Source of the DNA: Acidobacteriota bacterium
GTDB taxonomy: Bacteria > Acidobacteriota > Terriglobia > UBA7540
Direction of reading: 5' to 3'
NCBI GenBank assembly: GCA_004298155.1
Contig: SCRD01000024.1
Location: 1-64,000, forward strand
DNA: 64,000 bases
Shown here: positions 1 through 64,000 of the stretch, piece after piece
Numbering within the stretch: position 1 is the first letter of the stretch
Layout of the letters: each line of letters opens with the position of its first letter
The notes under the pieces: generated by a model
What the model was told of the DNA's origin: nothing
The model's input: only the letters and a program-made list of their open reading frames with translations
Database searches by the model: none
Translations under genes and position numbers: made by a program

Positions 1-186
1 GCCGTCGGCGGTGGGGCCGATATCGAGCAGCAGGTTGCCGCCCTTTGCGACGCTGTCCACCAGCAGATGGATGAGCTGCGCGGCGCTTTTGTAATCCGAG
101 GCAGTTTCCATGCGGTTATAGCCGAAGGATTTCCCGCAGGTGGCGCAGACGTTGACTTTTGATGTCTGCGCGGACGGCGCAACCAT
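1..186 (-). pseudogene. Alpha-L-fucosidase (GH29) 3' portion, 5'-truncated and cut by the window edge
   Basis: The minus-strand frame reads through VCATCGKSFGYN, then ETASDYKSAAQLIHLLVD and GGNLLLDIGPTADG, which is the well-known GH29 fucosidase signature of the second half of the TIM barrel (family knowledge). GH29 enzymes hydrolyse terminal alpha-L-fucose and are normally about 450 or more residues, with this block two thirds of the way along. Here the recognisable homology stops near base 150-180 and is followed upstream by a repeat (copy C) and a plus-strand methyltransferase, so the N-terminal catalytic half is missing. The reading frame stays open further upstream but encodes nothing fucosidase-like. 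The 3' end lies outside the window. The call of the family is firm; that it is a dead remnant is inferred. Confidence 0.7.
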
Positions 187-220
187 CGCGATTTTACGAT
201 GTGTGCAAAAATTCAGAAAT
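172..220 (+). repeat. Hairpin-bearing direct repeat, copy C (short)
   Basis: CATCG (184-188) pairs with CGATG (197-201) around an 8-base loop, followed by tgtgcaaaaattcag. The same arrangement (hairpin, then gcgcgaaa-ttcag) recurs at 879-912 and 2118-2151. This copy overlaps the first ATG of the methyltransferase frame and sits at the point where fucosidase homology ends. Confidence 0.55.
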
Positions 221-231
221 GGGAGAAGGCG

Positions 232-848
232 ATGGGTTTCTACGCAAGGCACTTTTTGCCGCGATTGATCGATCTGGCGATGAGAAACAAGGACACGGCT
301 CGCCTGCGCGAAATGTGGATTCCTCAGGCGCGTGGTGAAGTATTGGAGATTGGCATGGGTTCAGGGCTAAACCTGCCGTTCTATCCCGCAACTGTCGAGC
401 ATGTGTACGGAGTCGATCCGTCCTTTGAACTGCAACAATGGCGCTCAAACAGGTGCACAAGACGCAGACAAAAGTGGACTTCATCACGCAGTCGGCAGAA
501 GCCCCGCTGCCACTTTCTGACGCGAGCATTGACACTGTAGTTTCAACATGGGCGCTCTGTTCGATTCCGAATGCCGTTGAGGCGCTCAGTGAGATGAGGC
601 GGGTCCTCAAGCCCGACGGATATTTTATTTTCCTCGAACACGGCCGCGCGCCTGATCCGCAAGTCGCTGCCTGGCAAAATCGACTGACGCCGGTTTGGAA
701 GCGGTTTACGGGCGGGTGCCATCTCAATCGCAAGATTGATGAGATGATTGCCAGCGCCGGCTTTAAGATCAGCGAACTGGAAACCTGTTATCTTCCGGGC
801 CCACGGCCAATGACGTTCACCTACGAGGGAGTTGCGGCACAACACTGA
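232..848 (+). pseudogene. Class I SAM-dependent methyltransferase, frameshifted
   Basis: Two overlapping plus frames together encode one UbiE/PEMT-like soluble methyltransferase. The first carries GFYARHFLPRLIDLAM, the SAM-binding motif I VLEIGMGSGLNLPFY and the acidic VYGVDPS strand. The second continues with SAEAPLPLSDASIDTVV, STWALCSIP, EMRRVLKPDGYFIFLEHG and a C-terminal GGCHLNRKI block. The join needs one extra base near 430-440, so a single-base deletion has occurred, or a sequencing error. I prefer ATG 232 as start because GGGAGAAGG precedes it by a few bases; an upstream ATG at 199 lies inside repeat copy C and the MCAKIQ it adds is not typical of the family. The gene stands alone, without an obvious pathway partner. 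Family assignment is solid; the substrate (lipid or quinone) is unknown. Confidence 0.75.
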
Positions 849-867
849 GCGCGAACCACCCCAAGCG

Positions 868-1000
868 GCTGGCGCGCGCATCACGGTATTTATGATGTGC
901 GCGAAAGTTCAGCCCGGGGAGGCCTGCAACCTGCAGCCGGCCCGCTTTCCAAGAATCCGCACACAGGGCACATTTCGCCATGCAGGCGCCACCCCGGAGC
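868..1000 (+). repeat. Hairpin-bearing direct repeat, copy A (long)
   Basis: CATCA (879-883) pairs with TGATG (893-897). The sequence after it aligns with copy B for about 100 bases at roughly two thirds identity by eye, including cgcgaaa-ttcagcc, ccggcc-g-cttcc, ggcaca and gccat blocks. The stem differs from copy C at one pair (A-T in place of G-C), so pairing is kept. It ends against the stop codon of the urea transporter. Confidence 0.6.
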
Positions 1001-2020
1001 CTAATTCGAAGGCTGGGTCGCGCATGTTATGGCATGAGGCATGTCAGGCCGAAATCCTGGAAAGTAGTGCCCCGCAGAAACAAAGACCCATACGACAAGC
1101 ACGAAAGGCAACGTCAGCGCTGGCATGCCTGCGGGTGCAAAGAGTCCCGACAGGGCGGCGAAAACGATGGTTGTAGCGACGATAGCAACCAGCGAATAAA
1201 ACGCATAAGCCCGATCTAATACAAAACCTGCGCTGCCCATCGCAATTGCCGTCAGGACGCAATTGAAGCCGAACAGCCCGGAGTGGATTGTCGGTTCGGC
1301 TGCACCCATCGCCCAGGCGACCCAAAATCCGACAAAGGAGCCCAGCAAAGCGGCACCAAACGCCCTCCGCGAACTGATCAGCAACCCGATCGCGAAGAGC
1401 ACGCCTGTGATTACGTTGGCCTGGAAGAAAACTTGCGCGACGCCATTAAAGAGGCCTCCGGCAAGTGTTGACGCTCCGACCGCACCCATCACAATGGTTG
1501 TTTTGGGTAGTCCGGCTATCGGCAGATTAGATGTTGGATGCAACCGGCCGAAGAGCGTGTATGCCGGCAGAAAACATAGCGCCGTCAGCACAAATGGCGC
1601 GGTCAGCGGTGATATCTTCCGCTGTTCCAGCCACCGCAACATTGCAGCCATAAGGACCGTGGTGATTGCGGCAGCAAAGATCATAGAGACCCACATGATC
1701 ACACTGGAGTGGAGGAAAGTGGCGAGCGCGACTGCGATAAGCGCCCCGTTAAAGCCGAACAGCCCGGCGCGCACGGTGCGCCTGTCAATTCCGAGCAGGA
1801 GAGCGAAGAGCGTGCTCACCGCAGCCCCCAGGATGACGGCGAACCCGCACAGCCTGGAACTGTAAAAGATGCCGGCCCAAAAGAACAGCCCGGCGAAGCT
1901 GTTATTCTGCAACATGACCTGGCCGACGCCGCGCAGCACGGAGTCGAGGATGGTGAGCGGGGTTTCCCGCAGCGCACTATCATCAAACACAAGGCCGCTG
2001 GCTGAGAGCTTTGTTGCCAT
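1001..2020 (-). CDS. Urea transporter (UT family)
   Basis: This 339-residue hydrophobic protein has the internal duplication of the UT/Yut urea channel family: each half carries a GLFGFNG/GLFGFNC motif (GLFGFNGALIAVAL in the first half, GLFGFNCVLTAIAMG in the second) and an LTAPFVLTA or LTLPFVLVV segment. The N-terminal VGQVMLQNNSFAGLFFWAGI is also typical. About ten membrane segments are expected. Members form trimeric inner-membrane channels for passive urea entry. The length matches bacterial members (300-340). No urease, urea amidolyase or nickel gene is visible nearby, so the urea would be used by enzymes encoded elsewhere. It is transcribed away from the MFS gene, and is bracketed by repeat copies A and B. 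Confidence 0.9.
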   Translation of the reverse strand: MATKLSASGLVFDDSALRETPLTILDSVLRGVGQVMLQNNSFAGLFFWAGIFYSSRLCGFAVILGAAVSTLFALLLGIDRRTVRAGLFGFNGALIAVALATFLHSSVIMWVSMIFAAAITTVLMAAMLRWLEQRKISPLTAPFVLTALCFLPAYTLFGRLHPTSNLPIAGLPKTTIVMGAVGASTLAGGLFNGVAQVFFQANVITGVLFAIGLLISSRRAFGAALLGSFVGFWVAWAMGAAEPTIHSGLFGFNCVLTAIAMGSAGFVLDRAYAFYSLVAIVATTIVFAALSGLFAPAGMPALTLPFVLVVWVFVSAGHYFPGFRPDMPHAITCATQPSN

Positions 2021-2106
2021 GCATCACCTCGAAACTGCCGCGGGGTCCCGGTGCTGTTTAACTCGACGGCGTGAAGGCCGTGCTGGATTGGCCCAAAAAT
2101 ACGCCC

Positions 2107-2236
2107 GCCTGCGCACACATCGCGGTCTTTGCGATGCGCGCGAAAATTCAGCCGAGCGAGACTCGATAAACGCAACCGGCCGGCCTTCCGAAAACCCGTG
2201 CACATGGCACACTATGCCATAGATGCGCCATCCACG
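2107..2236 (+). repeat. Hairpin-bearing direct repeat, copy B (long)
   Basis: CATCGC (2118-2123) and GCGATG (2131-2136) form a perfect six-base stem with loop ggtcttt, followed by cgcgcgaaaattcagcc and about 90 further bases alignable to copy A. It lies in the divergent gap between the urea transporter and the MFS gene, so it may contain their promoters. Confidence 0.6.
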
Positions 2237-2281
2237 TCGTCGCCGGTCTCGTGTCACCACGCTATGCTATACTCCCCTTCC

Positions 2282-3589
2282 ATGCCTCCGTCTGATCGCA
2301 GACTGCTCCACCCCACCGGCGGACCTTATCGCTTCGTGGTTCTGGCTTTTGCTTCCCTGATGGCTTTTGGCAGCTACTTTGCTTACGACAGCGTGGGGGC
2401 CATAGAAACCACGCTGATCCAGGCCTTCCACACCAACCGCGCCGCCATCGGCACCATGTACACCATGTATAGCGTGGCCGCGGTCTTCGCGGTGCTTGCC
2501 GGAGGTTTTCTGATCGACCGCGCGGGCGTGCGCCTCGCCAGCCTCATCTTCTCCGCCTTTATCGTAGCCGGGGCCGCCGTGGTTGCCTGGTCGCCTGACC
2601 TGCCCGTTTTGTACGCCGGCCGCGTGCTTTTCGGCATCGGGTCTGAATCCATGATCGTCGCGCAAAGCGCCATCATCGCGCGCTGGTTTAAGGGCAAGGA
2701 ACTGGCGCTGGCCTTTGGCATCGCCCTTACGATCTGCCGCCTGGGCACGCTGTTTTCCTTTAACACGGAACAATTGGTGGCCAGCCGCCTCGGATGGCGC
2801 AATGCACTCTGGATTGCCGCAGCGTTGTGCCTTGCCAGCCTGGTCTGCAACTGGATCTACACCTTGATGGACCGGCACGCCGAGCCGATTCTGCATCTGC
2901 CCGAAGCGGGCGGCGGCGACAAAATTACCTGGAGTGATGTGAGGAAGTTCCGGCACTCGTACTGGTACGCGGTAGGAATCTGCGTGGCGTTCTATTCCGC
3001 TATTTTTCCCTTTACGGCCCTGGCCACCGACTTCTTCCATGACAAATGGGGTATGCCGATGGCGTCAGCGGAAGGGCGCGGCTTTCTCTCCGGCGTGTTC
3101 TACAACTTCACCCACATGTTCAGCACCGCTCAAGGAACCACGTCGATCATTATTGCCGCCTCCATGGTGTTGGCGCCCTTTGCGGGGAACCTCGTTGACC
3201 GCATCGGCCGCCGCGCCACATTGATGGTGCTGGGTTCGATTCTCATTGTGCCCGCGCATCTGCTGCTGGGGCTGACGTACATTTGGCCCGTCTTCTCCAT
3301 GATCGTGCTGGGAGCAGCTTTCGTGCTGGTGCCTGCCTGCATCTGGCCGTCCGTTCCGCTCATTGTGGACGAGCGCGTTGTGGGGACGGCTTTCGGCCTT
3401 ATGACCGCCATTCAGAATCTGGGCCTCGCGGCCTTTCCAGTGGCGAACGGCGCACTGCGCGACGCCACGCACGGCTATACTGCCAGCCAGATCATGTTCG
3501 CGGCGCTCGGTTTCTGCGGACTCGTCTTCTCAGTTCTACTGCTGCGCGCTGATCGCCAGGAAGGGGGCCCGCTCGAGCGCGCCAAGTAA
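2282..3589 (+). CDS. MFS transporter related to eukaryotic MFSD1
   Basis: About 435 residues with twelve predicted membrane helices. The first half resembles animal MFSD1: FASLMAFGSYFAYD, GGFLIDRAGVRL (the MFS motif A region), GRVLFGIGSESMIVAQS and ARWFKGKELALAFG have direct counterparts in MFSD1 as I remember it. MFSD1 exports dipeptides from lysosomes (established), but the bacterial relatives have no assigned substrate, so peptide transport is only a hypothesis. In-frame ATGs exist at 2264 and 2282. Neither has a Shine-Dalgarno sequence, and a TATACT at 2268-2273 would put a transcript start right at 2282, hinting at a leaderless message. A longer in-frame extension back to 2129 is possible but lies in repeat copy B. 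No partner gene is adjacent. Confidence 0.8.
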   Translation: MPPSDRRLLHPTGGPYRFVVLAFASLMAFGSYFAYDSVGAIETTLIQAFHTNRAAIGTMYTMYSVAAVFAVLAGGFLIDRAGVRLASLIFSAFIVAGAAVVAWSPDLPVLYAGRVLFGIGSESMIVAQSAIIARWFKGKELALAFGIALTICRLGTLFSFNTEQLVASRLGWRNALWIAAALCLASLVCNWIYTLMDRHAEPILHLPEAGGGDKITWSDVRKFRHSYWYAVGICVAFYSAIFPFTALATDFFHDKWGMPMASAEGRGFLSGVFYNFTHMFSTAQGTTSIIIAASMVLAPFAGNLVDRIGRRATLMVLGSILIVPAHLLLGLTYIWPVFSMIVLGAAFVLVPACIWPSVPLIVDERVVGTAFGLMTAIQNLGLAAFPVANGALRDATHGYTASQIMFAALGFCGLVFSVLLLRADRQEGGPLERAK

Positions 3590-3627
3590 TGCACCATGCC
3601 ATCTTTTCCGGTGCGCTCCTTCGCCCC

Positions 3628-4200
3628 TCATCTGTCGCGGTTGGTACGCTGCCAGTCGATCCGCCAGCGCCCGCCTGGAATTCCAACCCAGAACAGCTTT
3701 TTTTCCGGCGTTCCGCGCGCGTGGTGGTAGAGTGCCGCTGCGCGCTCGTAAAATCCGCGGGTGTGCCAGGTGTCGCCGTAACCCAACAGCTTATAGTCGA
3801 GGTGGTGGCAAAATTCGTGGCACAGCGTGCTGAGGAACGTCCCATAAGAGGTAACCTTTTTGAGCACGGCAGTCCTCATCCAGACGCGAATCAGCGCGGT
3901 TTCAGGATGATAATCGCCGAAGAGCTCGTACCCCCAGCCACCCTCGCGGCTGCGGACCGGCCGGGCCGCAAGCACCCGGATGGGAGTACGTTCCACTTTG
4001 TAGAAGTCAGCCGCGGTGGTCAAAAAATTTTCACACAATAGCCGGACCGGAGAGACCGCCCCCGCCTTGAGCGCCGCTTCGAGAGAAACGCACAGCGCCT
4101 TCAGGCGATCGTCCGGCGGAAGGTCAAGAATCCGGTTCTCGTCGCTTCTAATGAAATCGGCCAGCAGTGCCCGCTTGCGAGGTTTGTGGTCGGTGAGCAT
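3628..4200 (-). CDS. SprT-like zinc metalloprotease-domain protein
   Basis: The 190-residue protein carries LCHEFCHHLDYKLLG, an HExxH zinc motif, followed about 12 residues later by WHTRGFYERAA, where the His is a good third zinc ligand. This order resembles SprT/Spartan-like gluzincins. Upstream is a WGYELFGDYHPETALIRVWMR beta-rich stretch that fits the SprT N-lobe. There is no signal peptide, so it should act in the cytoplasm. The frame is open to 4296, but ATG 4200 gives the compact domain; no clear SD supports either. Biological substrate is unknown. It is transcribed divergently from the receiver-like gene at 4362. Confidence 0.65.
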   Translation of the reverse strand: MLTDHKPRKRALLADFIRSDENRILDLPPDDRLKALCVSLEAALKAGAVSPVRLLCENFLTTAADFYKVERTPIRVLAARPVRSREGGWGYELFGDYHPETALIRVWMRTAVLKKVTSYGTFLSTLCHEFCHHLDYKLLGYGDTWHTRGFYERAAALYHHARGTPEKKLFWVGIPGGRWRIDWQRTNRDR

Positions 4201-4361
4201 GGCAACATTATTCTTGACCGTGAAATGACAGCCGCGCAAGCCCGGCCATGAGGCCTGCTTTGCGGTATGCTGAAAACGTGCCCCTGCTGGCGGCAAGTCA
4301 GGAAGGGTACGGCAAAGGTCCTCAGGCCGCCGGCAACATGAGGCAAACAGAAGGAGCAGAC

Positions 4362-4745
4362 GTGCCTCGAAGAATTCTGGCTGTGGTTGACGATATCTTC
4401 TTCCTTGCGAAGATTCAACAGACTGCCCGGCAACTGGGCATCACGGTGGAAGCGGCGCCGCCTGATTCGCTCGCGGCCGGCCTGGCAGAAAACAGCGCCT
4501 GCGGAATTCTGCTGGATTTGAACCATCGCTCCGGGAAAGCTCTTGCCGTGCTGGATAGTTTGAAGAACGTGTCTGCCGCAGGGTCAATTCCGGTGGTGGC
4601 TTTTCTTTCCCACGTTCAAACGGACCTCGCCCAGGCCGCGCGCGCCGCAGGATGCGGCCGGGTGATGGCCAGGTCCGCCTTCAGCCAGCAACTGCCGATG
4701 ATCCTTCAGGAACTTGCCGGCGAAAACGATGACATCACTCACTGA
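4362..4745 (+). CDS. Single-domain receiver-like protein
   Basis: A GTG at 4362 is preceded at ideal distance by AAGGAG (4351-4356), which fixes the start better than the upstream ATGs. The 127 residues begin RRILAVVDDIFFLAKI, matching the beta1/acidic pocket of CheY-like receivers (VVDD), with a candidate phospho-acceptor Asp in GILLDLN and a VVAFLSH strand. The usual conserved Lys near the end is replaced by Arg (RVMARSAF), and there is no output domain. It could be a degenerate receiver or a stand-alone phospho-relay protein. No histidine kinase is adjacent. The fold is inferred from these motifs; the function is unknown. Confidence 0.6.
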   Translation: MPRRILAVVDDIFFLAKIQQTARQLGITVEAAPPDSLAAGLAENSACGILLDLNHRSGKALAVLDSLKNVSAAGSIPVVAFLSHVQTDLAQAARAAGCGRVMARSAFSQQLPMILQELAGENDDITH

Positions 4746-4783
4746 TTGGAGGCGTCCCAACCATCCTCTAAACAGCGCCTTCT

Positions 4784-5395
4784 TCAAAAGCTGACGCCTG
4801 CGTTGTGCAAATCCTTTTCAATCTGCGCGACGCCCTTGAACTGCAAAGTTCGCAGCCGCAAACGCGCAGCGCATTCAAGGTTCAACTCGCGGTCGTCGAT
4901 AAACAGGCATTCTTCCGGGTCGCGCTGGGTGAGGTCGAGCGCCAGGCGGAATATTTCATCATCCGGCTTCTTGACGCCCAGGAAACACGAGCTCATGAAC
5001 AGGGTGAAGTATTTTCGCAATTTGAAATGCTCAATCCGATGGAGGTTGAGTTCCCGTGACTCATTGTTGAGTGTCGCCAGCAGATACCGCCCTGAGCGCG
5101 CAATCCGGTCCACCACGCCGAGCGTCCCGTCAATCGGCTTTGATAGGCCGAACATGTAGGTCTTAAAGGTTTCCTTTTCGAAATTGCGCGGACGATAAAA
5201 AACCGTGCGGTCCAGATAATGGTCCAGCGTCAGCTTTCCGGTTTCAAAGCGGCCCGCAACCAACTCATGCCGGTCCTCAAATTCCCCTCGGTCCAGCCCG
5301 AATTTCTGCGCCGCGTGTTCGCGCTCACGCCGGTCCCAGCCATTGGTGAGCACAACTCCCCCGACGTCCCAGAACAAAGCTGTAATTTGTGCCAT
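4784..5395 (-). CDS. HAD-superfamily hydrolase (subfamily IA, YihX-like)
   Basis: The 203 residues start MAQITALFWDVGGVV: motif I has the nucleophile Asp followed by Val-Gly, so the usual second Asp is Gly, as in YihX-type and epoxide-hydrolase N-domain HADs. Motif II is LLATLNNES, motif III Lys lies in GVKKPDDEIF and motif IV is CLFIDDRELN. A small helical cap follows motif I. These enzymes typically dephosphorylate small sugar phosphates, but the substrate cannot be told here. The ATG at 5395 lies directly before the motif-I strand; an upstream ATG at 5428 would add 11 residues without reason. It diverges from the HEAT-repeat gene. Confidence 0.8.
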   Translation of the reverse strand: MAQITALFWDVGGVVLTNGWDRREREHAAQKFGLDRGEFEDRHELVAGRFETGKLTLDHYLDRTVFYRPRNFEKETFKTYMFGLSKPIDGTLGVVDRIARSGRYLLATLNNESRELNLHRIEHFKLRKYFTLFMSSCFLGVKKPDDEIFRLALDLTQRDPEECLFIDDRELNLECAARLRLRTLQFKGVAQIEKDLHNAGVSF

Positions 5396-5610
5396 CGCCA
5401 GATCTCCGCTCAATCGAATTCGCCGCAATGTCTCGGTCCGTGGTCAACCAGAGGAAAGCTGCGCCTCGAGGCGACTTATGGATTGGATGCAGGATGCGAG
5501 CCTGCGGGCTGCAGCCTGAATCCGCAATTCGAAGTCCTGCCCGCGTTCCATTCCCCCGTGTCGAACAGTCACTCGCAGGACCGTGTCATCTTTCTCCCGA
5601 GCTTTCCTGC

Positions 5611-5638
5611 TTTAAAGTTTACCGGACCTTTGTACAAT
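5611..5638 (+). promoter_or_regulatory. Candidate promoter for the HEAT-repeat gene
   Basis: TTTAAA (5611-5616) and TACAAT (5633-5638) are 16 bases apart, about 60 bases before the GTG start of the next gene. The -10 is good and the -35 is modest. Confidence 0.4.
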
Positions 5639-5697
5639 ATCAGAAGGGACCCGAGAATGCCGGGAACCGAAACGCGGGATTAAGGAGCAACCACAAC

Positions 5698-7089
5698 GTG
5701 AAACGAAGCGCACTTTTCCTGTCACAAATTCTGGTTCTGGCGGCCATTGCCAGCACGGTTCCGTATGGAACGGCAACACCACAAGCCACTGCGAGTCCAA
5801 GCACTCAGGGAACGACGCCCTCGAAACCGGTAAGCGGAACTGATATCGAAGACCTCAGGAACCCCAGTCCGAAAATAAGGGCAAAAGCGGCGCGGGAAAT
5901 CGGCGATACCGGTGATCCTTCCGCGGTCCCTGCGCTGATCTCTGCGCTCAACGATTCCAGCCCCCGGGTGCGGCGGCAGGTAGTGGTCGCCCTGGCGTCT
6001 ATCCGCGTGACCCAGTCACTCCAGGGGTTGATCCAGGCTACCAGTGACAACGACTCGGAAGTCCGTTGGCTGGCCGTAAGGGGCATCGAAGGCTATTACA
6101 CAGGCGAAACTCCCAAAACGGGCTTTATGGGGTACATGGAACGGCAATATCGCAGCGCCAAGAGAACGTTCCTGGGCGGTTCGGTCCGTATCACTCCGGG
6201 GACAGGGGTTGACCCAAAGGCCGTCTCCGCGCTGGACCGAGTGATGATGGACACTCAGCACCCGCAGGCGGCGCAGGAGGCCACGCGGGCGCTTGGCATT
6301 CTGATGGCCCGGCAGGCCGTCCCTGACCTGGTGATCACGGCGCACGCCCCTTCTGAAGACCTGGCCCGTGAAGCCTTGAACTCGCTGGCGAAAATTCAGG
6401 ACGTCTCCGCCGGCCCCAGGCTGGTTGACCTGCTGGGTTCATCCAGCAGGAACGTCCAGGGGGACGCAGCCGTCACCGTTGGAATCCTGCGCACTCGAAC
6501 GGCAGTCCCGAAGCTCCAGGCCCTATACATGAACGGCCCGGACAATGAGACGCGGCAAAAGGCGCTCGAAGGACTGGCCTACATCGGCGACCCCGTCTCT
6601 GTACCGATTTTCCTCAAGGCGCTCTACGACAAGGATGCTTCCGTCCGGGGTTATGCGGCGGAGGGGCTGGCCCGCGCTAAGGACCCGAAGACCCTCCCGG
6701 ACCTGATGCGAGCGGCGCCTGCGGAAAAAAATGCAGATGTCCGGCTGGCCATGCAGTTTGCCATCACCAGCATGGGCAGAAATGATTATCTCAGCTCGAT
6801 CGTTGAATCACTGGACTCCGGGCAGGCAGACTCGGCGCAAGCCTACCTGGTGGAGCTGGCGCGGAGTCCCGGTTTCCTGAAACAGCTCTATCCTTACATG
6901 AACAGCCGCAACGCGCAAGTCCGGCAGCATCTTTGTAACGTCCTGATGTACTCTGGGGACGCTACCAGCATCCCTGAGCTTCAACAGCTTTCGCACGACA
7001 GCAATTCTGATGTGGCCGCTGCGGCCCTGCGCGCTATGAGCGCTGTCCGCTCGCGCGCCGGCACTCCAACAGCGGCTGCTGCAAACTGA
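5698..7089 (+). CDS. Secreted HEAT-repeat protein
   Basis: The start is GTG 5698 with AAGGAG 10 bases upstream; the frame is open further but no homology supports that. Residues 1-27 form a signal peptide (KRSALFLSQILVLAAIAS, then a Thr/Ala-rich linker). The rest is made of PBS-lyase-type HEAT repeats: for example RAKAAREIGDTGDPSAVPAL, VRGYAAEGLARAKDPKTLPDL and similar 30-residue units, giving a superhelical scaffold for protein-protein contacts in the periplasm. There is no catalytic motif. The S41 protease begins 157 bases downstream on the same strand, so the two may be co-expressed, the repeat protein being a possible adaptor (inference). Confidence 0.8.
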   Translation: MKRSALFLSQILVLAAIASTVPYGTATPQATASPSTQGTTPSKPVSGTDIEDLRNPSPKIRAKAAREIGDTGDPSAVPALISALNDSSPRVRRQVVVALASIRVTQSLQGLIQATSDNDSEVRWLAVRGIEGYYTGETPKTGFMGYMERQYRSAKRTFLGGSVRITPGTGVDPKAVSALDRVMMDTQHPQAAQEATRALGILMARQAVPDLVITAHAPSEDLAREALNSLAKIQDVSAGPRLVDLLGSSSRNVQGDAAVTVGILRTRTAVPKLQALYMNGPDNETRQKALEGLAYIGDPVSVPIFLKALYDKDASVRGYAAEGLARAKDPKTLPDLMRAAPAEKNADVRLAMQFAITSMGRNDYLSSIVESLDSGQADSAQAYLVELARSPGFLKQLYPYMNSRNAQVRQHLCNVLMYSGDATSIPELQQLSHDSNSDVAAAALRAMSAVRSRAGTPTAAAAN

Positions 7090-7246
7090 CCGCCTGAAAT
7101 CGCAGGCCGGAGGCGAAGGGCGAATACTGCCACGAGGCAGGCGGAGCGGGCCGGTGAGGTTTTTGTGCCTTTCGCGGCGCGCCGTCCCCTGCCTTCCGGA
7201 AGCCGGAGCGACCTGAGGTATACTGGCAATTAGGGAACGAGAGCAG

Positions 7247-8854
7247 TTGCACACTACGCGACCACGAGATCGAGTTCTTCTTCTGGCAGGATTACTGCTC
7301 CTGGTTCCATCCTTCCTGCTTCCACAGGATTCTCCTCCCAACGACCCCGTCATCCCGGAAAGCCTGAAATTTGCTCGAATCTACGGCTTGCTGGAGGAGC
7401 ATTATGCCGATTCCATTGACCCTGATCACGCAATTTTCGACGGCGCGATCCGCAGGATGCTTGACACGCTGGACCCTTTCTCGGCGTTTTTTGACCGGCA
7501 ACAATTCAAGCAACTGCAGGAACAGACCCGCGGCGAAGCCATAGGGTTCGGCTCGATCCTGTACGTTAAGCCAGGGAAGGTCCTCGTGCTGCAGGCGGCC
7601 CAGGGGTCGCCCTCCTGGAGAGCAGGGCTAGGACCGGGCGACGAAATTGTTGCGGTCAACGGAGAGAAGGTATTACAGCTTGATTTCCAATCCCTCATCC
7701 AATTGCTGCAACGGTCCCGTTCTCATCCGGTAACGCTGGGAGTTCTGCACCCGGGCAAAGATCAGCCCCAGGAGGTCCGCCTGGTGCCGAAAGAGGTTGA
7801 GCTGCCCACCGTGGATAGCTTTTTTAAGTTTCAGGACCAACAAATCGGATACATCCACGTTTCGGGCTTCGACGCCAAGACAACCCAGGAGGTCCAGAAT
7901 GCAGTTGAAAAACTGGGCGGAGCAAACCTGAAGGGGCTCCTTCTTGACCTTCGAAACAATCATGGCGGCGTGGTTGCAACAGCGGCCGGCGTGGCCAGCT
8001 TATTCCTGAAACCCGGCCTGCCCATCCTCACCATGCGTGGACGCGGCGTGCCCGAAAAGGTGTACAGTACAACGCCCATGCCAGCCCATTTCACCATGCC
8101 GATGGTGGTGTTGATCAATGGTGAAACGGCCAGCGCGGCGGAACTGCTGACGGCAGCTCTGGAAGATCACGACCGGGCCGTGGTGGCGGGAGAAGACTCC
8201 TACGGCAAGGGTGTGGTGGAAGACGTGATGCCCCTTGATGACGATACAGGGCTGGCGCTCACTACCGCCCAATACTTCACGCCCAGCGGACGCTCCATCC
8301 AGCGCCGCCTGCCCGGAACCATGCTGGCAGAAGCAGAATCAGGCCTTGGCAAAAGCACGGGTTTCCACACTGACGATGGCAGGCCGGTTTCCGCCGGCGG
8401 AGGAATAACCCCCGATGTCGCTGTTCCTGCTCGCACGCTGGATCCCTGGGCTATTTTCCTTAACCAGCGCGGCCTTTTTACCGACTTCGCATCGCAATAC
8501 ATCACGTATCATACGGACTTGAAAAAACCTTTCGAGCCCGATTCCGACGTGATGGCAGAATTCCAGAATTTCCTGACGAGCCGTAATATCCGGACGCCGC
8601 CAGAATACTGGGTGAGTGACCAGGACTATCTGAAGCTCAGGATCAGGCAGGAAGTAGTCAGCCTGATTTTCGGGCTTGAAACAGCAAACGAAGTGGAAAT
8701 CAGGGGCGATCCGCAGGTGCAGAAGACTTTGGAGTTGTTCCCCAGGGTCGCTGAAATCCTCAAAGGGCCGCTGCCGGCGGGGGCACAACACGCCAGGCGC
8801 GCGGCAGGAACGGAGAGTCCGCAGCAAAACGGCGTGCGCGCCGGGAGGACGTAA
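7247..8854 (+). CDS. S41-family C-terminal processing protease (CtpA-like)
   Basis: This 535-residue protein, starting at TTG 7247, has a signal peptide (VLLLAGLLLLVPSFLL), an N-terminal helical region, a PDZ domain around residues 100-170 (YVKPGKVLVLQ, AGLGPGDEIVAVNG) and an S41 catalytic domain. The nucleophile Ser296 lies in NGETASAAEL and the general-base Lys321 in EDSYGKGVV, the Ser/Lys dyad of tail-specific proteases. It should cleave periplasmic proteins near their C-terminus. The PDZ of this family recognises C-terminal tails. Its C-terminal 120 residues contain no recognised domain. The TTG start is preceded by only a weak purine run, so the exact start is less certain than the product. 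Confidence 0.9.
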   Translation: MHTTRPRDRVLLLAGLLLLVPSFLLPQDSPPNDPVIPESLKFARIYGLLEEHYADSIDPDHAIFDGAIRRMLDTLDPFSAFFDRQQFKQLQEQTRGEAIGFGSILYVKPGKVLVLQAAQGSPSWRAGLGPGDEIVAVNGEKVLQLDFQSLIQLLQRSRSHPVTLGVLHPGKDQPQEVRLVPKEVELPTVDSFFKFQDQQIGYIHVSGFDAKTTQEVQNAVEKLGGANLKGLLLDLRNNHGGVVATAAGVASLFLKPGLPILTMRGRGVPEKVYSTTPMPAHFTMPMVVLINGETASAAELLTAALEDHDRAVVAGEDSYGKGVVEDVMPLDDDTGLALTTAQYFTPSGRSIQRRLPGTMLAEAESGLGKSTGFHTDDGRPVSAGGGITPDVAVPARTLDPWAIFLNQRGLFTDFASQYITYHTDLKKPFEPDSDVMAEFQNFLTSRNIRTPPEYWVSDQDYLKLRIRQEVVSLIFGLETANEVEIRGDPQVQKTLELFPRVAEILKGPLPAGAQHARRAAGTESPQQNGVRAGRT

Positions 8855-8907
8855 TAGCACGGGAAGGCGTGCACGGCGCCTCCGCCGGCATGCGCCGTGT
8901 TATGAAT

Positions 8908-9297
8908 TTATGCAACCGCCAGGGCTTCAATCTCCACCAGCATGTCCGGGTCAACCAGGCGGCTGACGCCCACAAAGCTCGTTGCGGGGTGGACTTCGCC
9001 AAAGCACTCCGCATGTCCCTTCGCCACCTCTTCCCAGCGGTCCATATCGATGAGATAAACCCGCGTACGGACCACGTGTTCCAGGCTCAGCCCAAGGCGC
9101 TTCAAGGCGTTCTCGATGTTCCGTATGGCTTGCACGGTCTGCGCATAGGCATCACCGGGAGCAATAATCTTTCCCGAAGTATCCGTCGCAGTTGTTCCCG
9201 AAACGTAAACCGTATCGCCCACCTGCACGGCGCGGGCATATCCAACCTTGGGTTCCCAGGGCGTTCCGGAAAATATTTTAGTGCGCTTGTTCTTCAT
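8908..9297 (-). CDS. RidA/YjgF/UK114 family protein (enamine/imine deaminase)
   Basis: 129 residues from an ATG with a strong AAGGAGGGA upstream. Typical family blocks are VGDTVYVSGTTATD, NIENALKRLGLSLEHVVRTRVYLIDM and a C-terminal MLVEIEALAVA. Arg in VRTRVYL corresponds to the carboxylate-binding Arg of active RidA enzymes, which hydrolyse reactive 2-aminoacrylate and related imines made by PLP enzymes; they are cytosolic trimers. The Ser/Cys-containing segment near the C-terminus differs from E. coli RidA, so this may belong to a Rid1-7 subgroup with another substrate. It converges with the S41 gene and is followed upstream by the thioesterase gene in the same orientation. Confidence 0.9.
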   Translation of the reverse strand: MKNKRTKIFSGTPWEPKVGYARAVQVGDTVYVSGTTATDTSGKIIAPGDAYAQTVQAIRNIENALKRLGLSLEHVVRTRVYLIDMDRWEEVAKGHAECFGEVHPATSFVGVSRLVDPDMLVEIEALAVA

Positions 9298-9379
9298 GAA
9301 TCCCTCCTTGATGCTCCCGGATGAGCAGACCACGGGACTGTTTTCAACTCACGGGTTTGCACTGCTGTTTGTGCTTGAA

Positions 9380-10018
9380 CTATTTGTACTTATGTTTTTC
9401 AAAATAACGGCGGTGTGCGCGTGCTGCCGCTTCCAGGCGATGGCGACGCCGGATTAACGCTTCGCGATACTCGTGCTTTTCCTCCTGTGTTGCAGGAACC
9501 ACCGCAGGGACCTTGACCGGCCGTCCGCCCTCGTCAAGGGCGACATAGGTGACAAAGGCAGAGCTCGTCTGGCGATGCTCGCCGGTGAGAGAATCTTCAA
9601 GATAGACCTTCACTGCCACCTCGACCGAGGTCTGGAAAGCCCGCGTGACCTGAGCGCGAAGGATGATGAGCTGCCCAACCCCAATGGGATGGAGAAAGTC
9701 CAGGTTGTCCACCGAAACCGTCACCACTACGCTGCGCGTATGACGCTGAGCAGCAATCGCTCCTGCAATATCGATCAGGTGCATGACCTTGCCGCCCAGT
9801 ATGTTGCCGAGTGGATTGGCATCGTTCGGCAGAACGACTTCCACCATTTCAACCCGGGATTCGCCGACCGTTTTCGCGCTTCGTTTCCGCTTCCTTCTCT
9901 GTTTCTGCAAGGGCCACCGGGCTCCGCGATATTTGCTTGTCCTGAAAACATTCGGCAAACTCTCAGGGACATGTTCTTTCAGAAGAGGGTCCCTGACTCC
10001 TGCCGCACTCTCCGCCAT
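9380..10018 (-). CDS. Acyl-CoA thioesterase, hotdog fold (YciA/ACOT type)
   Basis: The core reads VVLPNDANPLGNILGGKVMHLID with the conserved Asn and Asp of hotdog acyl-CoA hydrolases, then VTVSVDNLDFLHPIGVGQLI and a VKVYLEDSLTGE strand, matching YciA/BFIT-like enzymes that hydrolyse acyl-CoA to free acid and CoA. A basic, coiled C-terminal tail (RRRHRLEAAARAHRRYFEKHK) is extra. The N-terminus is ambiguous: ATG 10018 is used here, but a TTG at 9910 would start just before the conserved core and give the usual length of about 175. No fatty-acid genes are nearby. Confidence 0.8.
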   Translation of the reverse strand: MAESAAGVRDPLLKEHVPESLPNVFRTSKYRGARWPLQKQRRKRKRSAKTVGESRVEMVEVVLPNDANPLGNILGGKVMHLIDIAGAIAAQRHTRSVVVTVSVDNLDFLHPIGVGQLIILRAQVTRAFQTSVEVAVKVYLEDSLTGEHRQTSSAFVTYVALDEGGRPVKVPAVVPATQEEKHEYREALIRRRHRLEAAARAHRRYFEKHKYK

Positions 10019-10054
10019 CCGTCTGCAGCCGATTACACACCCGCGCGCTTTCAA

Positions 10055-10630
10055 AGCGGCGGAATATTTTTAGCTTCATTCTGAACTGTATGCTTATAGT
10101 ACGTCACTCGTCATCTCATTACAACCCGATTTGGAGCTGGGCTAAAGCAGCCAGCTCGGAAAGCTACACTGCTTCTGATCGAGGCTTCGTCTGCATCGTT
10201 GGCTGGATCGGTGGGCTGCCGTAAGCATTTATTCTGCAAGCGATTAGTTGAAACAGCAGCAAAAAGGCAAGAGCGCGGGCGGCATGGCAACACCAGGCTG
10301 CGGTCCCGTCCATTGCCCGCTATTCCTGACACTGCAACCAGAGGCGCCGCCACGTCTGAATTTAACTTAATAGTTAATATCCACGCCACAATTGAACGTC
10401 TCACTCTTCTGTGCTACCGTGTGTTCAAGTCTAAAGGCCACCGGGGTCCAGCCTTAGGGATTTTCGGGAACAAAAAAAGCAGGAGTATTGCTGCTTTGGT
10501 GTATCAGCTTCATCGGGCGGGCTGCCATTTTGCGCCGGACCACGGGTCGCATCAACGCGACCGTAGAGCGAAGTGTTGGTGCGCGGTAACCCTCAAGCCC
10601 GATGTCGAAACTTCAAACGCGGGGGTTCAG
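10055..10630. other. Long intergenic region before the secreted Ig-repeat gene
   Basis: No convincing gene. It holds two short hairpins (AGCAG/CTGCT around 10478-10497 and GGTCGC/GCGACC at 10545-10562), and an AT-rich patch near 10360-10380. I could not match it to a known riboswitch; a regulatory leader is possible. Confidence 0.3.
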
Positions 10631-13573
10631 ATGAAAGCTCGGAGCCTGATGTTCACCCTGGCCGTACTGGTAGCAGCAGGATTGTTTTCAACTGCAAGCG
10701 CCCAACAGCCGAATGGCCCGGTCCATATCACTTCGGTCGCGCACGCTGTGTCTAATCCCCCGGATTCATCCGGAGCAGCCACAAGCAATAAGATTTTTGG
10801 ACCAGCTCGTGTGATTCCTCTGCGTCGCCCGCTAGATACCGGCCTGGCAATCCATAGCGGAACGGGCGCAGCAGGCCCAGCCGCGCCCAGTGTTGGCGCA
10901 TGGTCTGACGCTGACGTGCAGACTACGTACAATCCTTCCCAATTGACGGTCAGCAACGTTTTCGGCGGAATTGGCTTTACAGGGCTCATTCCGCCCGATG
11001 AGAACCTTTCTGTGGGCATCAACACGACGGGCGCCAGTCCGCAGACTCAAATCGTTTTGGTCGTCAACACCAGCTACACTGTCTATACCACCTCCGGCAG
11101 CGGCGTCAAAAGCGGGTACCTGGACTCAAGCTTTTTTGCAGGCCTGACCAGCAGTCTGTGCTCAAGCTCAAACGGCGGCGATCCGATTGTGCTTTTCGAC
11201 AAACTCGACGGGCGCTGGATTATCAGCCAGCTTGCCTACAACTCCACCAATACTGACAATCACCTTTGCATGGCAATATCGCAAACGTCGGATGCCACGG
11301 GCGCCTATGATGCTTACGATTTTCCGTTTGGATCAAACCTGCCCGACTATCCAAAACTCGCCATCTGGCCTGATGGAATTTACTTCTCAGCAAATATGTA
11401 CGCCAGCAACGGCAGCGTGCTTCAGTTCAAGGGCGCCGAGGCCTGCAGCTTTCCGCGCGGGGACGTAACGAGCCCGCCACCCAGCGGCCAGATAACTTTC
11501 AGTTGCTCCCCCGGAACTAACGCCGGCATCTATAACATCCTGCCAGCAGACCTGGAAAACCTGCCGGGGACTGTTTCTCTGCCCAGTGGTCCGGACTATT
11601 ACGTGCAGTATGTGGAAAACCTCGGCCCCGGCACGGGCAATGACCTCAGGATTTATCGGTTTGATCCAGTCTCGGGTTCTCTCAACATCGTAAACGACCT
11701 GGCAGTGAGCGGTTTTCATGATGCGTGCGGGGGAGGCACCTGTATTCCCCAGGAAGGCATCGCGCAGCAACTCGATTCGCTGGGCGACCGGTTGATGTAC
11801 CGCCTCTCTTTCCGCGCCTATGGCGATCACGACCAGATGGTTGTGAACCACTCGGTGCAAATTAGCTCCAGCGACAATCAGACAGGCGTTCGATGGTATG
11901 TCATCCGGAGGGATAACGGCGGACCGTTCTACGTTAACAAGGAAAGTACCTTCAGCCCAGACGTCAGCACCTATCGCTGGATGGGCAGCATTGCACAGAA
12001 CAAGAATGGGGATTTGGGCCTTGGCTACAGCGTTTCAGGCGTGACCACCTTCCCAGGCATCGCCGTCACCGGACTGAAGAACGGCTCGGATACGCTGATG
12101 GAGCAGGAACAGCGAATGTACAACGGCACTGACCAGAGTTATCAGGGAACTTACAGCCGCTGGGGCGATTACTCCAGTATGAGTGTGGACCCGACCGATG
12201 ATTGCAGCTTCTGGTACACCAACGAGTACTCCAAGCCGCCCGTCCTGAGTTTTGATTTTCTCTGGAATACTGTCATCGGCAAAATGAGTTTTGGAAATTG
12301 CTCGGCGTCCCTATCGCCCGGCTTCTCGCTTTCGGCGAACGCTCCCACAACCCAGACTGTCACTCCCGGGGCCGGCGCATCATACTCAATCACAGTCACC
12401 CCGGCGAGCGGCTACAACGGCATCGTTGACCTGAGCGTGGGAAGCGGCTGTCCAACTGGTGCCACCTGCACTCTTTCGCCGTCCCAGATTGATTTCAGCG
12501 TGAGTTCCGCGCCCGTCAGCACAACTTTGGCCGTCAATACCGGCTCCAGCACCACCGCGCAAAACTACACCATCGTGGTGAAGGGCACGGACCATACAAA
12601 CTCCACCATCACAGGCCAGACGTCTGTGGTGCTGGCAGTCACTGACTTTTCGCTCAGTTCCAACCCCTCGTCCCAGACGGTGACGGCAGGTACGAATGCC
12701 TCTTACACCATTACAGCAAACGCCTTGAATGGATTCAGCGGGACTGTCAGCCTGAGCGTGGGCTCTACTTGCCCGGCGGGACTCACCTGCGCTTTCGGGT
12801 CTGCTTCCATTAGCGCCGGCAGTTCAACCACGCTCACGATCAGTGGCACGGGCAGCGTGACCACAGCCTCGACATTCACAATCACCGTGACCGGTACAGC
12901 TAGCGGCCTGACCCGCACCACAACCGCCAGCCTGACGGTCAATCCTCTTTCGCCGGACTTTTCATTATCGGCCACACCGGGGAGCCAGACGGTCACCGCC
13001 GGGACCGGTACCAGCTATACTGTGACCATTACGCCCTCAGGCGGGTTCAATGGAAGCGTCAGTTTAAGTGTAAGCGGGCTTCCGAGCGGCGCAACTGGCA
13101 CTTTCACAACAAACCCGGCCACCAGCTCTTCCACGTTGAACATCGCGACCAGCAGCTCGACTCCGGCCGGGACGTCCACGCTGACCATCACCGGGACCAG
13201 TGGCGGACTGACTCACACCACAACCGTCAGCCTGACGGTTAACGCACCTGCAAGCGGTGATTTCTCAATCAGCGCGTCGCCGGGCAGTCTGACGCTAAAG
13301 AATGGGCAGAGCGGGAGCTATACGGTCACGATCAGCCCATCCGGCGGCTTCACAGGCTTGGTTGACCTTACCGTGTCTGGGTGTCCCGGCAACACAGGGT
13401 GCAGCTTCTCGGTCACTCCACTGAACATAACCGGAGGGGCCTCTGTCTCCAGCCAACTCAATGTATCGGATAATGGAGCGGCGCGCGGGAGTTCAACGCT
13501 TAAAATTACAGGAACCAGCAGAGCAAACCCAGGTCTTACTCACTCGGTCTCTGTGAGTCTGAGGACTCGCTAG
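10631..13573 (+). CDS. Large secreted protein with four C-terminal Ig-like repeats
   Basis: 980 residues from ATG 10631, which directly precedes a clean signal peptide (MFTLAVLVAAGLFSTASA). Residues about 60-560 form a beta-rich globular part with repeated blade-like segments (GDPIVLFDKLDGRWIISQLA, DYPKLAIWPDGIYFSAN, STYRWMGSIAQNKNGDLGLG) resembling a sialidase/BNR-type propeller, but I see no catalytic motif I can name. From about residue 565 to the end there are four Ig-like/bacterial surface repeats of about 100 residues, each starting FSLSA or FSISA and rich in Thr, Ser and Gly. Such proteins are typical of Acidobacteriota and probably act at the cell surface or outside. The frame is open 430 bases further upstream, without coding character. 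No secretion-system partner is adjacent. Confidence 0.8.
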   Translation: MKARSLMFTLAVLVAAGLFSTASAQQPNGPVHITSVAHAVSNPPDSSGAATSNKIFGPARVIPLRRPLDTGLAIHSGTGAAGPAAPSVGAWSDADVQTTYNPSQLTVSNVFGGIGFTGLIPPDENLSVGINTTGASPQTQIVLVVNTSYTVYTTSGSGVKSGYLDSSFFAGLTSSLCSSSNGGDPIVLFDKLDGRWIISQLAYNSTNTDNHLCMAISQTSDATGAYDAYDFPFGSNLPDYPKLAIWPDGIYFSANMYASNGSVLQFKGAEACSFPRGDVTSPPPSGQITFSCSPGTNAGIYNILPADLENLPGTVSLPSGPDYYVQYVENLGPGTGNDLRIYRFDPVSGSLNIVNDLAVSGFHDACGGGTCIPQEGIAQQLDSLGDRLMYRLSFRAYGDHDQMVVNHSVQISSSDNQTGVRWYVIRRDNGGPFYVNKESTFSPDVSTYRWMGSIAQNKNGDLGLGYSVSGVTTFPGIAVTGLKNGSDTLMEQEQRMYNGTDQSYQGTYSRWGDYSSMSVDPTDDCSFWYTNEYSKPPVLSFDFLWNTVIGKMSFGNCSASLSPGFSLSANAPTTQTVTPGAGASYSITVTPASGYNGIVDLSVGSGCPTGATCTLSPSQIDFSVSSAPVSTTLAVNTGSSTTAQNYTIVVKGTDHTNSTITGQTSVVLAVTDFSLSSNPSSQTVTAGTNASYTITANALNGFSGTVSLSVGSTCPAGLTCAFGSASISAGSSTTLTISGTGSVTTASTFTITVTGTASGLTRTTTASLTVNPLSPDFSLSATPGSQTVTAGTGTSYTVTITPSGGFNGSVSLSVSGLPSGATGTFTTNPATSSSTLNIATSSSTPAGTSTLTITGTSGGLTHTTTVSLTVNAPASGDFSISASPGSLTLKNGQSGSYTVTISPSGGFTGLVDLTVSGCPGNTGCSFSVTPLNITGGASVSSQLNVSDNGAARGSSTLKITGTSRANPGLTHSVSVSLRTR
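12323..13573 (+). repeat. Four tandem Ig-like coding repeats
   Basis: Units begin at about 12323, 12647, 12959 and 13262, each opening with an F-S-[LI]-S codon string and a QTVT or similar strand, and closing with VSLTVN-like sequence. Units 2 and 3 are the most alike, which suggests recent internal duplication. Confidence 0.75.
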
Positions 13574-13785
13574 TGGTGAGTAGCAGCGCTGTCGGGCTGG
13601 ATGAGTTCGTGGAGGGTTGTCCAGTCCGGCGGACGGAGTCATTCCTCTCCCATGATCAGCCGTGCTGAACGCTCAGCGACTGAGGCTTGATTGATAAAAG
13701 TCAGCCGAACGGAACATTGTGCAGGAGCCCGAGTGCCGCTCTATTTCACAAGCGTCTGAAGTGGGCAACTATGGCCGCTCCTGCT

Positions 13786-14280
13786 TCATCGCCGTGCCAC
13801 ATTGGGAATCCACCTTGCAGTGGTCCTGCAATACTCCTGGTAGGTTGCGCCAAACAACCTGCCGAGAGTCGGCTCCTCGTAGTAGATGACCACGAGGTGG
13901 ACAAGCAGTAGCAGCACAGGCACCATAAGCAGAATGGAAACCGAGCACTCATAGAAGCCAAATCCGGCAAGCAGAAGTAGCCCTCCGGTGTACATGGGAT
14001 TGCGCGCGTACCGGTATGGACCGATGGCGACAAACTCCCTGGGCGCGTCAAAAGGCGCAGGAGTTCCCTTCCCGCGCACGATAAACGTGCCGACGCAAGC
14101 CAGAACCAGAACACCGCCCGCAACCATCAGCACGATTCCCGGAATCTCAACAACATCCGGCAGCATGACCTGCAGGGCGCGGTCAAACGCCCGGACGCGT
14201 AACGCCAGCCAGGCAAAAAAGAGCAAAAAGCCGGTCATATAGGCCAGGGCTCTCAAGCCAACCAGCAGCGTCTTCACCAC
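13786..14280 (-). CDS. Isoprenylcysteine/phospholipid methyltransferase family membrane protein (ICMT/PEMT)
   Basis: 164 residues, GTG start with GGAGGAA eight bases upstream. Four or five hydrophobic helices, with the family SAM-binding signature YRYARNPMYTG and the C-terminal EEPTLGRLFGATYQEYC block (Glu-Glu followed by a Tyr-x-x-Tyr) seen in ICMT- and PEMT-like membrane methyltransferases. These transfer methyl groups to lipid-borne or isoprenoid acceptors in the inner membrane; bacterial acceptors are mostly unknown. It lies between the secreted Ig protein (convergent) and the skp end of the envelope operon, 290 bases away, so it is probably a separate unit. Confidence 0.8.
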   Translation of the reverse strand: MVKTLLVGLRALAYMTGFLLFFAWLALRVRAFDRALQVMLPDVVEIPGIVLMVAGGVLVLACVGTFIVRGKGTPAPFDAPREFVAIGPYRYARNPMYTGGLLLLAGFGFYECSVSILLMVPVLLLLVHLVVIYYEEPTLGRLFGATYQEYCRTTARWIPNVARR

Positions 14281-14570
14281 AGGTTGTTCCTCCTGGGTTA
14301 CGGGACAAACGTTCTGATCTTGGAAATTGTACTCCGGCAGGATCGAGGCTTGAAGATAAGAATCTGGTTTTCGGCAGATGAGGATCCTTCGGGGAGGTCA
14401 GCGGAGGGCTGCCCGTCTCTTCATGCTGCCAGCCCAGAGCAATAACCCCCGCCACCATCGTTTCCGGAAATGGAGAAGATGATGAAGACAGGGGTCGATG
14501 CTTGACCTTGCCAGCCTCCCTTGAGCGACGGGGGCCGCCCGTGAGGGCGAACGGCATCCCGCTCATCCAA

Positions 14571-15179
14571 TCAGGGATTGGGCCTGGCCGGGGCTCTTGG
14601 CGTCGCGGCGGAACCGGAAGAGCCTGCGGGCGATGAGGACGCCTGCGCCGGATTCGCGGAATCATAAAGCTTGACGATCTCCGGCGTAATGTCAACACCC
14701 TTCGCCGCATAATAGACAGGGACCTGGCTGCCATCGATCACCAGCGCGTAACCGTGCCCAGAAGCGTACTGGTCGATCACTTTCACCATCTTCTGCCCCA
14801 GCTCCCGCATCACCGTGTCACGGTCATACTGAAAAGACGATTGCGCATCCTGTTCCAGCCGCTGAAGGACTGTCTGCTTCTCCTGAAGGTCGTGCTGCAT
14901 CCGGCGCTGTTCATCCGCGCTCAGAGTGGTCATCTGCTTCTGGAGTTGCTGCTGCATATTCTGCACGTCTTCCTGCCGCTGGTTGATCTCCGTCTCACGC
15001 GGCTGATACTTTTTCTGGAGATCCTGAAGGGCCTGTTTCCCCTCAGCGGTCCCCAAAATGGCCTGCTGGATGTCAACGACGGCAATTTTGTCCCCCGCCG
15101 GTGAGCTTTGCGCCCTCAGGTATTTTGGTGGTACCACCAGGCAGGCCGCCATTATCAATAACCAAACGCGATATCTCAT
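14571..15179 (-). CDS. skp: Periplasmic chaperone Skp/OmpH
   Basis: 202 residues from ATG 15179 with AAAGGAGTAAGGAAGA just upstream. A signal peptide (VWLLIMAACLVVPP) is followed by KIAVVDIQQAILGTAEGKQA, the OmpH/Skp opening strand, then a long coiled-coil rich in Gln and Glu (residues about 60-130) that forms the tentacles of the Skp trimer, then the closing strand GYALVIDGSQVPVYYAA. The Ser/Pro/Ala tail of about 25 residues is extra. Skp holds unfolded outer-membrane proteins in the periplasm for BamA. It lies 71 bases after bamA, the arrangement found in many Gram-negative bacteria. Confidence 0.9.
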   Translation of the reverse strand: MRYRVWLLIMAACLVVPPKYLRAQSSPAGDKIAVVDIQQAILGTAEGKQALQDLQKKYQPRETEINQRQEDVQNMQQQLQKQMTTLSADEQRRMQHDLQEKQTVLQRLEQDAQSSFQYDRDTVMRELGQKMVKVIDQYASGHGYALVIDGSQVPVYYAAKGVDITPEIVKLYDSANPAQASSSPAGSSGSAATPRAPARPNP

Positions 15180-15249
15180 TCTTCCTTACTCCTTTGCCAT
15201 CAATAAAGCTCGGATTTATCTTGCCACTGCCCCCTGAATAGCTGTCAAG

Positions 15250-18225
15250 CTAAAAAGTTCTCGCCACTGTAAACCCAAGCCGGGTCTTGCGCTCTTCATA
15301 CCGGAAACTCTGGAAGTACGGCAACGCCCCCAGGTACGTCGGCGTGTTGGGGAAGAGCGACTGGATGTCGGCAGAAGCCTGTGGCGGCGAAATCACATCA
15401 TTCAGCCGCAGCACATTGTAACCATAGTAGAGCCGGAACGGAATGTTAAAGTGCGGCACGATCACCTGCAGCTCGATTCCGGTCGAACTGCGCGGCTGGT
15501 AGTTGGTCCCATTTGCGATTTGCAGCCGCGCAGGAGGATTAAAGAACGGAAACTCCTGCGTAAGGGCCGTCAGGGCGTTTGGCCGCAAATTCAGCTCGTC
15601 CTTGTGCCAGATGAAATCCATGCCTGCGTCAATGAAGGCCGCGACCGCGACGGGACCTATGATCGGGACCCTGTACTCGAAATTGGAATACCACTCCGTA
15701 TCGCCTCCCGGAAAGATGACTGTGTTCACCGGGAACTTTGTAAATGAGCCGCAGGCGCCCGTTGGCCTTCCATCTGACCCGAGGGCCGGGATGACGTTGC
15801 CGATAGCGTCGCGGTTACAGACGGACCCCACGGTGGGGAAAAAGGCGACCGGGCTGATCGAATAGATATCGAAGCCCCGAATGTCATTTTCACCGCCCAT
15901 GTAGAACCGCGCGAAAGGAGGAGGAACCTTGCCGCCGTATCCGCTTATCGAAGTGGCGGTCAGGTGGAGGGCCAGTGTATTGCGGCCGTGGTTAATGGGA
16001 TGGTAGTACTTGAAATCAACTGTCGGCGAGATCGTGTTGACGTTTCCACCCAGCGCGCTGCCGGCAAACTGAAACGCGGCATACAACGACTTGCCGTAGT
16101 GCGGCTCAAGGTAGTTCGGGCCCACCGTATTGTAGTTAAAGGTCGGCATGATGGAGCTGGTGCGGATGCCGGTCAGCGAGTTAGGCCCCTGGGTGATGTT
16201 CTGGAAATTGAGGGCCTTAAAATACTCCTGGGAAGCCAAGCTGAATGTTTCGAGGCTGCTGGTTGAAAAACTGTAAGTGAGGCCCACGCGCGCAAAATGA
16301 CGCCTGAGTGGATTGCTGACAAACGCTGTAAAGCCCGTGGAATTCTGCGCAAAATTCTGAAATGAAGTGGCCCCATACGCCGAGGCCAGCGCCGTCTGGC
16401 TGATGCCGGAGAAAATACTGGTCTGCTGGAGCTGGTTGAAATTGATGTCGCTCTTGAAGACGGTAAACCCGGTTGTAATGGGGCGGTCCATCACGTAGGG
16501 TTCGGTGAATCCGAACGTATAAAGCTTTTCATATTGCCCGGTCTGGACTCCCACGCTCAAGGTCTCGCCCAGACCCATAAAATTGTTGGTGGAATAATTG
16601 AACCCGAAGAAGTTACCGGCAAAACCACTGACGCCTCCCGAGAACCCGATGGAATTGCGTCCTTTCTCGTGGACTTTTAGGTCGATATCAACTGTATGGT
16701 CCTTGGCGTTCTGGGTAACCGTGTAATCTTCCTTCTTGACCTCCTGGAAAAATCCAAGCTGGTTTACCTTCAGGACGCTCAGGTCCCAGAATCGCGTATT
16801 GAACATCTCCCCTTCATTCACCAGCAGTTCGCGCCGGATTACCTTGTCGCGGGTTTTCGTATTGCCCGAAAACTCGATGCGGTGGACGCGAAACTGTTGC
16901 CCTTCGTCAAAGTCAAAGGTCAGGTTGACCTCGCGGCGCGTCCGGTTGGGCTCTGGGTCGGGGGTAGCGACAAAATTAATGTAACCGAACTCGCCGTAGA
17001 GTTTGGTCAGGTTGTCGATCGCTTTGCGCATCTTGGAAACGTCAAAGATGTCTCCGGTTTTCATCCCGAGAATGGGCATCAGTTGCTGTGTCTTGAAGAG
17101 CTTATTGCCCCGGATGTTGAACTTGCCCAGCTTGTACTGCTGGCCTTCCTCCACCGGGATGGTAACGTCAACGGCTTTCCCATGGCCCCAGCTCCAGAAG
17201 AAGAACGGCCAGTGGTGGGCCGTATCTTTCATCTTGACGACGGGCTCTCCCGGAAGCGCGTAAAAATACCCGTGGTTCTGGTACAATTCACGCACTTTTT
17301 CAAGGTCGTACAGCACCTGGTCGTGATCGTAGGTCTTGTGAAACCAGTAGAACCACGGAGGAGCCCCCCCGGGCCGCGACAACTTCATCTGGCGCACCAG
17401 TTCGCGATTCGGGAAAACGGTGTTGCCGGTGAAAAGAATTTTGCCAATCCTGACCTTGGGGCCTTCATTCACGATAAAGGTGAGCGCCACGGAGTTTGGG
17501 GGAATATTTCTCGTGCGATGGCGGACGGTCGCAAACTGTCTTCCATGGCCTCCCAGCATCTGCTGGAGAACAACTTCCGCCCGCTTGATGACAACGGGAT
17601 CGTACTGAGAATCCATGGTCAAGCCGACTTTCTGCTTCTGGAAAGCTTCCAGCACATCAGACTGTTCAATCGAGTGAAGCCCTTTGTAGGTGATGGCCCG
17701 GACCAGTTTCTTTTCGCGGAGATAGAAGACGACAATTTTGCCGGTCTTTCCGTCCTGGACCTCGAGCCGGATGTCATCAAAGTAGCCGGTATTCCACAGC
17801 GCCATAAAGTCGCGTTCAAGCGAACTTTCGTTATAGACATCGCCCGGGCGAGAAAAAATCTGAGACTGCAACCGCGAGGACGGAATTCGCCGGTTGCCGC
17901 GGAACTCAACGCTTTCGACCAGCACCTGCACCGGTCTTGCAGGCTGGGCCTGCGCTTTGGGAGATGGCTTTCCCGGCGCCGTGGGCGTCGGAGTTGTCAG
18001 TTGAGGAGTGGTTAGCTGGGGAGTCGTGAGTTGCGGCGTCGTCAGTTGCGGCTGTTCGGGTTTTGAAGGAGCCTGTTTAGGAGGCTGTTGCTTCTCCTGA
18101 CCCTGGGCCGGAGAACTCTGGGCCCGGAGCCCAGCCCCCCCAAAAATGAGAATTAGAACTGCGGCAGCCAATATCGCGCCAGCCGACTGATCTTGCCTGT
18201 TACGCCTACCCTTCAAAAGCCTCAA
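15250..18225 (-). CDS. bamA: Outer membrane protein assembly factor BamA
   Basis: About 990 residues. After a signal peptide (AGAILAAAVLILIFGGAGLRA) comes a Pro/Gln linker with four QLTTP repeats, then five POTRA domains (first: VLVESVEFRGNRRI; others: VRAITYKGLHSI, VRIGKILFTGNTVF, YKLGKFNIRGNKLF, FRVHRIEFSGNTKT) and the C-terminal Omp85 barrel. The barrel includes the family RGF-type motif (DIRGFDIYSISP) that stabilises the lumen loop. It inserts beta-barrel proteins in the outer membrane. The protein is longer than E. coli BamA (810) because of the linker and long barrel loops. The start is uncertain: TTG 18225 has GGGAGAAAGG about seven bases upstream, while TTG 18282 would add 19 residues. 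Same strand as clpC and skp. Confidence 0.95.
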   Translation of the reverse strand: MRLLKGRRNRQDQSAGAILAAAVLILIFGGAGLRAQSSPAQGQEKQQPPKQAPSKPEQPQLTTPQLTTPQLTTPQLTTPTPTAPGKPSPKAQAQPARPVQVLVESVEFRGNRRIPSSRLQSQIFSRPGDVYNESSLERDFMALWNTGYFDDIRLEVQDGKTGKIVVFYLREKKLVRAITYKGLHSIEQSDVLEAFQKQKVGLTMDSQYDPVVIKRAEVVLQQMLGGHGRQFATVRHRTRNIPPNSVALTFIVNEGPKVRIGKILFTGNTVFPNRELVRQMKLSRPGGAPPWFYWFHKTYDHDQVLYDLEKVRELYQNHGYFYALPGEPVVKMKDTAHHWPFFFWSWGHGKAVDVTIPVEEGQQYKLGKFNIRGNKLFKTQQLMPILGMKTGDIFDVSKMRKAIDNLTKLYGEFGYINFVATPDPEPNRTRREVNLTFDFDEGQQFRVHRIEFSGNTKTRDKVIRRELLVNEGEMFNTRFWDLSVLKVNQLGFFQEVKKEDYTVTQNAKDHTVDIDLKVHEKGRNSIGFSGGVSGFAGNFFGFNYSTNNFMGLGETLSVGVQTGQYEKLYTFGFTEPYVMDRPITTGFTVFKSDINFNQLQQTSIFSGISQTALASAYGATSFQNFAQNSTGFTAFVSNPLRRHFARVGLTYSFSTSSLETFSLASQEYFKALNFQNITQGPNSLTGIRTSSIMPTFNYNTVGPNYLEPHYGKSLYAAFQFAGSALGGNVNTISPTVDFKYYHPINHGRNTLALHLTATSISGYGGKVPPPFARFYMGGENDIRGFDIYSISPVAFFPTVGSVCNRDAIGNVIPALGSDGRPTGACGSFTKFPVNTVIFPGGDTEWYSNFEYRVPIIGPVAVAAFIDAGMDFIWHKDELNLRPNALTALTQEFPFFNPPARLQIANGTNYQPRSSTGIELQVIVPHFNIPFRLYYGYNVLRLNDVISPPQASADIQSLFPNTPTYLGALPYFQSFRYEERKTRLGFTVARTF
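17991..18050 (-). repeat. Four 15-base coding repeats (QLTTP) in bamA
   Basis: Four tandem 15-base units encode Gln-Leu-Thr-Thr-Pro in the linker between signal peptide and POTRA 1. The units differ at a few silent positions, so the array is not brand new, but it is the kind of tract whose copy number may vary. Confidence 0.75.
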
Positions 18226-18404
18226 GAAACAGCCTTTCTCCCGCGCTCTGATGTAAGAGCTTAAGCATTTCCGATGCGGCAAACTCCGCTAAAGTTGGCT
18301 GGCCTCCCCCCAGCGGGAAAACCGGCCCACAAGCCAGTGTATCTGAGGATGCGTTGGATATTCAGGTTATTCGCGGATTCCCAGACCCCCCCGAAGGAGT
18401 CACT

Positions 18405-20843
18405 CTAGTGAGAAAGCGGCGTGGCCGCAACCAGCTTATCATTCACAGGGCGATAATAAAGAGATTCATTCTCCACAACCACCTCCAAAACCGCGGGAGG
18501 CTGGATCTCGCCCTGAATCAACGCTTCCGAGAGCGGGTCCTCGATGAACTTCTGCAAGGCCCGCCGCAATGGCCGGGCTCCGTATGACCGGTCTGAACAG
18601 GTCTTCTCCAATATCCACTTCCCGGCTTCGGGGGTAAGCGTCAGAGAGATGTTCTTCTGCGCCAGATGCTGATTCATCGCGCTGACAAGCAAATCGAGGA
18701 TCTGGAGCATGTCGTTGTCATTCAAAGCATTGAAGATGATGATTTCATCCAGCCGGTTCAGGAACTCCGGATTAAACAGCCGTTTGACCTCGCCCATTAC
18801 CAGGTCGCCAAGCTTTTTGTCAGTCGCGCCCTCCGTCGCTGATTGGAATCCCAGGTTGGAGCGCCGCTCCAGGTACCTGGCCCCAATGTTCGAGGTCATG
18901 ATGATGATCGTGTTCTTGAAATCGACCGTATTTCCCAGCCCGTCTGTCAACTGCCCATCTTCAAAAACCTGAAGAAGAATATTGAAAATATCGGGGTGGG
19001 CCTTCTCAATTTCGTCCAGCAGGATCAGGGAATAAGGCGAACGCCGTACCCTCTCCGTCAACTGCCCGCCTTCTTCGTATCCCACATATCCGGGGGGGGA
19101 GCCAATCAGCTTGGACACGGAGTGTTTTTCCATAAACTCCGACATGTCGAAGCGAATCAGCGCCCGCTCGCTGTTAAACAAGATTGCCGCCAGCGACCGC
19201 GCCATTTCCGTTTTCCCGACGCCCGTGGGCCCGAGAAACAGGAATGAACCCACCGGCCTCCCGGGCGGCTTCAGCCCGGCCCGTGAACGCCGGATGGCCC
19301 GCGCCAGGGCCGAAATCGCCGAATCCTGGCTGATGATGCGCTTGTGCAGCTCATCTTCAAGCCGGAGCAGCTTGGTCATTTCCTCTTCTTTGATGGAGCT
19401 CATCGGAATGCCCGTCCAGCGCGCAACGACGTCCTCAATGTCCGCTTTGGATACCGAGCCGGTAGCGGTCTCATCAATATTGTACTTTTCGCGCAGCAGC
19501 CGCAGGTTCTCGCGCTCCTTGCGCTCCTCGTCGGAATAGAAGCGCGCCTTCTCAAACTCATGGTTCGCGATGGCGTTTTCCATCCTGTGGACCACAAATT
19601 TGATCCGCTTCTGGACGTCGATCATCTCTTCCGGCAGGGTGCTCTGCCGCAGCTTGACGCGGGCGCCTGCTTCATCAATCAGGTCCACGGCCTTGTCGGG
19701 CAGGAAACGGTCCGGAATGTAACGGCTGGAAAGGTACACGGAATTCGTTATGGCCTCATCAGCGTAGGACACGGCATGGAATTTTTCGTACCGTTCCTTG
19801 ATCCCAAACAGTATCTTGATGGTCTGTCCCTCGTCGGGCGGAGGAACCTTGACCGCCTGGAACCGCCTTTCAAGCGACCGGTCTCTCTCAATGGACTTTC
19901 GGAATTCGCCCGGCGTCGTGGCGCCGATGCACTGGATTTCGCCGCGCGACAGGGCCGGCTTGAGAATGTTGGCGGCGTCGAGCGAACCTTCGGCCGAGCC
20001 GGCGCCCACCAGCGTATGAAGTTCGTCGATAAAGATAATGGCGTTCTGCGCCTCCATCAGCTCTTTCATGATGGTCTTCAGGCGCTCCTCGAACTGCCCG
20101 CGGTACTTGGTGCCCGCCACAATCAGGGACAGGTCAAGGGCTAGAATTCGCTTGTCCGAAAGGAAGGAGGGAACGTCGCCTTCGGCGATACGTTCCGCCA
20201 GGCCCTCAACAATGGCCGTTTTGCCAACACCCGGCTCACCGATCAGGACGGGATTGTTCTTGGTGCGCCGGCAGAGTATCTGAATAACTCGCTCGACTTC
20301 GTTTTCCCGGCCGACCAGAGGGTCAAGCTGGTTTTCAAGCGCGGCCTGCGTTAAGTCGCGGCTGAATTCAGAAAGCAACGAAGTTTCCTTGGCGCGATTT
20401 GCAGACACCTTCTCGCTCTGCGAACGGCTCAACTCTTCGCGGAGCGTGGACAGCCGCAGCCCCCGCTCATGGAGGATCTCAGCGGCAAAGGATTTGTCCT
20501 CCCGGAGAAGCCCAAGCAGAAGATGTTCCGTCCCAATGTGTTTATGGGCCAGGCGCTCAGCCTCTTCGGCGGCGTACGCCAGCACACGCTTGCACTCCTG
20601 GCTGAGGGGCAGCTCGACGGAAGTGGACACCTTTTCCCGGATGGGAATGTGTCCCTCCACCTGCTTGCGAATCGATTCAATTGAAGCGTGGGAACGCAGG
20701 AAACGGTTAGTGAGCGCTTTATCTTCACGCAGCAAGCCGAGCAGCAGATGTTCAGTCTCGATATAGGGGCTCCCGAACTGGCTGGCCTCATATCGGGCGA
20801 AGAAAATGACACGCCGGGCTTTTTCTGTGTATCTCTCGAACAT
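18405..20843 (-). CDS. clpC: ATP-dependent Clp protease ATP-binding subunit ClpC
   Basis: 812 residues, the size of ClpC. Two Clp_N repeats ([26 protein letters not shown]; and [29 protein letters not shown]) precede AAA-1 with Walker [14 protein letters not shown] and AAA-2 with [14 protein letters not shown]. The middle region ([20 protein letters not shown]) is the UVR-type short M domain that separates ClpC from ClpB. It unfolds substrates for ClpP or acts with an adaptor; clpP is not in the window. The ATG is preceded closely by GAGGAG. It is the third gene of a lolC-lolD-clpC-bamA-skp run, 59 bases after lolD, which is an uncommon place for clpC. Confidence 0.93.
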
Positions 20844-20902
20844 AGCTCCTCAGTTCTTCATAGGCCCTGCTCATGGCTCCTATTATGCCAAAAAGCAGGT
20901 TT

Positions 20903-21589
20903 TCAGTTAAACCGTGGAACTACCACCTCGGTCAGTTGACCGTCTTCAAGACGCAACGTCCGAGCCGCGCGCTGCGCGAGTTCCAAATTGTGCGTGGCCA
21001 GCACCGAAGTCAACCCATGAACCCGGTGCAACCGTTCGAGCAGATCCATCACATGCTCAGCGGTCCGGTGATCCAGGTTACCAGTCGGCTCGTCTGCCAG
21101 CAGCAATGCTGGCTTGTTCACCAACGCCCTCGCAAGCGCTACGCGCTGCTGCTCACCGCCTGAAAGCTCACCGGTCCGGCGTCCCAGGGCGTTTTCCAGG
21201 CCCACCTCCGCCAGAAGTTCCCTGGCGTGACCCCGTGCCTTATCAAAACCACTGCCTGCGATGAGCTGGGGCAACATCACATTTTCAAGGGCGCTGAATT
21301 CAGGCAGTAAGTGGTGCATTTGCCAGACAAAACCAATCTTCCGGTTTCTATAATCCGCCTGCTCTTCGAAACCGAGCTCAGCCAACCTCTGCCCTCCAAA
21401 GTATATCTCACCTCTCGTCGGAGTGTCTAGCGCCGCAAGCAGGTGCAGGAGCGTTGTCTTGCCTGACCCGGACCTCCCAACCAGCGCCAGCAGCTCTCCT
21501 GGTTCCACTTTGAGACTAAGGCCGTCAAAGACAACCACCTCCTGCTCACCGGAACGGAAAACCTTGGTTAGATTTTCAACACGCAGCAT
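20903..21589 (-). CDS. lolD: Lipoprotein-releasing ABC transporter ATP-binding protein LolD
   Basis: 228 residues with Walker A GRSGSGKTTLLH, Q-loop FVWQMHHLLPEFSALENV, ABC signature LSGGEQQRVALARAL, Walker B LLLADEPTGNLD and H-loop LATHN. The sequence FQ/WQ..HLLPEF is the hallmark of LolD among MacB-type ATPases. It powers extraction of mature lipoproteins from the inner membrane to the carrier LolA. The start ATG has GAGG five bases before. It follows the permease gene by 74 bases. Confidence 0.93.
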   Translation of the reverse strand: MLRVENLTKVFRSGEQEVVVFDGLSLKVEPGELLALVGRSGSGKTTLLHLLAALDTPTRGEIYFGGQRLAELGFEEQADYRNRKIGFVWQMHHLLPEFSALENVMLPQLIAGSGFDKARGHARELLAEVGLENALGRRTGELSGGEQQRVALARALVNKPALLLADEPTGNLDHRTAEHVMDLLERLHRVHGLTSVLATHNLELAQRAARTLRLEDGQLTEVVVPRFN

Positions 21590-21663
21590 CGAACCTCAAA
21601 TTCCAATCCCGAGGGTAACATAACACAATTCCGCCCGGAGGCAATCAGCGTTCGGCTGAATTT

Positions 21664-22893
21664 TCATTCGTAACGCAGAATCTCCGCCGAGTCCAAGCGG
21701 GCGGCTGAAAAAGATGGGTAGAAAGCTGCAAGAAAGCTGATGGCGAGAACCGCTAGGCTGATCCAGAGGCCGTCCCAGGGGCGCGGGATGAATGGAACGA
21801 AGGACAAACCGTACACGTCCGCTTGCAAAGGAATCAACTGATAAGCTTCACCCAGCCAGGAGCCGCCGAACCCAAGTATGAGCCCGAGCACCGTGCCCAG
21901 GAACGCAATCAGGACCCCGTGCAGCGTAAAGACGGTCCAGATTTGCCTGTTCCTCGCTCCCATCGACTTCAGGACGGCGATGTCGCGGTTCTTGTCCATG
22001 ACCATCATCGCCAGGGTAATAAAAATGTTAAGCGCCGCGACCAGAACGATGAGGCCGATGGTCAAAATGGTAACCAGCCTTTCCAGCTTGAGAGCGCTGA
22101 AAAGGGCGTGGTTCTGGTCCACCCAGGTGGTGGTATCAAATCCGGGGCCGGCGGCCTTCTGGATGGTCCGGGCCACCGAGTCGGCCTTGTACACATCGTC
22201 AAGCTTGAATTCAATTACGGAAACGACATTCCTCAAATCAAACAGGCGCTGAGCAGCGTCCAGGTTGGTGAAGGCCCAGGAAGCGTCAAAATCGTAAAAG
22301 CCCGAATCAAAAATGCCCACAACCCGAAAATGCCGGTACTTTGGCACGACTTCGAAAGGCGTAAGGGTCCCCTGCGGACTGGTGATCATCACCGTATCGC
22401 CTACCGATGCCCCGAGTGTCTTCGCCATCTCCTTTCCGATGATGATGGGGTCGGCGTCGGGAAACGTTTCAGAGAGCCCCTTCAGCGACCCCGCAGACAG
22501 CCGCTGGAGCAGGTCACAAACCTTCAGCTCGCGTTCCAGGTCAACTCCCTTGATCACCACCCCCCCGGACCGCTGCCGGTTGGAAATCAGTGCCTGCTCA
22601 TAAAGGGCGGGCGCCGCAGCTACAACGTGCGGCAGATTGGAGAGTCGCTGGGCGAGCTCTTCGTAATGCTGGATGCCGTCATTCTGGGAACGAATCAGGT
22701 TCACATTAGCGGTGGCGCCAAGAAGCTTGCCCTGCAGTTCCTGGCGGAAACCATTGTTGATGGCCAGCGCAATCACCAGGGCTGCCACACCCGCCGTCAC
22801 TCCAACCACGGAAATGGCCGTTACTACTGAAATGGCAGCCTGCCGCCGCTTCGCCTTCAGATACCGCAATGCCACAAATAATTCAAATTTCAT
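21664..22893 (-). CDS. lolC: Lipoprotein-releasing ABC transporter permease LolC/LolE family
   Basis: 409 residues beginning FELFVALRYLKAKRRQAAISVVTAISVVGVTAGVAAL, the LolC/E-type N-terminal helix, then a MacB-like periplasmic domain (residues about 50-265) and three C-terminal helices (LIVLVAALNIFITLAMMV, GVLIAFLGTVLGLILG and ISLAVLAISFLAAFYPS). MARKR-like MGARNRQI is the coupling segment. Only one permease is present, so it probably works as a homodimer, or with a second copy elsewhere (LolF-like arrangement). Partner LolD follows on the same strand. Confidence 0.9.
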   Translation of the reverse strand: MKFELFVALRYLKAKRRQAAISVVTAISVVGVTAGVAALVIALAINNGFRQELQGKLLGATANVNLIRSQNDGIQHYEELAQRLSNLPHVVAAAPALYEQALISNRQRSGGVVIKGVDLERELKVCDLLQRLSAGSLKGLSETFPDADPIIIGKEMAKTLGASVGDTVMITSPQGTLTPFEVVPKYRHFRVVGIFDSGFYDFDASWAFTNLDAAQRLFDLRNVVSVIEFKLDDVYKADSVARTIQKAAGPGFDTTTWVDQNHALFSALKLERLVTILTIGLIVLVAALNIFITLAMMVMDKNRDIAVLKSMGARNRQIWTVFTLHGVLIAFLGTVLGLILGFGGSWLGEAYQLIPLQADVYGLSFVPFIPRPWDGLWISLAVLAISFLAAFYPSFSAARLDSAEILRYE

Positions 22894-23059
22894 AGTCCAG
22901 AGTATTATCCAATGATGTCGGGTGGAAAGGAAATCTCAATTGAGATGAACGGACGCTCTGCCGCCCCGCGGCCTGCCAGATTTACTCACATCAGATGTCG
23001 GTTTGTGATGTCTGCGTCGTCCCGAAGGGGCCGGATTGGGCGGCTGGCGCAGGGTCGTC

Positions 23060-24199
23060 CTATTGCGCGCTTTTCGGCATGGCCTTTTCAAGGATCACGA
23101 TGTGCGCGCCGCCCTCAGTGGTTTCGGCTAGGGTAAAGCCGTCGCTCTGGTCCTTCTGAATGTCCTTCTGTGCGCTCGAGACGCGCATGGTGGCGTGGAC
23201 CCGGTATCCATACAGCGTATCGGGCGCGATAGGCGGCTTTTCCATAATCACTATGGCGGAAGCTCTGCGAAGCTGCGCCAGCGTGTGCGGGCACAAGCGG
23301 AATCCGTCGGCGGCGCGTTCGTTCAATTCTTTTTGGAGCGTGGGGATCCACATCACGTGCAGCAGCCGGTATTGGTAAGCCAGTCCGGGTGAGGCGGTTT
23401 TTTCCATCGTAACTTCGGCGCTCTTCCGTCCGGTCACCGCGAATCTCGCCATGCGAAAGCCGGAAGCCGCGGCGCTGTTCAGCTCCTGTTCAGCATCCTC
23501 GAACTTGCCCGACTGGATAGTAACGATGCGGCGGTCAGCCGATCTTTCCCGGGTTGCGGCCGCTACGGTCGCCGGCGCCACACTGGCGGGAATTGCAGAA
23601 ATGGCATTATCGGGCGGAGCCGGTGGCAAAGCGGCGGAGCCCGTCGGCGCAGAGGCAGAGGTTTCAGCCTCTGCGGGCAGCCGCTTTTCCAGAATCAGCT
23701 TGGTGCTGGTTACCACGTGCCGCGCAAAATCGCGCGCCACGTCCGATGACTTTCCCCCGCCCAGTCCGCTCGTTAGCACTGCCTTCACTTCCTGGGTAAT
23801 GACGGTTGCGCCGGTCGTGCGGTCCTGGAACACCAAGTGCGCATAGATTTCCGTCGATCCCACGCCGTACCCGATAAGGTAGCGCTTGGCGCGGCTACCC
23901 GGCTTGTAGTGGGTGATGGTTCCAGTCAGGCGCAGCACGGGTGAGGCCGCGTCCGGCGGATTTTCTCCGGATGCGAGGACGTCCGTAAATCTCTTCGACT
24001 CCTTCAACTGCTTGATCGTTTCATCCTGTATTTTCTGGAGGTACTCAGCGGGGACCTGCACGCCCGGCTGAACCTCCATCGGGGCCGCTTCGATCGCGTG
24101 GTATTTGTCCTTGACCGTTGCCTCTTCTGGCCGTGCCGTCCGGTTGACGCCCAGCATTCCGATCGCAACTAGCAATGCCACAAAACTGATTTTTCGCAC
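23060..24199 (-). CDS. DUF4410-like secreted protein with repeated C-terminal domain
   Basis: 379 residues from GTG 24199, preceded by AAGGGGG. The signal peptide (KISFVALLVAIGMLGVN) is followed by a DUF4410-type domain, residues about 60-180 (VLRLTGTITHYKPGSRAKRY, LVFQDRTTGATVITQEV), a family often found in outer-membrane-associated or lipoprotein-like proteins of unknown role. After a Pro/Ala linker come about 150 residues in which a short motif (VTMEKTASPGLAYQYRLL, IVIMEKPPIAPDTLYGYRV, IVILEKA) is seen three times, so the C-terminus has internal repeats. It lies between lysS and lolC on the same strand, 166 bases before lolC. Confidence 0.65.
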   Translation of the reverse strand: MRKISFVALLVAIGMLGVNRTARPEEATVKDKYHAIEAAPMEVQPGVQVPAEYLQKIQDETIKQLKESKRFTDVLASGENPPDAASPVLRLTGTITHYKPGSRAKRYLIGYGVGSTEIYAHLVFQDRTTGATVITQEVKAVLTSGLGGGKSSDVARDFARHVVTSTKLILEKRLPAEAETSASAPTGSAALPPAPPDNAISAIPASVAPATVAAATRERSADRRIVTIQSGKFEDAEQELNSAAASGFRMARFAVTGRKSAEVTMEKTASPGLAYQYRLLHVMWIPTLQKELNERAADGFRLCPHTLAQLRRASAIVIMEKPPIAPDTLYGYRVHATMRVSSAQKDIQKDQSDGFTLAETTEGGAHIVILEKAMPKSAQ

Positions 24200-24358
24200 C
24201 GAGGTATTCCCCCTTTCGCAAAGCGTCTGTTCCAGGACCTTTGTTTCGTCCTGGAACCTGCCCGGTACGGCAGAATACTGGGAGCGGATTCTCGCGCCCG
24301 TGTCATGCGCCCGCACCAGATCCGGTTTGCCGTCGCCGCTCTGTCCGCCCATGGCAAT

Positions 24359-24511
24359 TCACACTGGACCGTTGCCTACGCTGTAATGGGTTTCGGGAAG
24401 AAAGTGGCTCGGCTTTTCCGGATCCTGCAGGCAAACGGAAACGTAGGCAGGTTGCAGCGGGGCGGCCGTAACTGCCCACGCCAACACCAGCCATCCTCGA
24501 ATCGAGCGCAT
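24359..24511 (-). CDS. Small secreted peptide of 50 residues (hypothetical)
   Basis: ATG 24511 is preceded by a G-rich stretch (tggggggtactcct), the same style of ribosome site as the next gene's aagggggaatacctc. The peptide starts RSIRGWLVLAWAVTAAPL, a plausible signal sequence, and continues with CLQDPEKPSHFLPETHYSVG to the stop. No family recognised. It ends 159 bases upstream of the DUF4410-like gene on the same strand, so both may belong to one message. Confidence 0.4.
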   Translation of the reverse strand: MRSIRGWLVLAWAVTAAPLQPAYVSVCLQDPEKPSHFLPETHYSVGNGPV

Positions 24512-24932
24512 AGGAGTACCCCCCAGTGCGTTTCGGTTGATAACAGTGTTTCGGCAGGACTGCCACCCGTGCCCGGGCGTTTGTTCCTTCTGCTTCTCGC
24601 GCTCTGGACCTTTGCTGGCAGGATAACCAGTCAGTTAATCCCGCGCAGTGATTCAAGTCACCCCGCGGTGTGACTATCGTAGTCCGGGGCTGCCGCAGAC
24701 GCTTGCCTTGCAGTGTCCACGGTCCCGTGAAGTGGCAGGTAAATACCCGAAAGGCTGGCCCCTTGGGAATCGCAGGGCTCAAGACCCGGTGCTGCGTCAG
24801 CCTCGGCTTCCGATGAACGGCTAGTCAGCCTATTTTCGACTGAACAACCAGGCGGAGACGAGCAAAATCGCCCCCCGGCAGGGGCATCTCGCGTTGTGGT
24901 GTCTGTTATCTTGCGGGGAGGATAAGGGCCGT

Positions 24933-24953
24933 GGACCTCAACAATGGAGGTCC
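24933..24953. repeat. REP-like inverted repeat downstream of lysS
   Basis: GGACCTC (24933-24939) and GAGGTCC (24947-24953) are perfect inverted repeats around a seven-base loop, in the 3' region of lysS. There is no U-tract, so it is not a plain intrinsic terminator; it may be a REP-type palindrome or a transcript-stabilising stem. Confidence 0.4.
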
Positions 24954-24967
24954 GCCCTACTCCTCAT

Positions 24968-26548
24968 TCAGGCCGAAGACTTTTCGGGGCGCAGCAGGGG
25001 GAAAAGGATCACGTCACGGATGGAATGGGAATTGGTCAGCAGCATCGTGAGGCGGTCAATCCCGATTCCCTCCCCGCCTGTCGGAGGCATGCCGTAACTA
25101 AGCGCCCGGATATAGTCTTCATCCAGAGCATGCGCCGTCAAGTCACCGCGTTCGCGCAATAGCTGCTGATATTCAAACCGGTCGCGCTGCTCGGCCGGAT
25201 CGTTCAACTCGCTGAAAGCATTGGCGATTTCCATTCCTGCCACGTAAAGCTCAAATCGCTCGACAAAGTTGGGATCGTCCGGCTTCTGCTTGGAAAGCGG
25301 CGAAACTTCAAGCGGAAAATCGATGATGAAAGTCGGCTGGATCAACTGGCGCTCCGCCACCGCCTCGAAGAGTTCCTGCAGGGCCGTTCCTGGAGCTGTT
25401 CCTTCCGCCGTCGAAAGAGTTGCGTACTGCCCACCCGATTTTTCCGCAAAGCCGTCGTACGTTTTCACCCAATCGAAAACCGCTTTCGGCGGGGCCAGGT
25501 CATCAACCGTTGGCCCGGGACCGGCCTCCCTGGGCCAGTAGCGGGTAACGGCTTCTTTCATGGTAAAGCGCTGGAATTTTTCAAACGAGATATGGTGCTC
25601 CCCGTAATCAAACTCGAGTGAGCCCGCGACGGCCATGGCCACGTGCTGCATCAGGCGCTCAGTCAGGTCAATCATGTCCCGGTAATCCGCATACGCCTGA
25701 TAAAACTCCAGCATCGTAAACTCCGGATTGTGCTGGGTGGAAATGCCTTCGTTACGGAAGTTCCGGTTGACTTCGTAAACGCGGTCTAGACCTCCCACAA
25801 TCAGGCGCTTCAAGTAAAGCTCGGGCGCTATCCGCAGGTAGAGGTTCATATCCAGCGTGTTGTGGTGTGTCACAAAAGGGCGAGCCATGGCGCCGCCAGC
25901 CATCGGCTGCATCATCGGCGTCTCAACTTCAAGATAGCCGTGGGACTCCAGGAACTCCCGCATGGCCTTGATCAGACGCGAACGCCTCTCAAAAACGCGG
26001 CGGGCCTCCTCATTGACCATCAAGTCCAGGTATCGCTGCCGATAGCGGATCTCAACATCAGTAAGCCCGTGCCATTTTTCAGGCAGTGGAAGAAGGGCTT
26101 TGGCAAGAAAATGGAGATGCTCGGCGTGCACCGTCAGTTCGCCGGTGCGGGTCCGGAACAAAAAGCCCTCCACACCGATCAGGTCGCCCAGGTCGAGGAG
26201 CTTGTAGAGCTCAAAATCGCGTTCGCCTACGGCGTCCAGACGAACATAGATCTGTAGCCGGGCCCCTTCTCCCAGGAGATGCGCAAAGCCAGCTTTCCCG
26301 TGGGGCCGCATGGTCATGACACGGCCAGCAACCTTTACCGGAACTTTATTCGAAGCCAGTTCCTCGGCCGTCTGGGCAGAATACTGGCCCAGGATCTGCG
26401 GAATGGTGTGGCTGAAGCCGAATTTTCTCGGGTAGGGCTCAAAACCCAGGCCGACAATGGCCTTCAGCTTCTTCTCTCGCTGCAGCACCAGGTCCTGGCT
26501 CTCATTACTTGATATTGTCAAGCTCGTTAACTCCTGCTTCCAAGTCAT
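24968..26548 (-). CDS. lysS: Lysyl-tRNA synthetase, class II
   Basis: A 526-residue enzyme with an N-terminal OB-fold anticodon-binding domain (residues about 60-165, [17 protein letters not shown]) and a class II catalytic domain: motif 2 around [12 protein letters not shown] with [17 protein letters not shown], and motif 3 [16 protein letters not shown]. It charges tRNA-Lys with lysine. The first ATG has no SD; a TTG nine codons in (26521) is preceded by AGGAG at nine bases and could be the true start. It heads the minus-strand envelope cluster (lysS, then lolC-lolD), an order shared with deltaproteobacterial-type genomes. Confidence 0.95.
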
Positions 26549-26877
26549 CCAGCCGGTGGGGTCGGGAATTGCTCAAATGGCAGGCTCAGCAGCAACCGGC
26601 ACAAACAAAACAGGTTAGTTTTATCAGCGTAAGCCAGCGTGCCCATCGTTAGAGAGCTCCCCCCAGAATAATAGCCGAAAGCTGAAAGGAGGCATTATAG
26701 GTATCCGCCCAGAAAAGTGTCAAGGAGGGCCGCTTTTGCAAAAACGATTTTAAGATCATGCCATTAACTTAACAATTAATGTTTGCCTGAAAGATTACAT
26801 AAATTCAACAAAATTTCATAGATAGGCTACTTTCGTCTTGCAAAATTTTGCACATTCGCCTATATTTAGGAGCGCTT
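26549..26877. other. Intergenic region between lysS and an unknown membrane-anchored gene
   Basis: Divergent spacer, AT-rich in its right half (26750-26877), unlike the GC-rich flanks. It probably holds promoters for both sides. Confidence 0.4.
26840..26851. promoter_or_regulatory. Perfect 12-base palindrome, candidate operator
   Basis: GCAAAATTTTGC, 27 bases before the ATG of the next gene. It overlaps a TTGCAA (26838-26843) that is 17 bases from TATATT (26861-26866), so a regulator bound here could block transcription. That promoter would start just at the SD, so the pairing is uncertain. Confidence 0.35.
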
Positions 26878-27615
26878 ATGGTGTGGATTCTCGAAATCGG
26901 GATTCTGGCAGTGGTCGCCGTAGCCCTTCGGCGAGTCCTCCGTCTGGGGAAAAATTCGCTCCCCAAACAGGCCGCTCCTCGGTTTCGGAGACCCGCAAAC
27001 AACCCCTTATGTTCAACCCTGGTGTCAGAAATCGATGCCCATACCTCAATCCTGGGTGTGGCACTGAACGACGCCATCGACGAACTGGCTTCTGGACGTG
27101 CTGAAATCGCCCGCTGCATGCTCGGCGTGTTCAGCAGCGAGCGAAAACGACTGATTGAGCTGGTTGTTGATCTGCAAAATCTCTCGCTCAAGTATCTTCC
27201 AACGGTCCAGTATCCCGTAGAAGCAAGGACCCTTAATCCCGAATCTTTCCGGTCAGAGCCCGTATGCGAGTTCCTCAAACGACACACCGATCTGGAGCAA
27301 TTTGTCTTTCGCTCGAAGCTGCGGTTCCAGTTGCAACTGCGATTGCTGCGGCGCGTGACCGCGCTGCTCAATGAGAGCTTCGAGGAGGTAATGAGCGATC
27401 CAGGAACGGACGCCGCAGCATTCGACGGTGCACTGGCTAAGCTCGATCTGTACTTCCATGATCTCGATCTGCTGTCGAAGGAAACCCTTCTGGGCTTCAG
27501 CGCGGAGTTGGCCAGCCTTCCCAACGACATGGTGGAAGATATAACCGCCGAGATCTCTGCCCTGACCAGCCGCAACACTGTGCTTAGCCCCGCCGCTTCC
27601 GCTGTTCAGCAGTAA
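26878..27615 (+). CDS. Membrane-anchored protein of unknown function
   Basis: 245 residues from ATG 26878 with AGGAG five bases upstream. One N-terminal membrane helix (MVWILEIGILAVVAVALRRV) is followed by a short basic linker and a helical cytoplasmic domain with many Leu and charged residues (EIARCMLGVFSSERKRLIEL, FVFRSKLRFQLQLRLLRR). No enzyme motif or named family is seen. A coiled or four-helix scaffold is the likeliest fold. It is convergent with the phosphofructokinase gene and divergent from lysS. Confidence 0.6.
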   Translation: MVWILEIGILAVVAVALRRVLRLGKNSLPKQAAPRFRRPANNPLCSTLVSEIDAHTSILGVALNDAIDELASGRAEIARCMLGVFSSERKRLIELVVDLQNLSLKYLPTVQYPVEARTLNPESFRSEPVCEFLKRHTDLEQFVFRSKLRFQLQLRLLRRVTALLNESFEEVMSDPGTDAAAFDGALAKLDLYFHDLDLLSKETLLGFSAELASLPNDMVEDITAEISALTSRNTVLSPAASAVQQ

Positions 27616-27758
27616 GTCAAACAATCCTTTAAAACAGCGCTTTTTCAGCAGGGGACCCTTGATCGCACGGATCGCCAGGCCTCCACTTTGAACGGCCGGC
27701 CCACTGGCAAACCATGGAAAAACGGGGACGGCCCGGCTGGAAATCTTTGGGGCAGCTC

Positions 27759-28805
27759 CTATCCATAGAAAATTTCCGCCGTCCCGATCAGTTCTTTATC
27801 AACAAACTTCAGCTTGGTCATCGCGTCCTTGAGCGGAATATCTTCGATCTTGTTACCCTTCAGGCAGACCATGGTTCCGTATTTGCCTTCATGGATCAGG
27901 TCAACAGCCTTCACGCCGTATCGGGTGCCAAGCACGCGGTCAAAAGCCGTCGGAGATCCTCCCCGTTGGACGTGGCCGAGGACGGTCACCCGAGTTTCAT
28001 ACCCTGTCCGCTTTTCAATTTCGTTGGCGATCACTTCCCCCACTCCGCCCAGGTGAACGTGGCCAAACTGGTCAAGCTTCTGGTTTTTCGTCACAACCTC
28101 TTCGACACCTTCCAGCTTGAAGCCCTCCGCCACTACAACAATCGAAAACAGCCTGCCCCTTGCGTGCCGTTTCTGGATGATTGCGCAAATTTCATCAATG
28201 GACATCGGCTGCTCGGGAATCAGAATGCAGTCAGCGCCCCCGGCCAACCCTCCAGTCACCGCGATCCAGCCCGTGTGCCGGCCCATAACCTCGACAACCA
28301 TCACGCGCTGGTGCGATTCGGCAGTCGTATGAAGGCGGTCGATGGCTTCCGTCACAATTGAAACAGCGGTGTCAAATCCGAACGTCTGGTCGGTGCCCTC
28401 GACGTCATTGTCAATCGTCTTCGGCACGCCGACGACCTTCATCCCTTCCGCCGCAAGCTGTCGCGCCACACCCAGCGTATCCTCGCCGCCAATCGCAATC
28501 AGGTAATCGAGGCCGAAAGCTTCCATGTTGGCCTGCAATGCCTTCTTGTCTTCCTCTTTCTTCAGAGGATTCGTCCTCGAGGTTCCCAAAATGGTCCCGC
28601 CGCGGGGCAGAATGCCTGAGACCTTCATCAGGTCAAGCGGCTCAATTGTCCCTTTCACAAGCCCGAGCCATCCGTTCTTGATTCCCTGCACTTCGTATCC
28701 CAGCATTAAGGCGCGGCGAACCACCGCGCGAATCACGGCGTTTAATCCGGGGCAATCACCGCCCCCGGTTAGAATTCCGATTCTTCCATGACCGTCTGTA
28801 GCCAT
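27759..28805 (-). CDS. pfkA: 6-phosphofructokinase, with PPi-type active-site residues
   Basis: 348 residues, ATG 28805 behind AGGAGACAAAAGAGAA. Conserved blocks are GILTGGGDCPGLNAVIRA, PKTIDND, GRHTGWIAV and EGFKLEG. In E. coli PFK the nucleotide site has GGDG (Gly104) and Gly124; here the equivalents are GGED (Asp109) and Lys129 in VPKTIDND. The Asp/Lys pair is the accepted marker of pyrophosphate-dependent enzymes such as that of Amycolatopsis methanolica, so this probably uses PPi reversibly, acting in both glycolysis and gluconeogenesis. This is inference from two residues. Gene family is certain. It is the last gene of the minus-strand run after the LysE-like gene. Confidence 0.92.
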   Translation of the reverse strand: MATDGHGRIGILTGGGDCPGLNAVIRAVVRRALMLGYEVQGIKNGWLGLVKGTIEPLDLMKVSGILPRGGTILGTSRTNPLKKEEDKKALQANMEAFGLDYLIAIGGEDTLGVARQLAAEGMKVVGVPKTIDNDVEGTDQTFGFDTAVSIVTEAIDRLHTTAESHQRVMVVEVMGRHTGWIAVTGGLAGGADCILIPEQPMSIDEICAIIQKRHARGRLFSIVVVAEGFKLEGVEEVVTKNQKLDQFGHVHLGGVGEVIANEIEKRTGYETRVTVLGHVQRGGSPTAFDRVLGTRYGVKAVDLIHEGKYGTMVCLKGNKIEDIPLKDAMTKLKFVDKELIGTAEIFYG

Positions 28806-29010
28806 TTCTCTTTTGTCTCCTGATAAAAATATGTGGATGCCCGGCAGCAGCAGACCGCGAGTTCCTGGTCGCAGCGCCCGGCCTCCCACGGGATGCAGGG
28901 CCTGTGACTAAAACATTCGAATCTATCAGGAAAGCAATACCCCGGTCAAATGATACGTCGAAATCCATGCGCAATTGCGCAAGCGCCAGGCGGGGCCGCG
29001 TTGAAACAGG

Positions 29011-29625
29011 CTACCCCACAAAGTACGCACGAATTATAAAGAGTACGCCCAACACGATCAGGAGGGCATTGGCAGCAATAAAAAGAAATCTCCCGAACCT
29101 CCTGCGCGGGCCAGCTCCCCAGGCCATCAGCCATACAGACACGAACGAGGCGCCGTAGTAGCCGATTAAGCTTCCCACGAAAAACGGCACAATATGCCAG
29201 TAGCCGTCCACCCGCCCTTCCGCAATAACCGGGCCGGCGACAGCCAGCCAGTAAACCCAGGTTCCCGGAGCGCTGGCTTCCACCAGGGTGGCAAGCGCGA
29301 GGCTGCCATGGGTCAGCCTCCAGGAGCACGCATTTTTCTCCACGCCCGAGCCGCGTCCTCCCCACAACAGATATGCTCCAAACCCTGCCAGCGCCGTGCC
29401 TCCGGCGTACGAAGTATAGTGGGCGACATCTGGCGGAATGATCTGATAGAAGAAATACGTGACCAGAAGGAGGATCGCATCAATAAGAGTGGGGGGGCCA
29501 ACCATCACCCAGGCAGCCCGCCCCCAGCGTTTGAGCGTCATCTGCGTCAATGCGATCAGATGCAAGGGAGTAGGAACCAGACCTCCCACGACGCCCATTC
29601 CGAATCCAAGCAGGAACAATTGCAT
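29011..29625 (-). CDS. LysE/RhtB-like integral membrane protein
   Basis: 204 residues with five or six hydrophobic helices. The start MQLFLLGFGMGVVGGLVPTP and the helix GRAAWVMVGPPTLIDAILL resemble the LysE/RhtB exporter architecture (small, six-helix amino-acid effluxers), with the proline pair in the first helix. The rest diverges, so substrate is unknown. It is 142 bases after truB and 205 bases before pfkA, on the same strand; co-transcription is possible but not assured. Confidence 0.55.
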   Translation of the reverse strand: MQLFLLGFGMGVVGGLVPTPLHLIALTQMTLKRWGRAAWVMVGPPTLIDAILLLVTYFFYQIIPPDVAHYTSYAGGTALAGFGAYLLWGGRGSGVEKNACSWRLTHGSLALATLVEASAPGTWVYWLAVAGPVIAEGRVDGYWHIVPFFVGSLIGYYGASFVSVWLMAWGAGPRRRFGRFLFIAANALLIVLGVLFIIRAYFVG

Positions 29626-29767
29626 GTCACTCTCGCAGAATCCTATCGAGGGAGGAAAACAAGGACCAGAGCAAGTTCAGCGCTGCCGGCCGGACGCCTG
29701 CGCGGAACGGACAGAGTACAGCGAAAGCCAGCGCAGTTTCCAGCAAACCAATTGACGGTCGGGCGAA

Positions 29768-30685
29768 TTAAACAAGGACGAGGTCAGGGTGATAGATGCT
29801 TCCCGTAACGTGCCGCGCTACGGCAATCAGACGCCGGTCCGTGTTCATGATCTTTAACAGGGAAATCGCCTGGACGCGTCCCGTGCCCCGTCCGAAGCGC
29901 TCGGTCTGCGCCAACTCAAACTTATGACCGTGGCGGACGCTCTTCTCTTCCCTGCCTCGCACAATCAGTTCCGGGCAATCCGGCAGGAGCGCCTCCAGGG
30001 GAACAAGGCAGCTTTCCACTTTCTGCTCACAGGCGGCTTCCTCCAGAGCTTCCAGTGTTACGGACTGCTGCAGGGTAAACTCCGCGACGGCTGTTCGCCG
30101 CAAGCCTTCCAGATGGGCCCCGCACCCGAGCGTTTGCCCGATGTCGTGGGCAAGTGAGCGGACATACGTGCCGCCGGAGCACTCCACCGCCATGCGGGCA
30201 CGGACCCCATCGAATGACAGCAATTCCAGCGCATAAACTTCCACTTCCACCGGCTGCAGTTGCACCGGCACGTTCCGGCGTGCCAGTTCGTAGGCCCTTG
30301 CCCCTCCAACCCGCTTGGCGGAATACAGGGGCGGAGTCTGCATCAGCCTTCCCGTAAATTCCCGAAACAGTTTCTCGAGTGTCTCCGCTTCAACGGACAC
30401 AGGAACTTCTTCCGACGTCGGGGTTCCCGTACCGTCGTACGTATCCGTGGAGACCCCGAGCCGCATGACGCCCTCGTAAGCTTTTCGGGATTTAAGGTAG
30501 AACTGCGCAAAGCGCGTCGCTTTGCCCACGGAAAGCGGCAGCACACCGGTGGCAAAAGGGTCCAGCGTTCCAAAGTGCCCGATCTGGCGGATCCCAAGCA
30601 GCCGGCGCACTCGGGCCACCACATCGTGGGACGTCATGACTGAAGGCTTGTCGATGATTAGAACGCCTGCAATTGGCTGGTCCAT
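29768..30685 (-). CDS. truB: tRNA pseudouridine(55) synthase TruB
   Basis: 305 residues. The catalytic loop GHFGTLDPFATGVLPL holds the nucleophilic Asp (GTLDP); the usual Thr in GHTGTLD is Phe here. The SGGTYVRSLAHDIG block and a C-terminal PUA-like part complete the family picture. It makes pseudouridine 55 in the T-loop of tRNAs. Sixth gene in the rimP-nusA-infB-ylxP-rbfA-truB operon, 82 bases after rbfA. No strong SD, which suggests translational coupling or weak translation. Confidence 0.93.
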   Translation of the reverse strand: MDQPIAGVLIIDKPSVMTSHDVVARVRRLLGIRQIGHFGTLDPFATGVLPLSVGKATRFAQFYLKSRKAYEGVMRLGVSTDTYDGTGTPTSEEVPVSVEAETLEKLFREFTGRLMQTPPLYSAKRVGGARAYELARRNVPVQLQPVEVEVYALELLSFDGVRARMAVECSGGTYVRSLAHDIGQTLGCGAHLEGLRRTAVAEFTLQQSVTLEALEEAACEQKVESCLVPLEALLPDCPELIVRGREEKSVRHGHKFELAQTERFGRGTGRVQAISLLKIMNTDRRLIAVARHVTGSIYHPDLVLV

Positions 30686-30767
30686 GAAAAAATCGAAACC
30701 TCACACGCACGCTGGCTGCCTGCATCCGGCGCGCGGTGCCGGGCTCCTGTTCGAGTCATCTCAATGC

Positions 30768-31121
30768 TTATGGATTCTTGTTGGCCTGGGCGAGCAGGGA
30801 TTCAATCCTGCGCATGTCTTCAGCGGTGTGATCTAATGCGAAAATAAGCTCCGGAACACGCCGCAATCTCAGTCTCATGCCGAGTTCATGCCGAAGGTAC
30901 CCGGCGGCGGACCGAAGCCCCTCAAGAGTCCTTTCCTGAGCTTCCTTTTCACCCTCCACAGAAACCCAGATGTGGGCAGAACGCAAATCCGGCCGCAAAT
31001 CAACCTGGCTGACGGCGGCAAAACCGATCCGAGGGTCCTTGAGTTCCAGCTCAATCATCTCGGTCATTTCTTCGCGGATCTGGTCCTGCAGCCTTGTCTG
31101 ACGTCGTCCAGGAACAGCCAT
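30768..31121 (-). CDS. rbfA: Ribosome-binding factor A
   Basis: 117 residues, a KH-like fold: RLQDQIREEMTEMIELELKDPRIGFAAVSQV at the start, then the strand AHIWVSVEG and the conserved RRVPELIFALDHTAEDMRRIE. RbfA binds the 30S subunit and helps mature the 16S 5' end. It lies in the usual place between ylxP and truB. Confidence 0.93.
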   Translation of the reverse strand: MAVPGRRQTRLQDQIREEMTEMIELELKDPRIGFAAVSQVDLRPDLRSAHIWVSVEGEKEAQERTLEGLRSAAGYLRHELGMRLRLRRVPELIFALDHTAEDMRRIESLLAQANKNP

Positions 31122-31159
31122 GTCAAAACCTTGCGTCCATCGCTTTGCTTGCGGTCACC

Positions 31160-31441
31160 TTAAAAGAATTCAATGTCGTAGTGGGCAATGTCATCTCCCA
31201 GAATCCTTTCAGATTCCTGAAGGACATCCCGAAAAACTGCATCCAGAAGCTGCTGGCTATCGGAAACGGACACAACGCCAAGCGTTGCAACCTGCCAAAC
31301 GTCACGGTGATCCAGTTCTGCCACTGCAATGTTAAACCTGGACCGGAGGCGGTCCCGAACCTTGCGCAGGACCGCACGCTTCTCCTTGAGTGAGTGTGAA
31401 TACGGCAGATGAATTTCGAGGGTAAGAAGGCCGACTGGCAT
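31160..31441 (-). CDS. ylxP: DUF503/YlxP family protein
   Basis: 93 residues starting PVGLLTLEIHLPYSHSLKEKR, the defining block of the YlxP/DUF503 family, with a ferredoxin-like fold. The gene begins 17 bases after infB and its SD (GAGGTG) lies around the infB stop, so they are translationally coupled. Its link to nusA operon genes across bacteria suggests a role in ribosome or RNA biology; precise function is unproven. Confidence 0.9.
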   Translation of the reverse strand: MPVGLLTLEIHLPYSHSLKEKRAVLRKVRDRLRSRFNIAVAELDHRDVWQVATLGVVSVSDSQQLLDAVFRDVLQESERILGDDIAHYDIEFF

Positions 31442-31458
31442 TCTGGCCCATCACCTCG

Positions 31459-34092
31459 TCAGGCTATGGCGGGCTCCATCACGCGCTCGACCGTATAGGC
31501 TTCGAGCACATCCCCCACTTTGATGTCATTAAAGTTCTCGACGGAGATACCACATTCCGTGCCAAACTTCACTTCAGGCACGTCTTCCTTAAAGCGCCGG
31601 ACCGATCGCACACGGCCTTCATGGACCACGACGTTATCCCGTAACACCCGGATGCGGGACTCCCGCGTAACCTTTCCTTCCTGAACATAACACCCGGCAA
31701 TCGTTCCAACCTTGGTAATACGGAAAGTGTCGCGTACCTCTGCACGGCCCTGCGTAATCTCCCTGAACACGGCGGAGAGAAGTCCGGACATGGCCTTCTT
31801 GATCTCTTCCACCACCTCGTAGATAACCGTGTGAAGGCGGATGTCGACATTCTCAAGCTGCGCAAGGTCATTAGCCTTGCGCTCGGGCCTTACGTTGAAC
31901 CCGACGATCACGGCGTTGGAGGCCGAGGCCAGCAGGACGTCGGTTTCCGTAATCGCCCCAACGCCGGCATGGATAACCTTGGTCTTGACCCTTTCGTTGC
32001 CCAGCTTGCCCAGCGTATCAGCGAGGACTTCGACTGATCCCTGAACGTCGGCCTTGATAATCAGCGCCAGTTCCTTCACTTCACCCGCCGCCATCTGTTC
32101 GTGTAGCTGTTCCAGGGTAAGCCGTGCGCTCTTCGCCAGCGCAGCCTCTCGAAGCTTGGTCTGCCGGTGCGTGGCAATCTGGCGCGCCTTCGCAGTATCC
32201 TCAATGGCTTGCAGGCGGTCACCGGCCTGAGGAACGTCTTCCAGACCCAGAATTTCCACCGGCGTACTCGGCGGAGCTTCAATAACCGGCTGTCCGCGAT
32301 CATTAAACATGGCGCGAATCTTTCCGTAGATGGCGCCTACGATAAACGAATCAGCGACGCGCAGCGTTCCATTCTGCACAATCACCGTTGCCACCGGCCC
32401 GCGGCCCTTGTCCAGCTTGGCTTCAAGAACCGTTCCGGAAGCCAGACGGGCTGGATTAGCCTTTAACGCCTGCAGATCGGCCACAAGCAGAATCATCTCG
32501 AGCAAAAGGTCGAGGTTCTTCCGCTGCTTTGCAGAAACCTCCACAGTAACGGTGTCTCCACCCCAGTCCTCCGGGTTAAGCCCGCGGTCGGCCAGCTGTT
32601 TTTTCACCCGATCCGGCATGGCGTCAGGTTTGTCAATCTTGTTAATGGCCACAACAATGGGGACCTGAGCAGCGCGGGCATGGTTAATGGCTTCGAGCGT
32701 CTGGGGCATTACTCCGTCATCGGCGGCGACCACCAGAACGACAATATCCGTAACCTTCGCTCCGCGGGCCCGCATCAGGGTGAAGGCTTCGTGGCCCGGC
32801 GTGTCCAGGAAGACCACTTTTCGGCCTTGTGTCTCAACCTGGTAAGCGCCGATGTGTTGTGTAATGCCCCCCGCTTCACCGGAAGCTACTTTCGTCTCCC
32901 GGATGGCGTCCAGCAGCGAGGTTTTCCCGTGGTCAACGTGCCCCATCACCGTCACGACAGGAGCACGGGGCAGAAGGTCTTCCTTGCGGTCTTCTTCCTC
33001 GTTTTCGCGGAAGACTTCTTCTTCGAAGCTGATCACCTTCACTTCCGCGCCAAAGTTTCGCGCAATCTCAGAGGCGGTTTCGCTGTCGAGCGTCTGGTTG
33101 ATCGTAGCAAATATCCCTTTATCCAGCAGCCTCTTCAGAACGTCCTTGGCGCGGACTTCCAGCTTCTCAGAAAGTTCCTTGATGCTAACCCCTTCCGTGA
33201 TCGTGATCGTCCGGGAAATCTGGATCTCTTCCGGCGCCGCAGGCTGCGCGGGCGGAGCAAGGTGCCGTTCCATTTTCGGCACCACAATTTTCTTCCGTCC
33301 CGCGGGCCTCGCCATTCCCGCAGCGCTGGCTGCTGGCCGCGCGGTCGGGTGCATCGGGCGTGGCTCGCCAGGCCGGCGCAAACTGTGCGTCCGTGGCGGC
33401 ACGGCCTTAGGCAGTCCGGCAGTCGGATAAATCGGCTGCTTGGAAGCTGGCAGTTTCGAAGGGCGGGCCGGTTTGCCGGGTCTTGCTTCCGACGCGGGCA
33501 GGGCCGCTTCTGGCATCTTAACTGCAATTTTGGCTGCAATTGGAGGCGAAAGTTTGGCCTTTTGAGCAGGAGGCTCCGAAATTTTCGCCACCGGGCTGGC
33601 AATTCCCGCCCGTACAGGTATAACTTGAGTGGGCGGCACGGCAGCGCCAGGATGCTGTGCCACGCGATCCAGCGACGCAGCGGGCGCTTCTGGCGCTGGG
33701 TGTGCGGCCACGGGGTGAACTGGAGGGCGGGGCGCCACAGTCTTCCGCGCCGCCGCCTTGATTTCCGCCATCGACTTGGTAAATGACTGGCGGGAAACGG
33801 CAGGCTCAGCGTGCTTCACGGGCTCCTCAGGAGCGGCGGGCACAGGAGCTTTGGCTTCTGGGGGAGCCGGCGCTTCTTTGGGAGATACAAACTCTGCTTC
33901 TCTCGGCGTGGCAGCCTCGGCAGGCACTTCACCGCCACGGAAGTACGCGCGCACCTTGTCCGCCACATCATCTTCAAGTGAACTGGAGTGCGACTTCTTT
34001 TCAGTAAAGCCGACCTTCGGGAGAGATTCAAGGATCGACCGGCTCTTCACTTCCAGTTCCCTTGCCAGCTCGTTGATTCTGATACTACCCAT
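31459..34092 (-). CDS. infB: Translation initiation factor IF-2
   Basis: 877 residues; ATG 34092 preceded by AAAGAGGTG. The N-terminal IF2_N domain ([20 protein letters not shown]) is followed by a long Pro/Ala/Lys-rich linker (about residues 60-300), a second IF2_N-like stretch ([20 protein letters not shown]) and the GTPase domain with G1 [13 protein letters not shown]3 DTPGHEAF and G4 NKIDKPD. C-terminal domains II to IV follow. It places fMet-tRNA on the 30S subunit. It is a 900-class long-linker form, common in Acidobacteriota and Myxococcota. It lies 86 bases after nusA; no ylxR sits between them. Confidence 0.96.
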
Positions 34093-34178
34093 TTCACCTC
34101 TTTCCCAGAGTCTCGACGCCTTTACATCTTGGGAAACGTGGCAGCGGCGCCCACGCCGCTCCATGATTTGCCACAATA

Positions 34179-35729
34179 TTAGCCTTTTTCCTCCGCCGCA
34201 TCCTCACTCTTCTCTTCCCCGGAGGATTCGCCGGGCTTTGTTGTATCTACTTCGGCGGCCTCATCGCTGGCCACGGCTTCCACGGTCCTCTCAGCAGGCT
34301 CTCCAGCATCCTCAGCCTCAGCCAGGTCCTTTGTCCCTTCTGCTTCTTCGGCAGTCTCAACTGCTTGCTCAGCGGTTTCCGGGGCGGTCTCTTTGGCTTC
34401 GAGGCCCGTCAGTTGCTCCGCGGGCGTTGCTTCGTCTTCCTGAGCGGCCTGGTCAATTGCTTCCTGGCCCTTTTCAAAATAGTCTGTAACCACGCGCCGG
34501 ATCCGTTCAATCGTCTTATCGCCAACGCCCTGAATCTGCATCAGATCTTCAGGGGTCATCTGTGCCAGTTCCTCGACCGTCTGAATATTCGCCTGGCGAA
34601 GCCGTTCCAGAGTCTTTTCACCCAACCCTTCGAGGTTCGCAATCGGCGCTCCGCGAAGGGCCATCGCGGCCATCTGCGATTCGATCTCCTGCCTTTTTTC
34701 CTCTTCGCTCTTGATGTCGATCTGCCAGCCCAGCAGCTTGGCGGCCAGGCGAACGTTTTGCCCCTTCTTGCCGATGGCCAATGAAAGTTGCGAATCGTCA
34801 ACGATAACTTCCAGGTGCCTCTGCTCGATGTCCACGACAGAAACGTGATTGATCTTGGCAGGACTCAGCGCGTTGGCGGCAAAAGCTACCGGGTCTTCGT
34901 TGTATTCAATGATGTCAATCTTCTCTCCGCGCAGTTCTCGAATGACCGACTGAACTCGCATACCCTTCATCCCGACGCAGGCTCCCACGCAGTCCACGTC
35001 CGGATCACGCGAGAATACGGCCACTTTGGTACGCTCGCCGGCCTCTCGTGCAATGGCCTTAATGACAACAGTGCCGTCGTAGATTTCCGGCACTTCCATC
35101 TCAAAAAGCTTTCGCACTAGATTAGAATCGGCCCGCGAAGCAATCACCTGCGGCCCGCGCGCGGCCTTGTCCACCAGGGTGATTACGGCGCGCACGCGGT
35201 CTCCGACCTGGTAAGTCTCCAGTTTCGACTGTTCGCGCCGGGGCATGCGGGCTTCGGTGCGCCCCAGGTCCAGGATCACATCAGGACCCTCCATGCGTTT
35301 GACCGTGCAATTGATGAGTTCTCCTATCCGCTGGCTGTATTCCGAGTAGACCGTGTCCCGCTCCGCCTCCCGGACCTTTTGGAAAATCACCTGCTTAGCC
35401 GTCTGCGCCGCTATACGCCCCAGCACGTCGGTGGCCTTGGGAATTCTCACCTCGGATTCAACGGCAGCCTCGGGATCCAGTTTAAGAGCCTCGGCCAGCG
35501 ATATTTCATGGTCAGGATCACCAACCTGCTCCACGACCTTCTTGACCGCGAACACTTCCACGTGGCCGGTGTCCTTGTTAAAGTGCGACTCCAGGTCTTC
35601 CACGGTCTTGTAGTACTTCCGGGTCGCCACCAGAATTGCGTCCTCAACGGCCGCAACTACGATTTCCGGGTCGATGCCCTTTTCCCGGCTCAACTGGTCA
35701 ATCGTTTGAAAGAGAAGACTGGTCGTCAC
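34179..35729 (-). CDS. nusA: Transcription termination/antitermination factor NusA
   Basis: 516 residues from GTG 35729, supported by GGAGGAAAACT. The order is N-terminal RNAP-binding domain (residues 1-130), S1 domain, KH1 and KH2 (DVDCVGACVGMKGMRV, LSLAIGKKGQNVRLAAKL), a helix-hairpin-helix pair (IANLEGLGEKTLERL, EDLMQIQGVGDKTIERI), then an acidic Glu/Ala tail of about 85 residues. NusA promotes pausing and intrinsic termination, and antitermination with other Nus factors. The acidic tail is not in E. coli NusA. It sits 84 bases after rimP. Confidence 0.96.
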   Translation of the reverse strand: MTTSLLFQTIDQLSREKGIDPEIVVAAVEDAILVATRKYYKTVEDLESHFNKDTGHVEVFAVKKVVEQVGDPDHEISLAEALKLDPEAAVESEVRIPKATDVLGRIAAQTAKQVIFQKVREAERDTVYSEYSQRIGELINCTVKRMEGPDVILDLGRTEARMPRREQSKLETYQVGDRVRAVITLVDKAARGPQVIASRADSNLVRKLFEMEVPEIYDGTVVIKAIAREAGERTKVAVFSRDPDVDCVGACVGMKGMRVQSVIRELRGEKIDIIEYNEDPVAFAANALSPAKINHVSVVDIEQRHLEVIVDDSQLSLAIGKKGQNVRLAAKLLGWQIDIKSEEEKRQEIESQMAAMALRGAPIANLEGLGEKTLERLRQANIQTVEELAQMTPEDLMQIQGVGDKTIERIRRVVTDYFEKGQEAIDQAAQEDEATPAEQLTGLEAKETAPETAEQAVETAEEAEGTKDLAEAEDAGEPAERTVEAVASDEAAEVDTTKPGESSGEEKSEDAAEEKG

Positions 35730-35813
35730 AGTTTTCCTCCAGCTTGCCCACACCACGCCAGCTCAAAACCTGGCCAAAGCACAACCGAGCCGCCGGAACA
35801 ACTGATTCCCTGG

Positions 35814-36272
35814 CTATAGTTCCGGAAGCAGCCTGGCTTTCAAAATATTTGAAAGCTCAAATTCTGCAATTTTTTCGTTATCCAGGCCCAACTTGACTCG
35901 GCCTTCCTCAAATCCCGCCAGCCTGCCTTCAAAAACTTTCTGATCCTCGATGGGCTCACGCAGCACGATCCTTGCCCGGCGCCCTGCAAAGTGCCTGTAC
36001 TCCCGCGGCTTCACCAGCTTCCGGTCGAGCCCAGGGGACGAAACTTCCAGCAGGTAACTCCCCGGGAACGGATCTTCAACATCAAGGATAGCACTCATCT
36101 GCTCGCTGACGAGCGCGCAATCCCCGTGTGTAACTCCTCCAGGCTTGTCAATATAGACCCGGAGCAGTGGGTTCGACTTTCCCCCCTTGAGTTCCACATC
36201 AACAAGCGTCAACCCTTCGCCGACGGCCACGCGCTCGGCGATGGCTTCGATCTTTTCCAGATCAACAATCAT
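35814..36272 (-). CDS. rimP: Ribosome maturation factor RimP
   Basis: 152 residues. The N-terminal part has VDVELKGGKSNPLLRVYIDKPGG and the family signature SYLLEVSSPGLDRKL with the following PREYRHFAGRRA. It binds the 30S subunit early in assembly. The start is set at ATG 36272 (MIVDLEKIEA), which matches family length, although the frame is open to 36383. No strong SD. First gene of the nusA operon, downstream of a good promoter and a U-tailed hairpin. Confidence 0.93.
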   Translation of the reverse strand: MIVDLEKIEAIAERVAVGEGLTLVDVELKGGKSNPLLRVYIDKPGGVTHGDCALVSEQMSAILDVEDPFPGSYLLEVSSPGLDRKLVKPREYRHFAGRRARIVLREPIEDQKVFEGRLAGFEEGRVKLGLDNEKIAEFELSNILKARLLPEL

Positions 36273-36345
36273 TCGTAAGGTGCGGTTGGATTCGCCGTCC
36301 GTTGAGCGCGCGGCAGCCCGGCAAACAGGCAATCCTGCTCCCAAC

Positions 36346-36367
36346 AAAAAAGTGGGCTTGCGCCCAC
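36346..36367 (-). terminator. Rho-independent-type hairpin in the rimP leader (candidate attenuator)
   Basis: On the minus strand GTGGGC, loop GCAA (a GNRA tetraloop) and GCCCAC form a perfect six-pair stem immediately followed by six U residues. It lies between the likely promoter (36387-36415) and rimP, so it would end or pause transcription before the operon. Placement before nusA suggests feedback by NusA, which enhances such terminators. Confidence 0.6.
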
Positions 36368-36386
36368 CGCAACCACTCTCCAATAG

Positions 36387-36415
36387 AGTATAGTCCCTCG
36401 ATCACTCCAGCGCAA
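36387..36415 (-). promoter_or_regulatory. Sigma70-type promoter of the rimP-nusA operon
   Basis: Minus-strand TTGCGC (36415-36410) and TATACT (36392-36387) are exactly 17 bases apart, giving a predicted start near 36380 and a leader of about 108 bases to rimP. Confidence 0.6.
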
Positions 36416-36927
36416 GCAACGGAAGGAAGCAAGTTGCTCGTGGTTCTCGAAAAAAAGGAGATATATTTAAAAGCCTGGCGGCGACCCGACCAACGTTCAA
36501 CTGATAACAATCTTCATTCGATTTTCACAATGAGGACGCATTGGCTTGTCTGAGAAAACATCATGATATTCATGCAGTAGCCGCAATGAAAATTCAGATT
36601 CAATCCCGCAGAAATATGCCGGCACAAGGACTAGCGGTATACCTGGGCAGCTAGTTCAAAAAAGTATTTTGGGATTCCTGATTCGAAAATAGTCTTGCCG
36701 GCGCAGTCCATAGCGAATGAGCCGCGGCGAAGGGTTTAAACGAGAGCCATCAATCCTCTGTTTCAAACCGCCGACGAATCGCCGGGGGTGCTTGCCCCTT
36801 CAGTCGAACGGTGGTACTTTCTCCCCGTTCCATGGCAGAGTTTGTGCGACTGGCAATAAGAGGGGTGGTTGTTGCGTGGCAGGCATCGCACCCGTCTGTA
36901 TGAATCGTCATTCAAGAGGAGCCAACG
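36416..36927. other. Intergenic spacer between the rimP promoter and the Tat-exported protein gene
   Basis: About 510 bases with no gene that I trust. It is more AT-rich than its neighbours, with scattered A-runs (around 36450 and 36660). Presumably the promoter of the 36928 gene. Confidence 0.4.
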
Positions 36928-39561
36928 GTGAAGCGAAAAACCTTTGACCGCCGGGCATTTCTGCAAGGGTCCGCGGCGTTGCTGGGCGCCGCCGGATCGG
37001 TCTCTTCCGCGCCAGGGACCCGTGCGGCACCAGTTTCCGGCCCGGAGGCGGGCCGTGCAGCGTTCGCTGATAACGGCCGTCTCAGCATGAACTTAACCAA
37101 CGGCACAAACCGGAAAGTCTGGATCCTGGCGCCGGCTGACGCAAGCTTTCAGGAAAGGCTTGCCAGTAAGGAACTGGCCCGCGGTCTGCGCAAGCTTGGC
37201 CTGGCGCGCGCACCCATTGAGGCCGCAGGAATCGGCGTAGAAGCACGGGCAGGAGACATCGTCTTTACCTTGCAGGTGGACAGCGCAGCTTTCAAAGATC
37301 CTGAGGCTTATGAAATCCGTCAGGAAACCGCGAAGGCCAATGGTTCGAGGGTCCGCCTGACGGGCGCCACGCCGCAGGCAGTACCCTATGCCGTTTTTGA
37401 TTTCCTCGAGCGCCAGGGAGCGTTCTTCGGCCTCGATGGTGATTCTTACCCGTTTCAGCCCTTGCGGAAACTGAACTTGCCCCCTGTCAACCATCCCTGG
37501 CATGCGCAGCCGCGTTTCAAGACTCGAGGGCTGCTACCCTGGCCGGATTTTTTGAATTGCATCACGGTCTACAACCGCGAAGAACATCGCGCTTACCTTG
37601 AAGCCATGCTGCGGATGCGGTTCAACACGCTGGGAATCCATGTTTATTCGGGCGCCGACCAGTGGGCAGAATCATTCCTCTCGTTTGAATACGCCGGGGC
37701 GGGTCATCTGGCTTACACGGACACGACGGCCACCAACCGCTGGGGATACCTCCCCGAGAAGACTTCCAATTACGGCATGGGCGCGCCGGATTACTTCGAA
37801 GGTGAGGTCTTCGGCTCTGAAGCCACCACGCGCGCCACCAGTTGCTGGGATAGTGCAAAGTTCGCGCAGCAGTTGTGGGGCGACGCCTTCCGTTATGCAA
37901 AGAAGCTTGGCATTCGCACGGGGGTCGGCTTTGAGCCTTACCAGGTACCTGACGAAATCTATCGAGCAACACCCCCCGAGGCCCATTACAAGAGCACAAA
38001 CCCGAAGGCACCCGGCCCGCGCATCGACCCCGAATCAGTGGCGGCACGCGACATCCTGGAGGCCCGCCTCGGAAATCTGCTGGAAAGCTATCCTACCGTC
38101 GATTACGTCTGGCTTTGGGAAGACGAGGCCATGAACTGGGCAAGCCAGAATGGAAGCGTTCCGCTCTCGGTAACGCCTTACCGGCAGGCCTACGATTTCC
38201 TCAAGCGGCATGCCCCCGGGAAACGCCTGATTGTCTCCGGCTGGGGAGGCGTGGTCCGCCACTTCGCGCAGTTTCATCGGCAACTGCCTCTGGATGTAAT
38301 CTTCACTTCGTTGAGTGACAATCTTGGCTGGGACCCTGTCAGCGAAGAGTACGGGAAGCTCGGCGAGCGCGAACGCTGGCCCATTCCATGGCTCGAGGAT
38401 GACCCGGCAATGTGGCTTCCGCAGTTCCACGTCCATCGAGGAGCGAAGGATCTGGATTTGGCCGAGAAGTACCAGTGTCAGGGCGTGCTCGGCATCCACT
38501 GGCGCAACCGCATGATGAATGTCGATGCAGGGTTCCAGGCGAGGGCGTCGTGGGACCAGGCGCTGAAACCCGCGGAATTTTTCCGGGCGTTCGCAGCCAC
38601 TCAGGCTGAAGGCGGCCGAGCCGCGGAACTGGCTGATATCCTGACGAGGACTGACCGTGACCGGCTTATCCTCGATTCGTTTACCGGAAGGATTGAGAAC
38701 GGCCATCACCAGATTCACGCGTTTTCGGGCGACTACAGCGAGGCTTTTGAATTTTGGGCTGGCTACGAGCCGCCGGAAGGTGTGCGAATTTCCCAGGCCA
38801 AGGTGGCCCACGATCTTCGGGCTTTGACCAGCAAGGCGCAAAGCCCGGCGGAACGCGAGCGATTGGATTACCTTGCTTGCTACATTGAATTTCTGGTTCC
38901 TTATTCGGAGTCATGGGTGCTGGCGTCAAGGCTTCACAAGGTCTTGCAGGAGGCGCAGACGCTGAAACAAGACGGTAAAGCCGCCGAGGCAAAGCAAAGA
39001 GTTCTGGACCAGGGAGTCCCGCTCTGGCAAAAGCTCGCCTCGCGGGTACGCGAAGCGCTCTTGACCTACCAGCAAATGGTGAGCGAGAGGAACGAGCAGG
39101 GCGCCCTGGCATCCGTACATAACAAGTTTGAAAGGCTGGCTTTGATGCGCCTGCGTCTCTCCATGAAAGAGTTCCTGGACGAATTGCCGGCGGAAGTGGA
39201 AACGCTTTTCCGCGATGTGCGCAGGAGAGATGCTGCTGCTTCTCCACGGGTCTTCATCCCGACCCGCCCTTCGGCGTTGGCGCCGGGCGAAAAGGTGCGG
39301 GTCTTTGCCGTGGCTCCCGGGAGTGAGACCATGCCACGACTGGAGCTGTTCCTGCGGCGCGCCGGCTCTGAGGCATGGCAATCTTTCCCAATGCTGCTGG
39401 CGGGCCGGCGCACCTTCGTGAAAGAGATCGAGCCAGCCAATTCGGATTCGCCCTTGCTCGAATATTACGTCGAGGCGTCGTTCGCAGGCCCCAGCGGCTT
39501 CCACCGTTTGACCGCGCCGGCGGGCGCGCCAGAGCAAACCTACTCTATGACTCTGCTGTGA
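36928..39561 (+). CDS. Tat-exported glycoside-hydrolase-like protein, family unassigned
   Basis: 877 residues from GTG 36928 with AGAGGAG six bases upstream. The N-terminus, KTFDRRAFLQGSAALLGAA, is a classical Tat signal (R-R-x-F-L). Residues about 50-170 look like an alpha/beta cap (GH67/GH20-style N-domain: VWILAPADASFQERLASKEL, TGATPQAVPYAVFDFLERQGAF). Next is a TIM-barrel-like part, with RFKTRGLLPWPDFLNC, FNTLGIHVY, YVWLWEDEAMNW (candidate acid residues) and LIVSGWGG. The C-terminal third is helical, ending in a beta domain. It may be an exported glycosidase acting on uronic-acid or amino-sugar-containing glycans, by resemblance to GH67/GH115/GH20 enzymes; no family signature is certain. 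It stands alone. Confidence 0.6.
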   Translation: MKRKTFDRRAFLQGSAALLGAAGSVSSAPGTRAAPVSGPEAGRAAFADNGRLSMNLTNGTNRKVWILAPADASFQERLASKELARGLRKLGLARAPIEAAGIGVEARAGDIVFTLQVDSAAFKDPEAYEIRQETAKANGSRVRLTGATPQAVPYAVFDFLERQGAFFGLDGDSYPFQPLRKLNLPPVNHPWHAQPRFKTRGLLPWPDFLNCITVYNREEHRAYLEAMLRMRFNTLGIHVYSGADQWAESFLSFEYAGAGHLAYTDTTATNRWGYLPEKTSNYGMGAPDYFEGEVFGSEATTRATSCWDSAKFAQQLWGDAFRYAKKLGIRTGVGFEPYQVPDEIYRATPPEAHYKSTNPKAPGPRIDPESVAARDILEARLGNLLESYPTVDYVWLWEDEAMNWASQNGSVPLSVTPYRQAYDFLKRHAPGKRLIVSGWGGVVRHFAQFHRQLPLDVIFTSLSDNLGWDPVSEEYGKLGERERWPIPWLEDDPAMWLPQFHVHRGAKDLDLAEKYQCQGVLGIHWRNRMMNVDAGFQARASWDQALKPAEFFRAFAATQAEGGRAAELADILTRTDRDRLILDSFTGRIENGHHQIHAFSGDYSEAFEFWAGYEPPEGVRISQAKVAHDLRALTSKAQSPAERERLDYLACYIEFLVPYSESWVLASRLHKVLQEAQTLKQDGKAAEAKQRVLDQGVPLWQKLASRVREALLTYQQMVSERNEQGALASVHNKFERLALMRLRLSMKEFLDELPAEVETLFRDVRRRDAAASPRVFIPTRPSALAPGEKVRVFAVAPGSETMPRLELFLRRAGSEAWQSFPMLLAGRRTFVKEIEPANSDSPLLEYYVEASFAGPSGFHRLTAPAGAPEQTYSMTLL

Positions 39562-39806
39562 ATAGTGGGTGCTCAGGACCTCGCCTTGCGGGCCTGCGGC
39601 GGCACGATGAAAAACAAAGGCGTCAACAAATAGACGGCGAAGGCAGGGGCCGCTTCTTCTGATGCGGCCCGCAAAGCCCATTGACCGATACCACACGGCC
39701 CACATGGAAGTCAACTTCATGGGGCGCCAATTCAGACACTCACCATTGCGATTTGGTGTGGCTGTCATAGATGCGGCCGAGTATAATCCCACACACCGAG
39801 GTGCTC

Positions 39807-40427
39807 ATGATAACTAAACGGAACCTGCTGCTGATCGCCCTGCTGCTTTCAGCGGTCGCCCTTCCTGTCTGCGGGCAGGACTACAAAGAGGAATCGGCCC
39901 GCCTGACGCAAATACTCGACTGGCATGCGGGCAGCATAGTGGCGGAAATCGGCGCCGGCGCGGGTGAGATGACCCTTGACGCGGCATCGCGCGTGGGCCC
40001 CACCGGCCACGTTTATTCAACCGAGGTGGACAACAAGAAGATCGCGCACCTGAAGGAACTGGCAGCCGATGAAAAAGACCACAACATTACCGTGATTGAA
40101 GGTTCGCAATCCGGGACCCACCTGCCGCCCGAATGCTGCGACTCAATTTACATGCGGCGCGTCTATCACCACTTTACCGAACCTCAAACGATGGACGCCA
40201 GCCTCTTCCAATCGCTTAAGCCGGGCGGCATGCTGGCGGTGATTGACTTTCCGCCGCGTGCAGGGCTGCCCGCGGTGGAAGGCGTTCCCGCCAACCGGGG
40301 TGGGCACGGTATGCCGAAAGATATCCTCATTCAGGAACTGACTGCCACCGGATTTCAGTTGGTGTCTGAGCCTGCCGACTGGCCCAATGATAATTACTGC
40401 GTTATCTTTCGCAAGCCTGAAAAATAA
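39807..40427 (+). CDS. SAM-dependent methyltransferase with an N-terminal signal peptide
   Basis: 206 residues; ATG 39807 follows GAGGTG. The first 25 residues (TKRNLLLIALLLSAVALPVC, then GQD) are a clear export signal, possibly a lipoprotein one (VCG). The rest is a class I methyltransferase: motif I VAEIGAGAGEMTLDAA, acidic strand STEVDNKKI, motif IV-like CDSIYMRRVYHHF, and LKPGGMLAVIDF. Such signals before a SAM-binding domain are unusual because SAM is cytosolic. A start at an upstream ATG does not remove it. It could act in the periplasm on an unknown substrate or may not bind SAM. Stands alone, opposite to nothing near. Confidence 0.8.
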   Translation: MITKRNLLLIALLLSAVALPVCGQDYKEESARLTQILDWHAGSIVAEIGAGAGEMTLDAASRVGPTGHVYSTEVDNKKIAHLKELAADEKDHNITVIEGSQSGTHLPPECCDSIYMRRVYHHFTEPQTMDASLFQSLKPGGMLAVIDFPPRAGLPAVEGVPANRGGHGMPKDILIQELTATGFQLVSEPADWPNDNYCVIFRKPEK

Positions 40428-41107
40428 AGCCGCAGATTTGCAGGATATATTTATCGTGACGGCTTTGCCCTCGTGCCACACGACCCTCTGGGTTGCCACG
40501 AAGTGGGCCATGGAACACGCCCGGCGAGCGGTTTCTCTCTTCGAGGCCATCGCAAGCCTCCGGATTTCGCTTGACATGGCTGGCCTAGTATGGTAGTCTT
40601 CCTGGTGTGCAGGAAGGTGGGCGCACAAGGCGCCACAGGCAACCGCGAAGCGGTGCGATGGGGGGCTAGTTACGTGGCTTTTTGGGACAAATGGGACAAA
40701 AAAATTCGTTTTTTGAAAAACGAACCGGAGAAGTTATTGAAAACACAGAGTCGAGTCTGAAAAACGAACCGGAACGAACCGGAGAACGAAGCGGAGAAGT
40801 TGTTGAAAACACGTACTAATTGAAAAAACGAACCGGAAACGAACCTAAAATGAAGCGAGCTATGTTGCTGAAAACACGTGATGGCGAAAATCTGAAGAGG
40901 TGAAGTCTTTGCCCGCCGAGATGGCTAGCACACTTGCCCAACGCGGGGTGCAGCGACGCCACTTTCTTGGCCAGCATCCAAACGAACTGCGAGCGTCCCC
41001 TGCAACGTAAAAGGGTCCCCTGCCTATGACTTCCGCGTGGGCAGGTGGCTTAAGTGAGGCTGGATGTGACCGGATTCCAGCGCGGGCTTCAGTCGAGCAA
41101 CCTCAGC
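40428..41107. other. Non-coding region, part of it repetitive
   Basis: No gene over 60 codons with credible content. It has a short hairpin ACCGC-GAA-GCGGT (40641-40653), the tract of aacgaaccgga-type repeats (separate entry), and a GC-rich end with the small ORF on the minus strand starting beyond it. Confidence 0.35.
40674..40886 (+). repeat. Three degenerate repeats of about 45-64 bases around aacgaaccgga
   Basis: Units at about 40715-40758, 40759-40821 and 40822-40885 each contain aacgaaccgga and gttgttgaaaacac or gttattgaaaacac. In the first two units these encode NEPEKLLKT or a near relative, in the third NEPET-NLK, but in different frames and with stops in between. The tract opens with a perfect 9-base stem TTCGTTTTT / AAAAACGAA (40705-40724). 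A 28-codon frame from GTG 40674 exists but is unlikely to be a gene. Confidence 0.6.
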
Positions 41108-41326
41108 CTACCACACTGCGGCTACAAGACCTTTGACCGTGTTTGCGACCGTCGGCAATCCGGAAGCAACCTGGGAAGCGAATATCGCCCCGGCAATGAA
41201 GAGTGTCAACACGACCCATAAACCGAGGCCTCGAGGCTTCTTGTCCCACCACTTTTTCTTAACAGGCGGGTCGGGAGCTCCATGAATGAAGATCAGACCA
41301 CCTGATTTTTCCAACCGGATCGCCAT
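41108..41326 (-). CDS. Small single-pass membrane protein (hypothetical)
   Basis: 72 residues from ATG 41326, preceded closely by GGGGAGGGGAA, a good SD. A short soluble, basic N-terminus (WWDKKPRG) leads to one membrane helix, LGLWVVLTLFIAGAIFASQV. No family recognised. The unusual Pro-Pro-Val-Lys-Lys-Lys-Trp-Trp stretch suggests membrane-interface binding. Confidence 0.45.
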   Translation of the reverse strand: MAIRLEKSGGLIFIHGAPDPPVKKKWWDKKPRGLGLWVVLTLFIAGAIFASQVASGLPTVANTVKGLVAAVW

Positions 41327-41674
41327 TTTCCCCTCCCCATTGGCGCATCTGAACTATCTGGAATCAATGAATTTTCCGAGGGCATGTTGCTTCCTCCGCT
41401 GGACCCGCTCGCTGGCTCCTCTTCGCGCCGCGGGATTGCTTGGCCCTGGCTTCAGATATCGCCCCGCTTGGTGCATACGACAGGACTGAGAGAGGCAGGA
41501 CACGGAGATGGTATCCCTCAAAAAATCCTGGACTCGCCCTCGTGGCGAAATATCATTCTCTCCTCGGAATATCTAATGGTAATGTTTGTGCTCAGGAATT
41601 CAATCCAGAGGAAACAGGAACAGCGTAACCGCAAACACCTGAATAGAGTTTGAGGTAATCACCTGAACAGATCA

Positions 41675-41830
41675 TCACAACTGTCTCGCGCTTCCAGGCT
41701 GAATTGGGCCGTGGGCGACGGGCTGACCGGCGGAACGCCATGGCATCAAATGGATCTTGCATCGCGAGGCGTGGAGCAGCTTCCACATCCACCCGGCTAC
41801 CGCAAGAACAACAAAAGGATAGGCGAGCAT
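41675..41830 (-). CDS. Possible small membrane peptide (51 residues)
   Basis: ATG 41830 opens a frame starting LAYPFVVLAVAGWMWKLL, a plausible hydrophobic helix, and ending at TGA 41675. No SD is visible and no homology is known to me. Low confidence. Confidence 0.2.
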   Translation of the reverse strand: MLAYPFVVLAVAGWMWKLLHASRCKIHLMPWRSAGQPVAHGPIQPGSARQL

Positions 41831-41945
41831 TCTGATTGTCAGGCCCGATCGTCAAAGCAAGGGGTGGCCCATTGAGGCGGCAGGAGTTATAATGCAACAC
41901 ACTGCCCCGGTGGGATGCGTGCACGCGTGGCCTGCGGGACTATCA

Positions 41946-42782
41946 ATGAGCCTGATTCGCAAAGAAATCGAGCAACATTATTCGGAAGTGCAGGAGTCGG
42001 AGCGGCTATCGTCAGGTGTTGGCGAGCTGGAACGGCTTCGCACTGAAGAGATTTTGGCAGCGCACCTTCCGCCGCCGCCGGCCGTAATCTACGATGTGGG
42101 CGGAGCGGCCGGGGTCTACGCTTTCCCGCTGGCGAAACGGGGATATACGGTCCACTTGGTTGATCCTGTGGATTTGCACCTGGAACAGGCGCGCGCACTG
42201 GCTTCATCTTCAGGCGTGGCGCTGGCGTCAATCAATTTGGGCGATGCTCTGCTGCTGGGCGCGCCCGCCCTGACGGCCGACGCCGTTCTCCTCTTTGGAC
42301 CTCTCTATCATCTCGTCGACAGGTCGGAGCGGATCGAGGCTCTTCGCGAAGCATTCCGCATCCTCAAGCCCGGCGGGGTTATGTTCGCCGCCGCAATCTC
42401 CCGCTTTGCCTCTCTCATCGACGGGTCGGTGGAGGGCTTTCTCCAGGACCCGGAATTTCGAGAGATCGTTGCGGCAGACCTTGCGTCCGGCCAGCATCGC
42501 AACCCGACGGGCAATCCTGCCTATTTCACAACTTCGTACTTCCACCGCCCCGAAGAATTGGAAACGGAAGTCGCGGAAGCGGGCTTTCAAAACGCACGAG
42601 CGCTCGCTGTGGAAGGTCCCGTGTGGAGCGCTGCTCGATTCAATAAGGCGTGGAAAGACGAAACCCAGCGCAAGACCCTTTTGGAGTTCCTGGCGATCGT
42701 TGAACAGGAGCCCTCGATACGAGGAGCCAGCGCCCACCTCGTTGCCGTTGCCGAGCGGCCAAAATTGCGGGGACCGGAGTAG
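41946..42782 (+). CDS. Class I SAM-dependent methyltransferase
   Basis: 278 residues, ATG 41946 (SLIRKEIEQHYSEVQESERL). Motif I is VIYDVGGAAGVYAFPLAKRG, the acidic strand VHLVDPVDLHLEQA, motif IV DAVLLFGPLYHL, and LKPGGVMFAAAISR follows. It is a soluble enzyme with no signal peptide. The pattern resembles small-molecule or biotin-type (BioC-like) methyltransferases, but the target is unknown. The frame is open to 41892, with weaker start support. It is isolated between non-coding spacers. Confidence 0.85.
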   Translation: MSLIRKEIEQHYSEVQESERLSSGVGELERLRTEEILAAHLPPPPAVIYDVGGAAGVYAFPLAKRGYTVHLVDPVDLHLEQARALASSSGVALASINLGDALLLGAPALTADAVLLFGPLYHLVDRSERIEALREAFRILKPGGVMFAAAISRFASLIDGSVEGFLQDPEFREIVAADLASGQHRNPTGNPAYFTTSYFHRPEELETEVAEAGFQNARALAVEGPVWSAARFNKAWKDETQRKTLLEFLAIVEQEPSIRGASAHLVAVAERPKLRGPE

Positions 42783-42863
42783 TGGCTCACTCCACGGCAC
42801 ATGGCTTATACGCCATCCTGATTGTGATCGCAACGGCAAACACAAGTTGAAAGAAATCTGCCC

Positions 42864-43019
42864 ATGAAGCTGAACGTGTCATTGCTGGCTGGGTCGCTCA
42901 TCGGCGCGAGCATTGCGTCAACCGTCCGGCAGGAACCTGCCAGGCGGGATGGTCCCTCCGCCGGCCATTGCATTTTCCGGCTTTCGCGCGGGGCGGGCAG
43001 GCACGGCTGGACGCAATAG
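42864..43019 (+). CDS. Possible small secreted peptide (51 residues)
   Basis: ATG 42864 begins KLNVSLLAGSLIGASIAST, a signal-like stretch, followed by a basic tail (RLSRGAGRHGWTQ). SD weak. No family. Low confidence; it may be chance. Confidence 0.25.
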   Translation: MKLNVSLLAGSLIGASIASTVRQEPARRDGPSAGHCIFRLSRGAGRHGWTQ

Positions 43020-43165
43020 CGTTCAGACAACTCTTTGTGTAGAATAACGACCGGGCAGTAGTTCCGTATCTACTAACCTTGCCTCTGGCGACCCCCTGAT
43101 CGTCGGGGCATAGCGGGCGGCCTCACTGTACCAACGAGAACTCCGTGAAGGTGGCGGAGCGAACA

Positions 43166-43588
43166 ATGGAAGCTCTTTTAAACTTTCTCTGGCTGGTGAT
43201 TGCGCTCTGCGCTTTTGTCCGGTGGGGACGGCAAACGGTCCGTCCCGCCCGCAAGGCGCACCCTTTAAGCCGGACTTTCGCGCCCCTGGTGGCGCTTGCC
43301 TGCGCGCTTGCCGTCCTCTTTCCAGCCATTTCGGCAACAGACGATTTGCACCCTGCATTGTTTTTAGCCGAAGATGTTTCGACATCGCGCCGCAACATCG
43401 CGCCGTCGGGAGGCTGCCACGGACACTCGAATTATGGGGTGATGGCATCTCCTCCCGCTCTGGCCTCAACATCATTCCTGCCAGTTAACTACCGTGACGT
43501 TCTTGAGATACTGCATTTCACAGAAGCCGTTCATCCGGTTCGCGCCCTGCCACGGGCCGCTTTGCAACGGGCTCCTCCCCTTAGCTAA
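43166..43588 (+). CDS. Small membrane protein associated with the RND efflux pair
   Basis: 140 residues, ATG 43166 with GGCGGAGCG just upstream. Two hydrophobic helices (LLNFLWLVIALCAFV and FAPLVALACALAVLFP) are joined by a basic loop, then an ISATDDLHPALF segment and a soluble tail with GGCHGHSNYG. Proteins with this ISATDDLH feature occur beside heavy-metal RND genes in Acidobacteriota (recollection, not checked). The gap to the adaptor gene is 102 bases on the same strand, so operon membership is likely. The His/Cys cluster hints at metal contact but is unproven. Confidence 0.5.
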   Translation: MEALLNFLWLVIALCAFVRWGRQTVRPARKAHPLSRTFAPLVALACALAVLFPAISATDDLHPALFLAEDVSTSRRNIAPSGGCHGHSNYGVMASPPALASTSFLPVNYRDVLEILHFTEAVHPVRALPRAALQRAPPLS

Positions 43589-43690
43589 GACATCAATCAC
43601 ACCTTTGCGGGTTCGATATGGCCAGGGTATCGCTCTGGCTTTTAGAGGCCTGCGTGTAAGCCCATTTCAAACTTAAAGAGGGCATGGACC

Positions 43691-44806
43691 GTGAGGCATA
43701 CGGCTCTGTTTATTATTCTGGCACTTTCTATAGGACTGGCTGGGTGTTCCAGCGACACACCGCAGCAACACACCCGCGCGGAAAGCGACGCTCCGCCGGG
43801 CAACCAGTTCATCCTCCCGCCGAATTCTCAAGGCGTGGTGACTGCGGTCGTCAAGCCGGGAACGTTGCCGGAGTACCTGGAAATCCCGGCGCACATTGCG
43901 CCGGACCCCACTCGTGTGGTCCGTGTCTACTCGCCTGTGGGAGGCCGGCTGGTCGCATTCAAAGTGACCCCTGGCGCGTGGGTAAATAAAGGTGAAACGC
44001 TCGCCATTCTCGACAGCAGTGATGTGTCAACGGATGTGGCGGCTTTTACCAAGGCAAAGGCCGATCTGGAATTGAAACGAACGGCGCTCGAACGCGCCTC
44101 AGATTTATACGGGCACAAGGCCATAGCGCTCAAGGACCTCCAACAGGCCCAGGCGGATTTTGCCATGTCCCAGGCCGAACTTCAAAACGCGCAGCGGCAG
44201 TTGAGGATTCTGGGCGTCAATCCAGATTCCAACTCTGGTCAGGTCCGGGTGGCCGCGCCGCGCTCCGGAGTGGTTCTCGAGATTAGTGCGACTGCCGGAG
44301 AATACTCCAAATCCCTGGATTCCTCTCAACCCCTATGCGTTCTCGCAGACTTGGGGACCGTCTGGGTGGTTGGCGATCTGCTGGAAAAGGATCTCTCCTA
44401 TGTCAAGACCGGCGATCCCGCCACGCTGACGCTTGTGGCATATCCAGAAAAAACCTGGCGGGGGCGTGTCAGCTTGATTTCGAGCACAGTCGATCCCATC
44501 ACCCGGACGCTGCATCTGCGGGTGGCACTGAAGAATGAGGGCGGCAGGCTGCGCCCGGATATGTTCGGCACACTGAAACTGCTGCGTTCCACCCATGTTG
44601 GCTTTGCCGTTCCCGCGACGGCTGTGGTCCGCGAAGGAGATTCAAATTACATCTACGTGCAGCAGGCACCTGGCCGCTATGCACCCCAGGCTGTGACGTT
44701 GGGCGGGCCGACTGGAGATGGCCAGGTGGAAATTCTTTCGGGCCTCAAGCCATCCGAAACCATCGTGATAGAAGGAGCGGTCCTGCTCCGGACTGCAACG
44801 CCATAG
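43691..44806 (+). CDS. RND efflux periplasmic adaptor (CzcB/membrane fusion family), lipoprotein
   Basis: 371 residues, GTG 43691 preceded by GAGGGC. The N-terminus RHTALFIILALSIGLAGCSS ends in a lipobox LAGC, so it is probably lipid-anchored. The MFP order is visible: barrel-sandwich half (RVYSPVGGRLVAFKVTPGAWVNKGE), alpha hairpin (FTKAKADLELKRTALERASDL and YGHKAIALKDLQQAQADFA), second sandwich half (VAAPRSGVVLEIS) and beta-barrel (TVWVVGDLLEKDLS). It links the inner-membrane pump to an outer-membrane channel. The pump gene starts one base after this stop. Confidence 0.9.
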   Translation: MRHTALFIILALSIGLAGCSSDTPQQHTRAESDAPPGNQFILPPNSQGVVTAVVKPGTLPEYLEIPAHIAPDPTRVVRVYSPVGGRLVAFKVTPGAWVNKGETLAILDSSDVSTDVAAFTKAKADLELKRTALERASDLYGHKAIALKDLQQAQADFAMSQAELQNAQRQLRILGVNPDSNSGQVRVAAPRSGVVLEISATAGEYSKSLDSSQPLCVLADLGTVWVVGDLLEKDLSYVKTGDPATLTLVAYPEKTWRGRVSLISSTVDPITRTLHLRVALKNEGGRLRPDMFGTLKLLRSTHVGFAVPATAVVREGDSNYIYVQQAPGRYAPQAVTLGGPTGDGQVEILSGLKPSETIVIEGAVLLRTATP

Positions 44807-47800
44807 ATGCATACCTTGGTTCGCAACCTTCTTCGTTATCGCGCACTGGTCCTTTTAGGATTGGCCGCCTGGCTTGCTGCTGGCGCCTATTTCCTGCTGA
44901 GGCTGGACATCGAGGCGTACCCGGACCCTACTCCGCCTCTCGTCGAATTCATCACGCAAAACCCCTCCTGGTCCGCCGAAGAGATGGAGCAGCAGGTCAC
45001 CATTCCGATTGAGACGGCGCTGTTCGGTATTCCTCACCTGCTGTACGTGCGCTCCATCAGCCTTTTTGGACTGAGCGATGTGAAGCTTTACTTCAGCTAT
45101 GGCACAGACTTTTTCCGGGACCGGCAGGAAGCTTTTGACCGCCTGCAAGGGTTGACCCTTCCCGATAATTTGTCTCCCCAATGGTCACCATGGTCGCCCG
45201 TCGGTGAGATTTATCGCTATTTCCTCGATGGGCCTGGTTATTCCCTCAACGAGCTGACGGCAACGCAGGACTGGTACGTGCGCCGGCAACTCAAGCAGGT
45301 TCCGGGAATTATCGATGTCGTCACCTTTGGCGGCACAGTGAAGCAGTACCAGGCTGAGATTGATCCCCAAAGGCTCTTGCAGTTTAACGTGACGCTTCCG
45401 CAGGTGCTTAATGCCATTGCCGCCAGCAACGCCAACGTGGGCGGCAATTATCTCGCTCTTGGCAGTCAAAATGTTAACGTGCGCGGCATCGGCTTGCTTC
45501 AAGAGCCTGACCAAATGAAGAGGGTCCTTGTCGCCGAGCACAACGGCGTCCCGGTTTACCTGAGCGACGTTGCCGACATTCGCGAAGGCCACCAGCCCCC
45601 GCTTGGGCGCGTGGGGGTCGACAGGAATTCCAATGAGGTGGAGGGAATCGTTTATCTGGATCGTGGAGAGCCATCGCTTCCTGCTCTTCGCGCTTTGCGC
45701 CAGAAGATCGCCGGGCTGAATGGCGGCCTGCTCCCCCGCGGGATGAAGATTCGGACGCTTTACGACCGCACCACCCTCATCCACATCACCACCCGTACGG
45801 TGAAGCATCTGGTTCTGATGGGTTTGGTCTTTGTGACGGCAATTCTCCTGGTGTTACTGGGAGACAACCACATGGCCCTGGTCACGGCAATGACCATTCC
45901 CTTCGCACTCCTGTTTGCATTTGCCCTGATGGTGCTGACAGGAAACTCCGCCAACCTGATCTCCATCGGTGCCATCGACTTCGGGATTCTGGTAGATACG
46001 GCAGTGGTGGTCCTTGAAAACATTCACCGGCAGCTCCATGAAGCACCGGAAGCAAGTTCCCGTTTCGACGTGATTGCGTCAGCTACGGCTGATTCCGCAC
46101 GGCCCGTGCTGTTTTCAACCCTGGTCATTCTTGTAGCTTTCATCCCTCTCTTCACCATGAAAGGTGTACCGGGAAAAATTTTTTCGCCCATGTCCATCAC
46201 TTACGGGTTTGCGCTGACTGGCGCGTTGCTTTTTGCCGTTTTCTTCGCCCCCGTGCTGGCCTCATTCCGCCGGGGAAAATCCGCACCGGGCACCGGGGAT
46301 ACACTTGTTGTGAAATGGGCCCGCCGGGGTTACTCTGGCGCGCTGCCGCTGGTTCTGAAGCGTCCCTGGGTTGTACTGGCTTGCGCAGGCGTGCTGCTCG
46401 GCATTACGGTCATCCTTCTTCCGTCGGTCGGCGGAGAATTCATGCCGAAACTCGAAGAGGGAAACCTCTGGATCCGGGCCACGCTTCCTCAAGATGTTTC
46501 CTTCGAATACGGGGCCAAAATGGCGAACCAGATTCGAACCATCCTGATGAGTTTTCCCGAGGTCATGAACGCTGTGTCGCAGGAAGGACGGCCCAATGAT
46601 GGCACGGACGTCACCACATTCAACAATCTGGAGTTTTACGTTCCCCTCAAGCCGGAAAGCCAGTGGCCGCACGGCGTGGGTAAGCCGGCACTGATCCGTC
46701 AAGTCAACGAACGGTTAAGCAGTATTCCAGGCGTGGTCTTTAATTTTTCTCAGAACATCGAGGACAATGTTGAAGAGGCAATGTCCGGCGTTAAAGGTGA
46801 AAATTCTCTTAAGCTCTTTGGCAACGATATTCAAATCCTCGCTGCGAAAGCTCAGGAAATCCGGGACATCATGGCCAAGGTTCGCGGCGTCACCGATCTG
46901 GCTGTGCTTCCGGAGTTGGGGCAGCCGGATCTCGTCATACGGATCGACCGTACGGCGTGCGCCCGTTACGGGCTAATGGCTTCCGACGTTAACGCGGTGG
47001 TGCAGGCGGCAATTGGCGGCCAGTCGGTGACTCAAATTCTCGAAGGCGATCAGCGGTTTGATTTCGTTGTCAGGTTCCTTCCGCAATTCCGCCAGAATCC
47101 TGAAGTCATCCGGCAAATCCTTTTGCCTACGGCAGACGGCGGGCGTGTCCCGCTTGGGCAAGTCGCGTATGTGGGGCTCCGCGAGGGGGCCTTCATGATT
47201 TACCGCGAAAATGGCCAGCGATACGTTCCCATCAAATTTAGTATTCGCGGTCGCGCCCTCACTGATGCCATGGGCGATTTGCAGCAGCAGTTGAAAAAGG
47301 CACATCTGCCCCAAGGCTACCATTATGAGTGGGCAGGCGAGTACCAGAGCCTGAAGACGGAGCAGCACCGACTGGCGATCATTGTCCCAATCAGCCTGCT
47401 TTTGATTCTCGCTCTTCTCTATGCGCTCTTCAATTCCTGGTGTGATGCGCTGATTGTTATGGTCATCCTGCCCTTTGGGGCGATTGGCGGAGTTTTCAGC
47501 CTGCTGTTCACCCACACACCTTTCAGTGTCTCTGCAGCGGTGGGCTTCACCTCGGCGCTTGGCGTTGGAACGCTCGGCGGATGCGTTTTCCTCTCGGGAA
47601 TCCGGCTCGCGGTGAAATCCGGTGGTTTATCCCCGGATGCCATCTTTAAGGGTGCTTTAACAGAAATGCGCCCAATCCTGATGGCCTGCCTGGCAGCAGG
47701 ATTGGGCCTGCTGCCTGCCGCAATTTCCAGCGGGATTGGAGCACAGGCGCAGCAGCCTCTGGCCCGAGTCGTCGTTGGCGCCATGATCACCACAACGCTC

Positions 47801-47878
47801 GCCATCCTGCTTCTAATACCAGTGCTCGTAAGCCTCACGGGCTCTTTCTCCCCTGGGGAATTTGCGAAGAACGACTGA
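44807..47878 (+). CDS. HME-type RND efflux permease (CzcA family)
   Basis: 1023 residues, starting at the ATG immediately following the adaptor's stop, so the two are translationally linked. Twelve membrane helices with two large periplasmic loops. In TM4 the proton-relay residues Asp391, Asp397 and Glu404 lie in DFGILVDTAVVVLEN, the pattern that separates HME pumps (heavy-metal) from AcrB-type drug pumps (which use DD in GLLVDDAIVVVEN). This supports divalent or monovalent metal export, specificity unknown. No CzcC/TolC-type outer-membrane factor is nearby, so one from elsewhere must be used. Confidence 0.93.
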   Translation: MHTLVRNLLRYRALVLLGLAAWLAAGAYFLLRLDIEAYPDPTPPLVEFITQNPSWSAEEMEQQVTIPIETALFGIPHLLYVRSISLFGLSDVKLYFSYGTDFFRDRQEAFDRLQGLTLPDNLSPQWSPWSPVGEIYRYFLDGPGYSLNELTATQDWYVRRQLKQVPGIIDVVTFGGTVKQYQAEIDPQRLLQFNVTLPQVLNAIAASNANVGGNYLALGSQNVNVRGIGLLQEPDQMKRVLVAEHNGVPVYLSDVADIREGHQPPLGRVGVDRNSNEVEGIVYLDRGEPSLPALRALRQKIAGLNGGLLPRGMKIRTLYDRTTLIHITTRTVKHLVLMGLVFVTAILLVLLGDNHMALVTAMTIPFALLFAFALMVLTGNSANLISIGAIDFGILVDTAVVVLENIHRQLHEAPEASSRFDVIASATADSARPVLFSTLVILVAFIPLFTMKGVPGKIFSPMSITYGFALTGALLFAVFFAPVLASFRRGKSAPGTGDTLVVKWARRGYSGALPLVLKRPWVVLACAGVLLGITVILLPSVGGEFMPKLEEGNLWIRATLPQDVSFEYGAKMANQIRTILMSFPEVMNAVSQEGRPNDGTDVTTFNNLEFYVPLKPESQWPHGVGKPALIRQVNERLSSIPGVVFNFSQNIEDNVEEAMSGVKGENSLKLFGNDIQILAAKAQEIRDIMAKVRGVTDLAVLPELGQPDLVIRIDRTACARYGLMASDVNAVVQAAIGGQSVTQILEGDQRFDFVVRFLPQFRQNPEVIRQILLPTADGGRVPLGQVAYVGLREGAFMIYRENGQRYVPIKFSIRGRALTDAMGDLQQQLKKAHLPQGYHYEWAGEYQSLKTEQHRLAIIVPISLLLILALLYALFNSWCDALIVMVILPFGAIGGVFSLLFTHTPFSVSAAVGFTSALGVGTLGGCVFLSGIRLAVKSGGLSPDAIFKGALTEMRPILMACLAAGLGLLPAAISSGIGAQAQQPLARVVVGAMITTTLAILLLIPVLVSLTGSFSPGEFAKND

Positions 47879-47989
47879 GCGCCAGGCAGGGGGCAGGCCC
47901 GACACCGCCGCTGAGATCGGTCTTACATGCTTCCACCCTTTGTGAGAGCAGTTGGCGTTGACGGGAAAAATAGATGCTGTCCGCCGCAG

Positions 47990-49840
47990 CTAGTTCTTCA
48001 CATTCTTCCGCCAGCCCAGGCTGTCGGGCGCTCCGGTGGGGTGAACGAACCAGCGCATCGGTTTCGAGCTGCAACCATTGCCTTCGGTAAAGGTTGTGAC
48101 CCGGCCGCCTTTCGCTTCGAGTTCTGCTTTATAGCAGTCGCCCAGCGAATCAGTGAAGGAAAAGGTCTGGGAGCTGGTCTGGTTCCGATTGCCGGAAAGC
48201 CCAACATGTCCAGCGTTGAAATTAAAGTTCACCTCATCCGTCGCGTCGCGCGTGTTGTCCACGCCGGCTGTGTAGGGCGCGAGTCCGCCCTCCTGCTGCT
48301 CGATGCGCTTGTTGTAAGTCTGGTGAAGATGGACCGTCTGGCTGCGGCTGTGGCCGGAGGCGGAACGGCGCAGCACGTTCGAGTTGAGCGAGTAGTTAAG
48401 CGATCGCGTAAACGCTCGCCGGGTGGAACCCGAGTCGATGCTGGTGGTCGAGCTCGAGACGCGGCCCGACTGCTCCGTGACGTGCCGTGTGGACTGCGCA
48501 TCAACGACGGAGAACATCTGGTTGTTATTAAAGATGAGGCTTTGCTCCACGCGGGTTTCAATTCGTCCTGCAGCCGTGTTGACGTAACCTTCAATCATGT
48601 AACTCTGGTCCGCCCGCGTTGCCACGTTGCCATTCACCTTGCTGGGGTCGGGGCCCAGCGTGCTGGTAATAGCAGGCTCAAGCGACGCGCCCTTCAGCGT
48701 GTTGCGAGTGACGGCGCCTCCGGTGTGCTCGGACTTTGCGTCGCGATAGACCAGCAGTGCCGCGCCCACCGAAAAGTAGTGGTTCGATCCCAGTACGCGC
48801 ACCGCGATTGAATGCTCCTCGCCGTCGCTCACCAGGCCGGCGAATGGGGTAAGGTCGAGCCGATAGGGAATGAAGTTCAGGGTCTGCACTCCAGGGGTGG
48901 GCCGCCACAAATACGGATCGATGCCGCCCGTATAAACCCACGGGAAAATCGGTGCGAGCCCCGCTGGTTGGCCGTCCACCAGCACTTCAACCTCCCGGTA
49001 GCTGCCGCCACTACAGGCGCGCGGACGCCTGGGCGCGCCCTGGTAACCCCGCCGCATGGCGAAGGCCATGGTTTCCTGAATGTATTTGTCGGGCAGGCAG
49101 GTGTACCAGAACTCGTCATGAAATTGGCTTTGCGCAAACTCGTCCAGGTAGATTCGCTCAGTGTTGCGCGGAAATTTGATCTTGCGCTCGAGCTGGTCGT
49201 CGCCGGTTTGCAGGTTTGACGGTTCGTTTGTTGAATTCAGCGCGTAGACGGCATCAGGCGTGCGGGGCGCGGGATGAGTTTTGTCGGCAGGATAGAACAG
49301 GATCCGCGCGCTAGCGTGGATAACGCTCGTCCGCGTGGTATCAATCCAGTTGTTGATAAGCGCCGAGCCCTGGCCGGGCGAGCGTAGCAGGCTGGAATAG
49401 TCTGTAAGGTCGCGCTCGATCCGCCAACTGGGCCCCAGGTCGGGCGAAGGTTCCTGCGTGGTGCCGAAGTAGATGCTGACGCCGTCGAGCCAGATCGAGG
49501 CTGTCCGGTCATACTGGTGGCCCGGGTCAACAGAGAAATCTGCCTGAAGCAATACCTTGGCCCATCGCCCGCTGCATTTTGCAGGAGGCTGATAATTGAA
49601 CGTGTGCGGCACAGAATCCATGCGCGTGTTCTCGCCGGCCGGCCCGAAATCTTCTCTGGGGAACAACTGCACGGTGCAGGGTTTGGTAGCCGGCACTGGG
49701 AGAGCCGGATCAGCGATTGAAACATTCTGCGAGCCGATGGAGGGCTTGCTATGAGCATAAAGTGCGCGGCCCAGAGGCAAAATGATTACCGTAGCGGTCA
49801 GCCACATGACGGCCAGCCTGCCATAAGAACTCTGAAACAT
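47990..49840 (-). CDS. Secreted peptide-N-glycanase A (PNGase A)-like protein
   Basis: 616 residues from ATG 49840, preceded by AAGGGAG. Signal-anchor-like LAVMWLTATVIILPLG, then the PNGase A pattern: WAKVLLQADFSVDPGHQYDRTASIWLDGV, GTTQEPSPDLGPSWRIERDLTDYSSL and GSALINNWIDTTRTSVIHASARILFYP, the family two-domain beta-sandwich. In plants and fungi these amidases remove whole N-glycans from glycopeptides. The C-terminal third is Ser/Thr-rich beta structure. Bacterial copies are rare, so the target may be plant or fungal glycoproteins in soil. The gene converges with the RND pump gene. Catalytic residues were not traced. Confidence 0.7.
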   Translation of the reverse strand: MFQSSYGRLAVMWLTATVIILPLGRALYAHSKPSIGSQNVSIADPALPVPATKPCTVQLFPREDFGPAGENTRMDSVPHTFNYQPPAKCSGRWAKVLLQADFSVDPGHQYDRTASIWLDGVSIYFGTTQEPSPDLGPSWRIERDLTDYSSLLRSPGQGSALINNWIDTTRTSVIHASARILFYPADKTHPAPRTPDAVYALNSTNEPSNLQTGDDQLERKIKFPRNTERIYLDEFAQSQFHDEFWYTCLPDKYIQETMAFAMRRGYQGAPRRPRACSGGSYREVEVLVDGQPAGLAPIFPWVYTGGIDPYLWRPTPGVQTLNFIPYRLDLTPFAGLVSDGEEHSIAVRVLGSNHYFSVGAALLVYRDAKSEHTGGAVTRNTLKGASLEPAITSTLGPDPSKVNGNVATRADQSYMIEGYVNTAAGRIETRVEQSLIFNNNQMFSVVDAQSTRHVTEQSGRVSSSTTSIDSGSTRRAFTRSLNYSLNSNVLRRSASGHSRSQTVHLHQTYNKRIEQQEGGLAPYTAGVDNTRDATDEVNFNFNAGHVGLSGNRNQTSSQTFSFTDSLGDCYKAELEAKGGRVTTFTEGNGCSSKPMRWFVHPTGAPDSLGWRKNVKN

Positions 49841-50027
49841 GCGATAAGCTCCCTTCTGCGGTGACTGCAGAGAGCTACTGTTCCGCAGGCCTTCGTAAAT
49901 ATCTGTACAAAGAGAACGTTTGCCCTCAGACTGTGAATTCATTTCGATTGGACAACTGCAGCCGGAGCTGTCCATTCAAACATGCGGTGCGGGCCGCGTC
50001 CAGAAGAAACTGCTGCCGCGCCTCGAA

Positions 50028-50470
50028 TCAATTAACGCGTAAATTAATATTCCTGTATTCTGATTCCTGATGTATACGAAGGAACACCTTGTGCCCGAGG
50101 GCGATGCTGAAGAGAAGGTCCGCGAGAAACCCCTTCATCGCTTCCATCCGGACCCAGCCCGGGTGTTCGGGCGATTTCACCTCTCGCCAGAAAAACTTTT
50201 AAGAGTCTTCCGCGCCTTCTTCAGGGCCGTTTGGCTCGTTGCGTCAATGCGGCGGGGAATTTCCTCGCAGGAGAATTCATGCATCGGGTCACAGGAAACA
50301 ACATTGCAGCCGCGCGTTCGCATTCCGAAGTTGGAGCTGGCCGGCCCGCCGACGCAATCAAGAATGCGTAAAGAAGGATCACCTTCCGTGAGGCCAAACA
50401 TGCGGATGAATTCCTCGAGCGAACGGCCGCAGGGCACAACCCGCTCCAAGTTGATGCCTGCCTGTTCCAT
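50028..50470 (-). pseudogene. SAM-dependent methyltransferase remnant, frameshifted and 3'-truncated
   Basis: The first frame from ATG 50470 (MEQAGINLERVVPCGRSLEEF, IRMFGLTEGDPSLRILDCVGGPASSNFGMRTRGCNVVSCDP) carries the SAM-binding ILDCVGGPAS. It breaks at about 50191-50195 in a run of five T residues: adding one T restores SFFWREVKSPEHPG, WVRMEAMKGFLADL, in line with the family. Recognisable homology then fades near 50075 and no C-terminal half follows. This is a decayed copy, unless the T-run is a sequencing slip. It is divergent from the CocE gene. Confidence 0.65.
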
Positions 50471-50545
50471 CCGACAGATGCCTCCGGGTGCGAGTTCATC
50501 ATTAAATCTCAATGCTTCCGGACGAACGACCAAGGAGGTTTGCTC

Positions 50546-52468
50546 ATGCCGATGGGAGTATTCAATGCAGGATGTCTGATGGCTGCAAGATCATTCCGGA
50601 CTGTGATTGCTCTGCTCTTTGCCGCGATCTTTATTGCTTGTGCCCTGCCATTGCCCCTGGCCAGCGCCGCTGGAGATGAGCGGGATGTCCACCAGATTTT
50701 CACCAAAATGGATGTGATGATTCCCATGCGCGACGGCATGCGCCTGCACACGGAAATCTACGCCCCTAGAGACACTGCGATGCCTCTTCCATTCATATTT
50801 GAGCGCACGCCTTACGGCCTGAATGACGATGACCAGGGATACAGCCGAAAACTGAGCGGTTATGAGGACCTCATCCGCGAAGGCTACATCTTTGTGTTCC
50901 AGGACATTCGCGGGCGGTACAAATCCGAGGGGAAATTCGTAATGATGCGCCCTCCGCGCGACCGTAGCGATCCCAACGCGATTGACGAAAGCACGGACAC
51001 CTACGACACGATCGACTGGCTGCTGAAACACGTGCCCAATAACAATGGGCGCGTGGGCATTCTGGGCATCTCCTACGGCGGATGGCTCACCGCCATGGCG
51101 CTGATTGACCCGCACCCGGCGCTCAAGGCCGTCTCCGAACAGGCTTCGCCCGCCGACATGTTCCTGGGCGACGACTTCCACCACAACGGGGCGTTCCGGT
51201 TAAGCTACGGGTTCTTCTACGCCGCCATGATGGAAACGGGGAAGACCAACTTCCATTTCAACTTTGATCGCCACGATGTCTACGAGTGGTATCTGCTGAA
51301 TCTCGGTCCTCTTTCGAACGCCAATGCCAAATACCTCCACGACGCGATCCCAACATGGAACGACTACGTCGCGCATCCCAATTACGACGCGTTCTGGCAG
51401 AAGCAGTCCGTAATACCTTATGTCGCGAAGCTTAAGCTGACGGTCCCAAATCTGAACGTGACCGGCTGGTGGGACCAGGAAGATTTCTACGGCGCTGTCA
51501 CCATTTATGAGGCACTCGAGAAGCACGACACAAACCACCTGAATTTTCTGGTGGCAGGCCCCTGGAACCATGGTGGCTGGTCCAATGGCGCTGGGCGGAC
51601 GCTGGGTCCCATTGATTTTGACAGCGACACCAGCCAGTACTTCCGTGAGAAAGTGGAGGCCCCGTGGTTCGCGCACTGGCTGAAGGACAAAGGTCCCCTG
51701 CCTTTCAAAGAGGCGCTGACTTTTCAGACCGGTTCCAACCAGTGGCAGGCCTACGACCAATGGCCGCCCAGGCAAAACATCACCAGCCGCAAACTGTACG
51801 TCCACGCAGGGAGAGGTTTGTCTTTTGATCCGCCGGATGCCGGGGATGAAAAACCAGGTTACGACAGCTACATCTCCGATCCTGCGAATCCGGTCCCCTA
51901 TCGTGCCCGTCCGATGGACCCCACTTACCCCTGCGGCGACTGGTGCACCTGGCTGTTGCAAGACCAGCGGTTTGCAAGCTACCGTCCTGACACGCTCACC
52001 TGGGAGAGCAAACCGCTCACGGAAGACGTTTCCGTCGCGGGAGACATTGTGGCTCACTTGTACGTCTCCACCACGGGCTCCGACAGCGACTACGTCGCGA
52101 AGCTGATCGATGTCTATCCTGAAGACTATCCGAAGGATCCTAAGCTGGGCGGGTATCAACTGATGATCGCCAATGACGTCTTCCGGGCGCGCTTCCGTAA
52201 CAGCTTTGTCCACCCGGAACCCATGAAGCCCAACCATGTGACGCCCATTACCATCGATCTCCACACCAACAACCACCGCTTTATGAAAGGCCACCGCATC
52301 ATGGTGCAGGTGGAGAGCACCTGGTTCCCGGTGATCGACCGGAACCCTCAGACCTGGGTCCCCAATATCTTCAAGGTCACTGCGGCTGATTTCCAGAAAG
52401 CCACCGAGCGCGTCTACCACACCAGCCGCTACCCGACTCACATTGTTGTTCCGGTGGCTGGGCCGTGA
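50546..52468 (+). CDS. CocE/NonD-family hydrolase (X-Pro dipeptidyl-peptidase-like S15)
   Basis: 640 residues, ATG 50546 seven bases after AAGGAGG. Signal peptide SFRTVIALLFAAIFIACALP. An alpha/beta-hydrolase fold follows with Ser176 in LGISYGGW, Asp310 in WWDQEDFYG and His342 in GPWNHGGW, and a C-terminal jelly-roll (TLTWESKPLTEDVSVAGDI, IRHT-like YHTSRYPTHIVVPV), as in glutaryl-7-ACA acylase and cocaine esterase relatives. Secreted enzymes of this type cleave peptides, amides or esters; the substrate is unknown. Complete triad and jelly-roll support an active enzyme. Confidence 0.9.
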   Translation: MPMGVFNAGCLMAARSFRTVIALLFAAIFIACALPLPLASAAGDERDVHQIFTKMDVMIPMRDGMRLHTEIYAPRDTAMPLPFIFERTPYGLNDDDQGYSRKLSGYEDLIREGYIFVFQDIRGRYKSEGKFVMMRPPRDRSDPNAIDESTDTYDTIDWLLKHVPNNNGRVGILGISYGGWLTAMALIDPHPALKAVSEQASPADMFLGDDFHHNGAFRLSYGFFYAAMMETGKTNFHFNFDRHDVYEWYLLNLGPLSNANAKYLHDAIPTWNDYVAHPNYDAFWQKQSVIPYVAKLKLTVPNLNVTGWWDQEDFYGAVTIYEALEKHDTNHLNFLVAGPWNHGGWSNGAGRTLGPIDFDSDTSQYFREKVEAPWFAHWLKDKGPLPFKEALTFQTGSNQWQAYDQWPPRQNITSRKLYVHAGRGLSFDPPDAGDEKPGYDSYISDPANPVPYRARPMDPTYPCGDWCTWLLQDQRFASYRPDTLTWESKPLTEDVSVAGDIVAHLYVSTTGSDSDYVAKLIDVYPEDYPKDPKLGGYQLMIANDVFRARFRNSFVHPEPMKPNHVTPITIDLHTNNHRFMKGHRIMVQVESTWFPVIDRNPQTWVPNIFKVTAADFQKATERVYHTSRYPTHIVVPVAGP

Positions 52469-53167
52469 GGGAGCGCCGCGGCGCGCCCTGCCGTCGGCCC
52501 GCCTTCCGACTGAGGTGGGGATCGGACGAAGGGCCATGCAATGCTCCGAAGCACAATATCCAGCATCGGAAACATCTGCCCTGCAGAAGGCTAAATGCCA
52601 TCTTCGTGACTCGATGAGGTGTTTGTTCTGGTCGGAGGGGCCGAGGGCAATCACAAACGCACTCACGGGAGTGTGAGAGTCAAAGACACCTGGCTCCTCC
52701 GGGAATGGTGCCACTTTGTCACACGTTGTCAATAACTGTCAAATAAATTTCGGTAAAAGTTGCTACCGGCGTTGTAAAGACGCTCCGCGACTACTTTTCT
52801 TTGTGGGCAATCGACACGAGTTGCTCTCTTCCAGCAGAACGTCTCCATGAAAAGCGGCTAGGAGTTCGAGGATGTGCCATCCCTCTTGTACTCTAACCTG
52901 GCGGATGGCAATCTCCGCCAGGCCGGCGAAGCGATATTAAGCCAGATGGCAGGTGAATCAGTCGCCGGTCATTCAGGCGCCGGGCTTGACCTCAATCGAA
53001 TCGCTTCCCGCCAGCGTGACGCGCAAAACTCGGCGCGTGCCTGAAAGAGATTGGAACAGCGGGCAAAAGCCCAGCTGCGGCTTCAAGCTGATAGGATATT
53101 TTGGCTCAGTGAAAGCTGAGTGCTGACCGCTGGAAGTTCTAATCCTCGCGCGCAGGGCAAGCGGCGG
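52469..53167. other. Intergenic region after the CocE-like hydrolase
   Basis: No confident gene. A 56-codon frame from GTG 52874 to TGA 53042-53044 (VPSLYSNLADGNLRQAGEAI at the start) has weak SD support and no known relative. The first part is AT-poor with an inverted repeat near 52900-52940. Confidence 0.3.
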
Positions 53168-53554
53168 CTAGGAGGGTTGTGTTTCCCATGGGGATGAAAA
53201 GCGCGGAGCCATAAAGGCCATGCGGGCCCCCGGAAGGCCGCTGAAGAGATATCTCTCAACCAGAGGCGGTGTTTCAAGGCCGTCGACTTCGGCGATTATC
53301 GTCAGCATCCTTCCCGTCATGCTGGACTGGATTTTACCAACCCCGTAAACACCGCCTCTGGGCGTCCCCCCAGAATACCTCATATCAAGAATAACGGCGT
53401 CGTACTGCTCGCGCTCGGCGATGGCAGCCAAGGCGCGGCCCCCTCCATCCTCAGGATTCTCAATAGCGAGGCTTCTCACGAGATAAAAGAGGTTTCGGAT
53501 GGACACATCATCAGTCAGGACCAGGAGGTCGCGCTGCAGAGGTGAAGAAGCCAT
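53168..53554 (-). CDS. Receiver-like single-domain protein
   Basis: 128 residues, ATG 53554 after AAAGGAATC. The start RDLLVLTDDVSIRNLFYLV resembles receiver beta1 with a DD pair, and YDAVILDMRYSGG is a good phospho-Asp strand. After it, MLTIIAEVDG and a C-terminal stretch without a recognised Lys motif follow. No output domain. It is similar in layout to the receiver-like gene at 4362 but not closely in sequence. Function unknown; no kinase adjacent. Confidence 0.5.
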   Translation of the reverse strand: MASSPLQRDLLVLTDDVSIRNLFYLVRSLAIENPEDGGGRALAAIAEREQYDAVILDMRYSGGTPRGGVYGVGKIQSSMTGRMLTIIAEVDGLETPPLVERYLFSGLPGARMAFMAPRFSSPWETQPS

Positions 53555-54031
53555 AAAAGATTCCTTTCAAGACCAGTTTGGACCTGGGATTGAAAGCCGG
53601 CCCAGGTAGAGGAGCCGGCGGTCAATCTCCTCCCGCCAGCTCCCGAATGACAGAGGCCGGCGACCTCGATGCAGCTTCTTGCCCGTGGGGAGCCCGCTGC
53701 ATCACGATAACAAAATCGGACATCCTCTTTCGCGGCGCCCACCCAGCGTTCAAATCCCCTCCCTACTGCACCGGAACCCATTCTATGTCTATGGCTCATA
53801 CACATCAATGTAACTTTAGTACTAATACTGCCTGAGGGATACAGAACATTTGAAATCGACTGGCTAGTTACTTTTTGCTTCCTCTCTGGCTGCCAGGGAA
53901 AGCTGCAGAAGGCAAGAAAAAGTCACACTATAAACATGAAACTTAAGTTACGTGGAACTTCCCGCCTGGAACGTTTCCTAGCGATGTCTAATCAGCCAAA
54001 GGAGCGCTCCAGGGGGTGCTTTGAGCGTGTA

Positions 54032-54205
54032 TCACTCCGACACGTCAGGAGCGTTCGAACCGTTGACCGTGACAATCAGCGACTTTCCCACGCGTCCGAC
54101 CCGGGCATCACCGATGCCACGCACTTCCCCCGCCACCTTCAGGCCCCGACGGCGCACGTCAAGTACGATCGTACGAAACGGTTTTTCATTCAGCGATGCA
54201 AGCAA
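54032..54205 (-). CDS. Possible small beta-rich ORF (57 residues) or gene remnant
   Basis: A minus frame with TTG start at 54205 encodes LLASLNEKPFRTIVLDVRRR then GLKVAGEVRGIGDARVG and RVGKSLIVTVNGSNAPDVSE, ending at TGA 54032. Its alternating strand pattern looks protein-like rather than random. There is a stop just upstream and no good SD, so it may be a 5'-truncated remnant. Low confidence. Confidence 0.25.
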   Translation of the reverse strand: MLASLNEKPFRTIVLDVRRRGLKVAGEVRGIGDARVGRVGKSLIVTVNGSNAPDVSE

Positions 54206-54375
54206 GCTCCCACCGCTCTAAGTCGGCGTATCTCCACGATCAATATTCTTCAGCAGACAGATAAAGTTGCAGATGGACAGCACGCCATTGATCACCAGGA
54301 CTTTTCGATGCAGTGATACGGCAGCCGTGTTAAACATCCCTCAAACTCGATCCGGGTTCAGGGTCTAATATAGGC

Positions 54376-54822
54376 CTAAACGGCGGCAAACGAAGTGACG
54401 ACCACCCTCTCGCCCAGGGAGTTCGCAAAATATTGGAGGATGGAAGCCAGCCTCAACACGGTTTCACGCTCCCTGAAATTGAATACATGCCTGATGGCCA
54501 GGCTGGAGAGCGTGAGGCGAAAATAGAGGCCCAGGAGCCTCTCGGCACGTGCGAGACCCCGCCGCGAGGGATCACTGTTTTTCAACAGATATTGCAGGGT
54601 GAAGAAATCGCACTTGAGTGCGAAGCAGGTCTGCGCGTAATTGAGCCGGCTTTTGGAAGCAGCGGAATCGCGCAGTTGCGGATACTCCAGCCGGGCGGCG
54701 TCGATAATTTGCTTGAAGTACGCCTGCCTGAACTCCCGCCGCAGAGCTTTGTCACAGATGGTCTGGACGTAGAACAAACAGAGGGCGCTGGCCATCACGA
54801 GCACTAGAACAGACATCAACAT
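54376..54822 (-). CDS. Small membrane-anchored protein (hypothetical)
   Basis: 148 residues from ATG 54822 with GGGAGGGTG just before. One N-terminal helix (LMSVLVLVMASALCLFYVQTI) is followed by a helical soluble domain with Arg/Leu-rich repeats (DFFTLQYLLKNSDPSRRGLA, LASILQYFANSLGERV). I think similar small proteins recur in Acidobacteriota, but no family name is available. It is not next to a functional partner. Confidence 0.5.
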   Translation of the reverse strand: MLMSVLVLVMASALCLFYVQTICDKALRREFRQAYFKQIIDAARLEYPQLRDSAASKSRLNYAQTCFALKCDFFTLQYLLKNSDPSRRGLARAERLLGLYFRLTLSSLAIRHVFNFRERETVLRLASILQYFANSLGERVVVTSFAAV

Positions 54823-55148
54823 TTTCACCCTCCCACCTGGCAACGCAGACGTACTCGTCGCCTGCAACCTATTGTTAACCTTAGGCGGATATCTGGCAAT
54901 CTGACTTTGGTCCCAAGGCTACCCACAAAAAGTTCTATTATCTGACAAAGCAACCGGCCGATAGGCACCCCCCGTCCACTCGCTCCCCCGATCGGTTACG
55001 GCCGCGCTCCTCGATTATGTGTGGCGGAGCAAAACGGCCCGCCCCTGGCACGAGATTTGAAATTACAAGCCCGTGGTTCCAGCAGCACGAACAGAGATTT
55101 TCGAGAGCCACGTGATGGAAATCGGGTACCGGGGTTCGTGCGGCGTGG
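54823..55148. other. Intergenic spacer
   Basis: About 325 bases, nothing recognised. Confidence 0.3.
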
Positions 55149-55571
55149 TTACTTCGCGATACCGAGCAGTGGCTGGTAGGAAGAAGGTATCTGGTTATCC
55201 TTAAGGTTACAGACGGGCCGATATCGAACGATAAGGTCGTTCTCGACCCAGCGGCGTTGCACTTCCTTCAGGAGGGGCGTGGGGCAGAATGCCACAAAAG
55301 TGTTGGCGACGCCGCCTGCTTCCTTGATCCAGTCGCCATAGTGCTCGTGGGTCTGCGTGACGTCTTCATGGAAGTTGCGGGACTCCCCAAAATAAATCGC
55401 CCGGAAAGAGCGCGGCCTGCATGAAACGTCAAGCGCCAGAACCACATAAATGCCGGAGGAGACGGGCGGCGCCACCAGAGGAAGCGGCGCCGGCTCCGTA
55501 AAGGTCTGGTTGTTGAATCTGATGCCAGCCCGCGGCGGCCCGTAAAGGTGCATCCAACTCGAAGCCTTCAT
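55149..55571 (-). CDS. GIY-YIG-like nuclease-domain protein
   Basis: 140 residues, ATG 55571 with GGGAGGTCTTC just upstream, so the longer frame to 55802 is not used. After a short N-terminus comes SGIYVV (GIY, residues 40-42) and AIYFGES (a YIG-like YFGES, about 20 residues on), then the conserved-Glu region VENDLIVRYRPVCN. This is the core arrangement of GIY-YIG nucleases (UvrC, homing and restriction enzymes). The usual Arg in the helix after YIG is not clear here (R is at GESRNF), so activity is doubtful. No DNA-binding partner domain. It lies downstream of the TonB receptor on the same strand. Confidence 0.6.
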   Translation of the reverse strand: MKASSWMHLYGPPRAGIRFNNQTFTEPAPLPLVAPPVSSGIYVVLALDVSCRPRSFRAIYFGESRNFHEDVTQTHEHYGDWIKEAGGVANTFVAFCPTPLLKEVQRRWVENDLIVRYRPVCNLKDNQIPSSYQPLLGIAK

Positions 55572-55833
55572 GAAGACCTCCCTACGCGATTGTAGCACAA
55601 GATATTGGGGCTTTCGAGCGAGGAAATTCGATATGTAGTAGGAGATTGACGAGCCGATTTTTGAGGCAACATGGGGGCGCTGCAAGGCTGGGGCGCTCGC
55701 CTGGTCGCGAGAGGATATGGTGGTCGAATGGCCCGCCGCACGAACCCGATACCGCGCCACCGTGGTGTCAAATGGAAAGAATGGGGCCCCGGTAGGAATC
55801 ACAGAGGCCCCTCAGGATGCATGCAAAGTTGGC

Positions 55834-58800
55834 TTAGAAAACGAGTTTTCCGGCAAATTGAATTTCGCGGTTGTTGCCTTTGGTCGATCCAACTGTTCCG
55901 AATGACGACGTGCCAAAAGTTGAGCTCGGGTTGCTGAACGCCGGGGTGTTGAAGAGGTTGAACAATTCAGCCCTGAACTGGAACCCCCAGCGCTCCGTCA
56001 GATGGATATCTTTGAACAGCGAAGTGTCAAAGGTAATTAATCCAGGACCATAAAGCATGTTGCGACCCGCAGTTCCGTAGGTGTACCGGGCAGGGAATGC
56101 GTAAGCTGACTTGTCGATGCACTGGGTCAGGTGGCCGGAGCCGCAATCTGTGGAGGGTGACGCAACCAGGTTCGGACGCTGATGGCCTACGCCAGTGTTG
56201 ACGATGTCCTGCCCAATGCCGACATTGATCGGGAAGCCGCTTTGGAGTGTGGTAATTCCGTTGAGCTGCCAGCCACCCAGCGCACCTCTGACCAGGCGCG
56301 AAGAATTGCTCTGGAAGAAGGGCATCTGGTAGACGTAGGAGGCCACAAAGCGATTTCGAACGTCCCAGTCGGAGCTTGCGTAGTCGCGGTTCATGTTATA
56401 GGCGTCCATCGGATAGCCGCCGCCATTGGAATCGGTGCCGATATCCATGTTGTGCGACCACGTATAAGCCAACCTCAAAGAGGCGCCGTGGAACATACGC
56501 TGGTTGAAGATAACGTTCAGCGCGTTGTAGTGTGCGTATTCGTCGTTGCTGATGGTCCGGATGACGCCCCAGAGCTGGTTAGGACGCCGCGCCTGGACCG
56601 AGCCCGGCCCGGGAGCAGGCGTATTGTTATAGAAACTGCGATCAAGGTGATAGGTGTGGGAACCCATATACTGGACATCGAGGCCGGCGCTCTGCCAGAG
56701 CGAGCGCTCAACGTCAAAACTCCACTGCTCCATACGCGCCGTCGGCACATGCGGACCGATAGTGATCACGTTGGGCGGATTCTTGCTCGTCTTTAATGAT
56801 GCGCCGGGAGTTGGATTATCAAAGGTCAGCGTCGGATTGGTCAGGCTCGATGTCTGATAGAGAACTACGGGCGCAAAGGGAGGATTGATGTTGAGGAATG
56901 TGTAGCTGTTCATCTGGTTGGGGTTGTAATAAATTCCAAATCCGCCCCGCACCACCCAGGCATTTGAGGCACGGTAAGCGAAGCCAAACCGGGGACCGAA
57001 ATTCAAACGGTCCGGAGTGTAAAACTGAAATCCAGGCTGCGGGGGATTGGAAGGAATCAGTGCGGTTTCCTGAGGATTCAGAATTGTGGCATTACCGTTT
57101 AGCGTCGAAGGAGGCATGGCCACTTCATAACGCAAGCCAAGGTTCAGCGTCAGCTTCTGCGTAACGTTGATGTTGTCCTCGATAAAGAAGCCGTCCCTCC
57201 ATTGCCGCACCAGTCCGGGAACTTCTGCGCCGGGAGTTGTGTCGCTGAAAGGGATGCCCAGCATGAAGTCTGCGGGAGCAAAGCCGCTGAGCTGCCCTGT
57301 GAAATTAAACTGCCCATTGGGTGAGTTATTGGCCCGGCGTCCGGTGGTCAGCCTGGCAAAATCGGCGCCAAAAATGAGGTCGTGTTTTCCGTGGACCCAG
57401 TTGAGCTGATCATCCGCTTCCCAGGTCTCATCCGTCTGGAACCAGTTGGTCCCGCCATTTCCAACCCCCAGGTAGCCGTTGATGGCGATGACGGGGGCGT
57501 CCGGATTATTGGGATCGAACGGGAATCCCGGGATGCCTAAATCCTTAATGTATGACTGAGTGGAGGGGTTCTGATAGAAATTGTTCACCGCATTTGTCCA
57601 CATGGAGTTCCGACCCACGTAAAGAGCGTTGACCATCGTGGGGCTGATGGTCTGGGTATATCCGGCGACCCAGTTCCACTGCGCGTTGGGGGCAAAGAGG
57701 GCATCAAAGGGGTTCGCTCCTCCGTAATCGGGAGTGTCTTTGAAATAGGCGATACGGAAGAACAAGCGGGCATTCTCGCCAAGGTTCTGGTCAACCCGAT
57801 CGGTTGTCACGTCATAGTTCTCTTTATTTGCTATGGGCGCCACATAGTTGTTTGTGATGGCTCCCGCGACGTTGGGCACGGGCACGATCTGCAAGAGCTT
57901 CTGCGCCTGTGGGGCGATTGAGGGAAGCACGTTGCCCGGAAGAACGGGATCGCCCGGCAGGAGTGGGTCCCTGATAGGCGTGGATATTTCCGAAAAATTC
58001 CCGTTTCGCATGAGAGGAGTCATGACCGTTTGCAGCGAGGGATTGGCTGAGACTTCGCGAAATCCCTCGTAGGATCCCATGAAAAACGTTTTATTCCTCC
58101 CGTTATACAGATGAGGGACGACGAACGGCCCGCCAATTTCTGCGCCGAACTGATTTTGATGAAAAGGAATTTTGGGAGTGCCTGGCTTTTCAAAGAACTG
58201 CCTCGCGTCGAGTGCGTCATTTCGAACGAACTCGAACACCGCGCCATGGAGCTGGTTCGTGCCGCTCTTGGTCACGAGGTCCATGTGAACGCCGAGGTAT
58301 CCGCCGTACTGGGCAGAGTATGTGCCGGTCTGAACATGGAATTCCTGGATCGCATCCACCGAAGGAAGGAAATTAATCTGGGTGATCAGATTGTTCATGA
58401 GGCTGACGCCGTCCATCGTGACCTGGTTCTGGATGTTCCGTCCGCCCGCGCCAATGAACCTCTCGCCGGGAGGTATGCCGCTGCGGGAGTTGCTTGTCTG
58501 GTAGACGCCGGGGGTGGTTACGGCCAGTTCCAGCACGTCGCGGCCATTCAAGGGAAGGTCAGCGATCTGACGCTGGTTGACCACCTGGCTTACGCTTGCA
58601 TCGTCTGTAGCGATGGCGGGCGCGCCAGCCTTGACCGTTACTTCCTGGGAGACTTCTCCCACCTGGAGGGTAAAATCCGTCCGCACGACATCATTGACTT
58701 GCACGAGAATCCCTGTCTTCTGGATCGTCCGGAATCCCTGTGCTTTTACGGTAATCGTGTAAGGGCCAATGTTTACGTAGGGAATGGAATACTCCCCCGC

Positions 58801-58998
58801 AGCGTTTGAAATTGCGCGGTAAGTGGTGTCAGTTTCAGTCTGGATGGCAACCACGCTTGCATTCGGAACAACGGCGCCGCTTGTGTCCTTCACGGTGCCT
58901 ACGAGCGAAGTGGTTCGAGAGAGTTGCCCGAAGGAACGAGCAGCGAACACCAGTGAAATAAGCACAATGAGCGCAGGTAACCTTTTTCCTGTGGACAT
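55834..58998 (-). CDS. TonB-dependent receptor, Oar-like, with carboxypeptidase-regulatory domain
   Basis: 1054 residues, ATG 58998 behind GGAGGTAAGG. Signal peptide LPALIVLISLVFAARSF; residues about 33-115 form a CarboxypepD_reg-like beta-sandwich (GTVKDTSGAVVPNASVVAIQ, AAGEYSIPYVNIGPYTI); then the plug domain (IADLPLNGRDVLELAVTTPG, IQNQVTMDGVSLMNNL) and a large barrel closing in an aromatic end (FAGKLVF). This is the expanded receptor class of Acidobacteriota, thought to take up glycans, peptides or siderophores; the ligand is not known. It is 136 bases after an exported amidohydrolase on the same strand, which suggests a degrade-and-import pair. Confidence 0.92.
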   Translation of the reverse strand: MSTGKRLPALIVLISLVFAARSFGQLSRTTSLVGTVKDTSGAVVPNASVVAIQTETDTTYRAISNAAGEYSIPYVNIGPYTITVKAQGFRTIQKTGILVQVNDVVRTDFTLQVGEVSQEVTVKAGAPAIATDDASVSQVVNQRQIADLPLNGRDVLELAVTTPGVYQTSNSRSGIPPGERFIGAGGRNIQNQVTMDGVSLMNNLITQINFLPSVDAIQEFHVQTGTYSAQYGGYLGVHMDLVTKSGTNQLHGAVFEFVRNDALDARQFFEKPGTPKIPFHQNQFGAEIGGPFVVPHLYNGRNKTFFMGSYEGFREVSANPSLQTVMTPLMRNGNFSEISTPIRDPLLPGDPVLPGNVLPSIAPQAQKLLQIVPVPNVAGAITNNYVAPIANKENYDVTTDRVDQNLGENARLFFRIAYFKDTPDYGGANPFDALFAPNAQWNWVAGYTQTISPTMVNALYVGRNSMWTNAVNNFYQNPSTQSYIKDLGIPGFPFDPNNPDAPVIAINGYLGVGNGGTNWFQTDETWEADDQLNWVHGKHDLIFGADFARLTTGRRANNSPNGQFNFTGQLSGFAPADFMLGIPFSDTTPGAEVPGLVRQWRDGFFIEDNINVTQKLTLNLGLRYEVAMPPSTLNGNATILNPQETALIPSNPPQPGFQFYTPDRLNFGPRFGFAYRASNAWVVRGGFGIYYNPNQMNSYTFLNINPPFAPVVLYQTSSLTNPTLTFDNPTPGASLKTSKNPPNVITIGPHVPTARMEQWSFDVERSLWQSAGLDVQYMGSHTYHLDRSFYNNTPAPGPGSVQARRPNQLWGVIRTISNDEYAHYNALNVIFNQRMFHGASLRLAYTWSHNMDIGTDSNGGGYPMDAYNMNRDYASSDWDVRNRFVASYVYQMPFFQSNSSRLVRGALGGWQLNGITTLQSGFPINVGIGQDIVNTGVGHQRPNLVASPSTDCGSGHLTQCIDKSAYAFPARYTYGTAGRNMLYGPGLITFDTSLFKDIHLTERWGFQFRAELFNLFNTPAFSNPSSTFGTSSFGTVGSTKGNNREIQFAGKLVF

Positions 58999-59134
58999 AC
59001 CTTACCTCCATCTTATGCGTTGAATGACTCTTGGCCCCGAATCCGCAGAGTTGTGGAAATGTGCCCCCACTCTGCACCGCCCGCCCCCGGGCTGCGATCA
59101 AAAAATGAAACCTCGTTCAATTCCAGCCGGGCAA

Positions 59135-60532
59135 TTATTCCTCCGCCCTTCCGAGGTGCCTGGGAAAATCGTCCGCCCTGGCCCCTCGCGACTTGAAATA
59201 CTGGGGCGGCGCCTTTTCCCAATCCGCCATGCTGCGGCCGGAAGGATCATAAACAATCGCGCCAGCGCGGATGGTCATTTCAGCCGTCAGCTTCTGGTCA
59301 CCGCGGATCCGCGCGAAGCCGCAGTCGGTGTAACTGAACTCGCCGCGCTGCAGATTAAGAACGGCAATGTCCGCCACGGACTCGGGCGAGAGCGTGCCCA
59401 GTTCCGTCCGGTTGATCTCGCGCGCTGGGTTGGCAGTGGTCTGTGCAATCACCTGATTAAGCGTCTCGCCCATCGCCAGGCACTTGGACATGACCTCGAC
59501 AAGGCTGATAACAAACTGGTGAAGGTTCCCGCGGTGGATGTCAGTCGAGATGGAGTCCGGCTGGAAGCCTTGCTGAATGGCGGGAGCGGCGTTTCGAAAC
59601 CAGAAGCTCGCCGAGCCGTGCCCGAGGTCGAAAACCACTCCGCGCTTACGCGCTTCCTCCATTGCGGGATTCAACTTGCCGCCTACGGTGGGCGGTACGA
59701 TGATGGGAAACTGCTGGGCGAAAACGTGGGTATGAATGTCGCCCGGGCGAAGCTTTTTCAGGATGAGGTCCTCATAAGAACGCCCGGGGCGCGGGAAGAA
59801 ATCCACCATGATGGGCTTTTTCGCTATCTCCCCTGCTTTCAGGGCGCGGTCCACCCCGGCCCACAGCGGGCGCTCGGCCCCTGTCTTGTCCGTGCCCCCG
59901 ACGTAGTGCGCTGTTTTCACGCCCACAATGATGTCCGGATACTGCTCGATGGTCTGGGCGCAGCGCTCGGGGTCCATTTCGCCCAGGAACTGCTCCAGGC
60001 CGCCCTGCATGCCGTTTGACACAATGTTGAGCCAGGCGAGAACGCGAACCTGCGAACGATCGATGATTTCCTCCTTCTCCCGAAGGAAAGTCTCTGCGCC
60101 ATGGGAGCCAGCATCGACGATGGTGGTGACTCCGGAGGTGAGAACCAGGTCCGGATCGATACCCAGCGGGGGCTGGTGCGAACGCGCTTGAGGCGAGAAC
60201 CAGTCGAGCGGAGCGCCGCCGTGCCCAATATGGGCATGAATGTCAATCAGGCCGGGTGTCACGTAAAACCCGCTGGCGTCAACGACCTTGCGGACTCCAT
60301 CGGCCGGAATGTCGGGTTTGACGGCAGCAATCTTGTCGCCCGTGACGGCAACGTCCATGATGCCGTCTATATGGTTGGCAGGGTCAACAACGTGGCCGCC
60401 TTTCAGCAGCAGGTCGCACCCGGAAGTTTGTGCACCATTTGCAGCGGTCGCCATCGGTAGACCCATCGCGCTCGAAAGTGCTGCTGTTTGCAGGAATTCC
60501 CGCCTCGAAAGAAGCCCATGCTCCTCATCCAT
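59135..60532 (-). CDS. Tat-exported metal-dependent amidohydrolase
   Basis: 465 residues, ATG 60532 after AGGAG. The N-terminus LLSRREFLQTAALSSAMG is a Tat signal. The barrel shows the amidohydrolase metal set: DIHAHIG (His99, His101), Lys206 in GVKTAHYVGG (likely the carboxylated lysine), His267/His269 in DIHTHVF, His305 in FDLGHG, and Asp331 in STDIHRGN. It resembles the EF_0837/AHA_3915-like 'amidohydrolase/deacetylase' group, related to dihydroorotase. Substrate unknown: a deacetylase or cyclic amide hydrolase. Transport to the periplasm with Tat means it folds with its metals first. It precedes the TonB receptor on the same strand. Confidence 0.88.
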   Translation of the reverse strand: MDEEHGLLSRREFLQTAALSSAMGLPMATAANGAQTSGCDLLLKGGHVVDPANHIDGIMDVAVTGDKIAAVKPDIPADGVRKVVDASGFYVTPGLIDIHAHIGHGGAPLDWFSPQARSHQPPLGIDPDLVLTSGVTTIVDAGSHGAETFLREKEEIIDRSQVRVLAWLNIVSNGMQGGLEQFLGEMDPERCAQTIEQYPDIIVGVKTAHYVGGTDKTGAERPLWAGVDRALKAGEIAKKPIMVDFFPRPGRSYEDLILKKLRPGDIHTHVFAQQFPIIVPPTVGGKLNPAMEEARKRGVVFDLGHGSASFWFRNAAPAIQQGFQPDSISTDIHRGNLHQFVISLVEVMSKCLAMGETLNQVIAQTTANPAREINRTELGTLSPESVADIAVLNLQRGEFSYTDCGFARIRGDQKLTAEMTIRAGAIVYDPSGRSMADWEKAPPQYFKSRGARADDFPRHLGRAEE

Positions 60533-61157
60533 CTCAGATATTCTCCTTTGTTTAATGCCCGAAGCGCGGAAGTGTTGCGCCGTTCCCAGTAGCTAAGAAC
60601 GCCCTCGTTTGCGGCACACTACTCCGCGGCTGACCAGATTTACCAACAGCCAGAACCAGACGCAAGAAGGTTACAATGATCTGCCAATCAACAGTGCCGC
60701 ATTTATGGGAAAGTAAATATCATGGCAAAAAAGGCGATGTCAACCACGATTTTTGAATGGCATTGATAGCCATTTCATAGGTGACCAGGAGAACCGCATC
60801 TTCAGGTCCGGGCAGAATGAATCGGTCTCGAAAAACAAGAGGAGATGCAGCGGTCAACCTGTCTTCGTGTGAAAATACCCCAAGTGCAGAGGACACGATT
60901 TCCGTCGGTATCAAAAGGCCGCCGCATCGAGAGGATGGGGCCAGTAGCAAGTGGATCCACGATTTGCCGGAATGATCAACAAAGCTGGAAGCTTCTAAAG
61001 CAACTACAATCAGCTAGTTGCGTACAGTCAGGATCTCGCGATGCGCGGGAAAACCGCTGCTGGCGGGCGAGCACCGGCAGAAGAAGCTGCCCATTTACGC
61101 CTGCCATTTACCTATGTTATAGTCCCTTAACCAGGGAGTAAACAAGGGAGGCTAAAG
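60533..61157. other. Intergenic region upstream of the amidohydrolase and YcxB-like genes
   Basis: About 620 bases, divergent between a minus-strand and a plus-strand gene, so it must hold both promoters. A short 14-codon ATG frame (60721) is the only coding sign. TATAGT near 61117-61122 is a candidate -10 for the YcxB-like gene. Nothing else recognised. Confidence 0.35.
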
Positions 61158-61670
61158 ATGCAAGCTCAGTTTCACTGGAGTGAATCCGACTACGTTTCGG
61201 CCCAGGCGGCCTGGCTCCGCCGCCATCCCGCGGAACTATTGCGAGGTTTTTGGTATCCGGTTGTCATCGCGGCCTTCTCGGTGGCCATTGTGGCTTTCAA
61301 ACCGGAAACGTGGCTCAGTGGTCTGGTGGGCATCGCTATTGCTTTGTTCGCCCTTGGGTTCGGCGTCCTCATTACTCGGTGGCGCTGGCATCGTCATTTC
61401 CGGCAGACGCCTCTATGGCACGATGAGGTCACTGCCAAAGTTGACCAGCACGGAGTCAGCCTGCACAGCCAGACCTATGATGTCCACCACTCCTGGGGAG
61501 AATGTTCGAATATCTACGAGGCCGCCGAGGTCATTATTTTTGAAGCCGCGAATCAAAACTTTGTCTTTATCCCCAAAAGGGACATGAGTTTCGCTCAGCT
61601 TCTTGACCTCAGGAATACCATCATGACCAATGCACGGGTGCAGCCTCGCCTGGCAAGTGCAGCGGCCTAG
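61158..61670 (+). CDS. YcxB-like membrane protein
   Basis: 170 residues, ATG 61158 after GGGAGG at seven bases. Soluble N-terminus (FHWSESDYVSAQAAW), two hydrophobic helices (PVVIAAFSVAIVAF and LVGIAIALFALGFGVLIT), then a conserved-looking C-terminal strand set, DEVTAKVDQHGVSLHSQTY, NFVFIPKRDMSFAQLLDLR. The FIPKR segment near the end is the mark of YcxB-like proteins (PF14317), of unknown function. It is convergent with clpB. Confidence 0.75.
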   Translation: MQAQFHWSESDYVSAQAAWLRRHPAELLRGFWYPVVIAAFSVAIVAFKPETWLSGLVGIAIALFALGFGVLITRWRWHRHFRQTPLWHDEVTAKVDQHGVSLHSQTYDVHHSWGECSNIYEAAEVIIFEAANQNFVFIPKRDMSFAQLLDLRNTIMTNARVQPRLASAAA

Positions 61671-61745
61671 CTGAAACGGCAGGGCTTTGCGCTCCGCTAG
61701 AACGCAGACAAGTTAATGCGAACGTTTGCGTCACACATCTGCCCC

Positions 61746-64000
61746 TCACCCCCGCGCAGCCTTGGCTTTGGAGGGGGTGAAGGTCATTTCGCCTTTTTTC
61801 AAGTCGGCGCCAACCTTAATGGTCTCTCCTGGTTGCACATCGCCCTCCAGGATTTTGAGCGCCAGCGGGTCCTGGATAAGCCGCTGAATGGTGCGCTTCA
61901 GAGGCCGCGCTCCGAACTGCGGATCGTAGCCGCGTTCGAACAGTAGATCGCGTGCCGCGGGCATGAGCTCAAGGGTAATCTTGCGATCAGCCAGCAGCCT
62001 GCGCAGGTGGTTGAGCTGCAGGTCGATGATCGTCGTGATCTGCTCCTTGCCGAGCGGATTGAAGATAACGACTTCGTCCACCCGATTCAGGAATTCCGGC
62101 CGGAAGTTCTCGAGTAGCGTGCCCCGGATGCGGTTCTTCAAATCCTCGGAGAGCTTGCCTGCCTCGCCCCCTCGGGTTGAGTTTATTGCTTCATGGATCA
62201 TGTGGCTGCCGATGTTGCTCGTCATAATGATAACCGTGTTCTTGAAGTCCACGGTGCGGCCCTTGCCGTCGGTCAGGCGGCCCTCATCAAGAATCTGCAG
62301 GAAAATGTTGAAAACGTCGGGGTGCGCCTTCTCAATTTCATCAAACAGCAGCACCGAATAAGGACGCCGCCGCACCTGCTCGGTGAGCTGGCCGCCCTCT
62401 TCATAACCCACATAGCCCGGAGGCGCGCCGATCAGCCGCGCCACCGCGTGCTTCTCCATATACTCCGACATGTCGATGCGGAGCATGGCCTTTTCATCGT
62501 CAAACAGGAATTCGGCCAGCGCCCGCGCCAGCTCCGTCTTCCCCACGCCGGTAGGGCCGAGGAAAATAAAGCTGCCGATCGGACGGTTCGGGTCAGAAAG
62601 ACCGGCCCGATTGCGTCGCACAGCGTTGGCCACAAGTTTGAGGGCCTCTTCCTGGCCCACCACGCGCAGCCGCAGGCGGTCTTCCATGGTCACCAGCTTG
62701 GCGACTTCGCCTTCCAGCATCTTTGAGACAGGAATTCCGGTCCATTTTGAAACCACTCGGGCGACGTCCTCTTCGTCTACCTCTTCCTTCAGCATGCGCC
62801 CGCCTTTTTCCTTGCCTTCCAGCTCAGCATTAGCTGCGGCAAGCTGCTTTTCAAGCGCCACCAGTTGGCCGTAACGAATTTCCGCAGCCTTGTTCAGATC
62901 GCCTTCGCGGGTCACGCGCTGCTCTTCCACCTTGGCCTGCTCGATTTCCGACTTCAAATGGCGGATGCGCGTGATGATTTCCTTCTCCGCCTTCCAGCGC
63001 AGCTTCAGGCGGTCCGATTGCTCGCGCAGATGGGCAAGTTCACCTTCCAGCTTCGTCAGCCGCTCTCGCGAAGCCGTATCTTCTTCCTTCTTCAGCGCCT
63101 GTTTTTCGATTTCAAGCTGGGTGATGCGCCGCTCAATCTGATCAATCTCCGAAGGCATCGAGTCAATCTCGATGCGCAGGCTGGAAGCCGCTTCGTCAAT
63201 CAGGTCGATGGCCTTGTCAGGCAGAAAGCGGTCCGTGATGTAGCGGTTTGAGAGCACTGCGGCGGATACGATGGCCGAGTCCTTGATGCGCACGCCGTGA
63301 TGCACTTCGTAACGTTCCTTCAGGCCGCGCAGAATGGCGATGGTATCTTCAACGGTCGGCTGGCCTACCATCACCGGCTGGAAGCGCCGCTCGAGCGCCG
63401 CGTCTTTTTCGATATACTTCTTGTATTCGTTCAGTGTGGTAGCCCCGATGCAGCGCAGTTCGCCGCGCGCAAGCGCCGGCTTCAGCATGTTGGAGGCGTC
63501 AATGGCGCCCTCGGCCGCTCCTGCGCCCACCAGCGTGTGCAACTCATCGATGAACAGGACTACCTGCCCGTTGGATTCTTCAATTTCCTTCAGCACGGCC
63601 TTGAGGCGGTCCTCGAACTCGCCGCGATACTTGGATCCGGCAATCAGCGCGCCCAGGTCAAGCGCCACAATACGCTTTGACTTCAAGGACTCTGGCACGT
63701 CGCCTGCCACAATGCGCTGCGCGATTCCTTCAACAATGGCTGTTTTGCCTACACCTGGCTCGCCAATCAGTACCGGGTTGTTCTTGGTGCGCCGCGAAAG
63801 AACCTGGATCACGCGCCGGATTTCTTCATCGCGGCCGATGACGGGGTCGAGCTTGCCGCGACGGGCCAGCTCCGTCAGGTCGCGCGCATAGCGCTCGAGG
63901 GCCTGGTATTTCGCCTCGGGATTCTGGTCCGTAACACGCTGCGAACCGCGAATGGCTACGAGTGCTTTCAGAATGGCATCATGCGTTACGCCAAGACGGT
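61746..64000 (-). CDS. clpB: Disaggregase chaperone ClpB, 5' end outside the window
   Basis: 750 residues visible; the N-terminal about 110 residues lie beyond base 64000. The frame enters with [20 protein letters not shown], then Walker A1 [16 protein letters not shown]-1, the long coiled-coil M domain (about 100 residues, rich in Glu/Lys/Leu), Walker A2 [14 protein letters not shown] and AAA-2 ending SKAKAARG. The M domain separates it from ClpC at 18405-20843. It threads aggregated proteins with DnaK help and does not use ClpP. Convergent with the YcxB-like gene. Confidence 0.95.

Follow-up and report, generated by a model that had tools for sequence, protein, structure and literature searches.

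The described systems closest to the repeat examined here are MITEs with promoters (review PMC10969869), REP/BIME sequences with RAYT transposases (PMC2817692, PMC3733652), and CRISPR or iteron arrays. Examples of the first are the Correia elements of Neisseria, which carry promoters. The element described here resembles such MITEs in being short, non-coding and mostly intergenic, in its dozens of copies, in that it may supply promoters to neighbouring genes and in the internal-deletion origin of some copies. REP/BIME sequences are likewise dispersed intergenic repeats, and our element too stands in some relation to a gene (STGPR, single-copy in three genomes). CRISPR or iteron arrays share with our locus short repeats at regular spacing, but the tract comprises 2-3 degenerate units, with no distinct spacers between them, and recurs at some 40 places.

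The tract lies in a stretch of 64,000 nucleotides (the window) of an Acidobacteriota genome (G000; 5.21 Mb in 29 contigs). We consider it the inner part of a MITE-like, non-autonomous, promoter-bearing dispersed repeat that has been partly co-opted as gene leaders, a reading to which we give a probability of roughly 0.6.

Organization of the element

An earlier note on this DNA had described a repeat tract with shared blocks and a 9-base stem at 40674-40886. We find three degenerate units with a 66-nt period, together with a 9-bp palindrome, at 40683-40890, and the tract has the top score (176) of the 20 rows that Tandem Repeats Finder reported for the window. The blocks AACGAACCGGA and GTTRTTGAAAACAC are both found in it, the GTTRTTGAAAACAC family three times at 65-66 nt (repeat families D1-D3), and the sequence model R1 matches at 40705-40794 and 40795-40869. 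The observation of the note is confirmed; the conserved unit, however, is larger, spanning about 370 bp (about 40562-40929) in the order promoter-like block, variable leader, TGGGACAAA array, tract and CTAG box.

40562-40600, plus strand: promoter-like block GGATTTCG-CTTGAC-N5-TGGCCTAGTATGGTAGTCTT, from pattern searches (conserved core 40570-40599).
40601-40682, plus strand: variable leader between block and tract, from copy comparison by eye; its last part (GGCTAGTT...TGGCTTTTTGGGAC) resembles copy L012.
40683-40704, plus strand: two-unit TGGGACAAA array, from tandem-repeat search (the repeat itself at 40683-40700).
40705-40724, plus strand: 9-bp palindrome TTCGTTTTT-TG-AAAAACGAA, the hairpin of the earlier note, read from the sequence.
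40717-40879, plus strand: degenerate repeat tract, 66-nt period in 2.5 copies, with blocks AACGAACCGGA and GTTRTTGAAAACAC, from repeat finding; found at 39 further places in the genome.
40923-40929, plus strand: GGCTAGC box (CTAG at 40925), presumed right end of the element, from CTAG enrichment after the tract.

The first AACGAA unit begins with the 3′ arm of the palindrome. The hairpin is perfect in the window, as had been noted, but it is not a family feature: a minority of copies have it, and in the copy list, read by eye, changes in the 5′ arm are not accompanied by corresponding ones in the 3′ arm. In other copies the tract is adjoined by GGGACAAA/GAGACGAA arrays.

Taken as a promoter, the block upstream has the form TTGACN, 17-18 nt, TAGYCT, with a TG-type extension. 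In the window it consists of a -35-like TTGACA (40571-40576), a 17-nt spacer containing a CTAG half-palindrome, and a -10-like TAGTCT preceded by TGG. Aligned copies have in common CTTGAC, 5-6 nt and TGGCCTAGYATGGTAGYCT, most often about 90 nt upstream of the tract, with a CTAG palindrome in the spacer (GCTAGCATGCTAG in two copies of the same-genus species G002). With up to 3 mismatches allowed, the block pattern has 22 matches in the genome and the reversed pattern has 0. A looser pattern was found upstream of 28 of 37 G000 copies and once in 138,402 bases of flanks; the corresponding counts were 20/27 in G001 (also of the same genus), 4/8 in G002, 6/8 in G026, 0/4 in G014 and 0/7 in G003. 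A generic sigma-70 scan called no promoter at the block, whose second hexamer matches at 3 of 6 positions by our own count. Among the 28 G000 copies with a block, its distance to the tract ranges from 78 to 361 nt, and the content between them differs. Several copies (L014, L016, L017, L018, L054, L055, L057) have, by eye and in whole or in part, an inverted palindrome pair directly before the block, GTAGCCACGGTCAG...CTGACCGTGG and CCACGGACAGG...GTCCGTGGCTAC, similar to a GTAG-tagged REP doublet. In longer copies (L048-L053, L059-L062 and others) the leader holds a little stem-loop resembling AGTCTGRAYAGACT, after which come TTAAT and a stretch of TTTTGGNACTAAAATTGTG; judged by eye, some changes in this hairpin look compensatory and some break it.

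At the other end, of the 48 G000 and G001 copies that bear the promoter block, 33 have a CTAG 110-330 nt after the tract start, and 24 of those 33 have it at 203-228 nt. CTAG density after the tract in G000 is 3.6 per kb (19 of 37 copies) versus 0.30 per kb in the right flanks, about a 12-fold difference.

Copies in the genome and its relatives

We observe 39 other places in the window's genome that match the tract, well beyond chance, with E values from 8e-71 to 9e-11 and, the window's own copy included, 74-100% identity. These 40 places are the 40 scored among 49 candidates, some being fragments; two 5′ parts and two 3′ parts stop at contig ends and may be two halved copies, giving about 38-40 copies or more. 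Four of the 40 reach the end of a contig, which is typical of near-identical repeats. The same-genus genomes had 40 (G001) and 17 (G002) reported matches. In a first search with DNA, 17 of 61 genomes had matches, every one of them in the window's family. A sequence-only model built from 23 copies gave matches at E <=1e-4 in 29 of the 200 genomes that represent the class: 23 of the family's 39 members, counting the window's genome, and 6 from a single other family, where each had 1-4 matches. Stretches of G002 and G026 recur letter for letter within the Acidobacteriota MAGs JAJYLL010000004.1 and JAMCXS010000018.1, respectively.

A search of this genome and its relatives had been proposed in the earlier note, which would have dropped its case for units that proved unique and not conserved; with about 40 places here and copies in 23 of 39 family genomes, the units are neither. 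An exact 27-base tract pattern had 0 matches in viral contigs, and we reject a viral origin of the tract on this ground. The repeat is without description in the libraries used here, and in the partly available literature our search found no paper on the STGP motif text (see below) or on such repeats in Acidobacteriota.

Neighbouring genes and the STGPR gene

Genes were called with a codon-score script, not a gene finder. By these calls, the downstream gene is in sense orientation in 26 of the 36 own copies that have one (p 0.011). At the window's copy a 72-aa minus-strand ORF (41108-41326) escaped the script; part of it matches G001 at 81%, and with this ORF as the next gene the count becomes 25/36 (p 0.029). 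The next gene is in sense in 20 of 27 G001 copies (p 0.019), a sample that includes sites common with G000 and is not independent. Upstream genes in G000 have no orientation bias (20 to 14), and 20 loci of other genera divide into about 12 sense and 8 antisense. The gap to a sense downstream gene is between 52 and 1173 nt. We selected ten downstream genes of likely housekeeping function, to which NCBIfam gave these names: serine hydroxymethyltransferase, MnmG, Lon, dihydropteroate synthase, FdhF/YdeP oxidoreductase, dihydroorotase, EF-G, RuvC and, twice, IMP dehydrogenase. The last has the tract upstream in two genera (L015 of G000 and L194 of G019), which could arise by chance given about 40 copies.

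One copy, L058, contains a gene of 310 aa whose 3′ end lies in the opening bases of the tract; we named it STGPR for its STGPR motif. A single intact STGPR is present in each of G000, G001 and G002, and G026 has one of 59% identity; a tract follows the gene in every case. Fragments of it persist in four short copies. In L013 and L019, the region upstream of STGPR and its start are joined to its last codons by a deletion between TGGAA words (by eye), and in L120 and L121 of G002 the promoter block is followed by the last 47 codons and then by the tract. These four copies therefore derive from a gene-bearing form by internal deletion. A tblastn search for STGPR fragments in the other fetched loci found none, but the short fragments of L013 and L019 escaped it too. 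The case for STGPR as the partner of the tract is weakened by genomes that have one without the other: G014 (88% complete) has 19 tract matches and no STGPR match, and in G030, G015 and G023 STGPR matches strongly while the tract has no match. Of the 28 STGPR loci read, only 5 have at least two tract units downstream.

STGPR had no match in Pfam or NCBIfam, and its three PHROG matches had E values of 0.1-0.34. We set its identification as a transposase aside on the missing Pfam and NCBIfam matches. Its AlphaFold model is all-helical but weak (pLDDT 60, two-sequence alignment). A reading of its HVH motif as an HUH nuclease motif was rejected, the motif being absent, by eye, in distant members. 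An N-terminal STGP motif of about 35 residues recurs in phage proteins at 18 virus-contig loci (L157-L174), and 8 of these proteins, when scanned, gave two weak terminase small-subunit matches below the curated cut-off. It is possible that the motif is a common, putatively DNA-binding piece. By eye, L117, L118, L119 and L123 have a TGGGAC array and a AAGCATAGCAGG-like block inverted upstream of STGPR, so that in these four genomes the gene is flanked by inverted arrays.

The earlier note had offered a relic of a repeated-peptide gene, a protein-binding array or a structural RNA as explanations of the tract. A protein-binding array is conceivable, with Rho or a protein as a possible binder of the 10-12 nt phased AACGAACC. 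In favour of a coding relic, with the tract as the C-terminus or 3′ end of a gene for a repeated-peptide (NEPEKLLKT) protein, are copies that stay open for at least 60 codons in one frame, and intact STGPR genes that run into the first bases of the tract; in both G000 and G002, however, STGPR stops at those bases, and the peptide frame differs between copies. In the frame starting ATGGGACAAA, mean divergence by codon position is 0.097/0.113/0.098 for the 35 of 77 copies with that start, and the other 42 are without it. As codon positions diverge equally, we rejected a small protein in the tract and regard the coding relic as highly improbable. What survives of the gene-relic proposal is a relic of another kind, the pieces of STGPR left in four copies, the intact gene ending in the tract; the repeated peptide finds no support. 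We give equally little credence to a structured small RNA family. Dispersed copies with a promoter-like block upstream would fit one, but RNAalifold gave the consensus of 73 tract copies -0.04 kcal/mol versus -0.06 for column shuffles, the fold of the window stretch had a z of -0.37, and the tract had no Rfam match. A structured RNA was rejected on these results, and this proposal of the note thus finds no support for the tract.

Probable movement, apparent concerted change and likeness to known elements

Evidence of movement comes from contig C41 of G001, where the methyltransferase gene upstream of the window's copy and the small minus-strand ORF downstream are both kept, about 287 bp apart versus 719 bp in the window. 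Between these genes we found no tract match and, by eye, no promoter block; the site of the window's copy is therefore empty in G001, and presence of this copy differs between species. The rest of the intergenic stretch has diverged too far for the ends to be placed exactly. The genes of G002 that match the copy's neighbours lie on different contigs. Several features expected of a MITE are present: the element is short (under about 600 bp) and non-coding with many dispersed copies, and an internal-deletion origin holds for the four copies with STGPR fragments. No target-site duplication was found, as the longest word common to left and right flanks averaged 5.27 both for true and for shuffled pairs, with the element ends placed approximately. 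As to terminal inverted repeats, we saw none of ordinary length; only CTAG-containing boxes lie near both element ends, and the inverted pair reported by the repeat finder is internal. Because a test gave no target duplication and terminal inverted repeats could not be made out clearly, we do not file the element as a MITE.

We found 14 sites in G000 and G001 with a common neighbour gene (11 by the right gene, 3 by the left), from which it follows that many copies are old; 8 of the 14 form a single alignment from the tract far downstream. Yet tracts at the same site are not clearly more alike than tracts of different sites (mean identity 0.764 versus 0.757 for permuted partners, p 0.08), and identity within genomes is 0.83 in G001, 0.84 in G002 and 0.78 in G000 versus 0.76-0.77 between genomes. 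The variants of a species occur across its sites: all 39 G000 copies are dominated by CGAACCGG, the 30 G001 copies by CAAACCGG (13) or CGAACCGG (17), and 6 of the 8 G002 copies by CGAACCCG. Gene conversion or re-insertion would explain these species-wide variants, with constraint plus mutation bias as the rival.

In that rival, copies are alike only through selection on binding motifs or a common mutation bias (for example CG to CA in G001), and neither conversion nor transposition takes place. The G001 variant CAAACC versus CGAACC is indeed a CpG-type change, and the p of 0.08 leaves room for a weak same-site signal; the empty site in G001 and the deletion derivatives at several places nevertheless need movement or duplication, and we judge this account very unlikely. 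We also think it unlikely that the copies are a family of regulatory 5′ leaders, serving as control elements of a host regulon under a trans factor that binds DNA or RNA, and multiplied by ordinary duplication with no selfish element. The sense bias upstream of genes points this way, as do the 14 common sites with their 8 extended alignments, the CTAG palindrome in the promoter spacer with a CTAG box downstream, and the tract upstream of IMP dehydrogenase in both G000 and another genus. Against it, the next gene is on the other strand in 10 of 36 own copies and probably also at the window's copy, the 20 loci of other genera divide into about 12 sense and 8 antisense, no conserved RNA fold was found, and 22 loci of G026, G014 and G003 had no high-identity neighbour match at the same side of a G000-G002 copy.

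The MITE-like, promoter-bearing repeat has points against it as well, and we count as such the missing target duplication, the diverged empty site, the want of an ordinary terminal inverted repeat, the mismatch of STGPR and tract across genomes, the 14 common sites, and gene calls that come from a script. On balance, the element probably works like a MITE, and some copies may be leaders of ordinary genes. A typical copy consists of a promoter-like block, a variable interior, a TGGGAC array and the AACGAACC/GTTGTTGAAAAC tract, often with a CTAG box near the end. It would have spread as a non-autonomous, MITE-like mobile element through a mobiliser acting in trans, for which intact STGPR is a candidate only. 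Copies landing in sense before genes could supply a promoter and a 5′ leader and might then be retained between species, and gene conversion or repeated re-insertion would keep copies alike within a genome. A bolder version, which we hold to be quite doubtful, joins promoter block, tract, CTAG box and STGPR into a new mobile regulatory system. STGPR or another factor would recognise, spread and homogenise the repeats, installing one common promoter-leader, its sequence drifting in step in each species, before dozens of genes, housekeeping genes included.

If the MITE-like reading is right, the repeat gives promoters and leaders to many Acidobacteriota genes, central ones included, and its copies appear to change in concert. 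A defined element with an empty site and a candidate partner gene offers a handle on how such repeats spread and stay alike. Compared with REP/RAYT systems, the element is not a 20-40 bp palindrome, and its candidate gene is without a Pfam or NCBIfam match; the alignment of copies contained no 20-40 bp palindrome with a GTAG or CGTC tag, and the GTAG-type palindromes beside some copies are, by eye, a separate repeat. Compared with Correia-type MITEs, it is without clear terminal inverted repeats, a detected target duplication or a known transposase partner, and it is distinguished by a purine-rich degenerate tract and a variable interior.
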